Positions 1 through 64,000 of a stretch of 64,000 nucleotides of DNA are shown one piece after another. The position numbers and the translations under genes were made by a program. How positions within the stretch are numbered: the stretch's first letter is position 1; each line of letters opens with the position of its first letter. This DNA comes from an uncultured Lachnospiraceae bacterium. Lineage in GTDB: Bacteria; Bacillota; Clostridia; Lachnospirales; Lachnospiraceae. The notes beneath the pieces are model-generated. The model was not told the DNA's origin and ran no database searches. It was given only the letters and a program-made list of their open reading frames with translations. The stretch lies in assembly GCA_947630855.1 (NCBI GenBank), contig CANRJF010000004.1:1-64000 (forward strand), written 5' to 3'.

Positions 1-110
1 TCCACCTCTGACTAATCTCAAAGTAATTTCCATTTTGGAAATGACAAGGGTGGAATTTAGTTTGGAAAATAAGTCATCTCATGCTTCCTTTAAAAATGCG
101 TGAAATTTTC

Positions 111-138
111 TTGCCATTCCGGCAAAATATGTTATAAT
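111..138 (+). promoter_or_regulatory. putative sigma-A promoter upstream of typA (TTGCCA-N16-TATAAT)
   Basis: -35/-10-like hexamers read directly, spacer 16 nt. Confidence 0.5.
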
Positions 139-209
139 AAGAAGTCGGCTGGTAACTATATTTCATTCGCGGGTATAGTATAATTTGGCTGTAAGAAAGA
201 AGGATTACT

Positions 210-2039
210 ATGAAAATGCAACGAGAGGACATCCGCAATATCGCCATCATCGCCCATGTTGACCACGGTAAGACAACACTGGTAGATGAATTGCTAAAGC
301 AAAGCGGCGTATTCCGGGAAAATCAGGAAGTACAGGAACGTGTTATGGATTCTAATGATATTGAGCGGGAACGTGGCATTACCATTTTATCCAAAAACAC
401 TGCCGTGTTTTATAAAGATATAAAAATCAACATTATTGATACTCCGGGCCATGCCGATTTCGGCGGGGAAGTGGAACGTGTACTTAAAATGGTAAACGGT
501 GTTATTCTGGTAGTTGACGCTTTTGAAGGGGTTATGCCCCAGACAAAATTTGTCTTGATGAAGGCTTTGTCCTTAGACCTTCCTGTTATTGTCTGCGTCA
601 ATAAGATTGACAGGCCGGAGGCAAGACCGGACGAGGTTATCGACGAAGTGCTGGAATTGTTTATGGATTTAGACGCCTCCGATGAACAGTTAGACTGTCC
701 CTTTATTTTTGCTTCCGCCAGGGACGGCTATGCCATGAAAGATTTAAATGAACCGAAAACGGATATGGAAGATTTATTTGATACCATTGTGGATTATATT
801 CCTGCTCCCGAAGGCGACCCGGATGCAGGCACACAGGTTCTTATCAGCACCATAGACTACAATGAGTATGTGGGACGTATCGGCGTGGGAAAAGTGGACA
901 ACGGCTGCCTTAAGATAAATCAGGATGCCATCCTTGTAAACCATCACGAGCCTGACAAGCAGCAAAAAGTACGCATCAGCAAATTATACGAATATGACGG
1001 ATTAAACAAGGTGGAAGTGACAGAGGCAAAAATCGGCTCTATTGTTGCCATTTCCGGCATTGCAGATTTGCATATCGGAGATACCATCTGTTCTGTGGAT
1101 GCCCCCGAGGCAATTCCTTTCCAGAAAATTTCCGAGCCGACTTTGTCTATGAATTTCATAGTAAACGACAGCCCCTTTGCAGGACAGGAAGGAAAATTTG
1201 TTACCTCCAGACATATCCGTGACCGTCTGTTTCGGGAATTGAATACGGATGTAAGCCTGAGGGTGGAGGAAACGGACAGCCCGGACAGCTATAAGGTATC
1301 CGGCAGGGGAGAGCTGCATTTGTCTGTGTTAATTGAAAACATGCGCCGGGAAGGCTATGAATTTGCGGTGAGTAAGGCAGAGGTTTTATATAAAGAAGAT
1401 GAAAACGGAAAACGGACGGAGCCTTTTGAACTGGCTTATGTGGATGTGCCGGATGATTTTACCGGGGCGGTTATCTCCAAACTCAGCACCAGAAAGGGCA
1501 CACTCTTAAATATGAAAGGCATCAGCGGCGGCTATACAAGGCTGGAATTTAAAATCCCTTCCAGGGGGCTTATCGGCTACCGGGGAGAATTTATGACGGA
1601 TACCAAGGGGAACGGTATTATCAATACGATTTTTGACGGCTATGAACCTTACTGCGGAGATATTGAGTACAGGAAACAGGGTTCTTTGATTGCCTTTGAA
1701 GCCGGGGAATCCGTTACCTACGGGCTTTTTTCTGCCCAGGACAGGGGTACGCTGTTTATCGGCCCCGGAGAGAAAGTGTATTCCGGCATGGTAATCGGCT
1801 CTTCCTCCCGGGCGGAAGATATTGAGATTAATGTATGCAAGAAAAAGCATCTGACCAATACCCGTTCTTCCTCTGCGGACGAAGCGCTGACCCTGGTTCC
1901 CCCCAAGATTTTAAGCCTGGAACAGGCAATTGATTTTATTGATGTGGACGAGCTTTTAGAGGTGACGCCGGAACATCTGCGCATCCGTAAGCGGATTTTA
2001 GACCCCACGCTGCGCAAGAGGGCGAATTTTAAAAAATAA
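210..2039 (+). CDS. typA: ribosome-associated translational GTPase TypA/BipA
   Basis: 609 aa; IAIIAHVDHGKTTLVDELL, ERERGITILSKN, DTPGHADFGGEVER motifs and full TypA length. Confidence 0.97.
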   Translation: MKMQREDIRNIAIIAHVDHGKTTLVDELLKQSGVFRENQEVQERVMDSNDIERERGITILSKNTAVFYKDIKINIIDTPGHADFGGEVERVLKMVNGVILVVDAFEGVMPQTKFVLMKALSLDLPVIVCVNKIDRPEARPDEVIDEVLELFMDLDASDEQLDCPFIFASARDGYAMKDLNEPKTDMEDLFDTIVDYIPAPEGDPDAGTQVLISTIDYNEYVGRIGVGKVDNGCLKINQDAILVNHHEPDKQQKVRISKLYEYDGLNKVEVTEAKIGSIVAISGIADLHIGDTICSVDAPEAIPFQKISEPTLSMNFIVNDSPFAGQEGKFVTSRHIRDRLFRELNTDVSLRVEETDSPDSYKVSGRGELHLSVLIENMRREGYEFAVSKAEVLYKEDENGKRTEPFELAYVDVPDDFTGAVISKLSTRKGTLLNMKGISGGYTRLEFKIPSRGLIGYRGEFMTDTKGNGIINTIFDGYEPYCGDIEYRKQGSLIAFEAGESVTYGLFSAQDRGTLFIGPGEKVYSGMVIGSSSRAEDIEINVCKKKHLTNTRSSSADEALTLVPPKILSLEQAIDFIDVDELLEVTPEHLRIRKRILDPTLRKRANFKK

Positions 2040-2077
2040 GAATAACAGGGGAAATTTGTTGCCCCTGCCCGCCTGCC

Positions 2078-2131
2078 GGGCGTTAAATGAAAAAGTGTCA
2101 GCCAAAGCTGACACTTTTTCATTTAACGCCC
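2078..2131. terminator. bidirectional terminator between convergent typA and dapL
   Basis: 25-bp perfect stem GGGCGTTAAATGAAAAAGTGTCAGC / GCTGACACTTTTTCATTTAACGCCC with CAAA loop. Confidence 0.85.
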
Positions 2132-2144
2132 ATATGCATAGAAA

Positions 2145-3359
2145 CTACAATTTCTTAATCCTCTCTAAAGCCGCCACCGTATTCTCGTAACTTCCGAAGG
2201 CGCTTAGTCTGAAATATCCTTCCCCGCTGGGCCCGAATCCTGAACCCGGAGTTCCTACCACATTGGCATTTTCTAAAAGATAGTCAAAAAACTCCCAGGA
2301 ATTCATGTTATTTGGTGTTTTCAGCCAGATATAAGGGCCATTCACGCCGCCAAATACGGTATAGCCTGCATCCATTAATCCCTGCTTAATCACAGAAGCA
2401 TTTTTCATATAATAAGCCACCTGCTCTTTTATCTGGGCACGTCCGGCATCGGAGTATACTGCCTCCCCTGCCCGCTGTACGATATATGGGGCACCGTTAA
2501 ATTTTGTGCCGTGGCGTCTTGCCCACATGTCCCTTAAAGATACTCCGTTACAGGTTAAATCTTTGGGCACAACGGTAAATCCAAGGCGCACTCCCGTAAA
2601 CCCGGCATTCTTGGAAAAACTGCGGATTTCGATGGCACATTCCCTTGCTCCCGGGCATTCATAAACGGAATGAGGCACATCCTTCTCTGTAATATATGCC
2701 TCATAAGCGGCATCATAGATAATCACTGCCCCTGATTTTTTTGCATAATCCACCCACTCCTGTAACTGGGATTTTGAGATAGTTGTTCCGGTTGGATTGT
2801 TGGGCAGGCAGAGATAAATGATATCCGGGGTTTCCTTCGGAAATTCCGGCACAAAATTATTTTCTGCCACACAGGGCATATAAATCACATTGCTCCAGGT
2901 CTCTGATTTGGCATCATACTCCCCTGTTCTCCCTGCCATCACATTGGAATCCACGTACACGGGATACACCGGGTCGCACACGGCAATTTTACAGTCCGGC
3001 CCGAAAATCTCCTGAATATTGCCGGAATCGCTTTTTGCCCCGTCGGATACAAACACTTCGTCTTCAGAAATATCGCATCCCCGCGCCTTATAATCATGTT
3101 CCACAATCGCTTTCCGCAAAAAATCATAGCCCAAATCCGGGGCATATCCGTGAAAAGTTTCCGCTTTGCCCATCTCGTCCACCGCCTTATGCAGTGCTTC
3201 TATAACTGCCGGAGCCAGGGGCTGCGTCACATCCCCTATACCCAGACGGATAATGTTTTTATCCGGGTTAGCCTTTGCATAGGCATCAACTTTCTTTGCA
3301 ATACTGCTGAATAAATAGCTTCCCGGCAGTTTCTGGTAATTTTCGTTAATCTGAAACAT
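2145..3359 (-). CDS. dapL: LL-diaminopimelate aminotransferase
   Basis: 404 aa; class I aminotransferase fold with LPNNPTGT and [14 protein letters not shown] motifs; adjacent to dapF. Confidence 0.95.
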
Positions 3360-3389
3360 GGTCTTATTCTCCTTTACGTTTTTCTATAT

Positions 3390-4226
3390 TTAAATATTAA
3401 TTTCTCCTTCAAAAACAGTGACGGCAGGGCCCTGCATATACACAAGGTTTTCTTTTTTATCCCAGGAAATCTTAAGTTCTCCTCCCAGCAAATGTACCGT
3501 CACTTCATCTTCTGTCAGCCCGTTTAACATGGCAGCCACCGCCGTGGCACATGCCCCTGTACCGCATGCCAGCGTCTCCCCGCTGCCCCGCTCCCACACA
3601 CGCATCAAAAGATTCTTTTTGTCAATAACATTTACAAATTCCGTGTTAATGCGCTCCGGGAAAGAGGGATGATTCTCAAAATCCGGCCCGATTTCCTCAA
3701 GTTTTAACTCCCTTACATCTTTCTCCAAAAAAGTAACACAGTGGGGATTTCCCATGGACACGCAGGTTACCCGGTAAGTTTTTCCCCCCACGGACAAGGG
3801 TACATCCACCGCCTGTTTGCTGTCTGCCTTTACGGGAATCTTTGCAGCAAGAAGTTCCGGCGCCCCCATATTTACTTTTACAAAAGATACTTCTCCCCCC
3901 TCAACGGTAAGGTCTAAATACTTGATTCCCCCCAGGGTTTCCACACTGATTGCGGTCTTATCCGTAAGACCCTTATCGTAAACATATTTCGCCACACAGC
4001 GTATTCCGTTTCCGCACATCTGGGCCTTTGAACCATCTGCATTATACATCTCCATGAAAAAATCCGCAACCTTTGAAGGCTTAATAAGAATCAGCCCGTC
4101 GGAACCAATACCGAAATGACGGTCACTGATTTTTATTGCCGTCTCACCGGGATTAGCCACCTGTTCCTTAAAACAATCCACATACACGTAATCATTGCCA
4201 ATGCCCTGCATTTTTGTAAATTTCAT
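3390..4226 (-). CDS. dapF: diaminopimelate epimerase
   Basis: 278 aa; MQGIGNDYVYVD, NADGSKAQMCGNGIRC and GSGETLACGTGACA motifs. Confidence 0.97.
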   Translation of the reverse strand: MKFTKMQGIGNDYVYVDCFKEQVANPGETAIKISDRHFGIGSDGLILIKPSKVADFFMEMYNADGSKAQMCGNGIRCVAKYVYDKGLTDKTAISVETLGGIKYLDLTVEGGEVSFVKVNMGAPELLAAKIPVKADSKQAVDVPLSVGGKTYRVTCVSMGNPHCVTFLEKDVRELKLEEIGPDFENHPSFPERINTEFVNVIDKKNLLMRVWERGSGETLACGTGACATAVAAMLNGLTEDEVTVHLLGGELKISWDKKENLVYMQGPAVTVFEGEINI

Positions 4227-4259
4227 GTAAATCTGCCTCCAATTCTATTATTTATGTTA

Positions 4260-4802
4260 TCAGCTATTCATCAGGCTTACAATCATCTGTGACGTTTCCA
4301 CAAAACTTATGCCGTTATCCATGCTTTTCTTTTGTATATAGCGGTGGGCTTCCTCCTCTGTCATATTATTTCTCTCCATTAACAGGGCTTTTGCCTCCCG
4401 GATAATATTTTCTTCCTCTTTTGTCCTCTCCCTGGGCTTTTTGTTCTTTTTCCTTAATCTGGAAATCTCCCCCGCCATCATATTCAAAGTCTGCAGAAGT
4501 TCATGAATCCGCATAGGCAGTTTCAGGCAGACAATATCCGTCGTTTCCCTGGTGTCACAGATTTCGGCAGATGCCACCAAAAGCATTTCAAAGCCCGGCG
4601 GCAGGTATTCATGTAATTCCGTATACATCATATCTGCAAAACGGTAACTGCAAACTACAATCCCCCCGGAAAGCCCCTGGACATGCTGTAATGCCTGGGC
4701 CCCCGTGGTACAAACTGCTTTTACATCAAAGCCGCTTTGAACAAGAATGCGTTTGATTTTGTTACCGTTTTCCAGTTTTGGAAATACAATAATCACATTC
4801 AT
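4260..4802 (-). CDS. ANTAR-domain response regulator (NasT-like, receiver without evident phospho-Asp)
   Basis: 180 aa; pseudo-receiver plus C-terminal EEENIIREAKALLMERNNMTEEEAHRYIQKKSMDNG ANTAR signature; next to glnA. Confidence 0.88.
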   Translation of the reverse strand: MNVIIVFPKLENGNKIKRILVQSGFDVKAVCTTGAQALQHVQGLSGGIVVCSYRFADMMYTELHEYLPPGFEMLLVASAEICDTRETTDIVCLKLPMRIHELLQTLNMMAGEISRLRKKNKKPRERTKEEENIIREAKALLMERNNMTEEEAHRYIQKKSMDNGISFVETSQMIVSLMNS

Positions 4803-4817
4803 TTTTCTTTACCCGTT

Positions 4818-6149
4818 TTATATTTTATAAAGATACTCATCCAGCTCCCACCGGGAAACCTGTAAACGGTATTCTTCCCACTCCGCCGTTTTTGCCTCAA
4901 TAAACTTTTCGCTGATATGTTTTCCCAATACATTCCTCACAAACTCTTCCTGCTTAAAACATGCGATTGCCTCACCCAAATCGGTGGGCAGGGTATCAAT
5001 TCCCAGTTTCTCCTTGTCCTTGGGCTTCATTTGTGACACATTCTCTGTAAGCCCTTTGGGCGGCAGAATTTTATTTTCAATTCCGTCCAGCCCTGCCGCA
5101 AGACACAATGCCAGCACCAGATAGGGGTTGGCGGAAGGGTCCGGGCATCTGAGTTCAATTCTTGTGGACTCTCCTCTGGAATGGGGAACCCTGATTAAAG
5201 GCGTGCGGTTTACGGCAGACCAGGCAATGTAATAGGGAGCCTCAAACCCCGGCACTAAACGTTTATAGGAATTGACAATGGGGTTTGTCACCAGCGCCAT
5301 GCCTTTGATATGCTTCATAATGCCGCCCATAAAATAATATGCTTCCTTACTTAATCCTAATTCTCCCGACGGCTGGTCAAATATATTTTTTCCGTCCTTG
5401 GACAAAGACATATTTACATGCATACCGGAACCGTTCATGCCCTGTTTGGGCTTTGGCATAAAACTGGCAAACAAACCGTGGCGTTTGGCAATGGTTTTAA
5501 TTGCCAGTTTGTAAGTCATTATATTATCCGCCGCCGTCAAAGCCTCATCATATTTGAAATCAATTTCATGCTGTGCCGGCGCCACCTCATGGTGGGAGGA
5601 TTCAACTTCATATCCCATATCCTCTAAAGTCAGCACCATATCGCGCCTGGCATTTTCCCCCAAATCAACGGGGCCCAAATCAAAATATCCCGCCTTCTCA
5701 TGGGTTATGGTTGTAGGCCGTCCCTCCTCGTCCGTATGGAACAGGAAAAATTCGCACTCCGGCCCCACATCAAAACGATAGCCCTGCCCGGCTGCCCTGT
5801 CAATGGCATTTTTTAATATATGTCTGCTGTCACCCTCAAAAGGCGTGCCGTCAAGACGGTAGATATCGCATATAATCCTTGCCACTTTTCCCTGCTGGGG
5901 CCTCCATGGAAAAATAACAAAAGTGTCCAAATCAGGATACAAATACATATCCGATTCTTCTATTCTTACAAACCCCTCAATATAAGAACCGTCAAAAACG
6001 CACTGATTGTCCAGCGCCTTTTCCAACTGGCTGGATGTAATGGCTATATTTTTCAATGTTCCAAACATATCCGTAAACTGAAGGCGGATAAACTCCACAT
6101 CTTCCTCCTCCACAATACGAAAAATATCCTGCTTTGTATATTTTCCCAC
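4818..6149 (-). CDS. glnA: glutamine synthetase type I
   Basis: 443 aa; GSGMHVNMSL, NPIVNSYKRLVPGFEAP, RIELRCPDPSANPYL motifs. Confidence 0.97.
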   Translation of the reverse strand: MGKYTKQDIFRIVEEEDVEFIRLQFTDMFGTLKNIAITSSQLEKALDNQCVFDGSYIEGFVRIEESDMYLYPDLDTFVIFPWRPQQGKVARIICDIYRLDGTPFEGDSRHILKNAIDRAAGQGYRFDVGPECEFFLFHTDEEGRPTTITHEKAGYFDLGPVDLGENARRDMVLTLEDMGYEVESSHHEVAPAQHEIDFKYDEALTAADNIMTYKLAIKTIAKRHGLFASFMPKPKQGMNGSGMHVNMSLSKDGKNIFDQPSGELGLSKEAYYFMGGIMKHIKGMALVTNPIVNSYKRLVPGFEAPYYIAWSAVNRTPLIRVPHSRGESTRIELRCPDPSANPYLVLALCLAAGLDGIENKILPPKGLTENVSQMKPKDKEKLGIDTLPTDLGEAIACFKQEEFVRNVLGKHISEKFIEAKTAEWEEYRLQVSRWELDEYLYKI

Positions 6150-6166
6150 TTGCTTTTCTCCTCTTT

Positions 6167-6955
6167 CTACTTTCTTTCTAAATTCCTGATATAATTTAAC
6201 ACATCCTGATATTTCATGTTCCCACCAAACAAATCCAGGGCACTGCCGATGGTTACATGAAGATTGCCCTTCCCCAATTGATACAACTTATCCAAATCAT
6301 GAAAACTGCAAACCCCTCCTGCATAGGTAACGGGAATTTTCCCCCAGTTTCCCAGAAGATTTACAAGGCCTGTTTCAATACCCCCTGCCCTGCCCTCCAC
6401 GTCCACTGCATGAATTAAAAATTCATCCGCATAGCTGCTTAACTCTTCCAGCAGGCTTTCTGTGATTTTCTCCTGAGTAAATTTCTGCCACCTGTCTGTT
6501 ACAATATAATATTCCCCGTCCTTTTTCCTGCAGCTTAAATCCAGCACAAGATGTTCTTTTCCCACTTCTCTCAAAATCTTTTCCAGATTTTTATAGTTTA
6601 TTTCCCCCTGGGAAAAAACATAGGAAGTCACCACCACATGGCTTGCGCCTTCTTTTAAAAATTCCGCCGCATTTTCCGCCGTTATGCCGCCTCCCACCTG
6701 AAATCCCAAAGGATACCCATGGAGAGCCGAAAACGCCTGGGCTTTATCCGCCTCATAATATTCGCTGTCCCTATGGTTCAAAAGAATTATGTGGCCCCCT
6801 TTTATTCCGTCTTTTTTATAAAATCCGGCATAGTAAGCCCCGTCAAGTTCCGAGACAAAATTTTCTTCTGCCTCATCCCCTTTATCCCTTAAACTGCTTC
6901 CCACAATCTGTTTCACTTTTCCGTTGTGTATGTCAATGCATGGACGAAACTCCAT
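6167..6955 (-). CDS. hisA: eukaryotic/HIS6-type phosphoribosylformimino-5-aminoimidazole carboxamide ribotide isomerase
   Basis: 262 aa; MEFRPCIDIHNGKVKQIVG, LGFQVGGGIT, HAVDVEGRAGGIE, VTYAGGV motifs. Confidence 0.85.
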   Translation of the reverse strand: MEFRPCIDIHNGKVKQIVGSSLRDKGDEAEENFVSELDGAYYAGFYKKDGIKGGHIILLNHRDSEYYEADKAQAFSALHGYPLGFQVGGGITAENAAEFLKEGASHVVVTSYVFSQGEINYKNLEKILREVGKEHLVLDLSCRKKDGEYYIVTDRWQKFTQEKITESLLEELSSYADEFLIHAVDVEGRAGGIETGLVNLLGNWGKIPVTYAGGVCSFHDLDKLYQLGKGNLHVTIGSALDLFGGNMKYQDVLNYIRNLERK

Positions 6956-6987
6956 TGATAAGACCTCCCGACGCTTTCCTACAAGAC

Positions 6988-7031
6988 AAAAAACGATGGA
7001 TTTGATTTGTCCTTTGGTATCACTCCATCGT
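6988..7031 (-). terminator. rho-independent terminator of the signalling cluster
   Basis: ACGATGGA/TCCATCGT stem followed by T-run on minus strand. Confidence 0.6.
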
Positions 7032-7040
7032 CTTACATGT

Positions 7041-7397
7041 TTACTCTAAACTATCAAGAATTTTTACTACCCTCTCGTATTCTTTTACCACTTCAGGAAA
7101 TACTTCCTCCGCCTTGGCATTTTGGCCAGCCCGGAAAAGTTCTACTACATTGCTGGTCACATCATATAAATTATCCAGGGAAAGATTGCCTCATACCCCT
7201 TTTAAAGTGTGAATGGCTCTAAAGGCATCTTCATAACGCTTTTCCGTCATTGCCGCTTTATATGTTTCATAACTGGGGTCCTTAGAAAAGTCCAAAAGAA
7301 AATGCATCATCATTTTCTCGTTTCTCCGAAAGCGGTCCAGCGCCACATCTACATTGACGCCTGCTTCCAATAACTTTTCTTTCCTGCTCTCTTCCAT
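7041..7397 (-). pseudogene. HPt (histidine phosphotransfer) domain protein with in-frame TGA (or selenocysteine codon)
   Basis: ORF 7191-7397 ends ...AIHTLKGV-TGA; the same frame continues GNLSLDNLYDVTSNVVELFRAGQNAKAEEVFPEVVKEYERVVKILDSLE-TAA. Confidence 0.8.
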
Positions 7398-7452
7398 CGA
7401 TTTTTTATCCTCCTTATATGCCGTCCGTAATTTTACTTATCTGTTTCCCGCA

Positions 7453-8535
7453 TCAATGTATGCGCATCTGCTTTACTACCTTGTTAAATACTTCTATAAT
7501 GCGGGCATCGTAAGCCGTTCCGCTTCCTTCATTGATAATGGCAACGCTCTCTTCCACTGTATGCCTTTCCCTGCTGTACCTGGCTTCCAACAGATTGTCA
7601 AAATCATTTGCCACTGCCGTAATCCTTGCAGCCAAAGGAATTTCCTCCCCTTTTACTCCCTGGGGATACCCGCTGCCGTCCCATTTTGCATGATGGTAAC
7701 AGCAAATTAAAATTGCCATATTAAGAAAATGGCTTTCCTTATTTCCCGAACCGATTTCCTCTAAGATTTTTGCCCCTTCTTCCGTATGCCTGCGCACTAC
7801 GGCTTTTTCCCTCTCCTCTTTGGAGGTATAGCCTTTTAACAGCACATCATCCGGTATCAGGAGATTTCCGATATCATGAAGCCTTGCCGCCGTCCCGATG
7901 GTTTCTATAAAATTGTTGCTCACCAGATTTTCATATTTGGGAATAAGCTGTAAGCACTGCGCCAAAAGCCTGCTGTTATGCCCCACATTATCAATATGCG
8001 TCCCTGCAAGGGCGCTGCGCTTTTCCACCACTTTTGCCAGTGCCAGCAGAACATTTTCCTGTTCTTTCTCCACCTGCTTTTTCTGGTCTGTCACCATCTT
8101 ATGCATCATCCGGTTATAATCTTCCAACTCCTGCCTGATATGATAGGCATTCATCTGGTTTTTTACCCGCATGATAATCTCAATAGGCTCAAAAGGCTTC
8201 CGAATAAAGTCCGCAACCCCTGCCTCAAAGGCCTTTCTCTTATCTGCACTGGAATCTGCCACCGTGGCAAAAATAAGGGGAATATCCCGGGTCATGGGAT
8301 TACTCTTTAACAGCCTGCAGAACTCTAACCCATCCATCCCCGGCATAGTAAAATCCGTAAGGATAAGCTGAGGCATTTTCTCCTTCATAATATCAAGGGC
8401 CTGTTCCACGCTTAATGCACAAAGAGGCTCATAGCCTTCCTCACTTAAAATTTCCCTTAAGATTTCCACATTCATCTGAATATCATCCACAATCAGTATC
8501 TTTGGAGATTCTTTTTTATTCTGTCCTGTATCCAT
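7453..8535 (-). CDS. response regulator with HD-GYP output domain
   Basis: receiver ILIVDD..LILTDFTMPGMDG; HDIGN and HHAKWDGSGYPQG motifs; likely start at MDTGQNKK, ORF extends to 8580. Confidence 0.9.
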   Translation of the reverse strand: MDTGQNKKESPKILIVDDIQMNVEILREILSEEGYEPLCALSVEQALDIMKEKMPQLILTDFTMPGMDGLEFCRLLKSNPMTRDIPLIFATVADSSADKRKAFEAGVADFIRKPFEPIEIIMRVKNQMNAYHIRQELEDYNRMMHKMVTDQKKQVEKEQENVLLALAKVVEKRSALAGTHIDNVGHNSRLLAQCLQLIPKYENLVSNNFIETIGTAARLHDIGNLLIPDDVLLKGYTSKEEREKAVVRRHTEEGAKILEEIGSGNKESHFLNMAILICCYHHAKWDGSGYPQGVKGEEIPLAARITAVANDFDNLLEARYSRERHTVEESVAIINEGSGTAYDARIIEVFNKVVKQMRIH

Positions 8536-8551
8536 AAAAAGCACCCCTTTG

Positions 8552-9988
8552 CTATTTCCCGATTTTTTCGTTAAATACATCTTTTAACTTTTCACAGGCT
8601 TCCATACTCTTATCATAATTTTCTTTTCGGATAGCCATCTCCATCTTTAAAACAGGATTCTTAAATTCTTTGCCCCCTTTTTGAAGCAGAACTTTAATGC
8701 TCTCCGCCAAAGTCTCCGCCTTTTCCCAGGAGCCTAACTCTATGGAAAGAATCAGCTTTTCCATTCTCTTTTCTATCTCGGTAATATTTTCCTCCGAGCC
8801 AAATTCCAGGAAATTCTCTACCTCATCCTCTTCCATATTTACGGTGAGGGTATTCCATTTATTATATGTCTCTTTCAAATCCTGGCTCTCATTTACATTC
8901 TGGCTGGTATGGACTTTGATATTGAAAGAAAAAGCGCTGCCCTTTCCTTTTTCGCTTTTTACCCGTACCGCTCCGTTCATCATCTCAACCAATTGCTTTG
9001 TAATGGAAAGCCCTAAGCCTGTTCCCCCAAAACGCCTGGTGATGGAAGCGTCCGCCTGGTTAAAACTCTCAAACAGCATATCCTGCTGCTCTTTGGAAAT
9101 GCCGATTCCCGTATCTTTCACCATAAAAAACAATTCAATTTCATCATTCACCTGCATGGTCTTATTGATATCCACGCTAATCTGCCCCATAAGGGTAAAC
9201 TTCACCGCATTGGAAAGAAGGTTATTTAGAATCTGCCCAATTCTCAGTTCATCCCCGATAATAAAACGGGGAATACTCTCATCAATATATAACCCAAGAT
9301 GAAGCTCCTTTTTATTGATTTCCGACATATGGGTGGCAATTACCTGGTCAATCATCTTATAAAAATCAAATTCTTCTTCATTTAATGAAAATTTTCCCAC
9401 TTCCATTTTGGAAAAATCAAGAATGTTATTGATAATGGCGGACATGTTGTCACAGCAATAGCGAATAATTTCCAATGTCCTTCTCTGCTGCTCATCTTCT
9501 ATCACGTCCAGCAAAGCAGTTACATGGCCCCGGATGCCGTTTACCGGCGTCCTCAGTTCATGGGTGACATTGGCGGTAAATTCGTTTCTCTGACGTTTAT
9601 TCTTTTCCTCTTCCGTTTTTAATTTTCGGATTCGCATGTCCATGTTCTTATTTCCGGTAATGTCCTCCGCAAAGAGATAGCCTGTTCCGTCTTCCCCGTA
9701 AAAAATCCGTAATTCCGCAGGAAAACAGGAGCTGTTTTTCCGGTACATAACCGTCTCTGTTCTTCCCAACAGCTTTTCTTTGCAAAATGCCTCAAATTCA
9801 CCGTGCACCACATGAAATTCCTGCCAGAAAATTCCTGTCATATTGCATTCTGTCAATTCTTCTTTTGTATAATCCAGCTTTTCCCTGGCAGATTTGTTGG
9901 CGTATAGTATCCTGCCTTCCTGGTCAAAAATAATTACCATCTCAAACATTTCTTCTATCAACGCCAAATCCATATCACACACTTTCAT
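8552..9988 (-). CDS. PAS-domain sensor histidine kinase
   Basis: NEFTANVTHELRTPVNGIRGH H-box, HATPase N/G boxes (NLLSNAVKFT, DTGIGIS, GGTGLGLSI). Confidence 0.92.
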   Translation of the reverse strand: MKVCDMDLALIEEMFEMVIIFDQEGRILYANKSAREKLDYTKEELTECNMTGIFWQEFHVVHGEFEAFCKEKLLGRTETVMYRKNSSCFPAELRIFYGEDGTGYLFAEDITGNKNMDMRIRKLKTEEEKNKRQRNEFTANVTHELRTPVNGIRGHVTALLDVIEDEQQRRTLEIIRYCCDNMSAIINNILDFSKMEVGKFSLNEEEFDFYKMIDQVIATHMSEINKKELHLGLYIDESIPRFIIGDELRIGQILNNLLSNAVKFTLMGQISVDINKTMQVNDEIELFFMVKDTGIGISKEQQDMLFESFNQADASITRRFGGTGLGLSITKQLVEMMNGAVRVKSEKGKGSAFSFNIKVHTSQNVNESQDLKETYNKWNTLTVNMEEDEVENFLEFGSEENITEIEKRMEKLILSIELGSWEKAETLAESIKVLLQKGGKEFKNPVLKMEMAIRKENYDKSMEACEKLKDVFNEKIGK

Positions 9989-10021
9989 TGCTGCCCCTTT
10001 CTTCCCATCTGTTTTGTACGG

Positions 10022-10831
10022 CTAATACAACGGCCTTTTGTATATGGAAGTCCCCAGATATTCCAGATTGGAAGATTCCGGTTCAATGGATTCCGTAAGC
10101 CCTGTAATCAGATAGCCCCCCGGCTCTAAAAATCCGTAAAGGCGGTTTATTAAATCCCTTTTCATCTCTTCAGTTAAGTACATCATAACATTCCGCAGAA
10201 AAATAACATGGAGCTTATTTTTAAACGGAAAAGGATTTACTAGGTTAAACTGGCGGAACATTACATTTTTACGAATCTCCTGTATTACCTCATACTGTTT
10301 GTGGTTTAATTTTGTAAAATAATCAGCCATCCAGTGTTTTGGAAGGTTCTCTAACTGTTTGGAGGAATATATACCCTTTAACGCCCGCTCCAGCACTTTC
10401 CTGGATAAATCCGTTGCCATAAGCCCCGTATCCCAGGCATCGTATTCCTCCCCCAGGAAATCCTTTATAATCATGGCTACGGTGTAAGCCTCTTCCCCGG
10501 AGGAAACTCCGGCACACCAGATTCTCATATTCTTTGTTGCGTTTTCCTTCTCCTTTATCTCCGGAAGAATCACATCCCGCAAAAAATCAAAATGCTCCGG
10601 CTCCCTGTAAAAATAGGTATGCTTTGTGGTAATTAAGTCAATAAAATTCTGCTCTTCCATACCTAAAATATCATATTCCACTGCATTCATATATTGGTCG
10701 TAGCTTTTGTACCCTTTGGAAACCATATAATTTTCCAGTCTTCTCTCTATCGATGCCTGCTTTGACCGCAAATCTATACCATAGCGTTCAGACACAAAAT
10801 CTACGATTCTTGAAAATTCACTGTCTGTCAT
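10022..10831 (-). CDS. CheR-type protein-glutamate methyltransferase
   Basis: 269 aa; IWCAGVSSGEEAYTVAMII, LHVIFLRNVMMYL, ESIEP CheR motifs. Confidence 0.92.
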   Translation of the reverse strand: MTDSEFSRIVDFVSERYGIDLRSKQASIERRLENYMVSKGYKSYDQYMNAVEYDILGMEEQNFIDLITTKHTYFYREPEHFDFLRDVILPEIKEKENATKNMRIWCAGVSSGEEAYTVAMIIKDFLGEEYDAWDTGLMATDLSRKVLERALKGIYSSKQLENLPKHWMADYFTKLNHKQYEVIQEIRKNVMFRQFNLVNPFPFKNKLHVIFLRNVMMYLTEEMKRDLINRLYGFLEPGGYLITGLTESIEPESSNLEYLGTSIYKRPLY

Positions 10832-10843
10832 GGTTGGTACCTC

Positions 10844-11917
10844 TTACACTTTCATCTGCTTTTCAATTTTAAAGAATACATCCAAAATATAGGGGTCATA
10901 TTTACTGCCCCTCTCTGATTCCATAACCCGCAGAACTTCTTCCCTTGCATAAGCCGGACGGTAACAGCGGTCTTTTAACATAGAGTCAAATGTATCTGCA
11001 ATGCGCACAATCCTTGCCGGCAGGGGAATCTCCTCACCCTTAAGCCCGTCAGGATAACCGCTGCCGTCATAATTCTCATGATGGGAACGAATCACTTCCA
11101 CCGCAATTTTCATCATCAGGTTATTCTCAAAGTTATTATATACTTCTTTGATGATTTCATAACCCATAACCGGATGAGTATTTACAATGCGCCTCTCCGC
11201 CTCCGTCAGTTCTCCTTTTTTCTTAATAATTTCCCTGGGCACGGATATTTTGCCCAGATCATGAATCGCTGCCGCAGCCCGCACTGCCTCCACAAAAGCC
11301 TCGGATATCTTATTGGAATATTTTTCCGTAAAATTAAGTGCCTCCGCAATGAGCCTTGCATTTTCCGCTACATTTTCCTGATGGTCTGCTCCTCCAAATA
11401 ATTCTTCCCCTTCCCCCAGGCGGGAAATCACCGTCAATAATCTTTTCTGTTCCTCCGCAAAAGCCTTTGCCTGTTCACTGATGATTTTATTCATCCGCTT
11501 CTTATCGGCCTCTATCCGTTTCTGCTTCGCGTAAATGCGCATATGCTTATTGATAATCAGTTCCATATCGTCATAATGGAAGGGTTTTCCGATAAAATCG
11601 ATTCCGCCGGATTCATATGCTTTCCGCCTGTCTTCTATGGTATTATTGGAAGAAATAAATATGATGGGTATCTCTTTTGTCTCGTGGAATCCCTTTAAAA
11701 CATCGCAAAGCTGATACCCGTCCACCTCCGGCATGACAATATCCAAAAGCACCATCTGGGGCATTTCCACATAGAACTGGTCCACCGCCGCCTTGGCGCT
11801 GGATGCCGTCAGGGCCTTGTAGCCCATTTTTTCCACACATCTTTTTAGAACAGTAACGTTCATATCCGTATCGTCCACAATCAGTATCTTTGGTACTTTT
11901 CCATCAACTAGTTCCAT
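10844..11917 (-). CDS. response regulator with HD-GYP output domain
   Basis: receiver domain plus HDLGK..HHENYDGSGYPDGLKGEEIPLPARI. Confidence 0.93.
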   Translation of the reverse strand: MELVDGKVPKILIVDDTDMNVTVLKRCVEKMGYKALTASSAKAAVDQFYVEMPQMVLLDIVMPEVDGYQLCDVLKGFHETKEIPIIFISSNNTIEDRRKAYESGGIDFIGKPFHYDDMELIINKHMRIYAKQKRIEADKKRMNKIISEQAKAFAEEQKRLLTVISRLGEGEELFGGADHQENVAENARLIAEALNFTEKYSNKISEAFVEAVRAAAAIHDLGKISVPREIIKKKGELTEAERRIVNTHPVMGYEIIKEVYNNFENNLMMKIAVEVIRSHHENYDGSGYPDGLKGEEIPLPARIVRIADTFDSMLKDRCYRPAYAREEVLRVMESERGSKYDPYILDVFFKIEKQMKV

Positions 11918-11972
11918 AAAGTCCGCTCCTAATCTTCCTGCACCGCCTTTGCCAGCTCATCACTGACAATTT

Positions 11973-13385
11973 TTAATCCCTGAATACTCTATCATAATTC
12001 TCCTTGCGCACAGACATCTGCATACGGAAAATCTTATTTACCAATTCCTTGGGAGCGCCTTCGCAAAGTTTTTTCAAATTGGCTGCAAACTGTTCCGCCT
12101 TCTCCCAGTTTCCCATCTCGATGCATAAGGTAAGCCTTTCCACATTTCTTCCTATCTCGGTCATATTCTCCTTGCTGCCAAACTGGTAAAGTTTCTCCAC
12201 GTCCACCGTATCCTGGGTGTTCTGAATCTGCGCCCGCAATTCATCCACCAGGGTAATTTTCTCCAATTCCTCATGTTCTTCCCCGCTGTCGTCGTCCATG
12301 TCCAAAAGAAGGGTAAAACGGAAGGTGGAGCCTTTTCCCTTTTCACTTTCCAGGTCAATAGTGCCGTGCATCAGATCAATCAACTGTTTACAAACGTAAA
12401 GCCCTAATCCTGTGCCGCCAAACTGCCTGGTAACAGAGCCGTCCACCTGGGAAAAACTCTTAAACATTTTCTCTTTCTCCGCGGGAGTAACGCCTATTCC
12501 CGTATCTATTACAAAAAATGTAAGCTCCACCTGATGGTTTTTCTGCATGGTACGATACACTTCAATTCTCACATAACCGATAGATGTAAACTTTACTGCG
12601 TTGCTTACCAGATTGTTTAAAATCTGGCCGATACGCAAATCATCCCCGATAAGGGTCTTTGGTATATCGTCCGACACATAGGACGAAAGGGTGATTCCCT
12701 TGCCGTTGGCAATGGTGATGCTGGTATCCACCACATTTTTTACACATTGGCGGATATCAAAAGGCGCTTCCGTAATTTCAAATTTACCTGCTTCAATTTT
12801 GGAGAAATCCAGCATGTTGCTGATAATCTTTTCCATATTGCAGCAGCAATTCAGCACAATATCCATGACTTTTTTATGCTCGGAATCTTCCTCCTGTTCT
12901 ATCAGGTTTAATATATGGCCTTTTATTCCGTTTACCGGCGTCCTAAGCTCATGGGTAACGTTGGCAACAAATTCGTTCCTGGATTTGATACTGGCTTTAA
13001 TCTGGGACTCCGCCTTTACAAGCTGCACAATGGCATCTTCCGTCTTCTGAAGGTTATAAATGGCAGCCACATTGACACTCACATCCTCCTTCACCAAAAC
13101 CCTGGCACATCTTAACAGGGCAGAAAAGCATGTCCCGTTGGAGCGGTAGACTACCGTATGTACTTCCCGTCCGTTTATCTTTTCCACACGGGATTCTATG
13201 TCCATATCCTGGGGAAACATAGGCTTACAAATCTGACGGATATTGGTATTCTGCTGCTGATACCCCAGTTCTTCTTCCCCGTTTTGACTAATGTAAAGCA
13301 AAGACCCCTGGTTATCAAATACAACTGTCATACCATACTGATTCTTTAAAAGATTCTGAATTGTACCTGCATTCATAATAATCAC
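11973..13385 (-). CDS. sensor histidine kinase, paralogue of the 8552-9988 kinase; C-terminus probably frameshifted
   Basis: NEFVANVTHELRTPVNGIKGH, NLVSNAVKFTSIGY, GGTGLGLYV; continuation in another frame to about 11929. Confidence 0.9.
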   Translation of the reverse strand: MIIMNAGTIQNLLKNQYGMTVVFDNQGSLLYISQNGEEELGYQQQNTNIRQICKPMFPQDMDIESRVEKINGREVHTVVYRSNGTCFSALLRCARVLVKEDVSVNVAAIYNLQKTEDAIVQLVKAESQIKASIKSRNEFVANVTHELRTPVNGIKGHILNLIEQEEDSEHKKVMDIVLNCCCNMEKIISNMLDFSKIEAGKFEITEAPFDIRQCVKNVVDTSITIANGKGITLSSYVSDDIPKTLIGDDLRIGQILNNLVSNAVKFTSIGYVRIEVYRTMQKNHQVELTFFVIDTGIGVTPAEKEKMFKSFSQVDGSVTRQFGGTGLGLYVCKQLIDLMHGTIDLESEKGKGSTFRFTLLLDMDDDSGEEHEELEKITLVDELRAQIQNTQDTVDVEKLYQFGSKENMTEIGRNVERLTLCIEMGNWEKAEQFAANLKKLCEGAPKELVNKIFRMQMSVRKENYDRVFRD

Positions 13386-13465
13386 AATCCCTTTCCTGAT
13401 AAACTCCCAACTTGTCTATATTTTACTCTGAATGACATTCATTTGTCAATGGATAGCAGGGCAAA

Positions 13466-15875
13466 TCAGGATTTCCACACTGTCTCCACCAAACGGCAGA
13501 CACACTTTTTCAAATCGTTTACAGAAAGCGTCCCCTCATTTAATTCCCGGCGTAAATTTTCCAAATCTAAAGGCACTCCCGGCATTACAATATCATTTCC
13601 CGCCCGCATACAGCCGGAGGCGGTACAGTCCGGCCCGTTTATGGTTGTATACCAGTCCGTCATAATCAGGCCTTTAAAATCCCATTCATTTCTGGCAAGT
13701 TTCGTGCAAAGGTCAAAATTATTGGCGGCATGAACGCCGTTGATTAAGTTGTAACTGGTCATCATGGACATGGGCTGTGATTTTATCACCGCAATTTCAA
13801 ACCCTTTTAAATAAATTTCCCGCAAAACGCGCTCAGAAATCACGGTATTGGAGTGGATTCTGTTATCCTCCTGGTTGTTGCAGGCAAAATGTTTAATGGT
13901 AGTGCCGCATCCCTTAAGGCCCTGAACGCCCTGTGTAATAGCCGCCGCCATTTCCCCGGACAACACAGGGTCTTCCCCGAAATACTCAAAATTCCTGCAT
14001 TTCCTCTGCCACGGCCTCCCCCACTTCTTTTAATATCTCCGTATCCCAGGTCTGGGCCAACAGCGTCCCCACAGGAAAAGCCGTAGCGTACTGATAATAT
14101 TTTTCCCCCTCCGGCTCCTTGTAATCCCTGCACAAAAATCCTCTCTCAATGCTTTTCTCAAAGGGTTCCGGCACAATCTTTCCGTCTTTTACAAAATACG
14201 TCTGCTGCAGCCTGAGCCCCGCAGGGCCGTCTGCAAGCACAATATAGGAAAGTCCCTTTTCTTTTGCACACCCGCAGGTCTGGGCAGCGGAGCCGGGCAC
14301 CGAAAATCCTGCCGCTCCAAGATTGCCGCTGTCGGCATCTCCCACAACTTCCCCTGCCGCAAGGCGGATTAACTGTTCCTGGGTAAGGGTATTCACAAAC
14401 TCCTTTGCTTTTTCGGAAATTTTCTCTGATTCCGTCCCGTAAACCATATTCCGGCAGACCATGTCTTTTGCCCCAAGGAAAATGTCCGGTTTGTGCTCTG
14501 CATCTTTCATCCACTGCCCGCGGCGCGCTTCCATAAGTTCCACGGGAGCGTTTAATTCTGTCAGTTCCTGCTTCAGGGGACAGATATTCTGGGTTTTTAC
14601 CATAACAAAATCATCCTGCATTTTAACGGAAGCGGCAAAAGAAGAAGACTCTAAACTGCTTCCCACAAAAATGCCGTAAATCCCCTGCTCTAACACCCAG
14701 CCCGGCACGCTTTCATCATAGGAAGACATGGCATACACAGGAAAACGTATTTCAAACTGCTGCCGTTCCCCCGCCTCCAGGCTTTTTGTCTTGGCAAATC
14801 CCACCAGTCTGCGGTACTCTTTTTTCATCTTTCCCTGAGGGCAGGAAACATACACCTGAACCACTTCCCTGCCGCCCCGGTTTCCAGTGTTTGTAACGGC
14901 TATATCCAAACCGATTTCGGCATGATCCGTACCCAAATCGTAATGTTTCATGCCGATGGTCTCTATTTTAAATTCCGTATATGACAAACCAAATCCAAAA
15001 CCAAAGCGTACCGGGACTTCAAAACTGTCAAAATACCGGTATCCTACGAAAATACCTTCCTCGTATTTCTCCACGCTCACATTTTTGTTGTTGTGGGAAA
15101 ATGTAGCGGAATTAGGATAATCCCCGTAATGGAGAGCCCATGTGCCCGTTAATTTCCCGCTGGGGCTTACCTTGCCGGAAATCACATCCGCCAGGGCGTT
15201 TCCCCCCTCGCAGCCGGGCTGGGAAACCTGTATGAGCCCCCGGATATTTTTATATTCATCCAGGAAAGATAAATCCACCACGCCTCCCGTATTCAAAAGC
15301 AGCACCACATTTTCGTACAGGCTGCAGATTTCACTAAGGAGTCTTGCCTCCTCTTCCGTTAAATAATAATCCCCTTTTTTATCATAGCGGTCACAGCCTT
15401 CCCCTGCCACCCGGCTTAACACATAAATTGCGGTATCCCCGTCTGTTTTCTTTGGCATTTCCCCGGCAGGATACAAAAACGGAATGGAAACATAAGCATC
15501 AAACAGAGATGCCTCCTCTTCCGTCTTTTTCCAAATGGCCTGCTTCCACTCTTTCCGCCTTCTGTCAAATTCCTCCTCATATGCCATAAGCCAGTCTTCT
15601 GTTGTAATGGTATAACCTGCCTCTTTTAACCCCTGGTATATGCTGACGCTGTACCGTTCATTTACATCCCCGGAACCTGTGCCTCCCTTAATGGTTTTCC
15701 CCGCTCCTGCCCCGTAAAGGGCAATTTTTTTCTCCAAAGGTATGGGCAGTATTCCTCCCTCATTTTTTAAAAGGACAATTCCTTCCGCCGCTGCCCTTCT
15801 TGCCGTTTTTCTGTGAAGAATTTCATATTCTCTTTCCTCGCTGCTTTTTGTTCCTGTAAATGTATTTGTCTCCAT
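13466..15875 (-). pseudogene. glycoside hydrolase family 3 (beta-glucosidase-like, C-domain first) broken by internal deletion/frameshift
   Basis: ORF 13986-15875 (...EVGEAVAEEMQEF*) and ORF 13466-13966 (preceded in frame by EYFGEDP, then VLSGEMAAAITQGVQG...) are two parts of one GH3 protein. Confidence 0.85.
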
Positions 15876-15896
15876 AAGACGCCTCCTATTCCACTT

Positions 15897-16508
15897 TTAC
15901 ATTTCATCCATTTCCCGCATTTTCTTCCTGGCAGCCTCTTCCAGAAGCTCCACACATTCCTCCACGGAAAAAACGCCCCTGTTTATCATTAAATCCTTGG
16001 ATTCCTTTCTGTCCCACTTGCCGTCAGAATAGTAATTGTAATAATCCCTTCTTGCAGCATCCATTTTTTTCACAAGACGCCTTGCAGACTTTTCGTCAAT
16101 GTTATGCTTATTTTTAATGATATTCACCCTGTCCTCTAAGGGAGCATAAATAAACACTTTCAGGCAGTTTTCCTTATCTTTTAAAATATAATCTCCCAGG
16201 CGTCCCACAATAATACAGTTGCCGGTTTCTCCCAGATTGTGAATAATTTCCGACTGAAGCTTAAACAATTCGTCACTTTTAGAAAAAGTAAGCCTTCCCA
16301 GCACATGGTAAGGCCCTAAAAATTTTTCAATTAGATTTTCGTCCGCAGGCGCCAGTTCTCCCACTTCAATTCCCCGCTGCTCTGCCGCAAGGGCAAGCAT
16401 ATCCTTATCGTACAGGGAAAAACCCAGACGTTCCGACAACTGTTTTCCGATTTCATGTCCCTCTGCCCCAAACTCCCTGGCAATGGTAATCACAAGTTTT
16501 CTGCCCAT
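15897..16508 (-). CDS. cytidylate kinase-like family protein
   Basis: 203 aa; LVITIAREFGAEGHEIGKQLSERLGFSLYDKDML. Confidence 0.85.
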   Translation of the reverse strand: MGRKLVITIAREFGAEGHEIGKQLSERLGFSLYDKDMLALAAEQRGIEVGELAPADENLIEKFLGPYHVLGRLTFSKSDELFKLQSEIIHNLGETGNCIIVGRLGDYILKDKENCLKVFIYAPLEDRVNIIKNKHNIDEKSARRLVKKMDAARRDYYNYYSDGKWDRKESKDLMINRGVFSVEECVELLEEAARKKMREMDEM

Positions 16509-16541
16509 ATCTTATCTCCTTTTCCATATTATGTGAAGTTT

Positions 16542-17252
16542 TTACATACAGGCTTCCACAAAAACCTGAAACAGCCGTTTAGAAGCCGCATCTTTCTTGT
16601 ACATAAATTCAGGATGCCACTGCACGCCCACAATAAACTTAGCCTCCGGCATAAAAACCGCTTCAATAAGCCCGTCTTCGGAAATCGCCATGGGAAGCAG
16701 TTCCTGTGCCAGGCGGTCCACCGCCTGATGATGGTAACTGTTCACCTTCAGGCGGCTGCATTTTAACCATTTTTCCAAAGGCGTACCGGATAAAATATCC
16801 ACCGCATGGCAGTACCTGTCATAAGGAGGCTCCATATGATGTTCCACCTTACAGTTATATTCCTCCTCCAAATCCTGATACAGCGTACCGCCGTAATAAA
16901 CATTCATAAACTGAATCCCCCGGCAGATACCGAAAACCGGTTTATCCCTTTTAACTGCCAGTTCAAAAACCTTTTTTTCCAAATCGTCCCGCATAGAACA
17001 GACCGGCCCGCAAAAATGGCTTTTCTCCTTCCCGTAAAGGTCAGGATTTATGTCCTGCCCTCCGGTAAAAAGGAATCCGTCACATATTTCAACCAGCCGG
17101 GACAGAGAAGCTTTATCGGAGGTAAAAGGGAGAATCATCGGAATCCCTCCTGCCTTTTGTATGCCCTCCATGTACCCCGGTACCATCCAGATACTGTCTC
17201 TTTTTTCATCCCAAAGGGGAATTACGCCAATGGTTGGTTTCATATCTATCAC
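16542..17252 (-). CDS. gamma-glutamyl-gamma-aminobutyrate hydrolase family (class I glutamine amidotransferase, C26)
   Basis: 236 aa; PVFGICRGIQFMNVYYGGTLYQDL nucleophile motif, GVQWHPEF. Confidence 0.9.
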   Translation of the reverse strand: MIDMKPTIGVIPLWDEKRDSIWMVPGYMEGIQKAGGIPMILPFTSDKASLSRLVEICDGFLFTGGQDINPDLYGKEKSHFCGPVCSMRDDLEKKVFELAVKRDKPVFGICRGIQFMNVYYGGTLYQDLEEEYNCKVEHHMEPPYDRYCHAVDILSGTPLEKWLKCSRLKVNSYHHQAVDRLAQELLPMAISEDGLIEAVFMPEAKFIVGVQWHPEFMYKKDAASKRLFQVFVEACM

Positions 17253-18008
17253 CTACAATACTTTATTTAGAAAACTGATTGTCCTTGATTCTTTCGTATG
17301 GTTAAATATTTCATCCGGCGTGCCCTGCTCCACGATATAGCCGTCATCCATAAAATAGATTCTGTCCGCTACTTCCCTGGCAAACCCCATCTCATGGGTG
17401 ACAATCACCATAGTCATGCCTTCCTCTGCCAGTTCCTTCATAACATCCAGCACTTCCCCTACCATCTCCGGGTCAAGGGCGGAGGTAGGCTCATCAAAAA
17501 GCATCACATCCGGGTTCATAGCCAGTGACCTGGCAATGGCGCAGCGCTGCTTCTGTCCCCCGGAAAGCTGGCTGGGATAGGCATCTGCCTTTTCTCTTAA
17601 TCCCACCCTCTCCAAAAGCTCCAGGGCCTTCTCTTTTGCCTCTTCTTTAGTCATTTTCTTAAGCATCACCGGGGCAAGAGTGATATTGTCTAATATGGTG
17701 AGATTGGAAAACAGGTTAAAATGCTGGAATACCATGCCGATATTTTCCCTGGCTTTATTGATATTGATTTTTTTGTCCGTCATCACCTGGCCGTCAATGC
17801 ATATTTTCCCGGCATTGGCTTCCTCCAAACGGTTTAAGCACCGCAGGAACGTGCTTTTCCCGGAGCCGGAAGGACCGATTAAACATACAACCTCCCCTTC
17901 CTTTACTTCCATGTCCATGCTCTTTAGCACTTCCAATTCTCCGAAACATTTATTAAGCCCCTCTACTTTAATCTTTACTTCCTGAGATTTCCTGGATTTA
18001 TCTGCCAT
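17253..18008 (-). CDS. polar amino-acid ABC transporter ATP-binding protein
   Basis: Walker [18 protein letters not shown] signature, [12 protein letters not shown]. Confidence 0.95.
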
Positions 18009-18681
18009 GGGACACCTTCCTCTCTACAATTTTTGCAACTCTGGAAAGAATGGTACACACAATCAAATAATACAAAGCCACCACAATCCAGATTGCCATA
18101 ACTTTGGTGGAGGCATTTGCCGCCACAATCTTTCCGTTCTGTGTCAGTTCCCTGACACCGATAATTGAAATCAGAGAAGTGTCTTTTAAGGAAATAATAA
18201 ACTGATTGATAATAGCGGGAAGCATGGTAAAAAATGCCTGGGGCAGCACGATTTTCCGCATAGCCATACCGTAGGAAAGCCCTAAACTCCTGGCCGCTTC
18301 CATCTGCCCTTTATCCACCGCCTCGATTCCTCCCCGGATAATCTCAGCCATATATGCCCCTGCATTAATGCTTAACGCCACCACGCCTGCGGTAAAAGGC
18401 CCGCCAATGGCTTTCCACTGAAATCCTGTGGGACGCAGAACCTGGGCCAGGCCAAAATAAATGATAAATGTCTGTACCAAAAGAGGCGTGCCTCTGATAA
18501 ATCCAATGTATATACCGGAAATCAATTTCAGGACTTTATTCTTTGATACGGTAAACAGTCCGAAAATAACACCGATAATGCTTGCAAAAATAAGAGAGAG
18601 CAAAGCCATCTCCACCGTCAACAGCAAAGCCTGTGCAAAGGTATCTGCGCTTGATATCAAAACATCAAAAAATGTTGCCAT
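17998..18681 (-). CDS. polar amino-acid ABC transporter permease
   Basis: 227 aa; [39 protein letters not shown] motifs. Confidence 0.95.
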
Positions 18682-18703
18682 AAATTATCCCCTTCTATCA
18701 TCC

Positions 18704-19462
18704 CTACTTGGAAATATACTTATCCAGAAGTTCCTGATATTCCCCGTTTTCCTTCATCTCCGTAAGACCTTCATCAAACATCTTTAAAAGATCTGCATTT
18801 TCTCCTTTTAAAACTGCAAATCCGTAAGAAGAACCCCGCTCCATCTCCGTGGGAAGTTTTAATTCCAGTCCACGGGAAATCTCATAACCCATAACAGGGT
18901 AGTCATCAAAACATGCCGCACATGTGCCTGCCAATACGGACTGATACATACTTGCGGAATCCTCAAACTGGGTAACCGTAAAACCATATTCGTCCGCAAT
19001 GGACTCTGCAAAGGTACATCCTTCCGCACCGATTTTCGCAGCTACTTCTTTTCCTGCCAAATCTTCGTAACTTGCAATGTCACTGTCTGCGGCCACACCC
19101 ATTCCCACGCCGGAATCATAGTATGACTGGGAAAAATCATATTTTTCCTTTCTCTCATCGGTAATGGACATTCCTGCAATCATGCCGTCCGCCTCCCCGG
19201 ACTCTAAAGCCGTCATGGCTGCCTGGAATCCTATGTACTGCCATTCTACCTCAAATCCCTTTTTCTCTGCAATGGCATTTACCAGTTCGATATCGATACC
19301 TACCATATTGCCGTCATCTCCCTCAAACTCAAAGGGGGCAAAGGTGGTGTCTGTGGCGATGGTATACTTCTTTCCTGCCCCGTCACTGCCTTTTGAGCCG
19401 CAGGCCGCAAAGGATAACACCATCACTCCTGTTAATAATACGCTTAAAATTCTTTTTTTCAT
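18704..19462 (-). CDS. amino-acid ABC transporter substrate-binding lipoprotein
   Basis: lipobox MVLSFAACGS; SBP_bac_3 motifs (TIATDTTFAPFEFEGDDG); probable start MKKRILS. Confidence 0.95.
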   Translation of the reverse strand: MKKRILSVLLTGVMVLSFAACGSKGSDGAGKKYTIATDTTFAPFEFEGDDGNMVGIDIELVNAIAEKKGFEVEWQYIGFQAAMTALESGEADGMIAGMSITDERKEKYDFSQSYYDSGVGMGVAADSDIASYEDLAGKEVAAKIGAEGCTFAESIADEYGFTVTQFEDSASMYQSVLAGTCAACFDDYPVMGYEISRGLELKLPTEMERGSSYGFAVLKGENADLLKMFDEGLTEMKENGEYQELLDKYISK

Positions 19463-19522
19463 AAATACAATCCTCCTCATAATAAATTTAGTAAAAGCAA
19501 CGCCAACGCAGTTTCCATATGG

Positions 19523-19557
19523 AAAAAAGGCGATACAGCTTCTACTGTATCGCCTTT
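19523..19557 (-). terminator. leader terminator/attenuator upstream of the amino-acid ABC transporter
   Basis: 13-bp perfect stem AAAGGCGATACAG/CTGTATCGCCTTT followed by T-run on minus strand, between promoter and start codon. Confidence 0.7.
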
Positions 19558-19587
19558 GATACGTTCACGTATACCCTTAATAGATTT

Positions 19588-19616
19588 AGTTTACATGTAA
19601 AAGGAAAATATGTCAA
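19588..19616 (-). promoter_or_regulatory. putative promoter of the amino-acid ABC transporter (TTGACA-N17-TAAACT)
   Basis: consensus -35, 17-nt spacer, 4/6 -10. Confidence 0.6.
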
Positions 19617-19625
19617 CTGTTTTTT

Positions 19626-20218
19626 CGATTTGACTTTCCCCATTTTTTATCGGCAAAAACCGCTTTTCCCTAATTTACTGGTGTCTGCCTTATCTGCTGT
19701 GATGTTTTTTTACATTTGCAAAAGTATCTGCATGGATAAAAATCCTCTTGGTATGTTCCGCAGCCTTACGCTTTTGGAAAGGACTAAGTTCTGCATCTGT
19801 GAAGCTTTTATTATGCGCCTTTTCGCAAACTTGCACCAGAAAGCCTAAGATAACTGCTTTTTGCAGGTGCTTGGACGCCGCCGGTGTTTATGAGGGCGTT
19901 TCTTATACTACAAGTCAATATTATTTTGTACGCCCTCATTATGCACCGCTGCGTGCGTCCAGCAGCGGGAGCGTGCCTGACAAAAGCAGTTATCATTAGG
20001 CTTCTGGCGCTTCAAACAATGCAAAAAGGCGCACCAGCATCACAGATGCAGAACATAAGTCCTTCCTCAAAAGCTAACTGCCGGAACATACCAATGAGGA
20101 TTTTCACCATGCGCTTTTCTGCAAATGTAAAAAAACATTCTACGGACAATGGCGGAAAACACAAATTGAGAAAAGCGGCTTTTGCCAATAAAGAAATGGG
20201 GAAACTCAAATTTTTTGG
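19626..20218. repeat. ~590-bp imperfect inverted repeat (arms 19626-19898 and 19931-20218, 32-nt centre)
   Basis: Left arm aligns with reverse complement of right arm, e.g. tttttttacatttgca, ttggtatgttccg, gttctgcatctgtga, agcctaa(t)gataactgctttt, atgagggcg. Confidence 0.88.
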
Positions 20219-20219
20219 C

Positions 20220-21500
20220 CTACTCATACCGCAAAGCCTCAATAGGATTTAATTTTGCCGCCTTGTTTGCCGGATAATACCCGAAAAATACGCCGATGAA
20301 AACGGAAAAAGCCACCGCAAAAACAATCCCTCCCAGGGAAGGAGATGCCTGATACCCCATAGTTTCCGCCGCCCCGCTGCCCAGGGCAAGCCCTAAGAGA
20401 ATCCCCATCAATCCCCCCAGAAGGCAGATAATAACAGATTCCATAATAAACTGCAGCCGTATGCTGCCGTTGGTGGCGCCCAATGCCTTTCTTATGCCGA
20501 TTTCCCTGGTACGTTCCGTTATGGAAACAAGCATAATATTCATAACGCCGATTCCCCCTACCAGAAGGGAAATCCCTGCAATAATGGAAATGGCAACAGA
20601 GATAGTGGAAAGCATATCCGTCATGGTGGACAACAGGGTTTCCATGCTGGTAACACTCACTTCATAATATGTATTGTTACTGTAATACCTGTCAAAAAAC
20701 TGCTCTGCCTGCTCCATAAAAGATTCCGTGTCTGTCCCTGTGGTTGTCACCAATGTCAACTGGGTATAACCGTCACCGGAATGGGTAAGGGACTTTGCTG
20801 TACCAAAGGGAATATAAAAGTCTGTGGTAATATCTTCCGTGGAGGAAGAATCAAAACCGGAGGACTCATACTCATACACCCCAATAATGGTATATCCATA
20901 ATATCGGTTGTTTATCTCCACTTCCACCAAAGAGCCTACGGCATCTTTTACATTTCCCCCGAAAAGATTTGTTACCAGCAAATCCGAGACAACCGCCACT
21001 TTTTTTGACTTCTCCTGGTCTAATTCCATAAAATCCCTGCCGGCTAAGATGGTAAGTTCATTACATTCCACCTGTCCCTGGTTCACCCCGGTCACATTTA
21101 CATTTGCCGTGGAGGAACCGTTTACCGCTGTACCGCTTCCCGCAGACTCCGTATAGGCAATATAGTCGATTTTGCCGCCAAAATTATTTTGTAATTCCTC
21201 TAGCATTTCATCGGAAATATAATCTTCCTCCCCCATGCTGCGTATATTCCCCATACCGAAACGCATACCGTTTTCCTTTACTTCCCCGGAAACGCTTTTC
21301 TGTTTCACCCCCACCGTCAGGTTGTTTGCCCCCATGGATTCCATGGAACTGGTAACGGAGGAATTAAGGGAATTTCCCACGGTGAGGATTGTTATAATGG
21401 AAGCAATCCCGATGACAATGCCAATCATGGTCAGGGCTCCCCGCATTCTGTTGGTTTTTAAACCCGAAACTGCAAACCTTATATTTTCACTAATTATCAT
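20220..21500 (-). CDS. MacB/FtsX-type ABC transporter permease
   Basis: MIISENIRFAVSGLKTNRMRGALTMIGIVIGIASII and GIRKALGATNGSIRLQFIMESVIICLLGG. Confidence 0.92.
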   Translation of the reverse strand: MIISENIRFAVSGLKTNRMRGALTMIGIVIGIASIITILTVGNSLNSSVTSSMESMGANNLTVGVKQKSVSGEVKENGMRFGMGNIRSMGEEDYISDEMLEELQNNFGGKIDYIAYTESAGSGTAVNGSSTANVNVTGVNQGQVECNELTILAGRDFMELDQEKSKKVAVVSDLLVTNLFGGNVKDAVGSLVEVEINNRYYGYTIIGVYEYESSGFDSSSTEDITTDFYIPFGTAKSLTHSGDGYTQLTLVTTTGTDTESFMEQAEQFFDRYYSNNTYYEVSVTSMETLLSTMTDMLSTISVAISIIAGISLLVGGIGVMNIMLVSITERTREIGIRKALGATNGSIRLQFIMESVIICLLGGLMGILLGLALGSGAAETMGYQASPSLGGIVFAVAFSVFIGVFFGYYPANKAAKLNPIEALRYE

Positions 21501-21510
21501 GGCAGACCTC

Positions 21511-23361
21511 CTAAAATCCGCCCGGGGCGCCGCCCCCCGGCATTTTGCCGCCCTCATGGTTTCTGCCGCTTTGTCCCCCTGGAGCGCCTTCCATATTTAA
21601 ATCAAACAGGCTCTTCGTATCCCCGCTTGTATTTTCCTCCTCTGATTTCACGGATGCAGCAGGCGTTACGATTCTCATGTTTTCTTCCAATCCCTCCCCG
21701 GCAATTTCCACATAATAATCGCTTTCCATTCCCGTTTCCACGAAAATCTGTTTTTCCTCCCCGCCATCCTCATCCAACACGGAGACGTAAGATTTTCCAT
21801 CCTTGTCTGTCCTGATACAGTCATAAGCCACTGCAAATACGTCCTGGGCAGATTCTAACACTATACTGGTTTTTGCCGTCATTCCGATGCGGAGGCGGTC
21901 ACTGGTATCTTCTAAGGCAATTTTTACGGTATAACTGGCTGTGGAGGATGCATTTGAATTTCCCATGTCTAAGCCTTCGGATTCCTCCGGTGTGGGCGCC
22001 ACATAGGTAACTACCCCCTTTAATTCCTCATCCCCGGTGGCATCTGTCTTTACCACTGCCTCCTGATTTTTTTCAATATCCGCAATGTCATACTCGTCCA
22101 CGGAAGCCTCCACGATAAACTGGGATAAATCCTGCACTACAAACAGTACGCTTTCCCCTGTATAAATATCTCCTGCCTCCACATTTACGGCGGTAATCAC
22201 CCCTGTGATTGGGGAGGTAATCACACATTCTCCCAGCTTTTCTTCCGCTTCCTGCACCTGCTTTTTCTGATTTTTTAAATTATTTTCCACTTCCTTACTG
22301 GTAACTGTCAAATCTGATTTACTCTCTTCAATATTATCTGCATTCTGGGCATTTGTCTCTGCCTGGGAAGTTACTGCACTGTTGTATTCCGTGGATTTTT
22401 TTGAAGCTTCTGCTGATGCCGTCTCGTAGGAAGATTTTGCCTGTTCCTCGGCTGCCTTTGCCTCCTCATATTTTTGCTTTGCCGCCTCAATGGCATCATA
22501 GGCGGCTTTCGCCTGCTCCTCTCCTGCCTTTGCCTCTTGTGCTGCCTTGTTTGCCGCCTCGTATGTATTGTAAGCACTTGTATATGCCTCATACAGGGCG
22601 GCATAATTTTCATCCTCCTCTTTTGCATATTTAATTGCCGCCTCCGCCGTCTCATAGGCAGATTTTGCCTGCTCCGCCGCCTGGGATTTCTCCTGGGCAT
22701 TTCTGCTTGCGGATTCCAAATCACTTTTCAGGGAATCCTTTTTCTTTTTTAATTTTTCATATTCTTTTTTTGCTTTCTCTGCCGTCTCTTTTGCAGATTC
22801 GTATGTACTTTTCGCCTGGGATTTTGCAGATTCCGCCGCCTCATATGCCGTTTTTGCCTGGGACACGTTATCTGCCTGTTTCTGCGCCTGGCTGTTATAA
22901 TTTGTCTGGGCATCCTCCACATTATCCTGGGCTTTCTTTAATGTCTGGTTCTCCTTTAATTCACTGACTTCATAAGATTCTTTTGTATCCGCCAGCTCCT
23001 CCTCTAAATCCTCTGAGTCAAAAACAACAATGGTATCCCCTGCATTGACATAATCCCCCACTGCCGCCGCTATCTCCTTAACTTCTACGTCCTTCATACT
23101 GGCAGAAACACTGCGGCAATCGCCACTGGCAATGCTGCCTGTCAGACTGATGGAATTGGAAATATCCCTTTTCTTTAACGTCTCTGTCTGGGTAAATGAT
23201 ACATTTTCCGGATTTTTCTCTTTTGCAGCATTTTTTCTTATGCCATTTGCCAGCACAATAAGTAATGCCAGAAAAATCACCGCCGCCGTAATGATAATTT
23301 TTATCTTCCCCTTTTTCACGTAAAACCTCCTTAAAATACACAAATACGCCTGCAACGCCAT
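21511..23361 (-). CDS. HlyD/MacA-like efflux adaptor with long coiled-coil hairpin
   Basis: N-terminal TM helix, lipoyl/barrel-sandwich motifs, ~240-aa A/K/E-rich coiled coil; exact start uncertain. Confidence 0.88.
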   Translation of the reverse strand: MALQAYLCILRRFYVKKGKIKIIITAAVIFLALLIVLANGIRKNAAKEKNPENVSFTQTETLKKRDISNSISLTGSIASGDCRSVSASMKDVEVKEIAAAVGDYVNAGDTIVVFDSEDLEEELADTKESYEVSELKENQTLKKAQDNVEDAQTNYNSQAQKQADNVSQAKTAYEAAESAKSQAKSTYESAKETAEKAKKEYEKLKKKKDSLKSDLESASRNAQEKSQAAEQAKSAYETAEAAIKYAKEEDENYAALYEAYTSAYNTYEAANKAAQEAKAGEEQAKAAYDAIEAAKQKYEEAKAAEEQAKSSYETASAEASKKSTEYNSAVTSQAETNAQNADNIEESKSDLTVTSKEVENNLKNQKKQVQEAEEKLGECVITSPITGVITAVNVEAGDIYTGESVLFVVQDLSQFIVEASVDEYDIADIEKNQEAVVKTDATGDEELKGVVTYVAPTPEESEGLDMGNSNASSTASYTVKIALEDTSDRLRIGMTAKTSIVLESAQDVFAVAYDCIRTDKDGKSYVSVLDEDGGEEKQIFVETGMESDYYVEIAGEGLEENMRIVTPAASVKSEEENTSGDTKSLFDLNMEGAPGGQSGRNHEGGKMPGGGAPGGF

Positions 23362-23509
23362 AAAGTATAGAAAAAATTTGTGACAAAACTGGAAAAAAAA
23401 TGTGTAAAAAAAGTGTTTTTACCTTCTGTTTATGGTATACTACTTCTGATTGGGAACAGCACAAACTCAGCAGCCGTTTCTAAAAACATCACGAACAGGA
23501 GGCTATATT

Positions 23510-25153
23510 ATGGCTTGGTACGATGAAGCAGTATTTTACCACATTTATCCTTTAGGGCTTGCAGGCGCTCCTAAAGAAAATTCTTACGGTCCGGTGGAGC
23601 ACCGGTTAAATACGTTGCTGCCATGGATTTCCCATATAAAAGACATAGGCTGCAATGCCCTTTATATCGGCCCGCTTTTTGAATCCGTAGGACATGGTTA
23701 CGAAACCACAGACTATAAAAAATTAGACGGACGCTTAGGAGATAACAAAGACCTGACAGACTTTGTGGCAGAATGCCATAAAACCGGTATCAAAGTAATT
23801 CTTGACGGCGTATTTAACCATACCGGAAGGGATTTCTTTGCCTTTAAAGACATCCAGAAAAACCGGGAAAATTCCCCTTACCGGGACTGGTACTGCAATG
23901 TAAATTTCGGGGGAAACACAGAATATAACGACGGTTTTTCCTATGACAACTGGGGGGGCTACAATCTTTTAGTAAAGCTAAACCAGAGAAATCCTGCGGT
24001 AAAAGATTATATCTGCGATGTAATCCGGTTCTGGGTCAGTGAATTTGATATTGACGGCATCCGTTTAGACGCCGCAGATGTACTGGATTTTGATTTTATG
24101 AAGGCGCTGCGCCAGGTAGCCAATGAGGTGAAACCGGAATTCTGGCTGATGGGCGAGGTGATCCACGGGGATTACAGCCGCTGGGTAAACGAGGGCACGC
24201 TCCACTCCGTCACAAACTACCAGCTTCACAAAGCGCTTTACTCGGGAAACAATGACCACAACTTTTTTGAGATTGCCCACACCATAAAACGTCTTTACGA
24301 AATGGGAGGCGGCAGGCCGGAGGGCTTAAAACTATACAATTTTGTGGACAACCATGATGTAGAGCGTATTTATTCCAAATTAAACAACAAGGCTCACTTT
24401 GCCCCGGTACATATACTGCTCTATACCCTGCCCGGGATTCCTTCTATTTATTATGGCTCCGAATTTGGCATCGAAGGGAAAAAAGAAAAGTTTTCCGACG
24501 CTTCCTTACGCCCTGCATTAAATATTGAGGATTATAAGGACGCCGTAAAAAACAATTCTTTTACCGCTTTAGTGTCTGCTTTGGGACATGCCAGGCAGAA
24601 ATCGAAAGCATTATGTTACGGGGATTACAGGGAGTTAATGCTGACAAACCGTCAATACGCCTTTTCCAGAAATGCAGGGGAGGATTCTGCCATTGTCATG
24701 GTAAACAATGATGACAATGATGCTTCCATAACCGTTGCCGCAGGCCCTGCTGCCGCTTACACAGGAGTGCTTTCCGGCCAGGTGGTTACCGTATCTGACG
24801 GAAAAATTTCCGCCACTATAAAAGCCAATTCCGGGGAAGTATGGCTGCCGAAAAACGAAGCATCCCCCCTGAAAGATTCTTCCCCCATTGAATTGCATGT
24901 GGAAGATGCGGCCCATGAACCCGCCGAAGCTGTGGCTGAAACACAGGAAACTCCTGCCTCCTTAGACACATCAGAAGCTGCCTTAAGCAGTCCTTACAGC
25001 GATGACTTTGAAAAAGGGAAAATTGCAGGATTACAGGAAGCTATTCTTGCCATTATGGAGAAAAATGGGCCTGTAACAGACCAGATGCGAAGAGACGTTG
25101 AGAATAATGTTTATCACGATTCTTTAATTAACTGGATTAAGAGTTTCCGATAA
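23510..25153 (+). CDS. GH13 alpha-amylase family glycosidase (cyclomaltodextrinase-like) with C-terminal extension
   Basis: DGVFNHTG, DGIRLDAADVLD, LMGEVIHGDY, FVDNHDVERI catalytic motifs; likely start MAWYDEAV. Confidence 0.92.
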   Translation: MAWYDEAVFYHIYPLGLAGAPKENSYGPVEHRLNTLLPWISHIKDIGCNALYIGPLFESVGHGYETTDYKKLDGRLGDNKDLTDFVAECHKTGIKVILDGVFNHTGRDFFAFKDIQKNRENSPYRDWYCNVNFGGNTEYNDGFSYDNWGGYNLLVKLNQRNPAVKDYICDVIRFWVSEFDIDGIRLDAADVLDFDFMKALRQVANEVKPEFWLMGEVIHGDYSRWVNEGTLHSVTNYQLHKALYSGNNDHNFFEIAHTIKRLYEMGGGRPEGLKLYNFVDNHDVERIYSKLNNKAHFAPVHILLYTLPGIPSIYYGSEFGIEGKKEKFSDASLRPALNIEDYKDAVKNNSFTALVSALGHARQKSKALCYGDYRELMLTNRQYAFSRNAGEDSAIVMVNNDDNDASITVAAGPAAAYTGVLSGQVVTVSDGKISATIKANSGEVWLPKNEASPLKDSSPIELHVEDAAHEPAEAVAETQETPASLDTSEAALSSPYSDDFEKGKIAGLQEAILAIMEKNGPVTDQMRRDVENNVYHDSLINWIKSFR

Positions 25154-25155
25154 GG

Positions 25156-25178
25156 AAATGTGTGTGCTTTGGAGCATA
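25156..25178. repeat. partial copy (one half) of dispersed repeat family 1
   Basis: AAATGTGTGTGCTTTGGAGCATA vs AAATGTGTATGCTCTGGAGTATA in other copies. Confidence 0.55.
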
Positions 25179-25212
25179 AAACAGCCGGGGAATGTAAGTT
25201 CTCCGGCTGTTT
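25179..25212. terminator. terminator between convergent amylase and clpA
   Basis: AAACAGCCGG / CCGGCTGTTT inverted repeat. Confidence 0.7.
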
Positions 25213-25220
25213 CGTTATTT

Positions 25221-27484
25221 CTATGAGGTTTTTCCACTCTCTTTTTCATTGCAGGATAAAACAAAGCAGGCAGATTCATTTTTGCCGCTGACGCTTATGC
25301 AGCACATTCCCCCGTCTTTTAGTTTCCCGAATAAAATCTCATCCACCAAAAGAGGCTTAATCTCGCTTTGAATCACACGTTCTATCTCCCTGGCGCCAAA
25401 CTCTTCGCTGATACCCTTGTTTTTCACCAGCTCTTTTGCTTTTTTATCATAAGAGATATCCACATTCTTTTTTGCCAGCAGGCTTTTCAGTTCTCCCAGT
25501 TTTTTCTCCACAATCTGTTTTGCCATGTTTTCATCCATGCCCTGGAATGTCACGATTTTATTCAGCCTGTTTCTGAATTCCGGCTGGAAAATCCGCTTTA
25601 CTTCCTCCATAATGGCGTCGGTTTTTACATCCTGCTCTCTAAAGCCTATGCCGTGTTTTCCCATCTGGCTGGCTCCCGCATTGGATGTCATAATCATAAT
25701 CACATTACGGAAATCTGCTTTTCTCCCCTGGTTATCCGTCAGGGTTGCATAGTCCATAACCGAAAGAAGCACGTTATAAATATCCGGGTGTGCCTTCTCA
25801 ATTTCATCCAGCAAAAGTACGGCGTGAGGGGTTTTTCGGATTTCCTCTGTCAAAAGTCCGCCTTCCTCATACCCCACATATCCTGCCGGCGCTCCGATTA
25901 GCTTTGCCACCGTGTGCTTTTCCTCATATTCACTCATATCAAAACGGATTAGGGGAATACCCAGCTCTTTTGCCAGACTTTTTGCTATTTCTGTTTTTCC
26001 CACACCGGTAGGGCCCACAAACAAAAGGCTTGCCATTGGCTTTCCTTCCTCCAAAAGCCCTGCCCTGGAAAATTTTACGGCATTCACCACCTGGGAAATA
26101 GCCTCCTCCTGGCCGTACACCTGATTTGTAAGACGCTCTTTTAATGTTGCAAGGGACTCCGTCTCGTCACTCTCCACCATCTGTTTTGGAATATGACAGG
26201 TTCTAGACAAAATTTCATCGATTAAATCCCTGGTCACAGCCTGCCTTTCCTGCTCAAAAGGATGGAGATGCAGATACGCCCCCGCCTCGTCAATTAAGTC
26301 GATGGCTTTATCCGGCAGATACCGCTCGTTCATATATTTTGCACTCATTTCCACTGCATATTTTAACACGTCATCCCCGTAAATTACCCCGTGGTAGTCC
26401 TCATAATTCTTTTTAAGACCTTCCAATATTAAAACGGCATGGGAAATATCCGGCTCTTTCACTTCTATATTCTGAAAACGCCTTACCAGACTTTTATTTT
26501 TCTCAAAATGCTTTTTATATTCTTCGTAAGTGGTGGCACCGATAAAACGGATATGTCCGGCTGCCAGGTATGGTTTTAACATATTTGAAATGTCAAATGT
26601 TCCCCCGTTTACCGCCCCTGCCCCTACGATATTGTGGATTTCATCAATATAGATAATAGGTTTTTCCTCATGGCTGATGCTGTCCATTACTTTTTTAAAG
26701 CGCTTTTCAAAATCCCCCCTGTACTGGGTGCCTGCCAGCAGGCTTCCCAAATCCAGGGAAAAAATTTTTGCCCCTTTTAAGGGCGCAGGCACCCTGTTCT
26801 CATTTAACAGCTTTGCCAGCCCGTAGGTAATGGCTGTCTTTCCTACTCCCGGCTCTCCTATATGCAGAGGATTATTTTTTTCTTTCCGGCAGAGAATCTG
26901 CATGGTTCTCTCTAACTCTTCCTCCCTGCCGATTAAGGGATTGACCCCTTCTAAGGCGTCATTTAAACAAAGGGCATACTGCTGATAAAAACCCTCCTTT
27001 GTCTTTCCTCCTCATCCTCCTGCCGGGTATCTTCCCTTATGGCGTTTTCACCGGATTTTTCCTCATAGGCAATGGACATCTCCTGGAGAAGCTCTGCCTG
27101 TTCCACCCCCTGGGCGCGCATATAGTAAACGGCATAACTCTCTTTTAACCCGTACATAGCATGGATAAGATGGGGCAGCTCCACCCAGTGTTTTCCGCTG
27201 TTTTCCGCGGATTCCTGTGCATAGCCCAGCACCATGCCCATGCCTCTGGAAAACTCGGGATTGCCTTCGGAATCCACCGTCTCTATATATTCATCCAGAT
27301 AAGTCCTTAAGTTGTAATCCAGTTCCTTAATTCTGCCGCCGCAGTTTTCAAATGCTTCCGCAAATATTTTATTCTGGCAGATAACATACAACGCCAGTTC
27401 CGGCGTAATCAGTTCAAAATGGGCATTTTTCGCCAGCACAAATACTTTGTTAATGATTTCTGCCACTTCTTCCGACACACGCAT
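25221..27484 (-). pseudogene. clpA: ATP-dependent Clp unfoldase ClpA, apparently frameshifted near 27004-27006
   Basis: N-terminal ORF 26963-27484 and AAA+ ORF 25221-26903 lie in different frames; the second frame reads upstream KTKEGFYQQYALCLNDALEGVNPLIGREEELERTMQ. Confidence 0.85.
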
Positions 27485-27486
27485 GA

Positions 27487-27786
27487 TTATGCCTCCTCCA
27501 CTGTCATACGAAAAGGAAATCCTTCTTCCTTTGCCCTTGCCGACGCTGCCAGAACCTTAGTAACCGCAATATCATAAGGATAAGAGCCTACTATGGCTCT
27601 TCCCCTCTCATGTACCGTCAACATTAACTGTTCTGCTTCCAGTTCTCCTTTATGGAAAATATCGATGAGTATATCCACCACAAACTCCATGGAAGTAAAA
27701 TCGTCATTATGCATCATCACATTGTAATGTTTTGGTTCCTGTATGTTGATTTTTGTTTTTTCCCTTGTTTCTCCCTGCACAGACAT
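27487..27786 (-). CDS. clpS: ATP-dependent Clp protease adaptor ClpS
   Basis: 99 aa; YNVMMHNDDFTSMEFVVDIL. Confidence 0.95.
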   Translation of the reverse strand: MSVQGETREKTKINIQEPKHYNVMMHNDDFTSMEFVVDILIDIFHKGELEAEQLMLTVHERGRAIVGSYPYDIAVTKVLAASARAKEEGFPFRMTVEEA

Positions 27787-27808
27787 ATTATACCTCTTGT
27801 GTCTATTA

Positions 27809-27835
27809 GTATCTTTTCAGTACCTTCACAGATAC
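27809..27835 (-). repeat. dispersed hairpin repeat family 2 (clpS leader)
   Basis: GTATCTGTGAAGGTACTGAAAAGATAC on minus strand. Confidence 0.65.
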
Positions 27836-27837
27836 AA

Positions 27838-27879
27838 TGCAAAAATGCATGAAAATCCCTTCGCGATGGCATTTTTGCA
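27838..27879. repeat. 11-bp perfect inverted repeat in the clpX-clpS intergenic region
   Basis: TGCAAAAATGC ... GCATTTTTGCA. Confidence 0.6.
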
Positions 27880-27940
27880 CACCTGAATTATATTCTTACG
27901 CCTCAAACAGCAAGTGTTTGAGGCTGCGTCTATTAAATTA

Positions 27941-29431
27941 TTAATACTTGAAATTTTCCGATACCCGCTGGGCAGCAACTGCTACCTTATCTTCAATGGA
28001 CATGCAGCCCCGCATAATAATCTGCGGGCCTCCGGCGCCCTCCACATACTCTTTTGTAATGATTACCATGCCGATATTATCATCTTTTGGTATCTCAAAC
28101 ATAATATCCAGCATAAACTCTTCAATAATTGCCCGAAGGGCCCTGGCTCCCACTTTTTTCTCTTTTGCCTTTACTGCAATGGCCCGAAGGGCGTCATCCT
28201 GAAACTCCAGTTTTACCTCGTCCAATGCCAGAAGTTTCTGATACTGCTTTACAATGGCATTCCTTGGCTCGGATAAAATTTTTACCAGCATATCTTCCGT
28301 CAGCGCCTCTAAGGAAAAGAGAATGGGCATACGTCCCAAAAACTCCGGTATCATGCCGTACTTGCGCACATCCTCCACCGTCACTTTTGTGAGAAGGTTC
28401 TCTTCCTTGTCATACTTGTCCTTTAAGTCCGCCTTAAAACCAATGGACGCCGACTTGTTGAGACGTTCTTTGATAATGTCTTCCAAATCCGGGAAAGCTC
28501 CGCCGCAGATAAACAAAATGTTTTTGGTGTTCACTGTTACCATGGGCACCATGGCATTTTTGCTGCTGGCTCCCACCGGCACTTCCACTTCTGAACCTTC
28601 TAACAGCTTTAACATTCCCTGCTGCACGGATTCCCCGCTCACATCCCTTTGATTGGCATTGCGCTTCTTGGCAATCTTATCAATCTCATCAATAAAGATA
28701 ATGCCCTGTTCCGCCCGCTCCACGTCATTGTCTGCCGCCGCAAGGAGTTTGCTTACAACGCTCTCAATATCATCACCGATGTACCCTGCTTCCGTAAGGG
28801 AGGTGGCGTCTGTAATGGCAAGGGGCACATCAAGAAGCCTTGCCAGTGTCTTTACCATATAGGTTTTCCCTGAGCCTGTGGGCCCAATCATTAACATATT
28901 GGATTTCTCGATTTCCACGTCGTTTTCCGCCATGGTTGCCACCCGTTTGTAGTGGTTGTAAACGGCGACGGACATTACCTTTTTGGCATATTCCTACCCT
29001 ACTACGTAGTCATCCAGCCTTTCTTTGATTTTGTGGGGCGCCGGAATACTCCTTATATCCAAAATAGGCTTTGCCTTGGCATCCTTTTTCTTTTTCTTTA
29101 TTTTCTGGGGCTGGGGCATTCCCATCCCCTGTAAATCCGCCAGATTAATCATGCTGATATTGGGAAATCTGCCTCCCATGTTTTTCATCATGTCATCCAT
29201 TGGAAAACCGGAGTTATTCATGGTATCAAATGTCTTCTGCATACAGTCCTGGCAGATGTAAATATCCTGGGGGATTTTAATCATCTTCCCCGCCACGCTC
29301 TCCGGCCTGCGGCACATGTAGCAAATCTGTTCGTAATCTTCTTCCCGGGATTTCTTTTTGTTTTCCTCTCCCTGGGAATCTCCTGTTTTTTCTTCCGTCG
29401 GCTCTACTTCAAAAAAATCCTGTTCTGACAT
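27941..29431 (-). pseudogene. clpX: ClpX-like AAA+ unfoldase with in-frame TAG at a conserved Gln codon
   Basis: ORF 28994-29461 ends [10 protein letters not shown]; same frame continues [18 protein letters not shown]...; zinc-finger CYMC..CQDC and SIGF loop present. Confidence 0.85.
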
Positions 29432-29487
29432 TTTATTCTCCCATCTATAATCAATACCCATTGTTTACTTTTTCTTTTTGCAATAAT

Positions 29488-29579
29488 TATACCCGTGAGC
29501 CAAATGATTTGCCAACATGTATTCTCTGTTTCAAACAGACAGGCAAACCATCTGGCAAATGTGTATGCTCTGGAGTATA
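29488..29579. repeat. dispersed repeat family 1, copy with ~55-bp internal insertion
   Basis: TATACCCGTGAGCCAAATG [ATTTGCCA...TGGCAAATG] TGTATGCTCTGGAGTATA. Confidence 0.7.
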
Positions 29580-29650
29580 GTATAAAACATTCATAGACAA
29601 ATCTCAACGGAAAATCTAATTTTTCATATTTCTTTAAGAATTAGAAAAAA

Positions 29651-29684
29651 AAGAAGAGCCCCGCAAAACGAAACTCCTCTTCTT
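29651..29684 (-). terminator. ilvE terminator
   Basis: AAGAAGAG/CTCTTCTT stem with T-run on minus strand. Confidence 0.7.
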
Positions 29685-29686
29685 CC

Positions 29687-30754
29687 CTATGCATCAATAT
29701 CCATAGTCCAGCCGTATTTATCTTCTTCATTGCCCCACTGGATTCCCGTGAGATAATCGTAAAGCTTCTGTGTCAGTTTTCCGATTTCAAAGTTATTGAC
29801 TTTTACCACATCATCTTTGTACACAAACTCTCCCACCGGAGAAATAACTGCCGCCGTGCCCGTTCCGAAGGCTTCCTCCAATGTGCCGTCATGTCCGGCT
29901 TTCATCAAATCATCTATGGAGAGGTGGGTTTCGTTTACTTTGTATCCCCAGTCTTTTAAAATATGGATAATGGAATCCCTGGTAACGCCCGCAAGAACGG
30001 TGCCCTCTATGGGGGCGGTGTAAATCTCACCGTTTATTTTAAACATAATGTTCATGGTTCCCACTTCTTCCACATATTTCCTGTGAACGCCGTCCAGCCA
30101 CAGTACCTGGGTACAGCCCATTTTTTCTGCTTTTACCTGGCCTAATATAGAGCCGGCATAATTGCCGCCGCATTTGGTAAATCCTGTTCCCCCGGCAACG
30201 GCACGTACCAGTTGGTCTTCCACCAGTATTTTAACGGGATTGATTCCTTCCGCATAATATGCCCCCACAGGACAGCAGATAATCATAAATGCATATTTGC
30301 TTGCCATATGTACCCCAAGGGCAGATTCTGTGGCAAACATAAAGGGACGGATATAAAGGGATGTGCCTTCGGCAGAAGGAACCCAGTCACGCTCCACTTT
30401 TACTAATTCTTTTACTGCCTCCACAAACATATCTTCCGGAAATCCCGGCATACAAAGCCTCTCATTGGATACAATCATTCGTTTGGCATTCATATGGGGA
30501 CGAAACAGTTGAATCCTGCCCTCTTTAGTCCTGTAAGCCTTCAAACCCTCAAATGTCTCCTGGGCATAATGTAATGTGACGCAGGCCGGGTCTAATGTAA
30601 TAGGCTCGTGGGGCACGATTCTGGCATCCACCCATCCTTCCTCTTTTGTCCAGTCCATAACAAACATGTAGTCCGTCATATATTTGCCAAATCCAAGATT
30701 GTCCTGATTTGGTTTCTCTTTTAACTTGTCTCTTTTTACAAATCTGATATCCAT
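29687..30754 (-). CDS. ilvE: branched-chain amino acid aminotransferase
   Basis: 355 aa; YAQETFEGLKAYR, GGNYAGSILGQ, EAFGTGTAAVISPVG. Confidence 0.96.
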   Translation of the reverse strand: MDIRFVKRDKLKEKPNQDNLGFGKYMTDYMFVMDWTKEEGWVDARIVPHEPITLDPACVTLHYAQETFEGLKAYRTKEGRIQLFRPHMNAKRMIVSNERLCMPGFPEDMFVEAVKELVKVERDWVPSAEGTSLYIRPFMFATESALGVHMASKYAFMIICCPVGAYYAEGINPVKILVEDQLVRAVAGGTGFTKCGGNYAGSILGQVKAEKMGCTQVLWLDGVHRKYVEEVGTMNIMFKINGEIYTAPIEGTVLAGVTRDSIIHILKDWGYKVNETHLSIDDLMKAGHDGTLEEAFGTGTAAVISPVGEFVYKDDVVKVNNFEIGKLTQKLYDYLTGIQWGNEEDKYGWTMDIDA

Positions 30755-30782
30755 GACTCCATACCTCCGATTTTCTCTTGTT

Positions 30783-30812
30783 TATATCTGTTCAGTGCCT
30801 TCACAAATACGA
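30783..30812 (-). repeat. dispersed hairpin repeat family 2 (ilvE leader)
   Basis: TCGTATTTGTGAAGGCACTGAACAGATATA on minus strand. Confidence 0.65.
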
Positions 30813-30909
30813 TTATTATACTTTTTTTCTCCTGTGTCAAGGTTATTCCAAAGACTTATAAATGATATAACCCTGCATTATAGTAATACAGGGTTATCCA
30901 AACTTCTTG

Positions 30910-33321
30910 TTATAATGTTTTTGTGATAATGGGGAAATACAGCATTACTTTAAACAAGTCCCCGTCTACCACCAGTTCAAAACTTCCTCCCATTAATTCC
31001 GTCAGGCTTTTGGCAATGGAAAGCCCCAGCCCGCTGCCTTCCGTATTCCTGGAACCGTCCCCCCTTACAAAACGCTCCATAAGTTCTTCACTGCCAATAT
31101 TTAAAGGGAACCTGGAAATATTGCGGAATATAATCACACATTTCTTTTCCCGCTGCTCCACATTTACATAAGCCCGGGTGGATTCCAGGGCATATTTGCA
31201 GATATTGTTCATCAGATTTTCAAAAACCCGGTACAGATGCCTGGTATCTGCAGGAATCTTCATATCCTCCGTGCTGCCCTGGACAATCAGTTCAATATGG
31301 CTGCCGTTTAATTTTTCCTCAAATTCCCCTATCATCTGGGTCAGGAGGATTTTTACATCACAGGGCTCTAAGGACAGGCTTATATTTCCCGTAGAGGCTT
31401 TGGAGGCTTCCATTAAATCCTCGATTAGTTTTTTTAACCTGGCGGACTGGCGGCTTAACACTTCCAGATATCCCCTGGCTTTACTATTGTCAAACTCCTC
31501 TTTTTCCAGTAAATCCACATAATTGATAATGGAAGTCAAAGGGGTTTTTATGTCATGGGACACATTGGTAATCAGTTCCGTCTTAAACCGCTCGCTTTTT
31601 ATCTTCTGTTCCACCGCACTGTTTATGCCTTCCCGGATTTTATTTAAATTTTCTCCGTGCCGCTTAAATTCCCACCACATTTTTTCCGTATTCACAAGGG
31701 ACTCCTCTTCCCCTGATGCAATCTGCTGCGCTGCTTTTTGCAGTTTATCCATCTGAATAAGGCACAGGGTAAGGAAAAAATAAACCGCCGCCTTTTCCAC
31801 AAACCATAAAAACAGTATATCCCCTGACACAAAACCCGCCATAAAAAACAGTTCTATCAGCGCCAGAGCCCCCATGATAAGCCATGCCTTCCACAGCATG
31901 GGAAGAGCTTTGGAACAGGCTTTTATTCCCCTGCATATACCGGATTTTATCTCTATTACACATTTATAGCACAACGTATTTTTGAAAAGATTTTTTGTCT
32001 TTACCCGCACGGCAAAGTCCTTGGCAATCACATATGCCAGGATTTCCCCCGGCAGCAGGGCAATAATGGCAAAAAGCATAAGCGCCCGGTGCAGGTAATC
32101 TATTTCCGATATAAAAGCCATTGCAAGGCATATAAAGAATATTTCCACCGCTGCCGCCAGCGCAAGGAACACATCATAGGGAATTTTCTGCAAAATGCCC
32201 CCGGAAACTTCTACCCCTCCGTTTTTATGGCCGGCGCCCACTATGCTGATACAGAAAGTGACGCCAAAGAAAGCAAGGGCAAGCAAAAACAGCCCGTATA
32301 TAGTATAACGGAACCGGCAGGCAATTTCTACCAGTGAGGCTGCCTGGGCAAAGTAATCCATCCTGTTCCAGTTTGCAATCAGTGTAAGTGGAGAAGTTGT
32401 CAGTACAATTTCCCTGCCTGTTTCTTCCCCGCCCATATAGGAAATCACAAAATAGGGTTTTCCCGCCGGCCTGTCATAATTCTCCGTCTCCTCCCATGTA
32501 TTAATCACCCCGTCACCACATTCATAGTCTGTGTCACGGGAGACCACTATACCCATTTCATCCAGCCGGGGATATGTGGTAATCTCTATATCCGCCAGGT
32601 AACGGGTAACTTCCCCCTCAATCCTCATACGGATGTCATCCCGCATCCACTGGTAGCCGGGAGCCGTATCCCCGCTCTCCTCCACGGGAACAATAAATTC
32701 GCTTGCGGCTGTTCCCGTTTCACTCTGCCCGATTTCCGACTTGGCGGGATAAATATATATGGCCCCGTTGTCTTTCTGTGTCATATAATAAAAATGATTG
32801 GTATCGCTGGTATAATAAATCTTATCAATAACATATGACACGCTTTCTGAGGATACGGTAAAGGAGCCGCTATTACTCACATAACCGTCATCCAGGATGG
32901 ATTTCCCCACATGGATATCCGTATCATTCCCGATGGTGCAGGAATATACATTGATACTCTTATTGATTTCATCCCTGTCGATTACTTTATCTTTTTCAAA
33001 ATTGCATACCTTATAAATGCTTCTGTCATTTAAATCCAAATCATCAATTTGAGAAGCCTTTATAACGCCGTAACGGAATTTGGTGTCCTTTAATTCTTCC
33101 ATATTAAAGTCGTCTCTGTATTCTGACAATGCCAGAATAGAATAATTCCTTAACGCGTCCAGATTTGCCTGCTGTAAAATATCTGCCTTATCTCTGTTGT
33201 AAATATTCATCTGCTCTAAACAGCAGATTCCCATGAATGATGCTCCCATTATGTTGAAAGACAAAATACACAATATTCCTGCTAAAATCTGCATCCATTT
33301 TTTATAAAAAATCTGTTTCAT
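30910..33321 (-). CDS. membrane sensor histidine kinase
   Basis: 803 aa; multiple TM segments; LITNVSHDIKTPLTSIINYVDLL H-box and GSGLGLSIAKSL G-box. Confidence 0.93.
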   Translation of the reverse strand: MKQIFYKKWMQILAGILCILSFNIMGASFMGICCLEQMNIYNRDKADILQQANLDALRNYSILALSEYRDDFNMEELKDTKFRYGVIKASQIDDLDLNDRSIYKVCNFEKDKVIDRDEINKSINVYSCTIGNDTDIHVGKSILDDGYVSNSGSFTVSSESVSYVIDKIYYTSDTNHFYYMTQKDNGAIYIYPAKSEIGQSETGTAASEFIVPVEESGDTAPGYQWMRDDIRMRIEGEVTRYLADIEITTYPRLDEMGIVVSRDTDYECGDGVINTWEETENYDRPAGKPYFVISYMGGEETGREIVLTTSPLTLIANWNRMDYFAQAASLVEIACRFRYTIYGLFLLALAFFGVTFCISIVGAGHKNGGVEVSGGILQKIPYDVFLALAAAVEIFFICLAMAFISEIDYLHRALMLFAIIALLPGEILAYVIAKDFAVRVKTKNLFKNTLCYKCVIEIKSGICRGIKACSKALPMLWKAWLIMGALALIELFFMAGFVSGDILFLWFVEKAAVYFFLTLCLIQMDKLQKAAQQIASGEEESLVNTEKMWWEFKRHGENLNKIREGINSAVEQKIKSERFKTELITNVSHDIKTPLTSIINYVDLLEKEEFDNSKARGYLEVLSRQSARLKKLIEDLMEASKASTGNISLSLEPCDVKILLTQMIGEFEEKLNGSHIELIVQGSTEDMKIPADTRHLYRVFENLMNNICKYALESTRAYVNVEQREKKCVIIFRNISRFPLNIGSEELMERFVRGDGSRNTEGSGLGLSIAKSLTELMGGSFELVVDGDLFKVMLYFPIITKTL

Positions 33322-33323
33322 GC

Positions 33324-34010
33324 CTATTCCTCCATTTTATACCCTCTGCCCCACACCACTTTCAGATAACGGGGGGCTGCCGGGTCATATTCCAGTTTTT
33401 CCCGCAGATGCCTGATATGCACTGCCACCGTATTTTCGGTGCCGAATGCCGTATCTTTCCACACCTGCCTGTAAATTTCATTTGGAGAAAACACTTCCCC
33501 CTTATGCTCTAAGAGAAGTTTTAAAATGTCATACTCCGTCCTTGTAAGCTGCACCATCTCTCCGTCTAATGTCACTTCTTTTGCCTTGTCGTCCATCTCT
33601 ATGCCCCCTGCGGTAAGCACGTCTTTTTTTACGTTTCCGCCTCCAAGCATCATATAACGCCTAAGCTGAGATTTTACCCTTGCCTGAAGTTCCACGGGAT
33701 TAAAGGGTTTTGTCACATAGTCGTCGGCTCCCACCGTAAGGCCTAACACTTTATCTGTATCTTCGCTTTTTGCCGTGAGAAGAATCACCGGCACATTGCT
33801 GATTTCCCGGATTTTTACCATGGCGGTGATGCCGTCCATTTCCGGCATCATAATATCCATTAACACAAGATGGATTTCTTTCTCGCGAATCCGGCTTAAC
33901 GCCTCTTTGCCGTTGTATGCCTCCACCACTTCATATCCTTCACTGACAAGATAAATCTTCAGTGCCGAAACAATATCTTTTTCATCGTCGCAAACCAGTA
34001 TACGGTACAT
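33324..34010 (-). CDS. OmpR-family response regulator
   Basis: 228 aa receiver plus winged helix (RTEYDILKLLLEHKGEVFSPNEIYRQVW). Confidence 0.96.
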   Translation of the reverse strand: MYRILVCDDEKDIVSALKIYLVSEGYEVVEAYNGKEALSRIREKEIHLVLMDIMMPEMDGITAMVKIREISNVPVILLTAKSEDTDKVLGLTVGADDYVTKPFNPVELQARVKSQLRRYMMLGGGNVKKDVLTAGGIEMDDKAKEVTLDGEMVQLTRTEYDILKLLLEHKGEVFSPNEIYRQVWKDTAFGTENTVAVHIRHLREKLEYDPAAPRYLKVVWGRGYKMEE

Positions 34011-34126
34011 TTTTTTCCTCCGGAACTGTCATTTCAGTTCTTTTTTCATACTTAAGTATAAAATTATTGTAACGGAAATTTTATGAATAAAAAAGGGTGA
34101 AAATGTTTAAGACTTTTTTAAAAAAA

Positions 34127-34155
34127 GATGCCTGTTTTAAAACCAAACAGACATC
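34127..34155 (-). terminator. larC terminator
   Basis: GATGcCTGTTT/AAACAGaCATC stem with T-run on minus strand. Confidence 0.6.
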
Positions 34156-34165
34156 TGATATTTTA

Positions 34166-35452
34166 CTAATTTTTCTCTTTGTTGTTATGCTCCTCTATAT
34201 ATTCTATAATTTCCCTGTGCACTACCTTGTACACTTCCAGATAGGATACCCCTTCTTTCATGGCAATTTTTTTAATGCTCTCATACTCCGGGTATCCCCA
34301 CTTGGTATCCTGAAATTCACAGACTTTTACATGTACAGGCCCGAAAGAAGAATCTATGGTAATAATATCGCGTTTTAAAATCGTCCGTTCCATCTTAATC
34401 CGGCGGATGCCAATGGTAGTAGTTTCCGTAAAGAGAATTGCCTCCATTCTCTCCACATCCTGCTGCTCACAGATTACAGACACCTCATAGGCAGGACGGT
34501 TTTTCTTCATATATACAGGAGTATAAAATACATCCCTTGCCCCTTCTGCAAAAAGTTTCTCCATACAGTATGCAAAGGCTTCCCCGCCGCAGTCATCTAC
34601 ATTGCACTCCAGCTTATAAATCGTATCCTCTTCCTCTTTATTTTCTTCCGGCTCACCTAAGGGGTCAATCAGCATAGCCCGAAGGAGACTGGGCCGTTCA
34701 TACTGACGTTTTCCTGCACCCACGCCGATTTTCTTAACGGAAAAACGTTGAGGAAGCGTATCGCTGGTACAGATTGCCGCCGCAATAGCCGCGCCTGTGG
34801 GCGTTACCAGTTCTCCCTGAAGGGAACTTATCTGAATGACAAGATGATATTTTTCAATAATGTTTGCCACCGCAGGTACCGGAATGGGCAAAATCCCGTG
34901 CTGGCATCTAATGGTTCCCGTACCCTCGTAAAGCACAGGAATCACCACTTCCTTAATGCCCAGATTGTCTAAACACACTGCCGCCGCCACAATATCCACA
35001 ATAGAATCCACTGCCCCTACCTCATGAAAATGAATCTGCTCTAAGACAGTGCCGTGGGCTTTTGCTTCCGCCTCCCCTAAAATACGGAAAATACTTACCG
35101 CCAGCGCCTTTGCCCGTTTGGTAAGCTTTCCCGATTCTATAATGGAAACCACTTCGGAAAATCCTCTGTGCATATGGGCATGGCTGCTTTTTTCTTCCTG
35201 GCTGCCTTCCCCATGGAGATACTCCATTTCGTGGTCATGGTTCTCATACTCCTTATCCAGTTTTACTAGAAAATCACATGCATCTATTCCGCTCTTATTT
35301 ACCCGGCTGATAGCGATTTCAAATCCCTCCAGGGGAAGGCTTTTTAATGACCCTTTTAAAATTTCCTCATCCGCCCCCAAATCCAACAATGCCCCAACCA
35401 GCATATCCCCGCTGATTCCGGACTGACACTCCAAATAAAGTTTTTCTGCCAT
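34166..35452 (-). CDS. larC: nickel-pincer cofactor biosynthesis protein LarC (single continuous ORF)
   Basis: 428 aa; LYLECQSGISGDMLVGALLDLG, FHEVGAVDSIVDI, NVDDCGGE motifs. Confidence 0.93.
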   Translation of the reverse strand: MAEKLYLECQSGISGDMLVGALLDLGADEEILKGSLKSLPLEGFEIAISRVNKSGIDACDFLVKLDKEYENHDHEMEYLHGEGSQEEKSSHAHMHRGFSEVVSIIESGKLTKRAKALAVSIFRILGEAEAKAHGTVLEQIHFHEVGAVDSIVDIVAAAVCLDNLGIKEVVIPVLYEGTGTIRCQHGILPIPVPAVANIIEKYHLVIQISSLQGELVTPTGAAIAAAICTSDTLPQRFSVKKIGVGAGKRQYERPSLLRAMLIDPLGEPEENKEEEDTIYKLECNVDDCGGEAFAYCMEKLFAEGARDVFYTPVYMKKNRPAYEVSVICEQQDVERMEAILFTETTTIGIRRIKMERTILKRDIITIDSSFGPVHVKVCEFQDTKWGYPEYESIKKIAMKEGVSYLEVYKVVHREIIEYIEEHNNKEKN

Positions 35453-35462
35453 ATAATCCCTC

Positions 35463-36209
35463 CTACTCTCTTAATGCCAGCCGGTTTATCTGAGTTGCCA
35501 GATATCCGGCGCCGTAACCGTTGTCAATATTTACTACTGCAACTCCGTTGGCGCAGGAATTTACCATGGTAAGAAGTGCCGATAAGCCATGGAAATTTGC
35601 CCCGTACCCCACGGAGGTGGGAACAGCAATCACCGGCTTGTCCACTAATCCGCCAATCACGCTGGCAAGGGCTCCTTCCATTCCTGCAACTGCCACAATG
35701 CAGTTTGCGCTTTGTATTGCTTCTAACTGGAATAACAGTCTGTGAATGCCGGAAACTCCCACATCATAAATCCTCTCCACATGTGTGCCGAAAAATTCTG
35801 CTGTCTGGGCAGCCTCCTCCGCCACGGAAATATCCGCAGTACCGGCAGTGACAACCACAATGTTTCCCAATCTCTTTTTATCCTTTTTTTCTATCTTAAT
35901 AATATGGGATAACGGGTCATACTCCGTCTGGGGAAAATGCCCACGTATCAATTCATACTGCCTTAAATCCGCCCTGGTGCCTAAAACTTCCCCCTCCCGC
36001 AGGTAAAGTTTTTCAAATATGCTAAGAAGATGTTCATCCGACTTATGGCTGCAGAATATCACTTCCCCAAAGCCGGAGCGGATTTTTCGGTGGGTATCCA
36101 GTTTGGCATATCCCAATTCCTCAAAAGGCTCCCTCTTAAAAAACTGCTCCGCCTCCTCAACAGAAATCTCCCCGCTTTTTACTTTTTCCAACAATTCATG
36201 GGTTTCCAT
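35463..36209 (-). CDS. larB: nickel-pincer cofactor biosynthesis protein LarB
   Basis: 248 aa; TAGTADISVAEEAAQTAEFFG and AGMEGALASVIGGLVDKPVIAVPTSVGYGANF. Confidence 0.94.
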   Translation of the reverse strand: METHELLEKVKSGEISVEEAEQFFKREPFEELGYAKLDTHRKIRSGFGEVIFCSHKSDEHLLSIFEKLYLREGEVLGTRADLRQYELIRGHFPQTEYDPLSHIIKIEKKDKKRLGNIVVVTAGTADISVAEEAAQTAEFFGTHVERIYDVGVSGIHRLLFQLEAIQSANCIVAVAGMEGALASVIGGLVDKPVIAVPTSVGYGANFHGLSALLTMVNSCANGVAVVNIDNGYGAGYLATQINRLALRE

Positions 36210-36264
36210 CTATGATACAACCTCTTTCCTTAAGCAGCCTGTACAATGTGGGGGACACATGAAA

Positions 36265-37383
36265 TTATTCCATTCCCCGCTTCGCTTCCGAAAGCATTTT
36301 CTCCCGGTGTTCCCTGCTGTCTGATTTCTTTTTTATCCCCCGGATTAAAAGGTTCTTTGGCGTGTGGGATAAATCCACAAACTCTAACACCTGGGTTTTA
36401 TATCCGCAGTATTCCAGCAAATCGGCACGGATGGCATCTGTCATAAGCGCCGCAAATCTTTCTTTTATGATACCATATCTTGTGAGAAGAGACAAATCCC
36501 CGCTCTCTATCTGCCCGTTTAATTCATGCTGGCAGCAGGGCACGGAAAAAATCATTTTCGCATTCCAGCAGATGGCATTGTACAGTGCATAATCCGTTGC
36601 CGTATCACAGGCATGAAGCGTTACCACCATATCCACATCAAAAGGCGCCTGGTATCCGTTAATATCTCCCAACGTAAACTCTAGTCCTTTATACCCATAT
36701 TTTACCACGGCTTCATTACATTTTTCAACCACATCTGCCTTTAAATCCAGCCCCACTATCTGAACATCAAAATTCTTTTTTTCCGTAAGGTAATAATAGA
36801 GGATAAAGGTAAGATAAGATTTGCCGCAGCCAAAATCTATAATATTCAGTTTCTGAACAGGCAGGGTCTTTACATAATCGTCAATCACTTCGATAAAACG
36901 GTTAATCTGACGGAACTTATCATACATGGAGGGCACAATTTTTCCCTCCGGGGTAAAAATACCCATGTCAATTAAAGGCGGTATAATCTCCCCTTCGTTA
37001 AAAATATATTTTTTCTTTCTGTTATGCTCCTCTGTCTGTTTAAGAGATACAGAGCTGGGTTTTTGCTTAAATGTGATTTTTCCCTTTTTGGAAATTAAAA
37101 GAACGGACTCATACCCGCCGCCAAAACCATTTAACTGACGGTAATCCTCACACAGCCATAAAGCCAGCCTGTCCGATAATTCCCCGGCTTGCAGGTTTTC
37201 ATGAAATGCCTGTTTCTCCGTAAGTTTTTCAACCTGGTAAAATCCGGCCTTCTCTTCTATTGTTATTTTCTTATAACCGGCACTTTTTACCGGCTTGCTT
37301 AAAATAATTTTCACACATCCGCTGTCTAAAAGACGTTGTATGCAGGTTGTAATCTCATCCATACGGCCTCTTTCCCATCCCAT
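36265..37383 (-). CDS. class I SAM-dependent methyltransferase
   Basis: LNIIDFGCGKSYLTFILYYYL motif I; VTLHACDTATDYAL. Confidence 0.85.
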   Translation of the reverse strand: MGWERGRMDEITTCIQRLLDSGCVKIILSKPVKSAGYKKITIEEKAGFYQVEKLTEKQAFHENLQAGELSDRLALWLCEDYRQLNGFGGGYESVLLISKKGKITFKQKPSSVSLKQTEEHNRKKKYIFNEGEIIPPLIDMGIFTPEGKIVPSMYDKFRQINRFIEVIDDYVKTLPVQKLNIIDFGCGKSYLTFILYYYLTEKKNFDVQIVGLDLKADVVEKCNEAVVKYGYKGLEFTLGDINGYQAPFDVDMVVTLHACDTATDYALYNAICWNAKMIFSVPCCQHELNGQIESGDLSLLTRYGIIKERFAALMTDAIRADLLEYCGYKTQVLEFVDLSHTPKNLLIRGIKKKSDSREHREKMLSEAKRGME

Positions 37384-37389
37384 GACCTT

Positions 37390-37417
37390 TATATCTGTTC
37401 AGTTCCCTCACAGCACG
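37390..37417 (-). repeat. dispersed hairpin repeat family 2 (methyltransferase leader)
   Basis: CCGTGCTGTGAGGGAACTGAACAGATATA on minus strand. Confidence 0.6.
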
Positions 37418-37456
37418 GCTTTTCTTTTTCAGTGTAACATAAAGTTGTGCCTTTGA

Positions 37457-37861
37457 CTATCTTTTTTCCGTAACACCCTCACTTTCAAAAAACTGTGCAA
37501 CTGTCATACACTTTGGACGCTCCATATCAAGGCAGAGAAAATCTTTGTCCCCTGTCAGGAGGATATCTACATCCGACACAATCGCTGCATTTAAGATGGG
37601 CTGGTCTTTCGCATCCCGTATTAGCTTTTCAGCATGGTCTACCGCCGGAATCAGTTCATAGGACATCTCGGCGAGCAGGACTTCCGCATCCGGCAGATAC
37701 TTCGGTGCTTTCCGTTTCAAAATATCGCGCAATTCTGTGATATTCCGGTCACATAAGACTATTTCGTGATAATCTGCAACATACAATAGTGCCTGCGCCG
37801 GTTTCGACCGTGGAAATACCAATGCGGAAAACAGGATATTTGTATCAATCAGAATCCGCAT
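37457..37861 (-). CDS. PIN-domain toxin (putative toxin-antitoxin)
   Basis: MRILIDTNILFSALVFPRSKPAQAL, DVDILLTGDKDFL acidic motifs. Confidence 0.88.
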   Translation of the reverse strand: MRILIDTNILFSALVFPRSKPAQALLYVADYHEIVLCDRNITELRDILKRKAPKYLPDAEVLLAEMSYELIPAVDHAEKLIRDAKDQPILNAAIVSDVDILLTGDKDFLCLDMERPKCMTVAQFFESEGVTEKR

Positions 37862-37862
37862 T

Positions 37863-38120
37863 TTACCTGTCCTTTCCGTACCGTACTTCGTCTACAAGTG
37901 CCTGAATGTCATCCTCGCTGGTAATACCCATTGTTTCGGCAGCATCAGCAAAGGCAGTCTGCGCTTTACGGATGGCCTGCGTGGACGCGTTGCTTATAAC
38001 CACTTCTCCGTCCTGTTTCTGGAAAAATAAAATTTTATCGCCAGACTTTAATCCAAGCAGACGGCGAATTTCAACAGGAACCGTAATCTGACCGTTGGCA
38101 GAGATTTTCGCTAAGTTCAT
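37863..38120 (-). CDS. AbrB/MazE-fold antitoxin
   Basis: MNLAKISANGQITVPVEIRRLLGLKSGDKILFF swapped-hairpin signature. Confidence 0.93.
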   Translation of the reverse strand: MNLAKISANGQITVPVEIRRLLGLKSGDKILFFQKQDGEVVISNASTQAIRKAQTAFADAAETMGITSEDDIQALVDEVRYGKDR

Positions 38121-38278
38121 AAAATCAATCCTTTCTATTCTTGAAATCTAAAGAAAACTTGAATTCACTTTTATTATATACAAATCAATAGGAATAGTAA
38201 ACCGAACACAGGAAAAAATCAACCCTGGCCATTTCCAATGGTTAAAGCTCTATATCATTGTATTTTACACCATTTTTC

Positions 38279-38307
38279 TTGACGATAATTTAAAATACTG
38301 GTAAATT
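38279..38307 (+). promoter_or_regulatory. putative promoter of the LacI-family gene (TTGACG-N17-TAAATT); possible operator at 38317-38335
   Basis: hexamers with 17-nt spacer; downstream ACAACCGTTTGCGCGAT resembles LacI-family half-sites. Confidence 0.5.
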
Positions 38308-38364
38308 TAATTCAAGACAACCGTTTGCGCGATAAAACATTATACATACAGAAAGGAAACCATT

Positions 38365-39357
38365 GTGAAAAATATAACCATATCAGATGTGGCAGACGCC
38401 CTTGGCGTATCCAAAACTACCGTTTCCAGGGCAATTTCAGGAAAGGGCAGAATCAGTAACCAAACCAGGGAGCGGGTACTTGCCTATATTGAAGAACACG
38501 ACTACAAGCCAAATGTCATTGCAAAAAGCCTTGCACAATCCAAAACCTACAATATCGGAGTTATTATGCCCGCAGAGTATGACATTATCGACCTGCCCTT
38601 TTTCCAGAGCTGTCTTTTTGGCATTCAGGAAATTGCAGCTTCCAAAGACTACGATATCCTGCTTATCATAAGCCCTCCCGGGGATACCAGACAGCTAGAG
38701 AGAATCCTCGCCAACAGAAAAGTAGACGGAATCATCCTCATGCGTACCTTTGTAAAAGATTCCCAGGTAAAAATGCTCTCACAAAAAAATGTGCCTTTTA
38801 TCACCATCGGAAGCACTTATGTGGAATCCGCCATCCAGGTTGACCAGGACCATAAAAGTGCCTGTTTTGAATTAACTTCCATTCTCTTAAAAAAAGGCCT
38901 GAAAAAAATTGCACTGATTGGAGGAAATGAGAATTTTGTTGTCACCCAGAATCGTCTCGCCGGATTTCGGGAAGCCTTTTCCCAGTTAAAACTCCCTGTA
39001 AGAGAAGATTTGATTTATCTGAACACGGAACACTCCTCCCAGCTTGATGAAACGGTGGAGGACATTCTCACAAAAAACACGGATGCCGTCATCTGCATGG
39101 ACGATGCTCTCTGTACCCAGGTATTAAAAACATTCCGAAAAAAAAATGTGTCCGTTCCGGGTGATATGAAAATTGCCTCATTTTATAACAGTACCGTGCT
39201 GGAAAATTATATCCCCTCCATCACATCCCTTTCCTTTGATGAAAAAAAACTGGGCAGGGCCGCCTGCAAAAACCTTATGGAAATCATTGAGGGAAATACC
39301 CCGCAGAAAATAACGGTGCTGGGCTATCAGGTAATCCCCGGGGAATCCACGGAATAA
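38365..39357 (+). CDS. LacI-family transcriptional regulator
   Basis: ITISDVADALGVSKTTVSRAISGKGRIS HTH; periplasmic-binding-like domain. Confidence 0.95.
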   Translation: MKNITISDVADALGVSKTTVSRAISGKGRISNQTRERVLAYIEEHDYKPNVIAKSLAQSKTYNIGVIMPAEYDIIDLPFFQSCLFGIQEIAASKDYDILLIISPPGDTRQLERILANRKVDGIILMRTFVKDSQVKMLSQKNVPFITIGSTYVESAIQVDQDHKSACFELTSILLKKGLKKIALIGGNENFVVTQNRLAGFREAFSQLKLPVREDLIYLNTEHSSQLDETVEDILTKNTDAVICMDDALCTQVLKTFRKKNVSVPGDMKIASFYNSTVLENYIPSITSLSFDEKKLGRAACKNLMEIIEGNTPQKITVLGYQVIPGESTE

Positions 39358-39435
39358 TCAAACCATACTGCTTATTTTTCTGAAAAAATGCATAAAAAAA
39401 GCAAAGCCATGACATACTATACTCGCGAACGAAAT

Positions 39436-39472
39436 TATACCCGTGAGGCAAATGTGTATGCTCTGGGGTATA
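39436..39472. repeat. dispersed repeat family 1
   Basis: TATACCCGTGAGGCAAATGTGTATGCTCTGGGGTATA. Confidence 0.7.
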
Positions 39473-39503
39473 GTACAACAAAAATAAAAAGGATGTGGTT
39501 AAG

Positions 39504-39659
39504 TTGAAACGTAACACTTACAGATTATGTGTAGTCATGCTGATTGTTGTGGCTCTTATCTCCACAATCTGGTATTACCAGGCATTTGAAAAGAAAAATC
39601 TGCAGCCAAAAGAGGGCATTTTTGTGTGGAAAACCCATACGGAAGGACATGCCATATGA
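39504..39659 (+). CDS. 51-aa single-TM small protein at the head of the spoVA operon (TTG start)
   Basis: Reads MKRNTYRLCVVMLIVVALISTIWYYQAFEKKNLQPKEGIFVWKTHTEGHAI*, RBS-like AAAGGATGTGG, stop overlaps ATG of spoVAA (ATGA); absent from the ORF track. Confidence 0.65.
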   Translation: MKRNTYRLCVVMLIVVALISTIWYYQAFEKKNLQPKEGIFVWKTHTEGHAI

Positions 39660-40315
39660 GCGCAAATAATGAAACCGTTTACATTAAGATAGACCAAAAC
39701 GTACTTGTCACGGACAGCAGCGTTACCATAGGAGACATTTCTTCCGTCACATGCGCCAACGAAAGCATGGCACGGCAAATCCGGCAGATAAAAATATTTC
39801 AGTTCCCGGAAAAGGGTATAAATGGGAAAAAGCTTCCCAAAATCCAGCGGAAAGTTTTTTCCATATTAAAAATTGTGGAACTTATCCATAAAGCCTACCC
39901 CAACGCAGAAATTGACAATGAAGGGGAAGCAGATTTTGTACTGGAATATAAACATGGGAAAGAAACCCCAAAAGCAATAACTGCGGGAAAAACCATTCTT
40001 CTGTGTATCCTTATCTTTTTCGGAGCGGCATTTACCATTATGTCTTTTAACAATGATATTGCCATTACGAAATTATTTGGGAAACTTTACCTTCAGATAG
40101 CCGGAAAAGAATCAAGCGGAATTACGGAATTGGAAATATGTTACTGTATCGGCTTAGCTTTTGGCATCCTCATATTTTTTAATCATGTGGGCAGTAAGAA
40201 ACTGACCCCGGATCCTACCCCCATCCAGGTGGAAATGCGTAAATATGAGCAGGATATAGATACCACCTATATTGAAAATTCTTCAAGAGGAGGCGTTGAG
40301 GCAGATGTGGATTAA
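39656..40315 (+). CDS. spoVAA: stage V sporulation protein AA
   Basis: SpoVAA-like N-domain and C-terminal TM helices; directly upstream of spoVAB/AC. Confidence 0.82.
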   Translation: MSANNETVYIKIDQNVLVTDSSVTIGDISSVTCANESMARQIRQIKIFQFPEKGINGKKLPKIQRKVFSILKIVELIHKAYPNAEIDNEGEADFVLEYKHGKETPKAITAGKTILLCILIFFGAAFTIMSFNNDIAITKLFGKLYLQIAGKESSGITELEICYCIGLAFGILIFFNHVGSKKLTPDPTPIQVEMRKYEQDIDTTYIENSSRGGVEADVD

Positions 40316-40730
40316 CCATGTTTTCCTGGGACTTATCGGCCTTTGCAGCGGTCTTGCAGTAGCCGGGGGAACATTTGCTCTCCTTGTAACACTGAAAATC
40401 ATACCCAGGCTGGTAGGGAAAAGCCATCTGGCTTCAAAAGTTTTATTTGTGGAAAACCTTATAGCCTTAGGGGGAATCTGCGGCACAATCCTTGTGGTAT
40501 TTCCCATGATAAGGCTTCCGGTGGGCCACTGGTTTTTGGCATTGTATGGATTTTGCAGCGGCATCCAGGTGGGATGCCTGCTTATGGCACTGGCTGAAAT
40601 TGTAAATGTATTTCCCACAATATTCCGCCGGATAAATTTAAAACAGGGATTATCCTGGGTAATCATATGTCTTGCGGCAGGAAAAGTAGCAGGTTCATTC
40701 TTCTACTTTTATAAAAATCTGTCCTGTTAA
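40305..40730 (+). CDS. spoVAB: stage V sporulation protein AB
   Basis: MWINHVFLGLIGLCSGLAVAGGTFALLVTLKIIPRL; four TM; operon context. Confidence 0.85.
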   Translation: MWINHVFLGLIGLCSGLAVAGGTFALLVTLKIIPRLVGKSHLASKVLFVENLIALGGICGTILVVFPMIRLPVGHWFLALYGFCSGIQVGCLLMALAEIVNVFPTIFRRINLKQGLSWVIICLAAGKVAGSFFYFYKNLSC

Positions 40731-40786
40731 GGGAAAAGCAACGGTTCAGAATACCTGAACAGACAAGAAAAAGAGAGGTATTTGAT

Positions 40787-41269
40787 ATGGCAAAGGAAAA
40801 AGTAACAAACGAAGAAAAAGAAGCGGAACAAAAAGCATATAATGAGTATGTAAAAGAAGTGACCCCCACCCACTCCCTTCCCAAAAATATGGCAAAAGCA
40901 TTTCTGGTAGGGGGAATCATATGCGTTATCGGCCAATGTATCACAAATTACGCAGGAAGCCTGGGACTGGACAAAGAGACGGCGGGAAGCTGGTGCAGCC
41001 TGGCCCTTGTACTCTTAAGCGTAGTTTTAACAGGCTGCAATATCTACCAGAAACTTGCCACCTTCGGAGGCGCCGGGGCATTAGTGCCCATTACCGGGTT
41101 TGCCAATTCCGTGGCTGCCCCCTGTGTGGAATTTAAAAAAGAGGGGCAGGTCTTTGGAATCGGCTGTAAGGTCTTTACCATAGCCGGGCCGGTAATCTTA
41201 TTCGGTATTTTTACAAGCTGGCTTTTAGGCTTGGGTTACTGGCTCCTTACAGTAATTGGAATACTCTAA
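40787..41269 (+). CDS. spoVAC: stage V sporulation protein AC
   Basis: KAFLVGGIICVIGQ, GGAGALVPITGFANSVAAPCVEFKKEG signature. Confidence 0.93.
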   Translation: MAKEKVTNEEKEAEQKAYNEYVKEVTPTHSLPKNMAKAFLVGGIICVIGQCITNYAGSLGLDKETAGSWCSLALVLLSVVLTGCNIYQKLATFGGAGALVPITGFANSVAAPCVEFKKEGQVFGIGCKVFTIAGPVILFGIFTSWLLGLGYWLLTVIGIL

Positions 41270-41286
41270 CCCGGCAGGGCGGCCTG

Positions 41287-42915
41287 CTACTGGGGCTGCC
41301 CTGCACGCAATACGTCAAGCTGGGCTTCCGCCGCAGTCAGTACATCATAATTGGGAACCTGTGCCTTCTGGTCTTCCGGCAGTGCATTGTAACTAAGCCT
41401 TGCCTGGGCAACTGCCGCCTCATTTGCCAGGCTTACAGCCCCGATATTATTAATCAATGCCGTAACTCCTGCCGCGTCTGTGGCAAACTCCGTCTGGGGC
41501 GGAGCGCTCCCGTACTCTTCCTCGGGATATTTATATACAAGAACAGGATCTCCCTCCTCTATATTTTCAAATATGGTTTTTGCCGCACTGGGAGGAAGGT
41601 TCACACACCCGTGGGAACCGCTTGTCTTATAAATCTTCCCTCCGAAACTTCCCCTCCAGGAAGCATCATGCATTCCCACATTATTGCAAAAAGGCATCCA
41701 GTAGCTTACGGGAGTGGCATAATTTTCCCCCCGCAATGTTGCGTCCCGCTGTTTATATGTAAGACCGTAAACACCCACAGGCGTGTCATACCGCTTTGCC
41801 TGATTTCCCGAAACAAAATCGGATTCCACTAAAAGATTGCCGTCTTTATAGAAAAAAAGATGCTGCTTGGACAAATTAATCTCTACATAGGTATCCCCGT
41901 AATCGTTTTCCCCGTGGCTGCCTGCCTTCTGGGCATAGACAATCTCCCGAAATACCGGTTTTCCCGCCTTTATATCACTTAATATCTGGGCTTTTTCCCG
42001 CTCTTTATCCACTTTCCAGCCGTAATCCCCCTCCTTGATGTCCACCGTAACATCATAGGAAGTTTTTAATGTATGGCCCCTGAATACCGTGTTGTAGGAT
42101 GAAGCAAGGGAATCCACATACTCTTCCACCCCTTCCTCATCAATGGTAACCAAATTGCCATTCACCTGCATCCACTTGCTGATGGTGGTACCGTCCAACA
42201 CTTCCTCCTTATCTCCTAAGTCATAGGTAATGGTGACGCCGGTGTAACGGTTTAATTTTTCCGCCAGAGCCACTAACTGGTCAGATTCCGAGGTGACAGC
42301 CGGCTTTTTGTAACAGCCTGCCTCATCTAAATCCAACTCGTCCTGCATGGTGCTGACGGCATTTTCCACTGTCATCTGAAGAATATCATTGTCTATGGTA
42401 CTGCCCTGCTCCTCCGGTATAATCTCATAACCGTTTTCCCCGTAATCGGAAAGGGACGCGTTCACAGGAGGCTTCTGATTGGCTTTCTTCATAAATTCCA
42501 GCTTTTGAATCTCTTCCTTTAATGCATCATTGTCAAATTCTGCCACCGTATCAATTTCAAACTTCTGTCCCCTGACAAATGCCATGACCCAGGCAAACAT
42601 ATTCTGGGAATTTATCTTCTCCTGTACCTCACCGTCAAACCTGGGCACAAGCCCGATGGACTGTCCTGCAATCTCTTCCTGCTGTTTTTGGTCTCTTGCT
42701 GTCATATGTAAAACATAGGTATCAATTTCCTGCCGGAGTGCGTCTTCTGCGTCGGCGCTTCCCATTCCCGAAATATTCACCCCATTCAAATAGGTATTCG
42801 GGAAAAAATGACTGCGAAAGTATATTGCTATGCCTAAATAAGCCAGTAACAATGCGCCAAGCACTGCCAGAAAAATCTTTACTCCGGATTTTTTGTGCAT
42901 ACTAATCTGTGTCAT
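41287..42915 (-). CDS. L,D-transpeptidase (YkuD) with peptidoglycan-binding domains
   Basis: SGSHGCVNLPPSAA catalytic motif; N-terminal TM; PG-binding repeat region. Confidence 0.92.
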   Translation of the reverse strand: MTQISMHKKSGVKIFLAVLGALLLAYLGIAIYFRSHFFPNTYLNGVNISGMGSADAEDALRQEIDTYVLHMTARDQKQQEEIAGQSIGLVPRFDGEVQEKINSQNMFAWVMAFVRGQKFEIDTVAEFDNDALKEEIQKLEFMKKANQKPPVNASLSDYGENGYEIIPEEQGSTIDNDILQMTVENAVSTMQDELDLDEAGCYKKPAVTSESDQLVALAEKLNRYTGVTITYDLGDKEEVLDGTTISKWMQVNGNLVTIDEEGVEEYVDSLASSYNTVFRGHTLKTSYDVTVDIKEGDYGWKVDKEREKAQILSDIKAGKPVFREIVYAQKAGSHGENDYGDTYVEINLSKQHLFFYKDGNLLVESDFVSGNQAKRYDTPVGVYGLTYKQRDATLRGENYATPVSYWMPFCNNVGMHDASWRGSFGGKIYKTSGSHGCVNLPPSAAKTIFENIEEGDPVLVYKYPEEEYGSAPPQTEFATDAAGVTALINNIGAVSLANEAAVAQARLSYNALPEDQKAQVPNYDVLTAAEAQLDVLRAGQPQ

Positions 42916-43141
42916 AATTTTTATCCTTCCTTAGATTCTGTCTTGTAATATTATACCTTCTTGCTTTACTTTGTCAATAAACCATTTCTTTTTTTATTGA
43001 CTTTATGCACAATTTCCAAAATAGAATGGTATGATTTTATTAAGATTTTCATAATTTTTATTAAATCGCTAAAAATAGGATTGTAGCACAAATTTTCCTG
43101 TGCTATAATTCTTTTCAATGAACTTATGAGAGGTGACGACA

Positions 43142-43861
43142 GTGAATTATGTGAATTTAACCGCAAGCCGGAGCGATAGCTTAAAAAGCCGGGCTCTGAT
43201 ATTTTTTAACAAATACAAACATGGACTTCTTATGCTTTATCTGTGCATATACTTTCCCTGGTTTTCTTATCTGGAAAAAAATGTAACCACACGTTTCCAT
43301 GTTATCCACACTCCCCTGGATGATAAAATTCCTTTTCTGGAATGTTTTGTTGTCCCCTACCTGCTGTGGTTCTTTTATGTGGCGGCAGCAGTCCTTTATT
43401 TTTTCTTTAAAAACAAAGATGAATATTTCAGGCTGTGCGCGTTTTTATTTGTAGGCATGACAGTGTTTCTGATTGTGTCCACCGTGTATCCCAACGGCCA
43501 CTATCTCCGTCCTGCTGCCTTTGAAAGGGACAATATTTTTACCACCCTGGTGTCTTATCTGTACGAGGTAGACACACCTACAAACCTTTTTCCCAGCATC
43601 CACGTTTACAATTCCATCGGCGTGAATATTGCCGTCTGGCACTGTGATAATTTCAGAGAAAACAAGACGGTGCGCATTGGCTCTTTTGTTTTGATGGTGA
43701 GCATTATCCTTTCCACCATGTTTTTAAAACAGCACTCCGTATTTGACGTAATCACAGGAATTGTCTTTGCGGCATTTATGTATACAATGGTCTATACAAG
43801 AAACGGACTGCGTTTAGGCAGCTCACAGACTTCCCTGGAAGAATGGGTGCGCCGGGTGTGA
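43142..43861 (+). CDS. PAP2-superfamily membrane phosphatase
   Basis: NLFPSIHVYNSIG and KQHSVFDVITG; probable GTG start. Confidence 0.82.
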   Translation: MNYVNLTASRSDSLKSRALIFFNKYKHGLLMLYLCIYFPWFSYLEKNVTTRFHVIHTPLDDKIPFLECFVVPYLLWFFYVAAAVLYFFFKNKDEYFRLCAFLFVGMTVFLIVSTVYPNGHYLRPAAFERDNIFTTLVSYLYEVDTPTNLFPSIHVYNSIGVNIAVWHCDNFRENKTVRIGSFVLMVSIILSTMFLKQHSVFDVITGIVFAAFMYTMVYTRNGLRLGSSQTSLEEWVRRV

Positions 43862-43893
43862 TTCCATCCGGGGAATTTTTTCCAAGCCCACAA

Positions 43894-43935
43894 AAATGGC
43901 GGAAGACAGATGTTTTTTATCTGTTTCCGCCATTT
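43894..43935. terminator. bidirectional terminator between PAP2 and deacetylase genes
   Basis: AAATGGCGGAAgACAGAT gtttttt ATCTGTtTCCGCCATTT. Confidence 0.8.
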
Positions 43936-43937
43936 CC

Positions 43938-44810
43938 TTAATTCTGAATTTCCGTACCGCTGATGCTTTCCGTATTACCCTCTTCCTGTACTGCCTCTGC
44001 GCCTTTCTCACACAAATCTGTCAGTACTCCGAACTCATATCCCATATCTTCCCATTTGCTTAAAAGTTCATCTAAAATTTCCCCGTTTGTGGAAGATGTA
44101 CTGTGAAGGAGCACGATGGCGCCGGGATGGATTCTCGGCAGTAATTTGCTGTACGCTTCCTCCGGCGTAGGCTGGTTATCCTGATACCAGTCCACATAGG
44201 CAAGGCTCCAGAAAAAAGTTTCATATCCCAACTGTTTTGCCATTTCAAGGTTTTCCCTGTTAAATTTTCCCTGAGGCGGACGGTAAAGTTTTGCCAGCTC
44301 TTTTCCCGTAATCTGTTTGTAAAGATTTGCCACATCATCCATCTCTTTTTGGAAGGAAGATATATCACTGATTTTTGACATGTCAGGATGATGATATGTA
44401 TGATTTCCCACCAGATGCCCTTCCGCCTCCATGCGCTTGACAATCTCCGGGGCAGTTTCCAGGAAATTTCCCACCACAAAAAATGTCCCCGTAGCATTAT
44501 GTTTTTTTAATGCATCCAGTATTTTCTCTGTATTGCCGTTTTCATACCCACAGTCAAAAGTAAGATAAATAATCTTTTTGCCTGTGTCCCCCACATAATG
44601 GGCGTTATATTCTGCCAGTTCCTCCTGCCCCACATTTCCTGTGGGCGTAGTCCCGTCAGCGCCAAACCCCAGCCCCCAGTTTTCTGTTTCCCCGCGGATA
44701 GAATGAGAGCTGCTAAAAACATCTACGATTTTAGCAGCCCCTGCTCCGGCGCCATACATAAAAAGAAAAAGTATCAGTATAAGAAGTGCTTTTTTGTGTT
44801 TCATGCACAC
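43938..44810 (-). CDS. polysaccharide deacetylase, PdaA-like (spore cortex delta-lactam)
   Basis: LTFDCGYENGNTEKILDAL, GNHTYHHPDMS, YRPPQGKFN, PGAIVLLHSTS. Confidence 0.88.
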   Translation of the reverse strand: MCMKHKKALLILILFLFMYGAGAGAAKIVDVFSSSHSIRGETENWGLGFGADGTTPTGNVGQEELAEYNAHYVGDTGKKIIYLTFDCGYENGNTEKILDALKKHNATGTFFVVGNFLETAPEIVKRMEAEGHLVGNHTYHHPDMSKISDISSFQKEMDDVANLYKQITGKELAKLYRPPQGKFNRENLEMAKQLGYETFFWSLAYVDWYQDNQPTPEEAYSKLLPRIHPGAIVLLHSTSSTNGEILDELLSKWEDMGYEFGVLTDLCEKGAEAVQEEGNTESISGTEIQN

Positions 44811-44875
44811 CTCCAGGCTCTCTTTACTCTATATTTATGACGCTTTTCTCATTTTCATTCCTTTTGGTTTTAACA

Positions 44876-45064
44876 CTATTGACCGTCACTGATAGCGTCT
44901 ACGGGACATCCATCAATGGCTTCCTGCACGGATTCTTTGTTTTCCTCTGTGGTATCTGAAACGGCAACGGCTTTTCCGTCATCGTCCATCTCAAATACTT
45001 CCGGCACGGTGGAAACACATAAACCACAACTGATGCAGGTATCTTTATCTACCACTGCTCGCAT
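44876..45064 (-). CDS. small ferredoxin
   Basis: VDKDTCISCGLCVSTVPEVFEMD ... CPVDAI. Confidence 0.93.
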   Translation of the reverse strand: MRAVVDKDTCISCGLCVSTVPEVFEMDDDGKAVAVSDTTEENKESVQEAIDGCPVDAISDGQ

Positions 45065-45220
45065 TGCTGATTCCTCCTATCTTTTAGTGATAGTAGTATT
45101 TCCGTTTTTTCCAGAATTATACAAGAAGTGGGATGATTATAACTTTTTCCCCGTTGACGCTTCCCCTTTATATGATTATAATAAAATATGACAAAAAGCT
45201 TACATGGACGGAGGTAAATT

Positions 45221-45730
45221 ATGCATATTTTTCAACCATATCCCATAGATTTACTGGAACTGAATCCTTTTGAAAAAATCGGCGCCGAATGGGCTGCCCT
45301 CACCGCAGGAAATAACGAAAAAGTCAACGCCATGACCATAAGCTGGGGAGGCATGGGGGTGCTCTGGGGTAAGAATGTGGTCTTTGTTTTTGTCCGGGAT
45401 TCCCGGTATACCAAGGAGTTTATGGACAGGGAAGACAATTTCTCCCTGACATTTTTCCCAAAAGAATTTGGAAAAAGCGCCTTAAAATATTTAGGAGGCA
45501 TTTCAGGGCGGAATGAAGATAAAATTAAAAATGCCAGGCTTCATATTGCATACAGAAACGACATTCCATATATTGATGAGGGGAATTTTGTGCTGACATG
45601 CAAAAAGATGTCCGCCACATTCATTGATGCAAAAGATTTTATTGATTCTTCTATTAAAGACAACTGGTACAAAGACGGGGATATGCACACCATGTACGTT
45701 GGTGAAATCAAAGAAATTCTTGCACGTTAA
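45221..45730 (+). CDS. flavin reductase family protein
   Basis: 169 aa; MTISWGGMGVLWGKNVVFVFVRDSRYTKEFMD. Confidence 0.85.
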   Translation: MHIFQPYPIDLLELNPFEKIGAEWAALTAGNNEKVNAMTISWGGMGVLWGKNVVFVFVRDSRYTKEFMDREDNFSLTFFPKEFGKSALKYLGGISGRNEDKIKNARLHIAYRNDIPYIDEGNFVLTCKKMSATFIDAKDFIDSSIKDNWYKDGDMHTMYVGEIKEILAR

Positions 45731-45761
45731 AGAGGGCTTTTACAGCCCTCTTTCTATTTAC

Positions 45762-46646
45762 CTATTTCGGATTCACATGCACCATAATATGTTTTACTTT
45801 TGGGAAAATGGTTTCAATGGAATTGTGCACATTCTCGGCAATTTCATGGGCTTCCATAAGAGGCCGTCTCCCGTCCGCCCCGATTTCCAATTCCACATAT
45901 ATTTTATTGCCAAACACCCGTGTCCGCAGAAGGTCTATCCCCATAACGCCTTCCTGGGATAAAACGCATTCCCTTAACTGTTTTTCTATGGATTCATCAC
46001 ATGCTTTATCTACCATTTTATCCACCGCATCCTTAAAAATGTCATAAGCAGCCTTGGCAATAAACAGGCAGATTACTATACTTGCCACAGAATCCAAAAC
46101 GGGATACCCCATTCTCGCTCCCACAATGCCGATAAATGCTCCCACAGATGACAATGCGTCGGAACGATGATGCCATGCATCAGCCATCAAAGCCCCGGAA
46201 TCGATTTTTTTAGCATTTATTCTGGTATACCAAAACATTGCCTCCTTTACCCCGATAGAGACAAGGGCTGCAACCCCTGCCAGCAGTCCCGGCACTGTTA
46301 AATGGCTGTAATCTCCCGAAACAATATTTTTTATGGCGCCGTAAGCAATCCCTATTCCTGTAATCAAAAGAACCGTGGATAAAATAATAGCAGCCACACA
46401 TTCCATTCTTTCATGGCCGTAGGGATGCTCCTTGTCGGAATCCTTACTGGCAATCTTAATTCCCACTATGACAATCAATGTACTGAACACATCGGAAGCG
46501 GAATGGACGGCATCACTTATCATTGCGCCGGAATGGGCAAATACTCCGGCAAAAAATTTGAAAAATGACAACAGGACATTGGCGCATATGCTCACAAATG
46601 AAACCTTCATCGCGACTTTTTGAAAATTATTATCCATAGCAAACAA
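45762..46646 (-). CDS. cation diffusion facilitator transporter
   Basis: SHSGAMISDAVHSASDVFSTLIV, DAWHHRSDALSS motifs. Confidence 0.94.
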   Translation of the reverse strand: MFAMDNNFQKVAMKVSFVSICANVLLSFFKFFAGVFAHSGAMISDAVHSASDVFSTLIVIVGIKIASKDSDKEHPYGHERMECVAAIILSTVLLITGIGIAYGAIKNIVSGDYSHLTVPGLLAGVAALVSIGVKEAMFWYTRINAKKIDSGALMADAWHHRSDALSSVGAFIGIVGARMGYPVLDSVASIVICLFIAKAAYDIFKDAVDKMVDKACDESIEKQLRECVLSQEGVMGIDLLRTRVFGNKIYVELEIGADGRRPLMEAHEIAENVHNSIETIFPKVKHIMVHVNPK

Positions 46647-46672
46647 TTACCTCCTTCACTTTGCCTGCAAGA

Positions 46673-46709
46673 TATACCCGTGAGCTAAATATGTATGCTC
46701 TGGAGCATA
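46673..46709. repeat. dispersed repeat family 1
   Basis: TATACCCGTGAGCTAAATATGTATGCTCTGGAGCATA. Confidence 0.7.
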
Positions 46710-46772
46710 AAAAAACACACCCACGTCTTCACTATAAAATATCATATTCCAACAGTGGTTGCAATGTTATTT

Positions 46773-47525
46773 CTATTTTATTTCGTCACAGACAATGATA
46801 TTGGAGCAGCCTGCATAATGTTCTATAACGCTGTCCGTCAATATTGTTCCCCGATAAAATGAGCCGAATGTAACGGAGCTGACCTGGTCAAATTTATCTT
46901 TATCCGCCAGCACATAACACTGTCTGCACTGTCCCATGGCAACTTCTTTGGTCAATGCTTCATTCATGTCCGGCGTGGTAAATCCTGCCTTTTTTGTAAT
47001 GCCGTTAGTTCCGAAAAAACCTTTTGTAAAATGATAATTCTTTAACATCTGTATTGCCTGGCTTCCAATCACTGCCTCCGTGGAGCTTTTTAATTCCCCT
47101 CCCACTAAAAGCACATGGACGCCCATGGATGCTAAGCGTTTTGCATGGGCTACCGCATTTGTCACAACGGTAATGTCTTTATCCTGCAAATGTTCCAGCA
47201 TACAGCCGGTGGTAGTCCCTGCATCCAGATAAATAAATTCTCCCGGATCCAAAAGGGAAGCGGCATAGGCGGCAATTTTTTGTTTCTGGGGCCAATTTAC
47301 ATTCTGCTTTTGTTCCACGGTAAGTTCATAGGGAATTACCGTGTGCTCCAATGCCACCGCCCCGCCAAAGACTCTGGTAAGCTTTCCTGCCTTATGCAGT
47401 GCGGCGATATCCCGGCGGGCAGTAGACTCCGATATATTTAACAATTCTATTACTTCCGTTACCGTAATGCTTCCCTTTTTATCCAGCAATTCCAAAATCA
47501 TTTCATAACGCTGTTCCGTAAACAT
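46773..47525 (-). CDS. DeoR-family regulator (FruR-like)
   Basis: MFTEQRYEMILELLDKKGSITVTEVIELLNISESTARRDI; adjacent to fructose PTS. Confidence 0.92.
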   Translation of the reverse strand: MFTEQRYEMILELLDKKGSITVTEVIELLNISESTARRDIAALHKAGKLTRVFGGAVALEHTVIPYELTVEQKQNVNWPQKQKIAAYAASLLDPGEFIYLDAGTTTGCMLEHLQDKDITVVTNAVAHAKRLASMGVHVLLVGGELKSSTEAVIGSQAIQMLKNYHFTKGFFGTNGITKKAGFTTPDMNEALTKEVAMGQCRQCYVLADKDKFDQVSSVTFGSFYRGTILTDSVIEHYAGCSNIIVCDEIK

Positions 47526-47548
47526 AGTTTCCTCCTGCCAGTGGCAGA

Positions 47549-47585
47549 TATACCCGTGAGCCAAATGCGTATGCTCTGGAGTATA
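47549..47585. repeat. dispersed repeat family 1
   Basis: TATACCCGTGAGCCAAATGCGTATGCTCTGGAGTATA. Confidence 0.7.
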
Positions 47586-47598
47586 AGAATGATGCCAA

Positions 47599-49299
47599 TC
47601 AGGATTCTGCCATTTTACGGTACTCTTTACGATACTCTTTTACGTCCGTCTCCAGCACAATCTTGCGGATAGGAAGAATACTTCCGGGTGATACGGACAG
47701 TTCATCCACACCCATGGCAAGAAAATCCCGGGTCAGCCCGGTGTCTGCTCCAAGTTCTCCGCAGATTCCTGCCCAGATACCTTCTTTGTGGGCATTATCC
47801 ACCACCATTTCAATCATCCGAAGCACTGCCGGGTGATGTGGGTCATAAAAGGCATCCAGCCTGGGATTCTGACGGTCAATTGCCAGCGTATACTGGGTTA
47901 AGTCGTTTGTCCCGATGCTGAAAAAATCCACCTCTTTTGCCAGTTCCCTGCTCACCATCACCGCCGCCGGCGTCTCAATCATAATTCCCTGCTCCGGCAG
48001 ACTAAAATCAATTCCCTGTTCTTTTAATTCGTCACATACTTCTGCCACAATTTCTTTTATTTTCCTGACTTCCCACACACTTGTAATCATGGGATACATA
48101 ACAGCAATTTTTCCGTATACACTGGCACGGAACAATGCCCGAAGCTGTGTCTTAAATATCTGGGGCCTGTCAAGGCAGATACGGATGGCACGGTATCCCA
48201 AGGCAGGATTTTCCTCCGGCTCCATGTTAAAATAATCGCATTTTTTGTCTGCCCCAATGTCTAAGGTACGAATGATAACCCGCTTTCCTGCCATAGTTTC
48301 CGCCACGGTTTTGTAAATGGAAAACTGTTCTTCCTCCGTGGGGTAATCCTCTTTTTCCAGATAGATAAATTCGCTGCGGAACAATCCAATGCCTCCTGCA
48401 TCATTCTGCAGTGCCAGCCCTAAATCTTTGCTGTTTCCAATGTTAGCATACAACATGAGTTTCTGGCCGTCAAGGGTAACGTTTTCCCTGCCTTTTAAGG
48501 TTAAAAGCAATTCTTTTTTCTCCATATCCTCCTGCTTTTTCTTTTCCAGTTCCTTAAGAAGCTCCGTCTCGGGCTCCACATACAAAATTCCGGCATTTGC
48601 GTCTACCACGCCTAATTTTCCTTCCAGTTCATCCGACAGCAGACCGCCGTATTCCTTTTTTTCATCCTCCCCACTCATGCCTGCTGCCACATTTACCAGC
48701 GCGGGTATTCCCATGGTGCGCGCCAGTATTGCCGTGTGGGAATTTGCGGAACCCAAAGCCGTGACAAAGGACAAAACCTTATCCTTATCCATCTGCACTG
48801 TCTCTGAGGGGGCAAGGTCTTTTGCAACTATGATAACAGGCTCCGAGGAAAGAAATCCCCCTGCGCTTTCATTGCCAAGCACTTTTAACAGGCGTTCCGA
48901 AATATCCTTGATATCCGCGGAACGCGCCCGCATATACTCATCCTCCATAGCCGCAAACATCTGGGCAAAATTATCTCCCGCAGACGCCACCGCATATTCT
49001 GCATTCACCTTCTGGGTGCGGATAATATTTTCCACCGACTCCTGGAATCCTCCGTCTTCCAGCATCATCTGATGCACTTCAAAAATGGCTGCATTTGCCT
49101 CCCCCACTTCTTTTAATGCCTTTTCATACAACTGCTGCAACTGGCCCCCCGCAGTTTCTTTTGCTTTCATATAGCGGGCGATTTCTTCTTCGGGATTTTC
49201 CACTTTCTCCCGTTTTACCTGTTTTTCATCTTTTTTATAAACATGAATTTTCCCAATGGCAATACCGCCAAACACGCTTTTCCCCTGATATGTTTTCAT
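47599..49299 (-). CDS. ptsI: PTS enzyme I
   Basis: GSANSHTAILARTMGIPALV active-site His; FFSIGTNDLTQYTLA. Confidence 0.96.
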   Translation of the reverse strand: MKTYQGKSVFGGIAIGKIHVYKKDEKQVKREKVENPEEEIARYMKAKETAGGQLQQLYEKALKEVGEANAAIFEVHQMMLEDGGFQESVENIIRTQKVNAEYAVASAGDNFAQMFAAMEDEYMRARSADIKDISERLLKVLGNESAGGFLSSEPVIIVAKDLAPSETVQMDKDKVLSFVTALGSANSHTAILARTMGIPALVNVAAGMSGEDEKKEYGGLLSDELEGKLGVVDANAGILYVEPETELLKELEKKKQEDMEKKELLLTLKGRENVTLDGQKLMLYANIGNSKDLGLALQNDAGGIGLFRSEFIYLEKEDYPTEEEQFSIYKTVAETMAGKRVIIRTLDIGADKKCDYFNMEPEENPALGYRAIRICLDRPQIFKTQLRALFRASVYGKIAVMYPMITSVWEVRKIKEIVAEVCDELKEQGIDFSLPEQGIMIETPAAVMVSRELAKEVDFFSIGTNDLTQYTLAIDRQNPRLDAFYDPHHPAVLRMIEMVVDNAHKEGIWAGICGELGADTGLTRDFLAMGVDELSVSPGSILPIRKIVLETDVKEYRKEYRKMAES

Positions 49300-49323
49300 G
49301 GCTTTCCTCCATATTCCCAACAG

Positions 49324-49581
49324 TTATAAGTTCTCCTGCATGAATTTGCCCACTGCCTCACAGGCTGCATCTTCGTCTTCCCCTTCAAAAGTAAATACCA
49401 CTTCCTGGCCTTTTTTTACTGCCAGAGACATTAAGGCCAACAATCGTTTGCAGTCCACCTCTTTTCCATCTTTTGAAATCTTAATGGATGAAGCAAATTT
49501 TGATACCTCTTTTACCAGTATTCCAGCCGGTCTTGCATGAATTCCTTCCGGGTCTGTGATTACATATTTAAATTCTTTCAT
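49324..49581 (-). CDS. ptsH: HPr phosphocarrier protein
   Basis: EGIHARPAGILV with His15; DCKRLLALMSLAVKKGQEV. Confidence 0.94.
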   Translation of the reverse strand: MKEFKYVITDPEGIHARPAGILVKEVSKFASSIKISKDGKEVDCKRLLALMSLAVKKGQEVVFTFEGEDEDAACEAVGKFMQENL

Positions 49582-49592
49582 GTTAAATCCTC

Positions 49593-51518
49593 CTATTCTT
49601 CAACTTTTTTCTTAAAAATACCTAACAATACTGCGGAAACTCCTGTTCCGATTACCAGTGACAATAAATACAGCCATGCATTGCCCACTACCGGGAATAC
49701 GAATATGCCTCCATGGGGCGCCATCAGTGTGCACCGGAAAGCCATGGACAATCCTCCTGCTATCCCTGAACCGATAATACATGCAGGCAGTACATGCAGC
49801 GGGTCAGATGCCGCATAGGGAATTGCGCCTTCGGTAATAAATGCCAGGCCCATAATAAAGTTGGTGGGGCCGGCTTCCCGTTCTTCCTTCGTATACTTGT
49901 GTTTAAACAGCAGGGTGGAAAGAGCGATAGCACAGGGGGGAACCATTCCTCCAATCATAACCGCCGCCATAATGTCATAATTTCCTGCTGCAATGGCTGC
50001 CGTTCCGAATACATAAGCCGCTTTGTTAAAGGGGCCTCCCATATCAATGGACATCATGCCGCCTAAAACAATGCCGAGAATTACTTTGCTGGAACCTCCC
50101 ATACTCTGCAGACCCGCATTTAATGCTGTATTAATTGCTCCCATTACAGGCTCTGCCACAAACATCATTCCAAGTCCTACAATAAGTATGCCAAACAGGG
50201 GATAAAGCAGCACCGGAGCAATTTTTTCCAGTGCTTCCGGAAGATTTTCACAAAGTTTCTTTAATCCCAAAATAACATATCCTGCAAAAAATCCAGCCAC
50301 AAGCGCTCCTAAAAATCCTGATTTACCGTTTGCCGCAATCATGCCGCCCACAAAACCCAATGCCAGAGCCGGCCTGTCACCGATTGCCATTGCAATAAAT
50401 CCTGCCAGAATGGGAAGCATAAACCCAAAGGCGATTCCCCCGATATTTTTAAATACTGCCGCCACGGGTGTAATGGTTCCGAAATTTCCCCGCATCTCAT
50501 CGGAAAGAGAATTTATATCCACACACAGCCCGTCAATTAAAAATGCTATGGCGATTAAAATGCCGCCTCCTACCACAAAGGGAAGCATGTGGGACACGCC
50601 GTTCATAAGCTGGGTGTAAATCTGATGCCCGATACCGCCCCCGGACTTTGCAGGTGTTTCTGTTTTTGCCCCGGCATTTCCATGGTAGGTTGGTACATTG
50701 CCGGAAACTGCCTGCTCTATCAGCTCATTTGCTTTGTTAATCCCGTCGGACACCTGACATACAATCACTTTTTTGCCGTCAAAACGGTCCATGGGAACCT
50801 GGGCGTCCGCCGCCACAATTATACAGTCTGCCTCCTCTATATCCCGGGCGCTCAACACATTTTTTGCGCCACCGGAGCCTCTTGTCTCTATCTTAATACT
50901 TAAGCCCTTCGCCTTTGCCGCCTTTTCCAAGCCCTCTGCCGCCATGTAGGTATGGGCAATTCCTGTGGGGCAGGATGTGACAGCCAAAATCTTTGGCATG
51001 CCTTTTCCGCTGTCTTTGGGAGAGTCATTGGATCCTGCCAGACGTTCATCAATGCTGGCGCTCTCCTTATCTGCTTTATCTATTATAGCAAGAAATTCAC
51101 CGGGCGTCTTTGCCTTCCGAAGATTTTCCGTAAATTCTTCGTCCATTAAAAGAACGGACAGCTTGCTGAGAACGTCAAGATGTACATTATCCTCCGTATC
51201 AGGCGCGGCAATTAAAAACAGAAGATTTACGGGCTGCCCGTCTAATGCGTCAAACTCCACGCCTTCCGGCACTACCATTGCCGCAAGTCCCGGCGCGCTG
51301 ACCCCGCCGCATTTTCCGTGGGGAATGGCAATTCCCTCTCCGATGCCTGTGGTACTTTCCTCCTCCCTGTCATACACATGTCTGCGGTAATCCTCCAAAT
51401 CACTGATATTGCCTCTCTTCGCCATTAAATGAACCATTTCATCCAATGCCTCTTTTTTGGTTTTTGGTGAACCGGAAAGAAAAATACTTCTCTCATCCAA
51501 TAAATCTGTTATCCTCAT
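49593..51518 (-). CDS. fruA: PTS fructose transporter subunit IIABC
   Basis: 641 aa; EIIA GIAIPHGKC, EIIB AVTSCPTGIAHTYMAAE, EIIC membrane domain. Confidence 0.96.
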   Translation of the reverse strand: MRITDLLDERSIFLSGSPKTKKEALDEMVHLMAKRGNISDLEDYRRHVYDREEESTTGIGEGIAIPHGKCGGVSAPGLAAMVVPEGVEFDALDGQPVNLLFLIAAPDTEDNVHLDVLSKLSVLLMDEEFTENLRKAKTPGEFLAIIDKADKESASIDERLAGSNDSPKDSGKGMPKILAVTSCPTGIAHTYMAAEGLEKAAKAKGLSIKIETRGSGGAKNVLSARDIEEADCIIVAADAQVPMDRFDGKKVIVCQVSDGINKANELIEQAVSGNVPTYHGNAGAKTETPAKSGGGIGHQIYTQLMNGVSHMLPFVVGGGILIAIAFLIDGLCVDINSLSDEMRGNFGTITPVAAVFKNIGGIAFGFMLPILAGFIAMAIGDRPALALGFVGGMIAANGKSGFLGALVAGFFAGYVILGLKKLCENLPEALEKIAPVLLYPLFGILIVGLGMMFVAEPVMGAINTALNAGLQSMGGSSKVILGIVLGGMMSIDMGGPFNKAAYVFGTAAIAAGNYDIMAAVMIGGMVPPCAIALSTLLFKHKYTKEEREAGPTNFIMGLAFITEGAIPYAASDPLHVLPACIIGSGIAGGLSMAFRCTLMAPHGGIFVFPVVGNAWLYLLSLVIGTGVSAVLLGIFKKKVEE

Positions 51519-52456
51519 ACCATACCCTCCATCTGCTTGATTGCCTGCTCCTCATCTAACTGCTTTAATACCTGCCGGATTTCCTCTCCGGTGGCAAGAT
51601 ACTCTGAAAATGCGCTGGCGCTTCCGGACGCCGTTCCCATGGAAAATGCATATCGGTAATCTTTTTTCTCCAGCCAGCCTGCCAAAAAACCTGCCACCAT
51701 GGAATCTCCGGCGCCCACTCCGTTGACCAGTGTTCCCCTGGGCGCCTTTGCGGAAAAAATGCTGCCGTCCTCTGCCACTAAAAGAGCTCCCTCCCCTGCC
51801 ATGGAAATCAGTACATTTCTTGCTCCCATTTCCTGCAGTTTTCTGCCGTACTCTGCCGCTTCTTTTTTATTATGCACCTCTGTGTGAAATAATTCCCCCA
51901 ACTCGTGGATATTTGGCTTAATCAGAAATGGCTTATATTGCAGGACGTTTAAAAGCAGATCTTTTGTGGCATCCACAACAACCAATATCTCTTTTTCCTT
52001 CAGCCGTTCCATAATCTTCCGGTAAATATCCTCCGGGATGGAGGCGGGTATGCTTCCTGCCAAAACCAGCACATCCCCCTGCTCCAGGCAATTTAACTGT
52101 CCCATCAACTGTCCGATTTTATCCCTGCCGATTTTCGGGCCCGCGCCGTTGATTTCCGTTCCCTCTATGGACTTTAACTTTACATTAATCCGGGAAACTT
52201 CCTTTGGAATCCTGATAAAATCCGTTTTCACTTCCATGGATTCTAAGCGCCTGATAATCTCATCTCCCACAAATCCTGCCACAAAGCCTAACGCTATGCT
52301 GTCAATGCCGAGATTTTTCAGTACGGTGGAAACGTTGATTCCTTTTCCCCCGGGAAGCATCAGTTCCGAATCTGTACGGTTGGTCTGTCCCGTCTGAAAG
52401 TTATCCACAGAAACAATGTAGTCCAGCGATGGGTTAAAAGTCACTGTGTATATCAT
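51515..52456 (-). CDS. pfkB: 1-phosphofructokinase
   Basis: MIYTVTFNPSLDYIV, LPGGKGINVS, VNGVGAGDSMVAGFLAG PfkB motifs. Confidence 0.95.
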   Translation of the reverse strand: MIYTVTFNPSLDYIVSVDNFQTGQTNRTDSELMLPGGKGINVSTVLKNLGIDSIALGFVAGFVGDEIIRRLESMEVKTDFIRIPKEVSRINVKLKSIEGTEINGAGPKIGRDKIGQLMGQLNCLEQGDVLVLAGSIPASIPEDIYRKIMERLKEKEILVVVDATKDLLLNVLQYKPFLIKPNIHELGELFHTEVHNKKEAAEYGRKLQEMGARNVLISMAGEGALLVAEDGSIFSAKAPRGTLVNGVGAGDSMVAGFLAGWLEKKDYRYAFSMGTASGSASAFSEYLATGEEIRQVLKQLDEEQAIKQMEGMV

Positions 52457-52505
52457 GTGTGTACCTCCTCCTTTAGTTTGTAAATTCATTATAGCTCCAA
52501 ATTCA

Positions 52506-52595
52506 GTCAAAATCAATCAAACTATTTCACAATCTTTCTGACTGTTTTTGGTTAGATTTGCACAAAAGAGAATTGGTTTGACCGTTTTTGACTAC
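52506..52595. promoter_or_regulatory. three FruR/DeoR-like operator motifs upstream of the fructose operon
   Basis: GTCAAAATCAATCAAA (+), ACCAAAAACAGTCAG (-), GTCAAAAACGGTCAAACC (-). Confidence 0.5.
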
Positions 52596-53587
52596 CAGCA
52601 GTTTCCGCACCGGCGTTTTTCTAAGTCCGGGGCAATTTGAACGGAATATTTTTCTGCTTCTTCATACATATCAAAAGGAACAGGATGCTCCATTGCGTTG
52701 CTGTCGCTGCCTGTGGCACTGCATTTCCCCTTAATATGTATCTTCCCGTTGTTTCCGTTCACAACATAACTGCCCTTTGCGTCAGGCTGTTCACTGTCCT
52801 CTGACGACTTACCCAGCCGGCTGCCCATCCCGGCCTGTGCCTTATCAAATCCGCCGGCAGAGTCATCATGGGACTCCTTTAAATGACTGCTGCCGTCTGC
52901 ATAATCGATTGTTATACCCGGCTGGACATTATAACAGTACACACAGAAAAGGATTCCTTCCCCTTCATCTTCCACGGATTCCCCTTCCATAAGGACGCCG
53001 TCTGCCAACAGATTATCCCCCTCAAAAACCGGAGTCACCCGGTAGAGAACGTGGTTGTTTGTCTCCTTTACATATTCTGCCACCATGTTTTCAAAAGGCA
53101 GCATCCCGTCCACGTTCATATATCTTGTGCCGGTTATAAGATTTTTTTCGTTGGCATTTTCTCCCGTAAGCTGGTATCCGATAAGGTGGCAGCGGTTATA
53201 CAGATAATTTCCGTCCACCACATCCGGGTATTTTACAAGATTCCATCCCGTAGGCTTAACGGCACCGATAGCTTCCCTCTCTTCCGTGGGCATCATATCC
53301 TGCCCAATGTTTGCAATGCACACGCTGCACCTGCCTAAGGAATCCAAATCCCCATAGGACTCATAAGATTCCCCCGTTAATTCCTCCTCCTTAAAAAAGG
53401 GAACATTTCCGTTTACCGTAATATACGGACTGCCGGAATACTCCTCTATATCTTCCAAACTTTCGGCTTCTTTTATATATGCAGTACTGCTTTGGCTTTG
53501 GCCTTCGCATCCTGCGGCAAAGAGAAGCATTAAAAAAATCATCTGCCAGATACAGTATACTTTGTTTATTTTCATCCTTTTCATCTT
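52592..53587 (-). CDS. secreted DNA/RNA non-specific endonuclease (EndA/competence-nuclease-like lipoprotein)
   Basis: lipobox LFAAGC; YNRCHLIGYQLTGENANEKNLITGTRYMN nuclease motif. Confidence 0.88.
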   Translation of the reverse strand, partial: KMKRMKINKVYCIWQMIFLMLLFAAGCEGQSQSSTAYIKEAESLEDIEEYSGSPYITVNGNVPFFKEEELTGESYESYGDLDSLGRCSVCIANIGQDMMPTEEREAIGAVKPTGWNLVKYPDVVDGNYLYNRCHLIGYQLTGENANEKNLITGTRYMNVDGMLPFENMVAEYVKETNNHVLYRVTPVFEGDNLLADGVLMEGESVEDEGEGILFCVYCYNVQPGITIDYADGSSHLKESHDDSAGGFDKAQAGMGSRLGKSSEDSEQPDAKGSYVVNGNNGKIHIKGKCSATGSDSNAMEHPVPFDMYEEAEKYSVQIAPDLEKRRCGNCW

Positions 53588-53689
53588 AATCCTCCCTGTT
53601 TTTATAAAGTGTAACAAAATACCAGAATCCAAATCTATATCAGGGACTCTGGTATTTTACTTTCAGTCAGAAACGTTCACATTTTTTTA

Positions 53690-54661
53690 TCAAAATTCAC
53701 ACTCCATGATTATCTTTTTTAACGTGTCTGCCGATTCTTTTAACTTTTGCTGCTCTTCCTCACTTAAATCAATAGGAACTTTTGTCTCCACCCCGTTTTT
53801 TCCCACCACGGCAGGCATGGAAAGTACCACATCATCAATGCCGTACTCCCCATGCATCATAGAAGAAATGGGAAGAATGGATTTCTCGTCCCTGATAATT
53901 ACTTCGCAGATACGCTTTACCGCCATGGCAATGCCGTAGTAAGTGGCATGTTTTTTCTGGATAATCTCATAGGCGCTGTTTTTCACTGTCTCTGCAATAA
54001 GTTTTGTGTTTTCATCATGGCTGTAATGCCCCCGCATTTCACAAAATTCACTGACTTTAATACCGGAAATATTAGCGCTGCTCCAGGCGGCAATCTCGCT
54101 GTCCCCATGCTCCCCGATAATAAAAGCATGGATGCTGCGGCTGTCCACGGATAAATGCTCACTAAGCTCATATTTTAACCGGGCTGTATCCAAAACCGTC
54201 CCGGAGCCAATCACCCGGTTTTCAGGAAAACCTGATATTTTTAACGCCGTGTAAGTTAAAATATCCACAGGATTTGACACAATCAGCAAAATCCCCTGAC
54301 AGTTTCTCTTTGCAATCTCAGGAATTATGGTCTTAAAAATCCCTACGTTTTTGTGTACTAAATCCAGCCTTGTCTCCTCCGGCTTCTGGTTTGCCCCGGC
54401 GGTAATAATAATTATTGCCGCATCCACAATATCATCATAATCTCCGTCATAAATAACCATATGCCTGGCAAAAGGCACACCATGGCTGATATCCATGGCT
54501 TCACCCTCCGCCTTTTGCCTGTCCGCATCAATGAGCACCATCTGGGAAAACAGGCCGCTCTGCATCAGGCTGAACGCCGAGGCAGAGCCCACAAACCCGC
54601 ATCCTATCATTGCCACTTTCCGCAAATTTACCGGTTTATTTATTATTTCACTCATTTGCAA
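53690..54661 (-). CDS. ldh: L-lactate dehydrogenase
   Basis: IGCGFVGSASAFSL, GSGTVLDTARLKYELSEHL, IIGEHGDSEIAAWS. Confidence 0.95.
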   Translation of the reverse strand: MQMSEIINKPVNLRKVAMIGCGFVGSASAFSLMQSGLFSQMVLIDADRQKAEGEAMDISHGVPFARHMVIYDGDYDDIVDAAIIIITAGANQKPEETRLDLVHKNVGIFKTIIPEIAKRNCQGILLIVSNPVDILTYTALKISGFPENRVIGSGTVLDTARLKYELSEHLSVDSRSIHAFIIGEHGDSEIAAWSSANISGIKVSEFCEMRGHYSHDENTKLIAETVKNSAYEIIQKKHATYYGIAMAVKRICEVIIRDEKSILPISSMMHGEYGIDDVVLSMPAVVGKNGVETKVPIDLSEEEQQKLKESADTLKKIIMECEF

Positions 54662-54707
54662 ATACTCCTTTGTTTTCTAATAGCATTTGCAAATATACGA
54701 TTACTAT

Positions 54708-56354
54708 TCACAGGCCTCCACTGATTTCCGTTACCACAGCAATATTGTCCTCCACAGTATAGGAAAACTCTATCATATCTCCCGGCTTATACCTTACAAT
54801 CTCCACAAAGGCAGTATCGCTGACATTCACATCAAAAATCTCATTTGAATTTGCAAGACAGATATAATAATGGGTATTTCCCTCTATCACCACCGGGGCA
54901 ATGGAAGAAATCTTCCCTGTCACCGTCTCATATACACCGCTGCCGCCGTTTCCGCTGATTCCGTTGGTGGCAAGCAGCTTCACATATGCCTTTTCACATT
55001 CCTGCACCGTATCCCCGATAGCAACCCACTGGTACTTCTGCACATTCACCATGGCATATTTCTTTACCAGGCCGGCGCCGTCTTTTAATGCCATAAAATA
55101 AGTGGGCTCATTGGAAATATTTAAAAGCAGGGGGAAAGTAGCCCTGTACCCTAAATTCTGCACCTGGCCTTCCGCGGAGGACATGGCGGAATCCTCAATG
55201 GCGCCCTCCACCGTGTAATATTTTGTCTCCATGGTACGCTGGTTCATCAGTACAAACCCTACATTGGACTGGTCTCCGCTGACAGACGTAACACCTGTAT
55301 ACACCCACACATCATCATCCAGGGCAATATAATTGTACCCGTTGGTAGCCTGAAGGCAGTCTTTCTGCCCTAAAACACTGTTTAAATACCCATGTTTTAA
55401 CCTGCCATAGTAATTGTAAAGCCCCGTCAGCAATTCTGCGGAATAAACTTTATCCACCCAGGAAGGTACGTCTTCCACTGCGTAATCCGTACATTCCCCG
55501 GTAATGGCGTTGCAAAGCACTGCCCTGCCTACGGTCTGGCCTCCGAACAGGCCGATATTAAATTTTTTCACCGGGCAGACCCAGTAAGGCGTCCCCTCAT
55601 CATCAATTTCAAAAAACAGTTGGTCGTCAAATATATAGGTAGGATAACGGAACCTTAAATGCCTGTAAAGATTCCTGTTAAAATATTCGGATTTGGAATA
55701 CTTAATGCCCTCGCTTAGTTTTACACACTCCGTATTCTGTGTTGCCATATCAATGCGGATATAGGCAGGTATTCCGTTTTTCCTGTTTGTAAACCACTTA
55801 ATGGTGTTGGCGTACACCAAAGGGGACACTCTTACCGGCATATCCTGATAGTTAATCTGGGTATAGTCGCTGCCCACCTCAAACTGGGATACCATATCCA
55901 CCATGCTTCCCATTTTCCGGTTTCCCAAAAGCTGTGCCGAACTTTTATCTAAAAGGGGAATGGTTCTAAAATCCACCTCTTTGATATCGGAGGTAAAATC
56001 ACCGGTCTGCACATTTAAAAGTTTCTGGTATTTCCCCGCATTAATAATGGGAGAAGACAGGATGCTTCCCACAAAATAAACTGCCGCAGTAATCACAAAG
56101 AGAGCCACTCCAAATTTTACGAGTTTTAATTTTTGGAATAATGTTTTAAAACTTACGTTTTTCCCATAAAGTTTAAACTCCTTTTTACTTTTACTCACAG
56201 CATAAGCCACCGTCAGAACTATAATCAGCATAAGAAGGTACATCCAAAATTCTGCGGAATGAATATTGAAAGCAGGCAGCGTCACATAATAAAACGCTCC
56301 CAAAAATACAATAATTCCAAATAAAACCAATAACTTCCATTTTAATTTCTTCAT
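54708..56354 (-). CDS. membrane protein of unknown function with large extracytoplasmic domain
   Basis: 548 aa; about three N-terminal TM helices then soluble domain; start overlaps the upstream stop by 4 nt. Confidence 0.75.
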   Translation of the reverse strand: MKKLKWKLLVLFGIIVFLGAFYYVTLPAFNIHSAEFWMYLLMLIIVLTVAYAVSKSKKEFKLYGKNVSFKTLFQKLKLVKFGVALFVITAAVYFVGSILSSPIINAGKYQKLLNVQTGDFTSDIKEVDFRTIPLLDKSSAQLLGNRKMGSMVDMVSQFEVGSDYTQINYQDMPVRVSPLVYANTIKWFTNRKNGIPAYIRIDMATQNTECVKLSEGIKYSKSEYFNRNLYRHLRFRYPTYIFDDQLFFEIDDEGTPYWVCPVKKFNIGLFGGQTVGRAVLCNAITGECTDYAVEDVPSWVDKVYSAELLTGLYNYYGRLKHGYLNSVLGQKDCLQATNGYNYIALDDDVWVYTGVTSVSGDQSNVGFVLMNQRTMETKYYTVEGAIEDSAMSSAEGQVQNLGYRATFPLLLNISNEPTYFMALKDGAGLVKKYAMVNVQKYQWVAIGDTVQECEKAYVKLLATNGISGNGGSGVYETVTGKISSIAPVVIEGNTHYYICLANSNEIFDVNVSDTAFVEIVRYKPGDMIEFSYTVEDNIAVVTEISGGL

Positions 56355-59020
56355 ATAAAATCTCCTTTTATTTTTTTCAGTTCCTCCCTTAAAACCCCGT
56401 CAAACCCGGAAGGTTTATACACTTTTGGATTTATGTATTCCTCCGTCTGCCTTTTTTTCCCTGTAACCTCCTCTTCAAATTCTCTGGCAGATAAAAGATA
56501 GCATCCCTGCCCCCTTATAATAACCTGCTCTAAGCCGTCGGAAGTTGCCACCGTCACATGGTATTTCCTGCCGTGCTCATGGGCAAATTTTTCGATATAG
56601 GCATCTGCCGTCTCCGCCTCTTTTGTAAAAACCACATGTATATTATGATAATCAAAAATCTCTGTCTTATGCCCCTCAACCCTGTATGCATCAAAAACAA
56701 CAATTAAATTGCACTGCTCCATTGCCTGGTAATCACAGAGAATATCAAGAAGCCTGCCTCTTGCGCCGTCTATATTAATCTTTGCCAGCCCGCTTAACTC
56801 CTCCCAGGCAAAAATAATATTGTACCCGTCCACCAAAAGGTATCTCTCTTTTACTTCTTTTACCTTATAGCTGCCGGAGGGGGAAGATGCCGTCACCACA
56901 TGTTTTGTCTTAAATTTCTTTTGGGAAAGAGATTTATCCCGCTTATTGGCATTTAAGGTACGCTCTAAAATAGCATCCACTTCCTCTGTTGCCATCCACT
57001 TTTCTTCCGTCCCCCGGGAATTTTTTATTCCCTGGGCTCTTATGCCCCCCCTTCCCGTCATGGAGTCTGTGTCGGATGCCCCCACTTTCTCCTCTAAGAC
57101 AGAGGGCATATGCATATAGGAAAAAACTTCATCCCACTCTACCACGAACCCTGCTCCGTGGGCGCAAAATACGGAGGACGCAGGATTTTGGGTATCATGT
57201 TCAAATTCATAGCCTATCTCTTTTACCACTTCCTCTGTGTTGTGGCATTCATGATAACCGCCAAACTGAAAACTTAATCTTGCCTCCCCCCTGGTATATA
57301 CTGCCGCCTCCCGTCCGTAAGAGCCCATACATGCCACCGGGGCAATGCCCTTTAACACTGCCCTGTTCCCCTGATGCTCCGGGGGATTTATGGTGCCGTG
57401 CATTTTTTCAATATCCGTCATTGCCCTGCCCACTGCATAATCCGGCACTTCCAACCGGTATTCATAGTAGGGTTCTAATAAAAGGCATTCAGCCTGGGCC
57501 AATCCCTGGCGCACTGCCCGGTATGTGGCCTGGCGGAAGTCCCCGCCCTCGGTGTGCTTCTGGTGTGCCCTGCCGGATACCACGGTGATTTTCATATCCG
57601 TAATGGGTGAGCCTGTCAAAACCCCTGCATGTTCTTTTTCTTTTAAATGGGTACAAATCAGCCTCTGCCAGTTCTTATCTAAAATATCCTGGCTGCAGTC
57701 CGTATGAAATGTCAATCCGCTGCCAGGCTCCCCCGGCTCCATAAGAAGATGCACTTCCGCATAATGCCTTAAAGGTTCAAAATGCCCCACACCTTCCACA
57801 GTATCTGCAATGGTTTCCTTATATAATATGCTGCCCTGGGAAAAATCTACTTCCACACCAAAACGCTGGAAAATCACACGCTTTAGCACTTCAATCTGCA
57901 CTTCCCCCATAACCCATGCCGATATCTCCTGGTGTTCCTCCCTCCATCGGATATGAAGGAGGGGGTCTTCCTCCTCCAACTCCCTTAATTTGGGAAGCAT
58001 CTGCAAAGGATTTGTGCCTTCCGGCAGGTTAATGCGGTAGCTTAACACAGGCACTAACACCGGAAGGTAACTGCCCTCTTCCACGCCAAAGCACTCTCCC
58101 TCAAAACTGTTCTGCAATCCTAAAAGGGCACAAACCATGCCTGCGGATACCGCCTCCTGCACTTTAAATTTTTCCCCGGAATAAATACGGATTTGGCTGA
58201 CCTTCTCCGTTTCTCCATTTGGATGTTTTAACAGTTCCCTTACTTTCAGGCTGCCGGAGGTAACTTTTATATAAGTAAGCCTCTCCCCCTCTTTTCTGGC
58301 AATTTTAAAAACCCTTGCCCCAAACTCACTGCCCCTGTCAGGTTCTTTTGTATACTGTAAAAATCCCTGTAAAAAAGTATCTACCCCCTGCATTTTTAAA
58401 GCCGAGCCAAAATAGCAGGGAAATATCTGACGTTCTTCAATTAATCTGCAGATTGTTTCCTCTTTTACTTTTCCCAGAGACAAAAATTCCTCTAAAGCCT
58501 CCTCGCTTCCTGTGGCCACATCCTCATAAAAACTTTCATCCCTTTTTGTGTCAAACATTATACAGTTATCCGATAGCTCTTCTTTTAAATCATGATATAA
58601 TTTTTCTCTATCTGCCTGTACCATATCCATTTTATTCACAAAAAGAAAAACGGGCACATGATATTTTTTCAGAAGGCCCCACAATGTTTTTGTACGTCCG
58701 CACACACTTTCCCCGCCGTTTACCACAAGAATGGCATAATCTAAAACAGAGAGAGTGCGCTCCATCTCCCCGGAAAAATCCACATGCCCCGGGGTATCTA
58801 AAAGGGTGAGCATACAGCCTGGAAGCTGTAAGAGCGCCTCCTTGGAAAAAATGGTAATCCCCCGTTCCCGCTCCAATGTATCATTATCTAAATAGGCATT
58901 TCCCTTATCCACCCTGCCCAGATTCCTAATCATGCCGCTTTGATATAAAAGCGCCTCGGACAATGTAGTTTTCCCTGCGTCTACATGGGCTAAAATGCCT
59001 GCTGAAAGTATCTTATCCAT
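56351..59020 (-). CDS. EF-G/TetM-like translational GTPase fused to C-terminal NYN (YacP/Rae1-like) nuclease domain
   Basis: GILAHVDAGKTTLSEALL, ERERGITIFSK, DTPGHVDFSGEMERTL, NKMD; C-terminal YLLVDGYNIIFAW, LIVVFDAYRVEG, VFTKEAETADAYIEK, VATSDGLEQ. Confidence 0.93.
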   Translation of the reverse strand: MDKILSAGILAHVDAGKTTLSEALLYQSGMIRNLGRVDKGNAYLDNDTLERERGITIFSKEALLQLPGCMLTLLDTPGHVDFSGEMERTLSVLDYAILVVNGGESVCGRTKTLWGLLKKYHVPVFLFVNKMDMVQADREKLYHDLKEELSDNCIMFDTKRDESFYEDVATGSEEALEEFLSLGKVKEETICRLIEERQIFPCYFGSALKMQGVDTFLQGFLQYTKEPDRGSEFGARVFKIARKEGERLTYIKVTSGSLKVRELLKHPNGETEKVSQIRIYSGEKFKVQEAVSAGMVCALLGLQNSFEGECFGVEEGSYLPVLVPVLSYRINLPEGTNPLQMLPKLRELEEEDPLLHIRWREEHQEISAWVMGEVQIEVLKRVIFQRFGVEVDFSQGSILYKETIADTVEGVGHFEPLRHYAEVHLLMEPGEPGSGLTFHTDCSQDILDKNWQRLICTHLKEKEHAGVLTGSPITDMKITVVSGRAHQKHTEGGDFRQATYRAVRQGLAQAECLLLEPYYEYRLEVPDYAVGRAMTDIEKMHGTINPPEHQGNRAVLKGIAPVACMGSYGREAAVYTRGEARLSFQFGGYHECHNTEEVVKEIGYEFEHDTQNPASSVFCAHGAGFVVEWDEVFSYMHMPSVLEEKVGASDTDSMTGRGGIRAQGIKNSRGTEEKWMATEEVDAILERTLNANKRDKSLSQKKFKTKHVVTASSPSGSYKVKEVKERYLLVDGYNIIFAWEELSGLAKINIDGARGRLLDILCDYQAMEQCNLIVVFDAYRVEGHKTEIFDYHNIHVVFTKEAETADAYIEKFAHEHGRKYHVTVATSDGLEQVIIRGQGCYLLSAREFEEEVTGKKRQTEEYINPKVYKPSGFDGVLREELKKIKGDFI

Positions 59021-59022
59021 AT

Positions 59023-60507
59023 CTACTCCCCTGCCCTGATAATCGAAAGGGTAAACCCATCCTTTGGGCGTATCTCAAATTCTTTTACCAGATGAAATTC
59101 CGGGTGAAGGCGAAGCTGTTTTTTTACAAAAGCATTTTCATTACAGTATAAAACCATGATTCCGCCTTTTACTAAATGTTCCTTTGACTTTTTAAAAAAA
59201 TCCCGGTAAAACATGTCCTGTTCCTCTTTCGTCTTTTTTCCCCGCATGGGGAGATTTGCAATAATCTCATCAAAAAGGTATTTGTGCTGAAATTCAAAAT
59301 AATCCCGTTTAATTAAATTTGCGGAAATTCCTGCCAGCTTTATATTTTCTTTCGCACCTGCTATGGCTTCACCGTAAATATCCACTCCGTACACCTCTCC
59401 TGCGGGAATCTTTTTACAGCGTTCCACCAGCATAGTACCCACACCGCAGCAGGGGTCTAACACGTTTCCTCTTTCTTTTAAATAAGGGGCGGAAAGTTCC
59501 ATAAGAAGCGCCGCCAAAGAAGGGTGGATGGAGGCTGAAATGATATGGACGCGGTAGAAAAAACGCTCCATGGGTATGGTATTCATTTTCAAAAAACCAT
59601 GCAGCTTTCCCTCTTTCCCCGCAAGCAGCCGCACTTCAAATTCATAGTCATCTGTGGAATTAACCAGTTTTCTGCCGCTTAATTCCTCAAGAGTATGCGC
59701 CGCTTTTTTTGCATAAAGGCTTCTTTCCTTTAAATCCATACCGCATCTGACTTCTAAACGAAAGTAAAAAGGCCCCGGCTCTTTATGGCATTTTTCCAGC
59801 AGCGCCAAAAGATTGGAGGAGATAAGTGCCGCTCCTGTTTCCTGGGGCTTTGAATCTGTGGTAATCTCCTCTTTTATGGCAAGGGGAAATAAAAGTTCCC
59901 GGAATGTGCGTATTTTTACCACATCCCTTAAATTATCCACCACCGCCCTGACCCCCAGGGAATTATAGCTTATTTTCTCCCCAGAAAGCTGTTTTCCTGT
60001 CACTTCCTGAAATGCCGGGCCTGTGGTAAGGAAAATCAACAGTTTTTTATTCCAGCCGGAAAATGTATGGCTTGTATTCTCCTGCTGCCTTAAAATCTGC
60101 TCTAAGGCGCGAAGCTCCTCTGATACGTGTTTCTTTTCCTCCTCTTTGGGCTTATACTGTATCAGGGCGTCATACTGTTCCTTTAACATGGGTATGTAGG
60201 GGGAGGCATCTGTTTTTGCCAGGGCTTTTAAATATATGCTTCTCACAAACATCTGCCCTTCTTTTTTGTAGGCATGATACAGGGCATCTGCCTGCTCCTT
60301 CGCCTTTAAATCCCCTAACAGCGCCGCCGCGTTTTTTCGCACCTTCGGGTCACTGTCATCTAGTAAATCCGCCACCGCTTTAGCATCCCCTAAAAGTTCC
60401 TTCGCCTTTTTGTAATTTTCCTCTTCCTTTATGGCTGCCTTAAGGCTGCTCAGAGACTGGCGCACATCCATGCCCTTTAAAATATTTTGAATAAGCTGTG
60501 ATACCAT
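59023..60507 (-). CDS. RNA methyltransferase-like protein (HEAT-like N-terminus, UPF0020/Trm-type SAM domain)
   Basis: LDPCCGVGTMLVERCKK motif I, IIANLPMRGKK (N-L-P-M) catalytic-type motif. Confidence 0.8.
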   Translation of the reverse strand: MVSQLIQNILKGMDVRQSLSSLKAAIKEEENYKKAKELLGDAKAVADLLDDSDPKVRKNAAALLGDLKAKEQADALYHAYKKEGQMFVRSIYLKALAKTDASPYIPMLKEQYDALIQYKPKEEEKKHVSEELRALEQILRQQENTSHTFSGWNKKLLIFLTTGPAFQEVTGKQLSGEKISYNSLGVRAVVDNLRDVVKIRTFRELLFPLAIKEEITTDSKPQETGAALISSNLLALLEKCHKEPGPFYFRLEVRCGMDLKERSLYAKKAAHTLEELSGRKLVNSTDDYEFEVRLLAGKEGKLHGFLKMNTIPMERFFYRVHIISASIHPSLAALLMELSAPYLKERGNVLDPCCGVGTMLVERCKKIPAGEVYGVDIYGEAIAGAKENIKLAGISANLIKRDYFEFQHKYLFDEIIANLPMRGKKTKEEQDMFYRDFFKKSKEHLVKGGIMVLYCNENAFVKKQLRLHPEFHLVKEFEIRPKDGFTLSIIRAGE

Positions 60508-60581
60508 ATATTTTCCTTTCCCGGTAAATTTAAGAATATTGCGTTCAACACTTGATACCAAAATGCAGGCATTCCGTGCAG

Positions 60582-61367
60582 TCAGGCTTTTGACCCTGGT
60601 ATCATATAATACAAAATACCATACAGTTCCCGCACATAAAAGGTGGGCAGAAACCCTAAAAACGTGCGGCTTGGCGTACTGTAACTTTTGACTCCCAATT
60701 TTTCTGCCACCTTGTTTGCCCGGTATTCGTGAAATTCGCTGGTTATAATCGTAATTTCACCTTCTATACCCTGCTCCTTTAATATTTCCAGAGAATATTT
60801 CAGATTTTCCTCTGTGGTGGTGGAAGCATCCTCCAGAAAAAGACGTTCCCCGGCAATGCCTTTTTTTGTAAGATACCGGTACATGCATTCCGCTTCACTG
60901 ATATCTTCCCCCGGCCCCTGCCCCCCGGAGAGGACGCATACCGCCTCCGTGTTTTCCTCTAAATAACGGTATGCAGCTTCTAACCGCTCTCTCAACACTG
61001 TGCTGGGACGTTCCCCTTTTACACTGCATCCCAATAAAACTGCCGTGGTATTTTCCGGCGGAGTATGCATCGCCGCGCGCACTATTCCTACCGTCTCAAT
61101 TAAAGCCGTCATTCCCACAGCCGCCACGAGACATGCAGCACATACAAGCGCCGCCTTTCCTCCGGGAGTGCTCCACAAATTCCTTATAAACGCATGTATC
61201 TTAATATAAAAAATCCCGTACAAAAACATCAGCCCGGATATCGCCATGCCCGTCACGCTTCCAATGGAAAAAATTGTAAAAGAGGGCAGGGCAAACCACA
61301 AAAACAATACTGCCGCCGCCACTGTAATAATCATATGCAAACGATTCATCTTCCGTAATTCCCCCAT
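60582..61367 (-). CDS. YdcF/DUF218-family membrane protein
   Basis: TTAVLLGCSVKGERPSTVLRERLEAAYRYL, VLSGGQGPGEDISEAECM. Confidence 0.88.
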   Translation of the reverse strand: MGELRKMNRLHMIITVAAAVLFLWFALPSFTIFSIGSVTGMAISGLMFLYGIFYIKIHAFIRNLWSTPGGKAALVCAACLVAAVGMTALIETVGIVRAAMHTPPENTTAVLLGCSVKGERPSTVLRERLEAAYRYLEENTEAVCVLSGGQGPGEDISEAECMYRYLTKKGIAGERLFLEDASTTTEENLKYSLEILKEQGIEGEITIITSEFHEYRANKVAEKLGVKSYSTPSRTFLGFLPTFYVRELYGILYYMIPGSKA

Positions 61368-61377
61368 AAAAACTTAT

Positions 61378-61411
61378 ATCGTATCTGTTTTTGTACCCTC
61401 ACAGATACGAT
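61378..61411 (-). repeat. dispersed hairpin repeat family 2 (ydcF-like leader)
   Basis: ATCGTATCTGT-GAGGGTACAAAA-ACAGATACGAT, 11-bp perfect stem. Confidence 0.7.
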
Positions 61412-61461
61412 GGAAAAATTATAGCATCTATGGTTTTAAAAATCAAGAAAGCCCTTATTTT

Positions 61462-62841
61462 CTACTCATTTTTCCCTGCCAGTATTCTTGCGTTTTCCGC
61501 CACTCTTGCTTTCCCCAGGGGATATAAAAATTTAAGGGACAACGCCAGCAGGAAAAATCCCAGTGCCGGGACAAGACAGGTAATCATATAGATTCCCTTT
61601 ACCACATCCTCGTCAAAAGCCGTTGCCTGGGTGTAACCGATAATACTTAACAAAATACCGCTTAACCCGGAAGACGCTGCCTGGCCTAGCTTTCTTGCAA
61701 AGGAATACACCGCGTAAATCGTCCCGTCAGCCCGCTCTCCCATGTGCACCTGTGTATCATCAATGACATCTGTTATCATTGCCCATGTAATCAGGGAAAA
61801 AATGGCAAGACCGATGTAGGCAATCCCAAACATAATAACAAATACCCAGGCATTGGTTGTTTTCATAAAATAAGTGATTACCAGCACGGCTCCGCTGAAA
61901 ACCGCCGATATTACCCCCAGTTCTTTCCTGCCCAATTTTTCCGACAATTTCACTGTAAATATGGCACAAACTAATGTGACGGCAACTCCCACAAAACTGG
62001 AAACAGACTGTGCAGCCACGTTTCCGAAATAATTAGGGTAAACATAAGACGCCATTCCCGATAAAGTAAGCTGTGCCATAAGCATACACACGGAACTTAC
62101 AATAATTCCAATCAGGGGACGGTTTTTCCCCAGGCTTACCAAAAGTTCTTTTAAATTGAATTTTTCCGTTTTTTTCGGCACTTTCACCCTTTCCGTGGTG
62201 ATTGTGTAACAGATAAGATAACAGATAACCGCCCCGATAGAACAAGCCAGAGCGGCAAGCATCATCTTCCTGCCGGACAGCACACTGTTTCCCCCCGCAT
62301 CCCTGTAATAAACCACTAAGGGCAGCACCACTCCGATGATGGTAGACGCTAAAGATGCCCCGATGGTACGGAAATTGGATAGCTGCGCCCTGTCCCTTGG
62401 TTCCCCGGAAATGGCAGACGCCATGGCTCCATAAGGAATATTAATGCTGGTATAAAATACACTCCCCCACAGGATATAGGTAAAAAACATCCAGAAAATT
62501 TTAAATCCCATGGGCATATCCGCAAACCAGGAAGCGTACATAAGAAAGGACGCCACCGCCACCGGGCCGCACATCCTTCTAATCCAGGGCAGAAATTTGC
62601 CCCGGGGTTTAGGCTGGCTCCTGTCTACAATCTCTCCCATTGCCACATCGGTAAAGGCGTCCAAAAACCGTGCCAGCATCATCATAATGCCTACCAGACC
62701 GCCGGAAACCCCCATAACATCCGTATAAAACTTCATTAAAAACATTGTGGACAGGATAAACATAAAGTCATTGCCGAAATCTCCAAACATATAGCCGATT
62801 TTATCCGGAAACCCAAATTTTTTTACTTCTTGTTTTTCCAT
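61462..62841 (-). CDS. GPH-family MFS sugar/glucuronide transporter
   Basis: 459 aa; KIGYMFGDFGNDFMFILSTMFLMKFYTDVMGVS, DAFTDVAMGEIVDRS motif; next to beta-glucuronidase. Confidence 0.92.
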   Translation of the reverse strand: MEKQEVKKFGFPDKIGYMFGDFGNDFMFILSTMFLMKFYTDVMGVSGGLVGIMMMLARFLDAFTDVAMGEIVDRSQPKPRGKFLPWIRRMCGPVAVASFLMYASWFADMPMGFKIFWMFFTYILWGSVFYTSINIPYGAMASAISGEPRDRAQLSNFRTIGASLASTIIGVVLPLVVYYRDAGGNSVLSGRKMMLAALACSIGAVICYLICYTITTERVKVPKKTEKFNLKELLVSLGKNRPLIGIIVSSVCMLMAQLTLSGMASYVYPNYFGNVAAQSVSSFVGVAVTLVCAIFTVKLSEKLGRKELGVISAVFSGAVLVITYFMKTTNAWVFVIMFGIAYIGLAIFSLITWAMITDVIDDTQVHMGERADGTIYAVYSFARKLGQAASSGLSGILLSIIGYTQATAFDEDVVKGIYMITCLVPALGFFLLALSLKFLYPLGKARVAENARILAGKNE

Positions 62842-62851
62842 AATTCTCCCC

Positions 62852-64000
62852 CTATGCTTTTTGTCCTTTATAATCTGAGGGAAGTTTTTCCCAGCGTTCC
62901 TTTAACAGGTATGCCACATCCTTTGGCTGTCTCTGCCTGGTAAAGACGCCTTTCTTATTTCCGTTGACACGAAGTATTCCTTCCGTTGTCTGAAAATCCG
63001 CAAAATTCCAAATCTGTTCCCCCTTAATAAAATCATAGCTGTCAAATACTTGATGGGTCATATCCAGATATTCCCTTTGATATTCCTGGCTCCACATAAC
63101 AGAGGGCAGTTTATGCTCACTTGCCAGGGTATCCGCCCCATATTCTGAGAAAATAAAAGGTTTATTTAATTTTAAGTTTTTCCAGCCGTCCAGCTCTTTC
63201 CTGAAAAGTTCCTCTGCGTCGCAAATCTCATATCCTCCTTTAACATACCAGCCATAGTACCGGTTTAAGGCAATAATATCGCTAAAATTATAGCACTTGC
63301 AGGTATCCGGGAGAGAGTTCATCACCAGGGCAAATGTCCTTGGGCGTTTCTGCGGGTCTAACTCCAGGGCTTTACGGAATACTTCTTCAAAATAGGGCAC
63401 AGCGGCTTCATTGGTACTCTCCGGCTCATTGAGAAGGCTCCAGGCAATGACACAGGGATGATTTTTATCCCTGACAATCAGTTCTTCCAAAGCTTTTAAA
63501 TGTGCCTTTAACAATTCTCCCGTAGTTTCTTTCTCAAAAAAAGCTGTCTGCTTTCCTGTGCTTGCCTCCATAAAATTCATAAGGCTGGCAAAAAGCCCTA
63601 CCGCCGCCACCTCATCTATGACAAGAAAGCCTTCCCTGTCCGCCATCTGATAGATTTCTTCGCTGTAAGGATAATGGGCAGTACGGAAGGAATTGGCGCC
63701 AATCCATTTCATAAGTTCAAAATCCCGCTTCATCACATTGATATCAAAGCCCCGTCCTACAATATCCGCATCCTCATGTTTTCCAAAACCTTTCAGGTAA
63801 ACAGGCTTTTTGTTCAGTAAAATATTTTCCCCCTGAATTTCTACGGTGCGGATTCCGATTTCCTGTTCATAACAGTCAATGACTTCTTCCCCGTCAACAA
63901 TACACACTTTAAGACAGTATAAATACCCGTCTCCCACCTGCCATAAATGGGCATGTTCCACATGCAAAGCGCCCTCTTTTCCTGAGCTATCCGCCACTTT
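62852..64000 (-). CDS. uidA: beta-glucuronidase (GH2), 5' end beyond window
   Basis: SFRTAHYPYSEEIY, AWSLLNEPES, NRYYGWYV, FSEYGADT, NKKGVFTRQRQPK (N-K glucuronic-acid motif). Confidence 0.92.
   Translation of the reverse strand, partial: KVADSSGKEGALHVEHAHLWQVGDGYLYCLKVCIVDGEEVIDCYEQEIGIRTVEIQGENILLNKKPVYLKGFGKHEDADIVGRGFDINVMKRDFELMKWIGANSFRTAHYPYSEEIYQMADREGFLVIDEVAAVGLFASLMNFMEASTGKQTAFFEKETTGELLKAHLKALEELIVRDKNHPCVIAWSLLNEPESTNEAAVPYFEEVFRKALELDPQKRPRTFALVMNSLPDTCKCYNFSDIIALNRYYGWYVKGGYEICDAEELFRKELDGWKNLKLNKPFIFSEYGADTLASEHKLPSVMWSQEYQREYLDMTHQVFDSYDFIKGEQIWNFADFQTTEGILRVNGNKKGVFTRQRQPKDVAYLLKERWEKLPSDYKGQKA

Follow-up and report, generated by a model that had tools for sequence, protein, structure and literature searches.

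The question raised by this locus is what kind of sequence fills the intergenic space next to an ABC permease gene in the genome of an uncultured Lachnospiraceae bacterium. The window, by which the whole 64,000-nt stretch of DNA analysed is meant, was originally predicted to carry here an imperfect inverted repeat of about 590 bp (19626-20218) with arms roughly three quarters identical. The repeat is real and the estimate of identity was close: when compared with its own reverse complement by BLAST, the region yields a single alignment (19628-20211) at 74% identity (E 6.8e-67), and alignment of one arm against the other gives 231 identical, 50 mismatched, and 42 gapped columns. A repeat finder recovered six nested inverted arm pairs in the region, and the two arms are collinear. 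The exact ends had to be moved to 19629 and 20210, where they are fixed by terminal repeats, giving an imperfect palindrome that runs end to end over 582 bp (Table 1). The suggestion that a transcript would form a giant hairpin is consistent with folding predictions, which return one long stem for either strand, at -296.6 kcal/mol for the + strand (shuffles about -153; z -22) and -322.6 kcal/mol for the - strand (shuffles about -158; z -28). Folded as DNA, the element has a z of -23.

The right end of the element is separated by 9 nt, not by the 1-2 nt first reported, from the stop codon of the permease gene (20220-20222). These 9 nt are the putative target duplication of the window copy, and the permease gene is intact because this putative duplication sits between the element and the stop codon. 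Just beyond the other edge of the element, a scan identified a promoter-like TTGACA (19616-19611) belonging to the solute-binding protein gene. Elsewhere in the window, a cluster of ClpS/ClpA-like and ClpX-like genes (25221-28975, - strand) was recognised from translations only.

Table 1. Features of the inverted repeat and its flanks, in window positions.
Feature	Position	Strand	Basis or remark
MITE (highly probable)	19629..20210	.	74% self-alignment and further copies in the genome
Left terminal repeat, TTTGACTTTCCCCATTTTT	19629..19647	+	Identical to the resident IS end at the transposase C-terminal side
Right terminal repeat, TTTGAGTTTCCCCATTTCT	20192..20210	-	1 mismatch; resembles the IS end at the transposase N-terminal side (TTTGAG)
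Putative target-site duplication, left copy, TTTTTTCGA	19620..19628	+	7/9 bases match right copy
Putative target-site duplication, right copy, TTTTTTGGC	20211..20219	+	7/9 bases match left copy
Left arm	19629..19898	+	Repeat finder, arm alignment, copy comparison
Right arm	19931..20210	-	Repeat finder, arm alignment, copy comparison
MacB/FtsX-type ABC permease, intact	20220..21557	-	Pfam MacB_PCD and FtsX
Family 3 solute-binding protein, amino-acid-type ABC transporter	18704..19480	-	Pfam SBP_bac_3

The absence of any other copy had originally been named as a refutation, but the element is not confined to the window. A search covering the whole genome (255 contigs) found seven further contig ends that carry copies, with 90-97% identity to the window copy: C138 holds 503 nt of the element at 97%, covering the centre and the greater part of each arm, next to a different right flank, and further copies are found on C247, C230, C255, C137, C73, and C84 at 90-95%. 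Each of these sequences is cut short within the element by the end of its contig, as happens when a repeat interrupts an assembly, and the near-identity of the copy interiors needs to be read with caution since contigs end where copies become identical. Four distinct left ends and five distinct right ends, each with different flanks, indicate that there are at least five copies. Searches of 15 further genomes of the genus and of 297 others in the family found none, and no copy was seen whose insertion varies between strains. The interior had no match in the 312 genomes of the family, in Rfam, or, by blastn, in phages or plasmids, and the two matches obtained when relatives of the interior pattern were sought in GTDB genomes were both due to chance.

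Every copy terminates in the 19-bp sequence TTTGA(C/G)TTTCCCCATTTTT or a near variant of it. These terminal inverted repeats agree at 18 of 19 positions, the C/G position aside, and the window element is asymmetric in this respect, with TTTGAC at its left end and TTTGAG at its right. Each of the four left flanks pairs best, and one-to-one, with a single right flank by way of a direct repeat at the junction. The duplication is ATAAATTTTCT for C73/C137 (11/11, two bases out from the right end), AAAATTTC for C84/C230 (8/8, one base off the left end), and CTTTTTG for C255/C247 (7/7), whereas the window copy has TTTTTTCG/TTTTTTGG, matching at 7/8 with a score of 3. Among 3000 shuffled flank pairs, a score of at least 7 arose in 0.07% and a score of at least 4 in 0.13%. 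The direct repeats of 7-11 bp are target-site duplications, exact in three sister copies; the imperfect duplication of the window copy (7/9 over the full repeat) is suggestive only. An empty site was found for the C255/C247 copy: the genes that flank its two ends adjoin each other in G007 and G009, and junction-spanning alignments to G001, G007, and G009 show a short spacer where the element would lie. This confirms both insertion and the pairing of ends by duplication for that sister copy alone. For the window copy, no counterpart of the neighbouring solute-binding gene was found within the genus at E 1e-30. For the C73/C137 copy, no relative matched both sides adjacent to each other.

The same ends also bound an insertion sequence (IS) in this genome. 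Allowing up to 2 mismatches, the end motif matches the genome 16 times, compared with 2 for the reversed pattern. An IS accounts for two of these 16 ends; its transposase is divided between two contigs, with the N-terminal part and an end in TTTGAG on C43 and the C-terminal part and an end in TTTGAC on C88. The transposase matches Pfam DDE_Tnp_1 above its cut-off and two NCBIfam IS4 models at E 3e-16 and 1e-8, both under the curated cut-offs. The IS flanks on C91 and C43 have 11 bp exactly in common. A 1423-bp IS with both ends is present in G006, of the same genus, where the reading frame looks interrupted (longest 295 aa). On C91 of G000 (L012 1507-1761), the transposase C-terminus at an IS end continues into sequence like that at the beginning of a serine recombinase (MKGNGTKITALYCRLSQDDGNIGDSM...), which would reflect either truncation of the IS or a chimeric contig. 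Elsewhere in G000, a 45-bp element on C31 (15678-15722; L016 1507-1551) consists of scarcely more than two terminal repeats back to back, and a short hydrophobic frame, MEIIITFLVAVAAGVACHYIIKWLDGGHKDNK, which resembles a type I toxin peptide and has no Pfam match, lies just inside a lone terminal repeat on C70 (L018 1613-1710).

The multicopy state, the target duplications, the empty site found for a sister copy, and the presence in this genome of an IS sharing its ends together support reading the repeat as a mobile element, in line with the non-autonomous element that was among the original proposals. The element has no transposase of its own, and an autonomous element with equal ends is available in the genome. 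It is therefore highly probable that 19629-20210 is a MITE whose 19-bp ends are recognised by the resident IS4-like DDE transposase acting in trans. This transposase very probably moves the element: it would act on the 19-bp ends and excise or copy the element, which would insert into T- or A-rich intergenic sites and duplicate about 7-11 bp. The left and right arms retain their own fixed differences in every copy, so the inverted duplication that probably gave rise to the palindrome would predate the spread of the present copies, and the arms would since have drifted to 74% identity.

Might the hairpin itself have been the object of selection? A structured non-coding RNA, with a long stem kept by selection and spread as a repeat, would account for the very stable fold predicted on both strands. 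Such folding is expected of any palindrome, however, and the window had no match to Rfam at the gathering score. Further, while the - strand folds better, the two strands each have 10 arm mismatches that would form G-U pairs, a balance that offers no sign of selection on a folded RNA, and two ends of one copy do not resemble each other more closely than ends taken from different copies. The last comparison, made with ends paired by their duplications, also led to rejection of concerted evolution of the arms within a copy, which a shared T/T change had suggested; that change is private to the window copy. The RNA reading, one of those put forward originally, is thus very unlikely. RNA reading through past the permease stop would form a long hairpin that might serve as an mRNA end or as a target of RNase III, and nothing shows selection for either role. 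Usefulness of the palindrome to the element, for example as double-stranded read-through RNA or as an extruded cruciform that would aid transposition or cap host mRNA, is improbable.

The two arms could instead descend from a small gene, or from the end of a transposase, present as two head-to-head copies that have decayed. Translations of the arms do resemble each other, as originally noted, but that likeness follows from their DNA similarity, and a decayed gene pair has no support: neither arm frame contains a Pfam family, and tblastn of the transposase against the element gave only a 12-residue chance match. The C88 IS end aligns weakly with the left end of the element (73% over 45 bp, E 0.07), yet the element and the IS have no DNA match beyond their 19-20 bp ends, so the arms were rejected as pieces of the IS or of its transposase, and descent from such a gene is more doubtful still than selection on an RNA. 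Least credible of all is an assembly artefact in which two inverted copies were wrongly joined. The assembly is a draft with breaks inside the other copies, but the 503 nt on C138 carry the centre independently, next to another right flank, and the fixed differences of each arm are constant across all copies.

The ends recur beyond this genome. At up to 1 mismatch the motif occurs in 25 of 397 genomes of the family, with exact matches in nine genomes besides the source genome. Seven of the 25 match as TTTGACTTTACCC, which was rejected as a transposon end since its context (LRFDFTHFS...) suggests a coding motif of alanyl-tRNA synthetase. In G190, of another genus, there are 71 matches to the end motif, or roughly 35 copies, and eight sampled places held seven elements of 196 bp and one of 63 bp, with duplications mostly of 8-10 bp (read by eye). 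The 196-bp element (e.g., L088 275-470) is largely self-complementary, with a fold z of -11, and these elements represent a clear MITE expansion. Short elements of other genera that are flanked by duplications also carry these ends. When the window element was compared with the IS and with two such elements, from G190 and G031, the ends matched and the interior did not.

Like bacterial MITEs such as QMITE2 of Coxiella burnetii, the window element has terminal inverted repeats, target direct repeats, and an intergenic location, encodes no transposase, and has a transcript predicted to form a stable stem (PMC10969869). MITEs typically occupy AT-rich intergenic sites and give transcripts with stable stem-loops, and their length is usually quoted as 50-500 bp (PMC10969869). 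In contrast, the window element measures 582 bp and is complementary over its whole length and not at its ends alone. With the resident IS (C43 and C88, and the related IS of G006) it has in common the 19-bp ends, the C/G difference between them, and target direct repeats, but the IS has a DDE transposase and an unrelated interior. With the 196-bp element of G190 it shares ends, duplications, and self-complementarity, but again not the interior. In the literature, the 19-bp end was not found in any paper, and no description of a Lachnospiraceae MITE was found. The element is a new MITE family, ordinary in kind, whose single unusual feature is a palindrome across all 582 bp.

To the Lachnospiraceae, the finding brings a MITE family together with a group of MITEs that have one 19-bp end in common. 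Additionally, the element accounts for several assembly breaks in this draft genome, and it offers a natural setting in which to ask how palindromes of 580 bp are tolerated by a bacterium.
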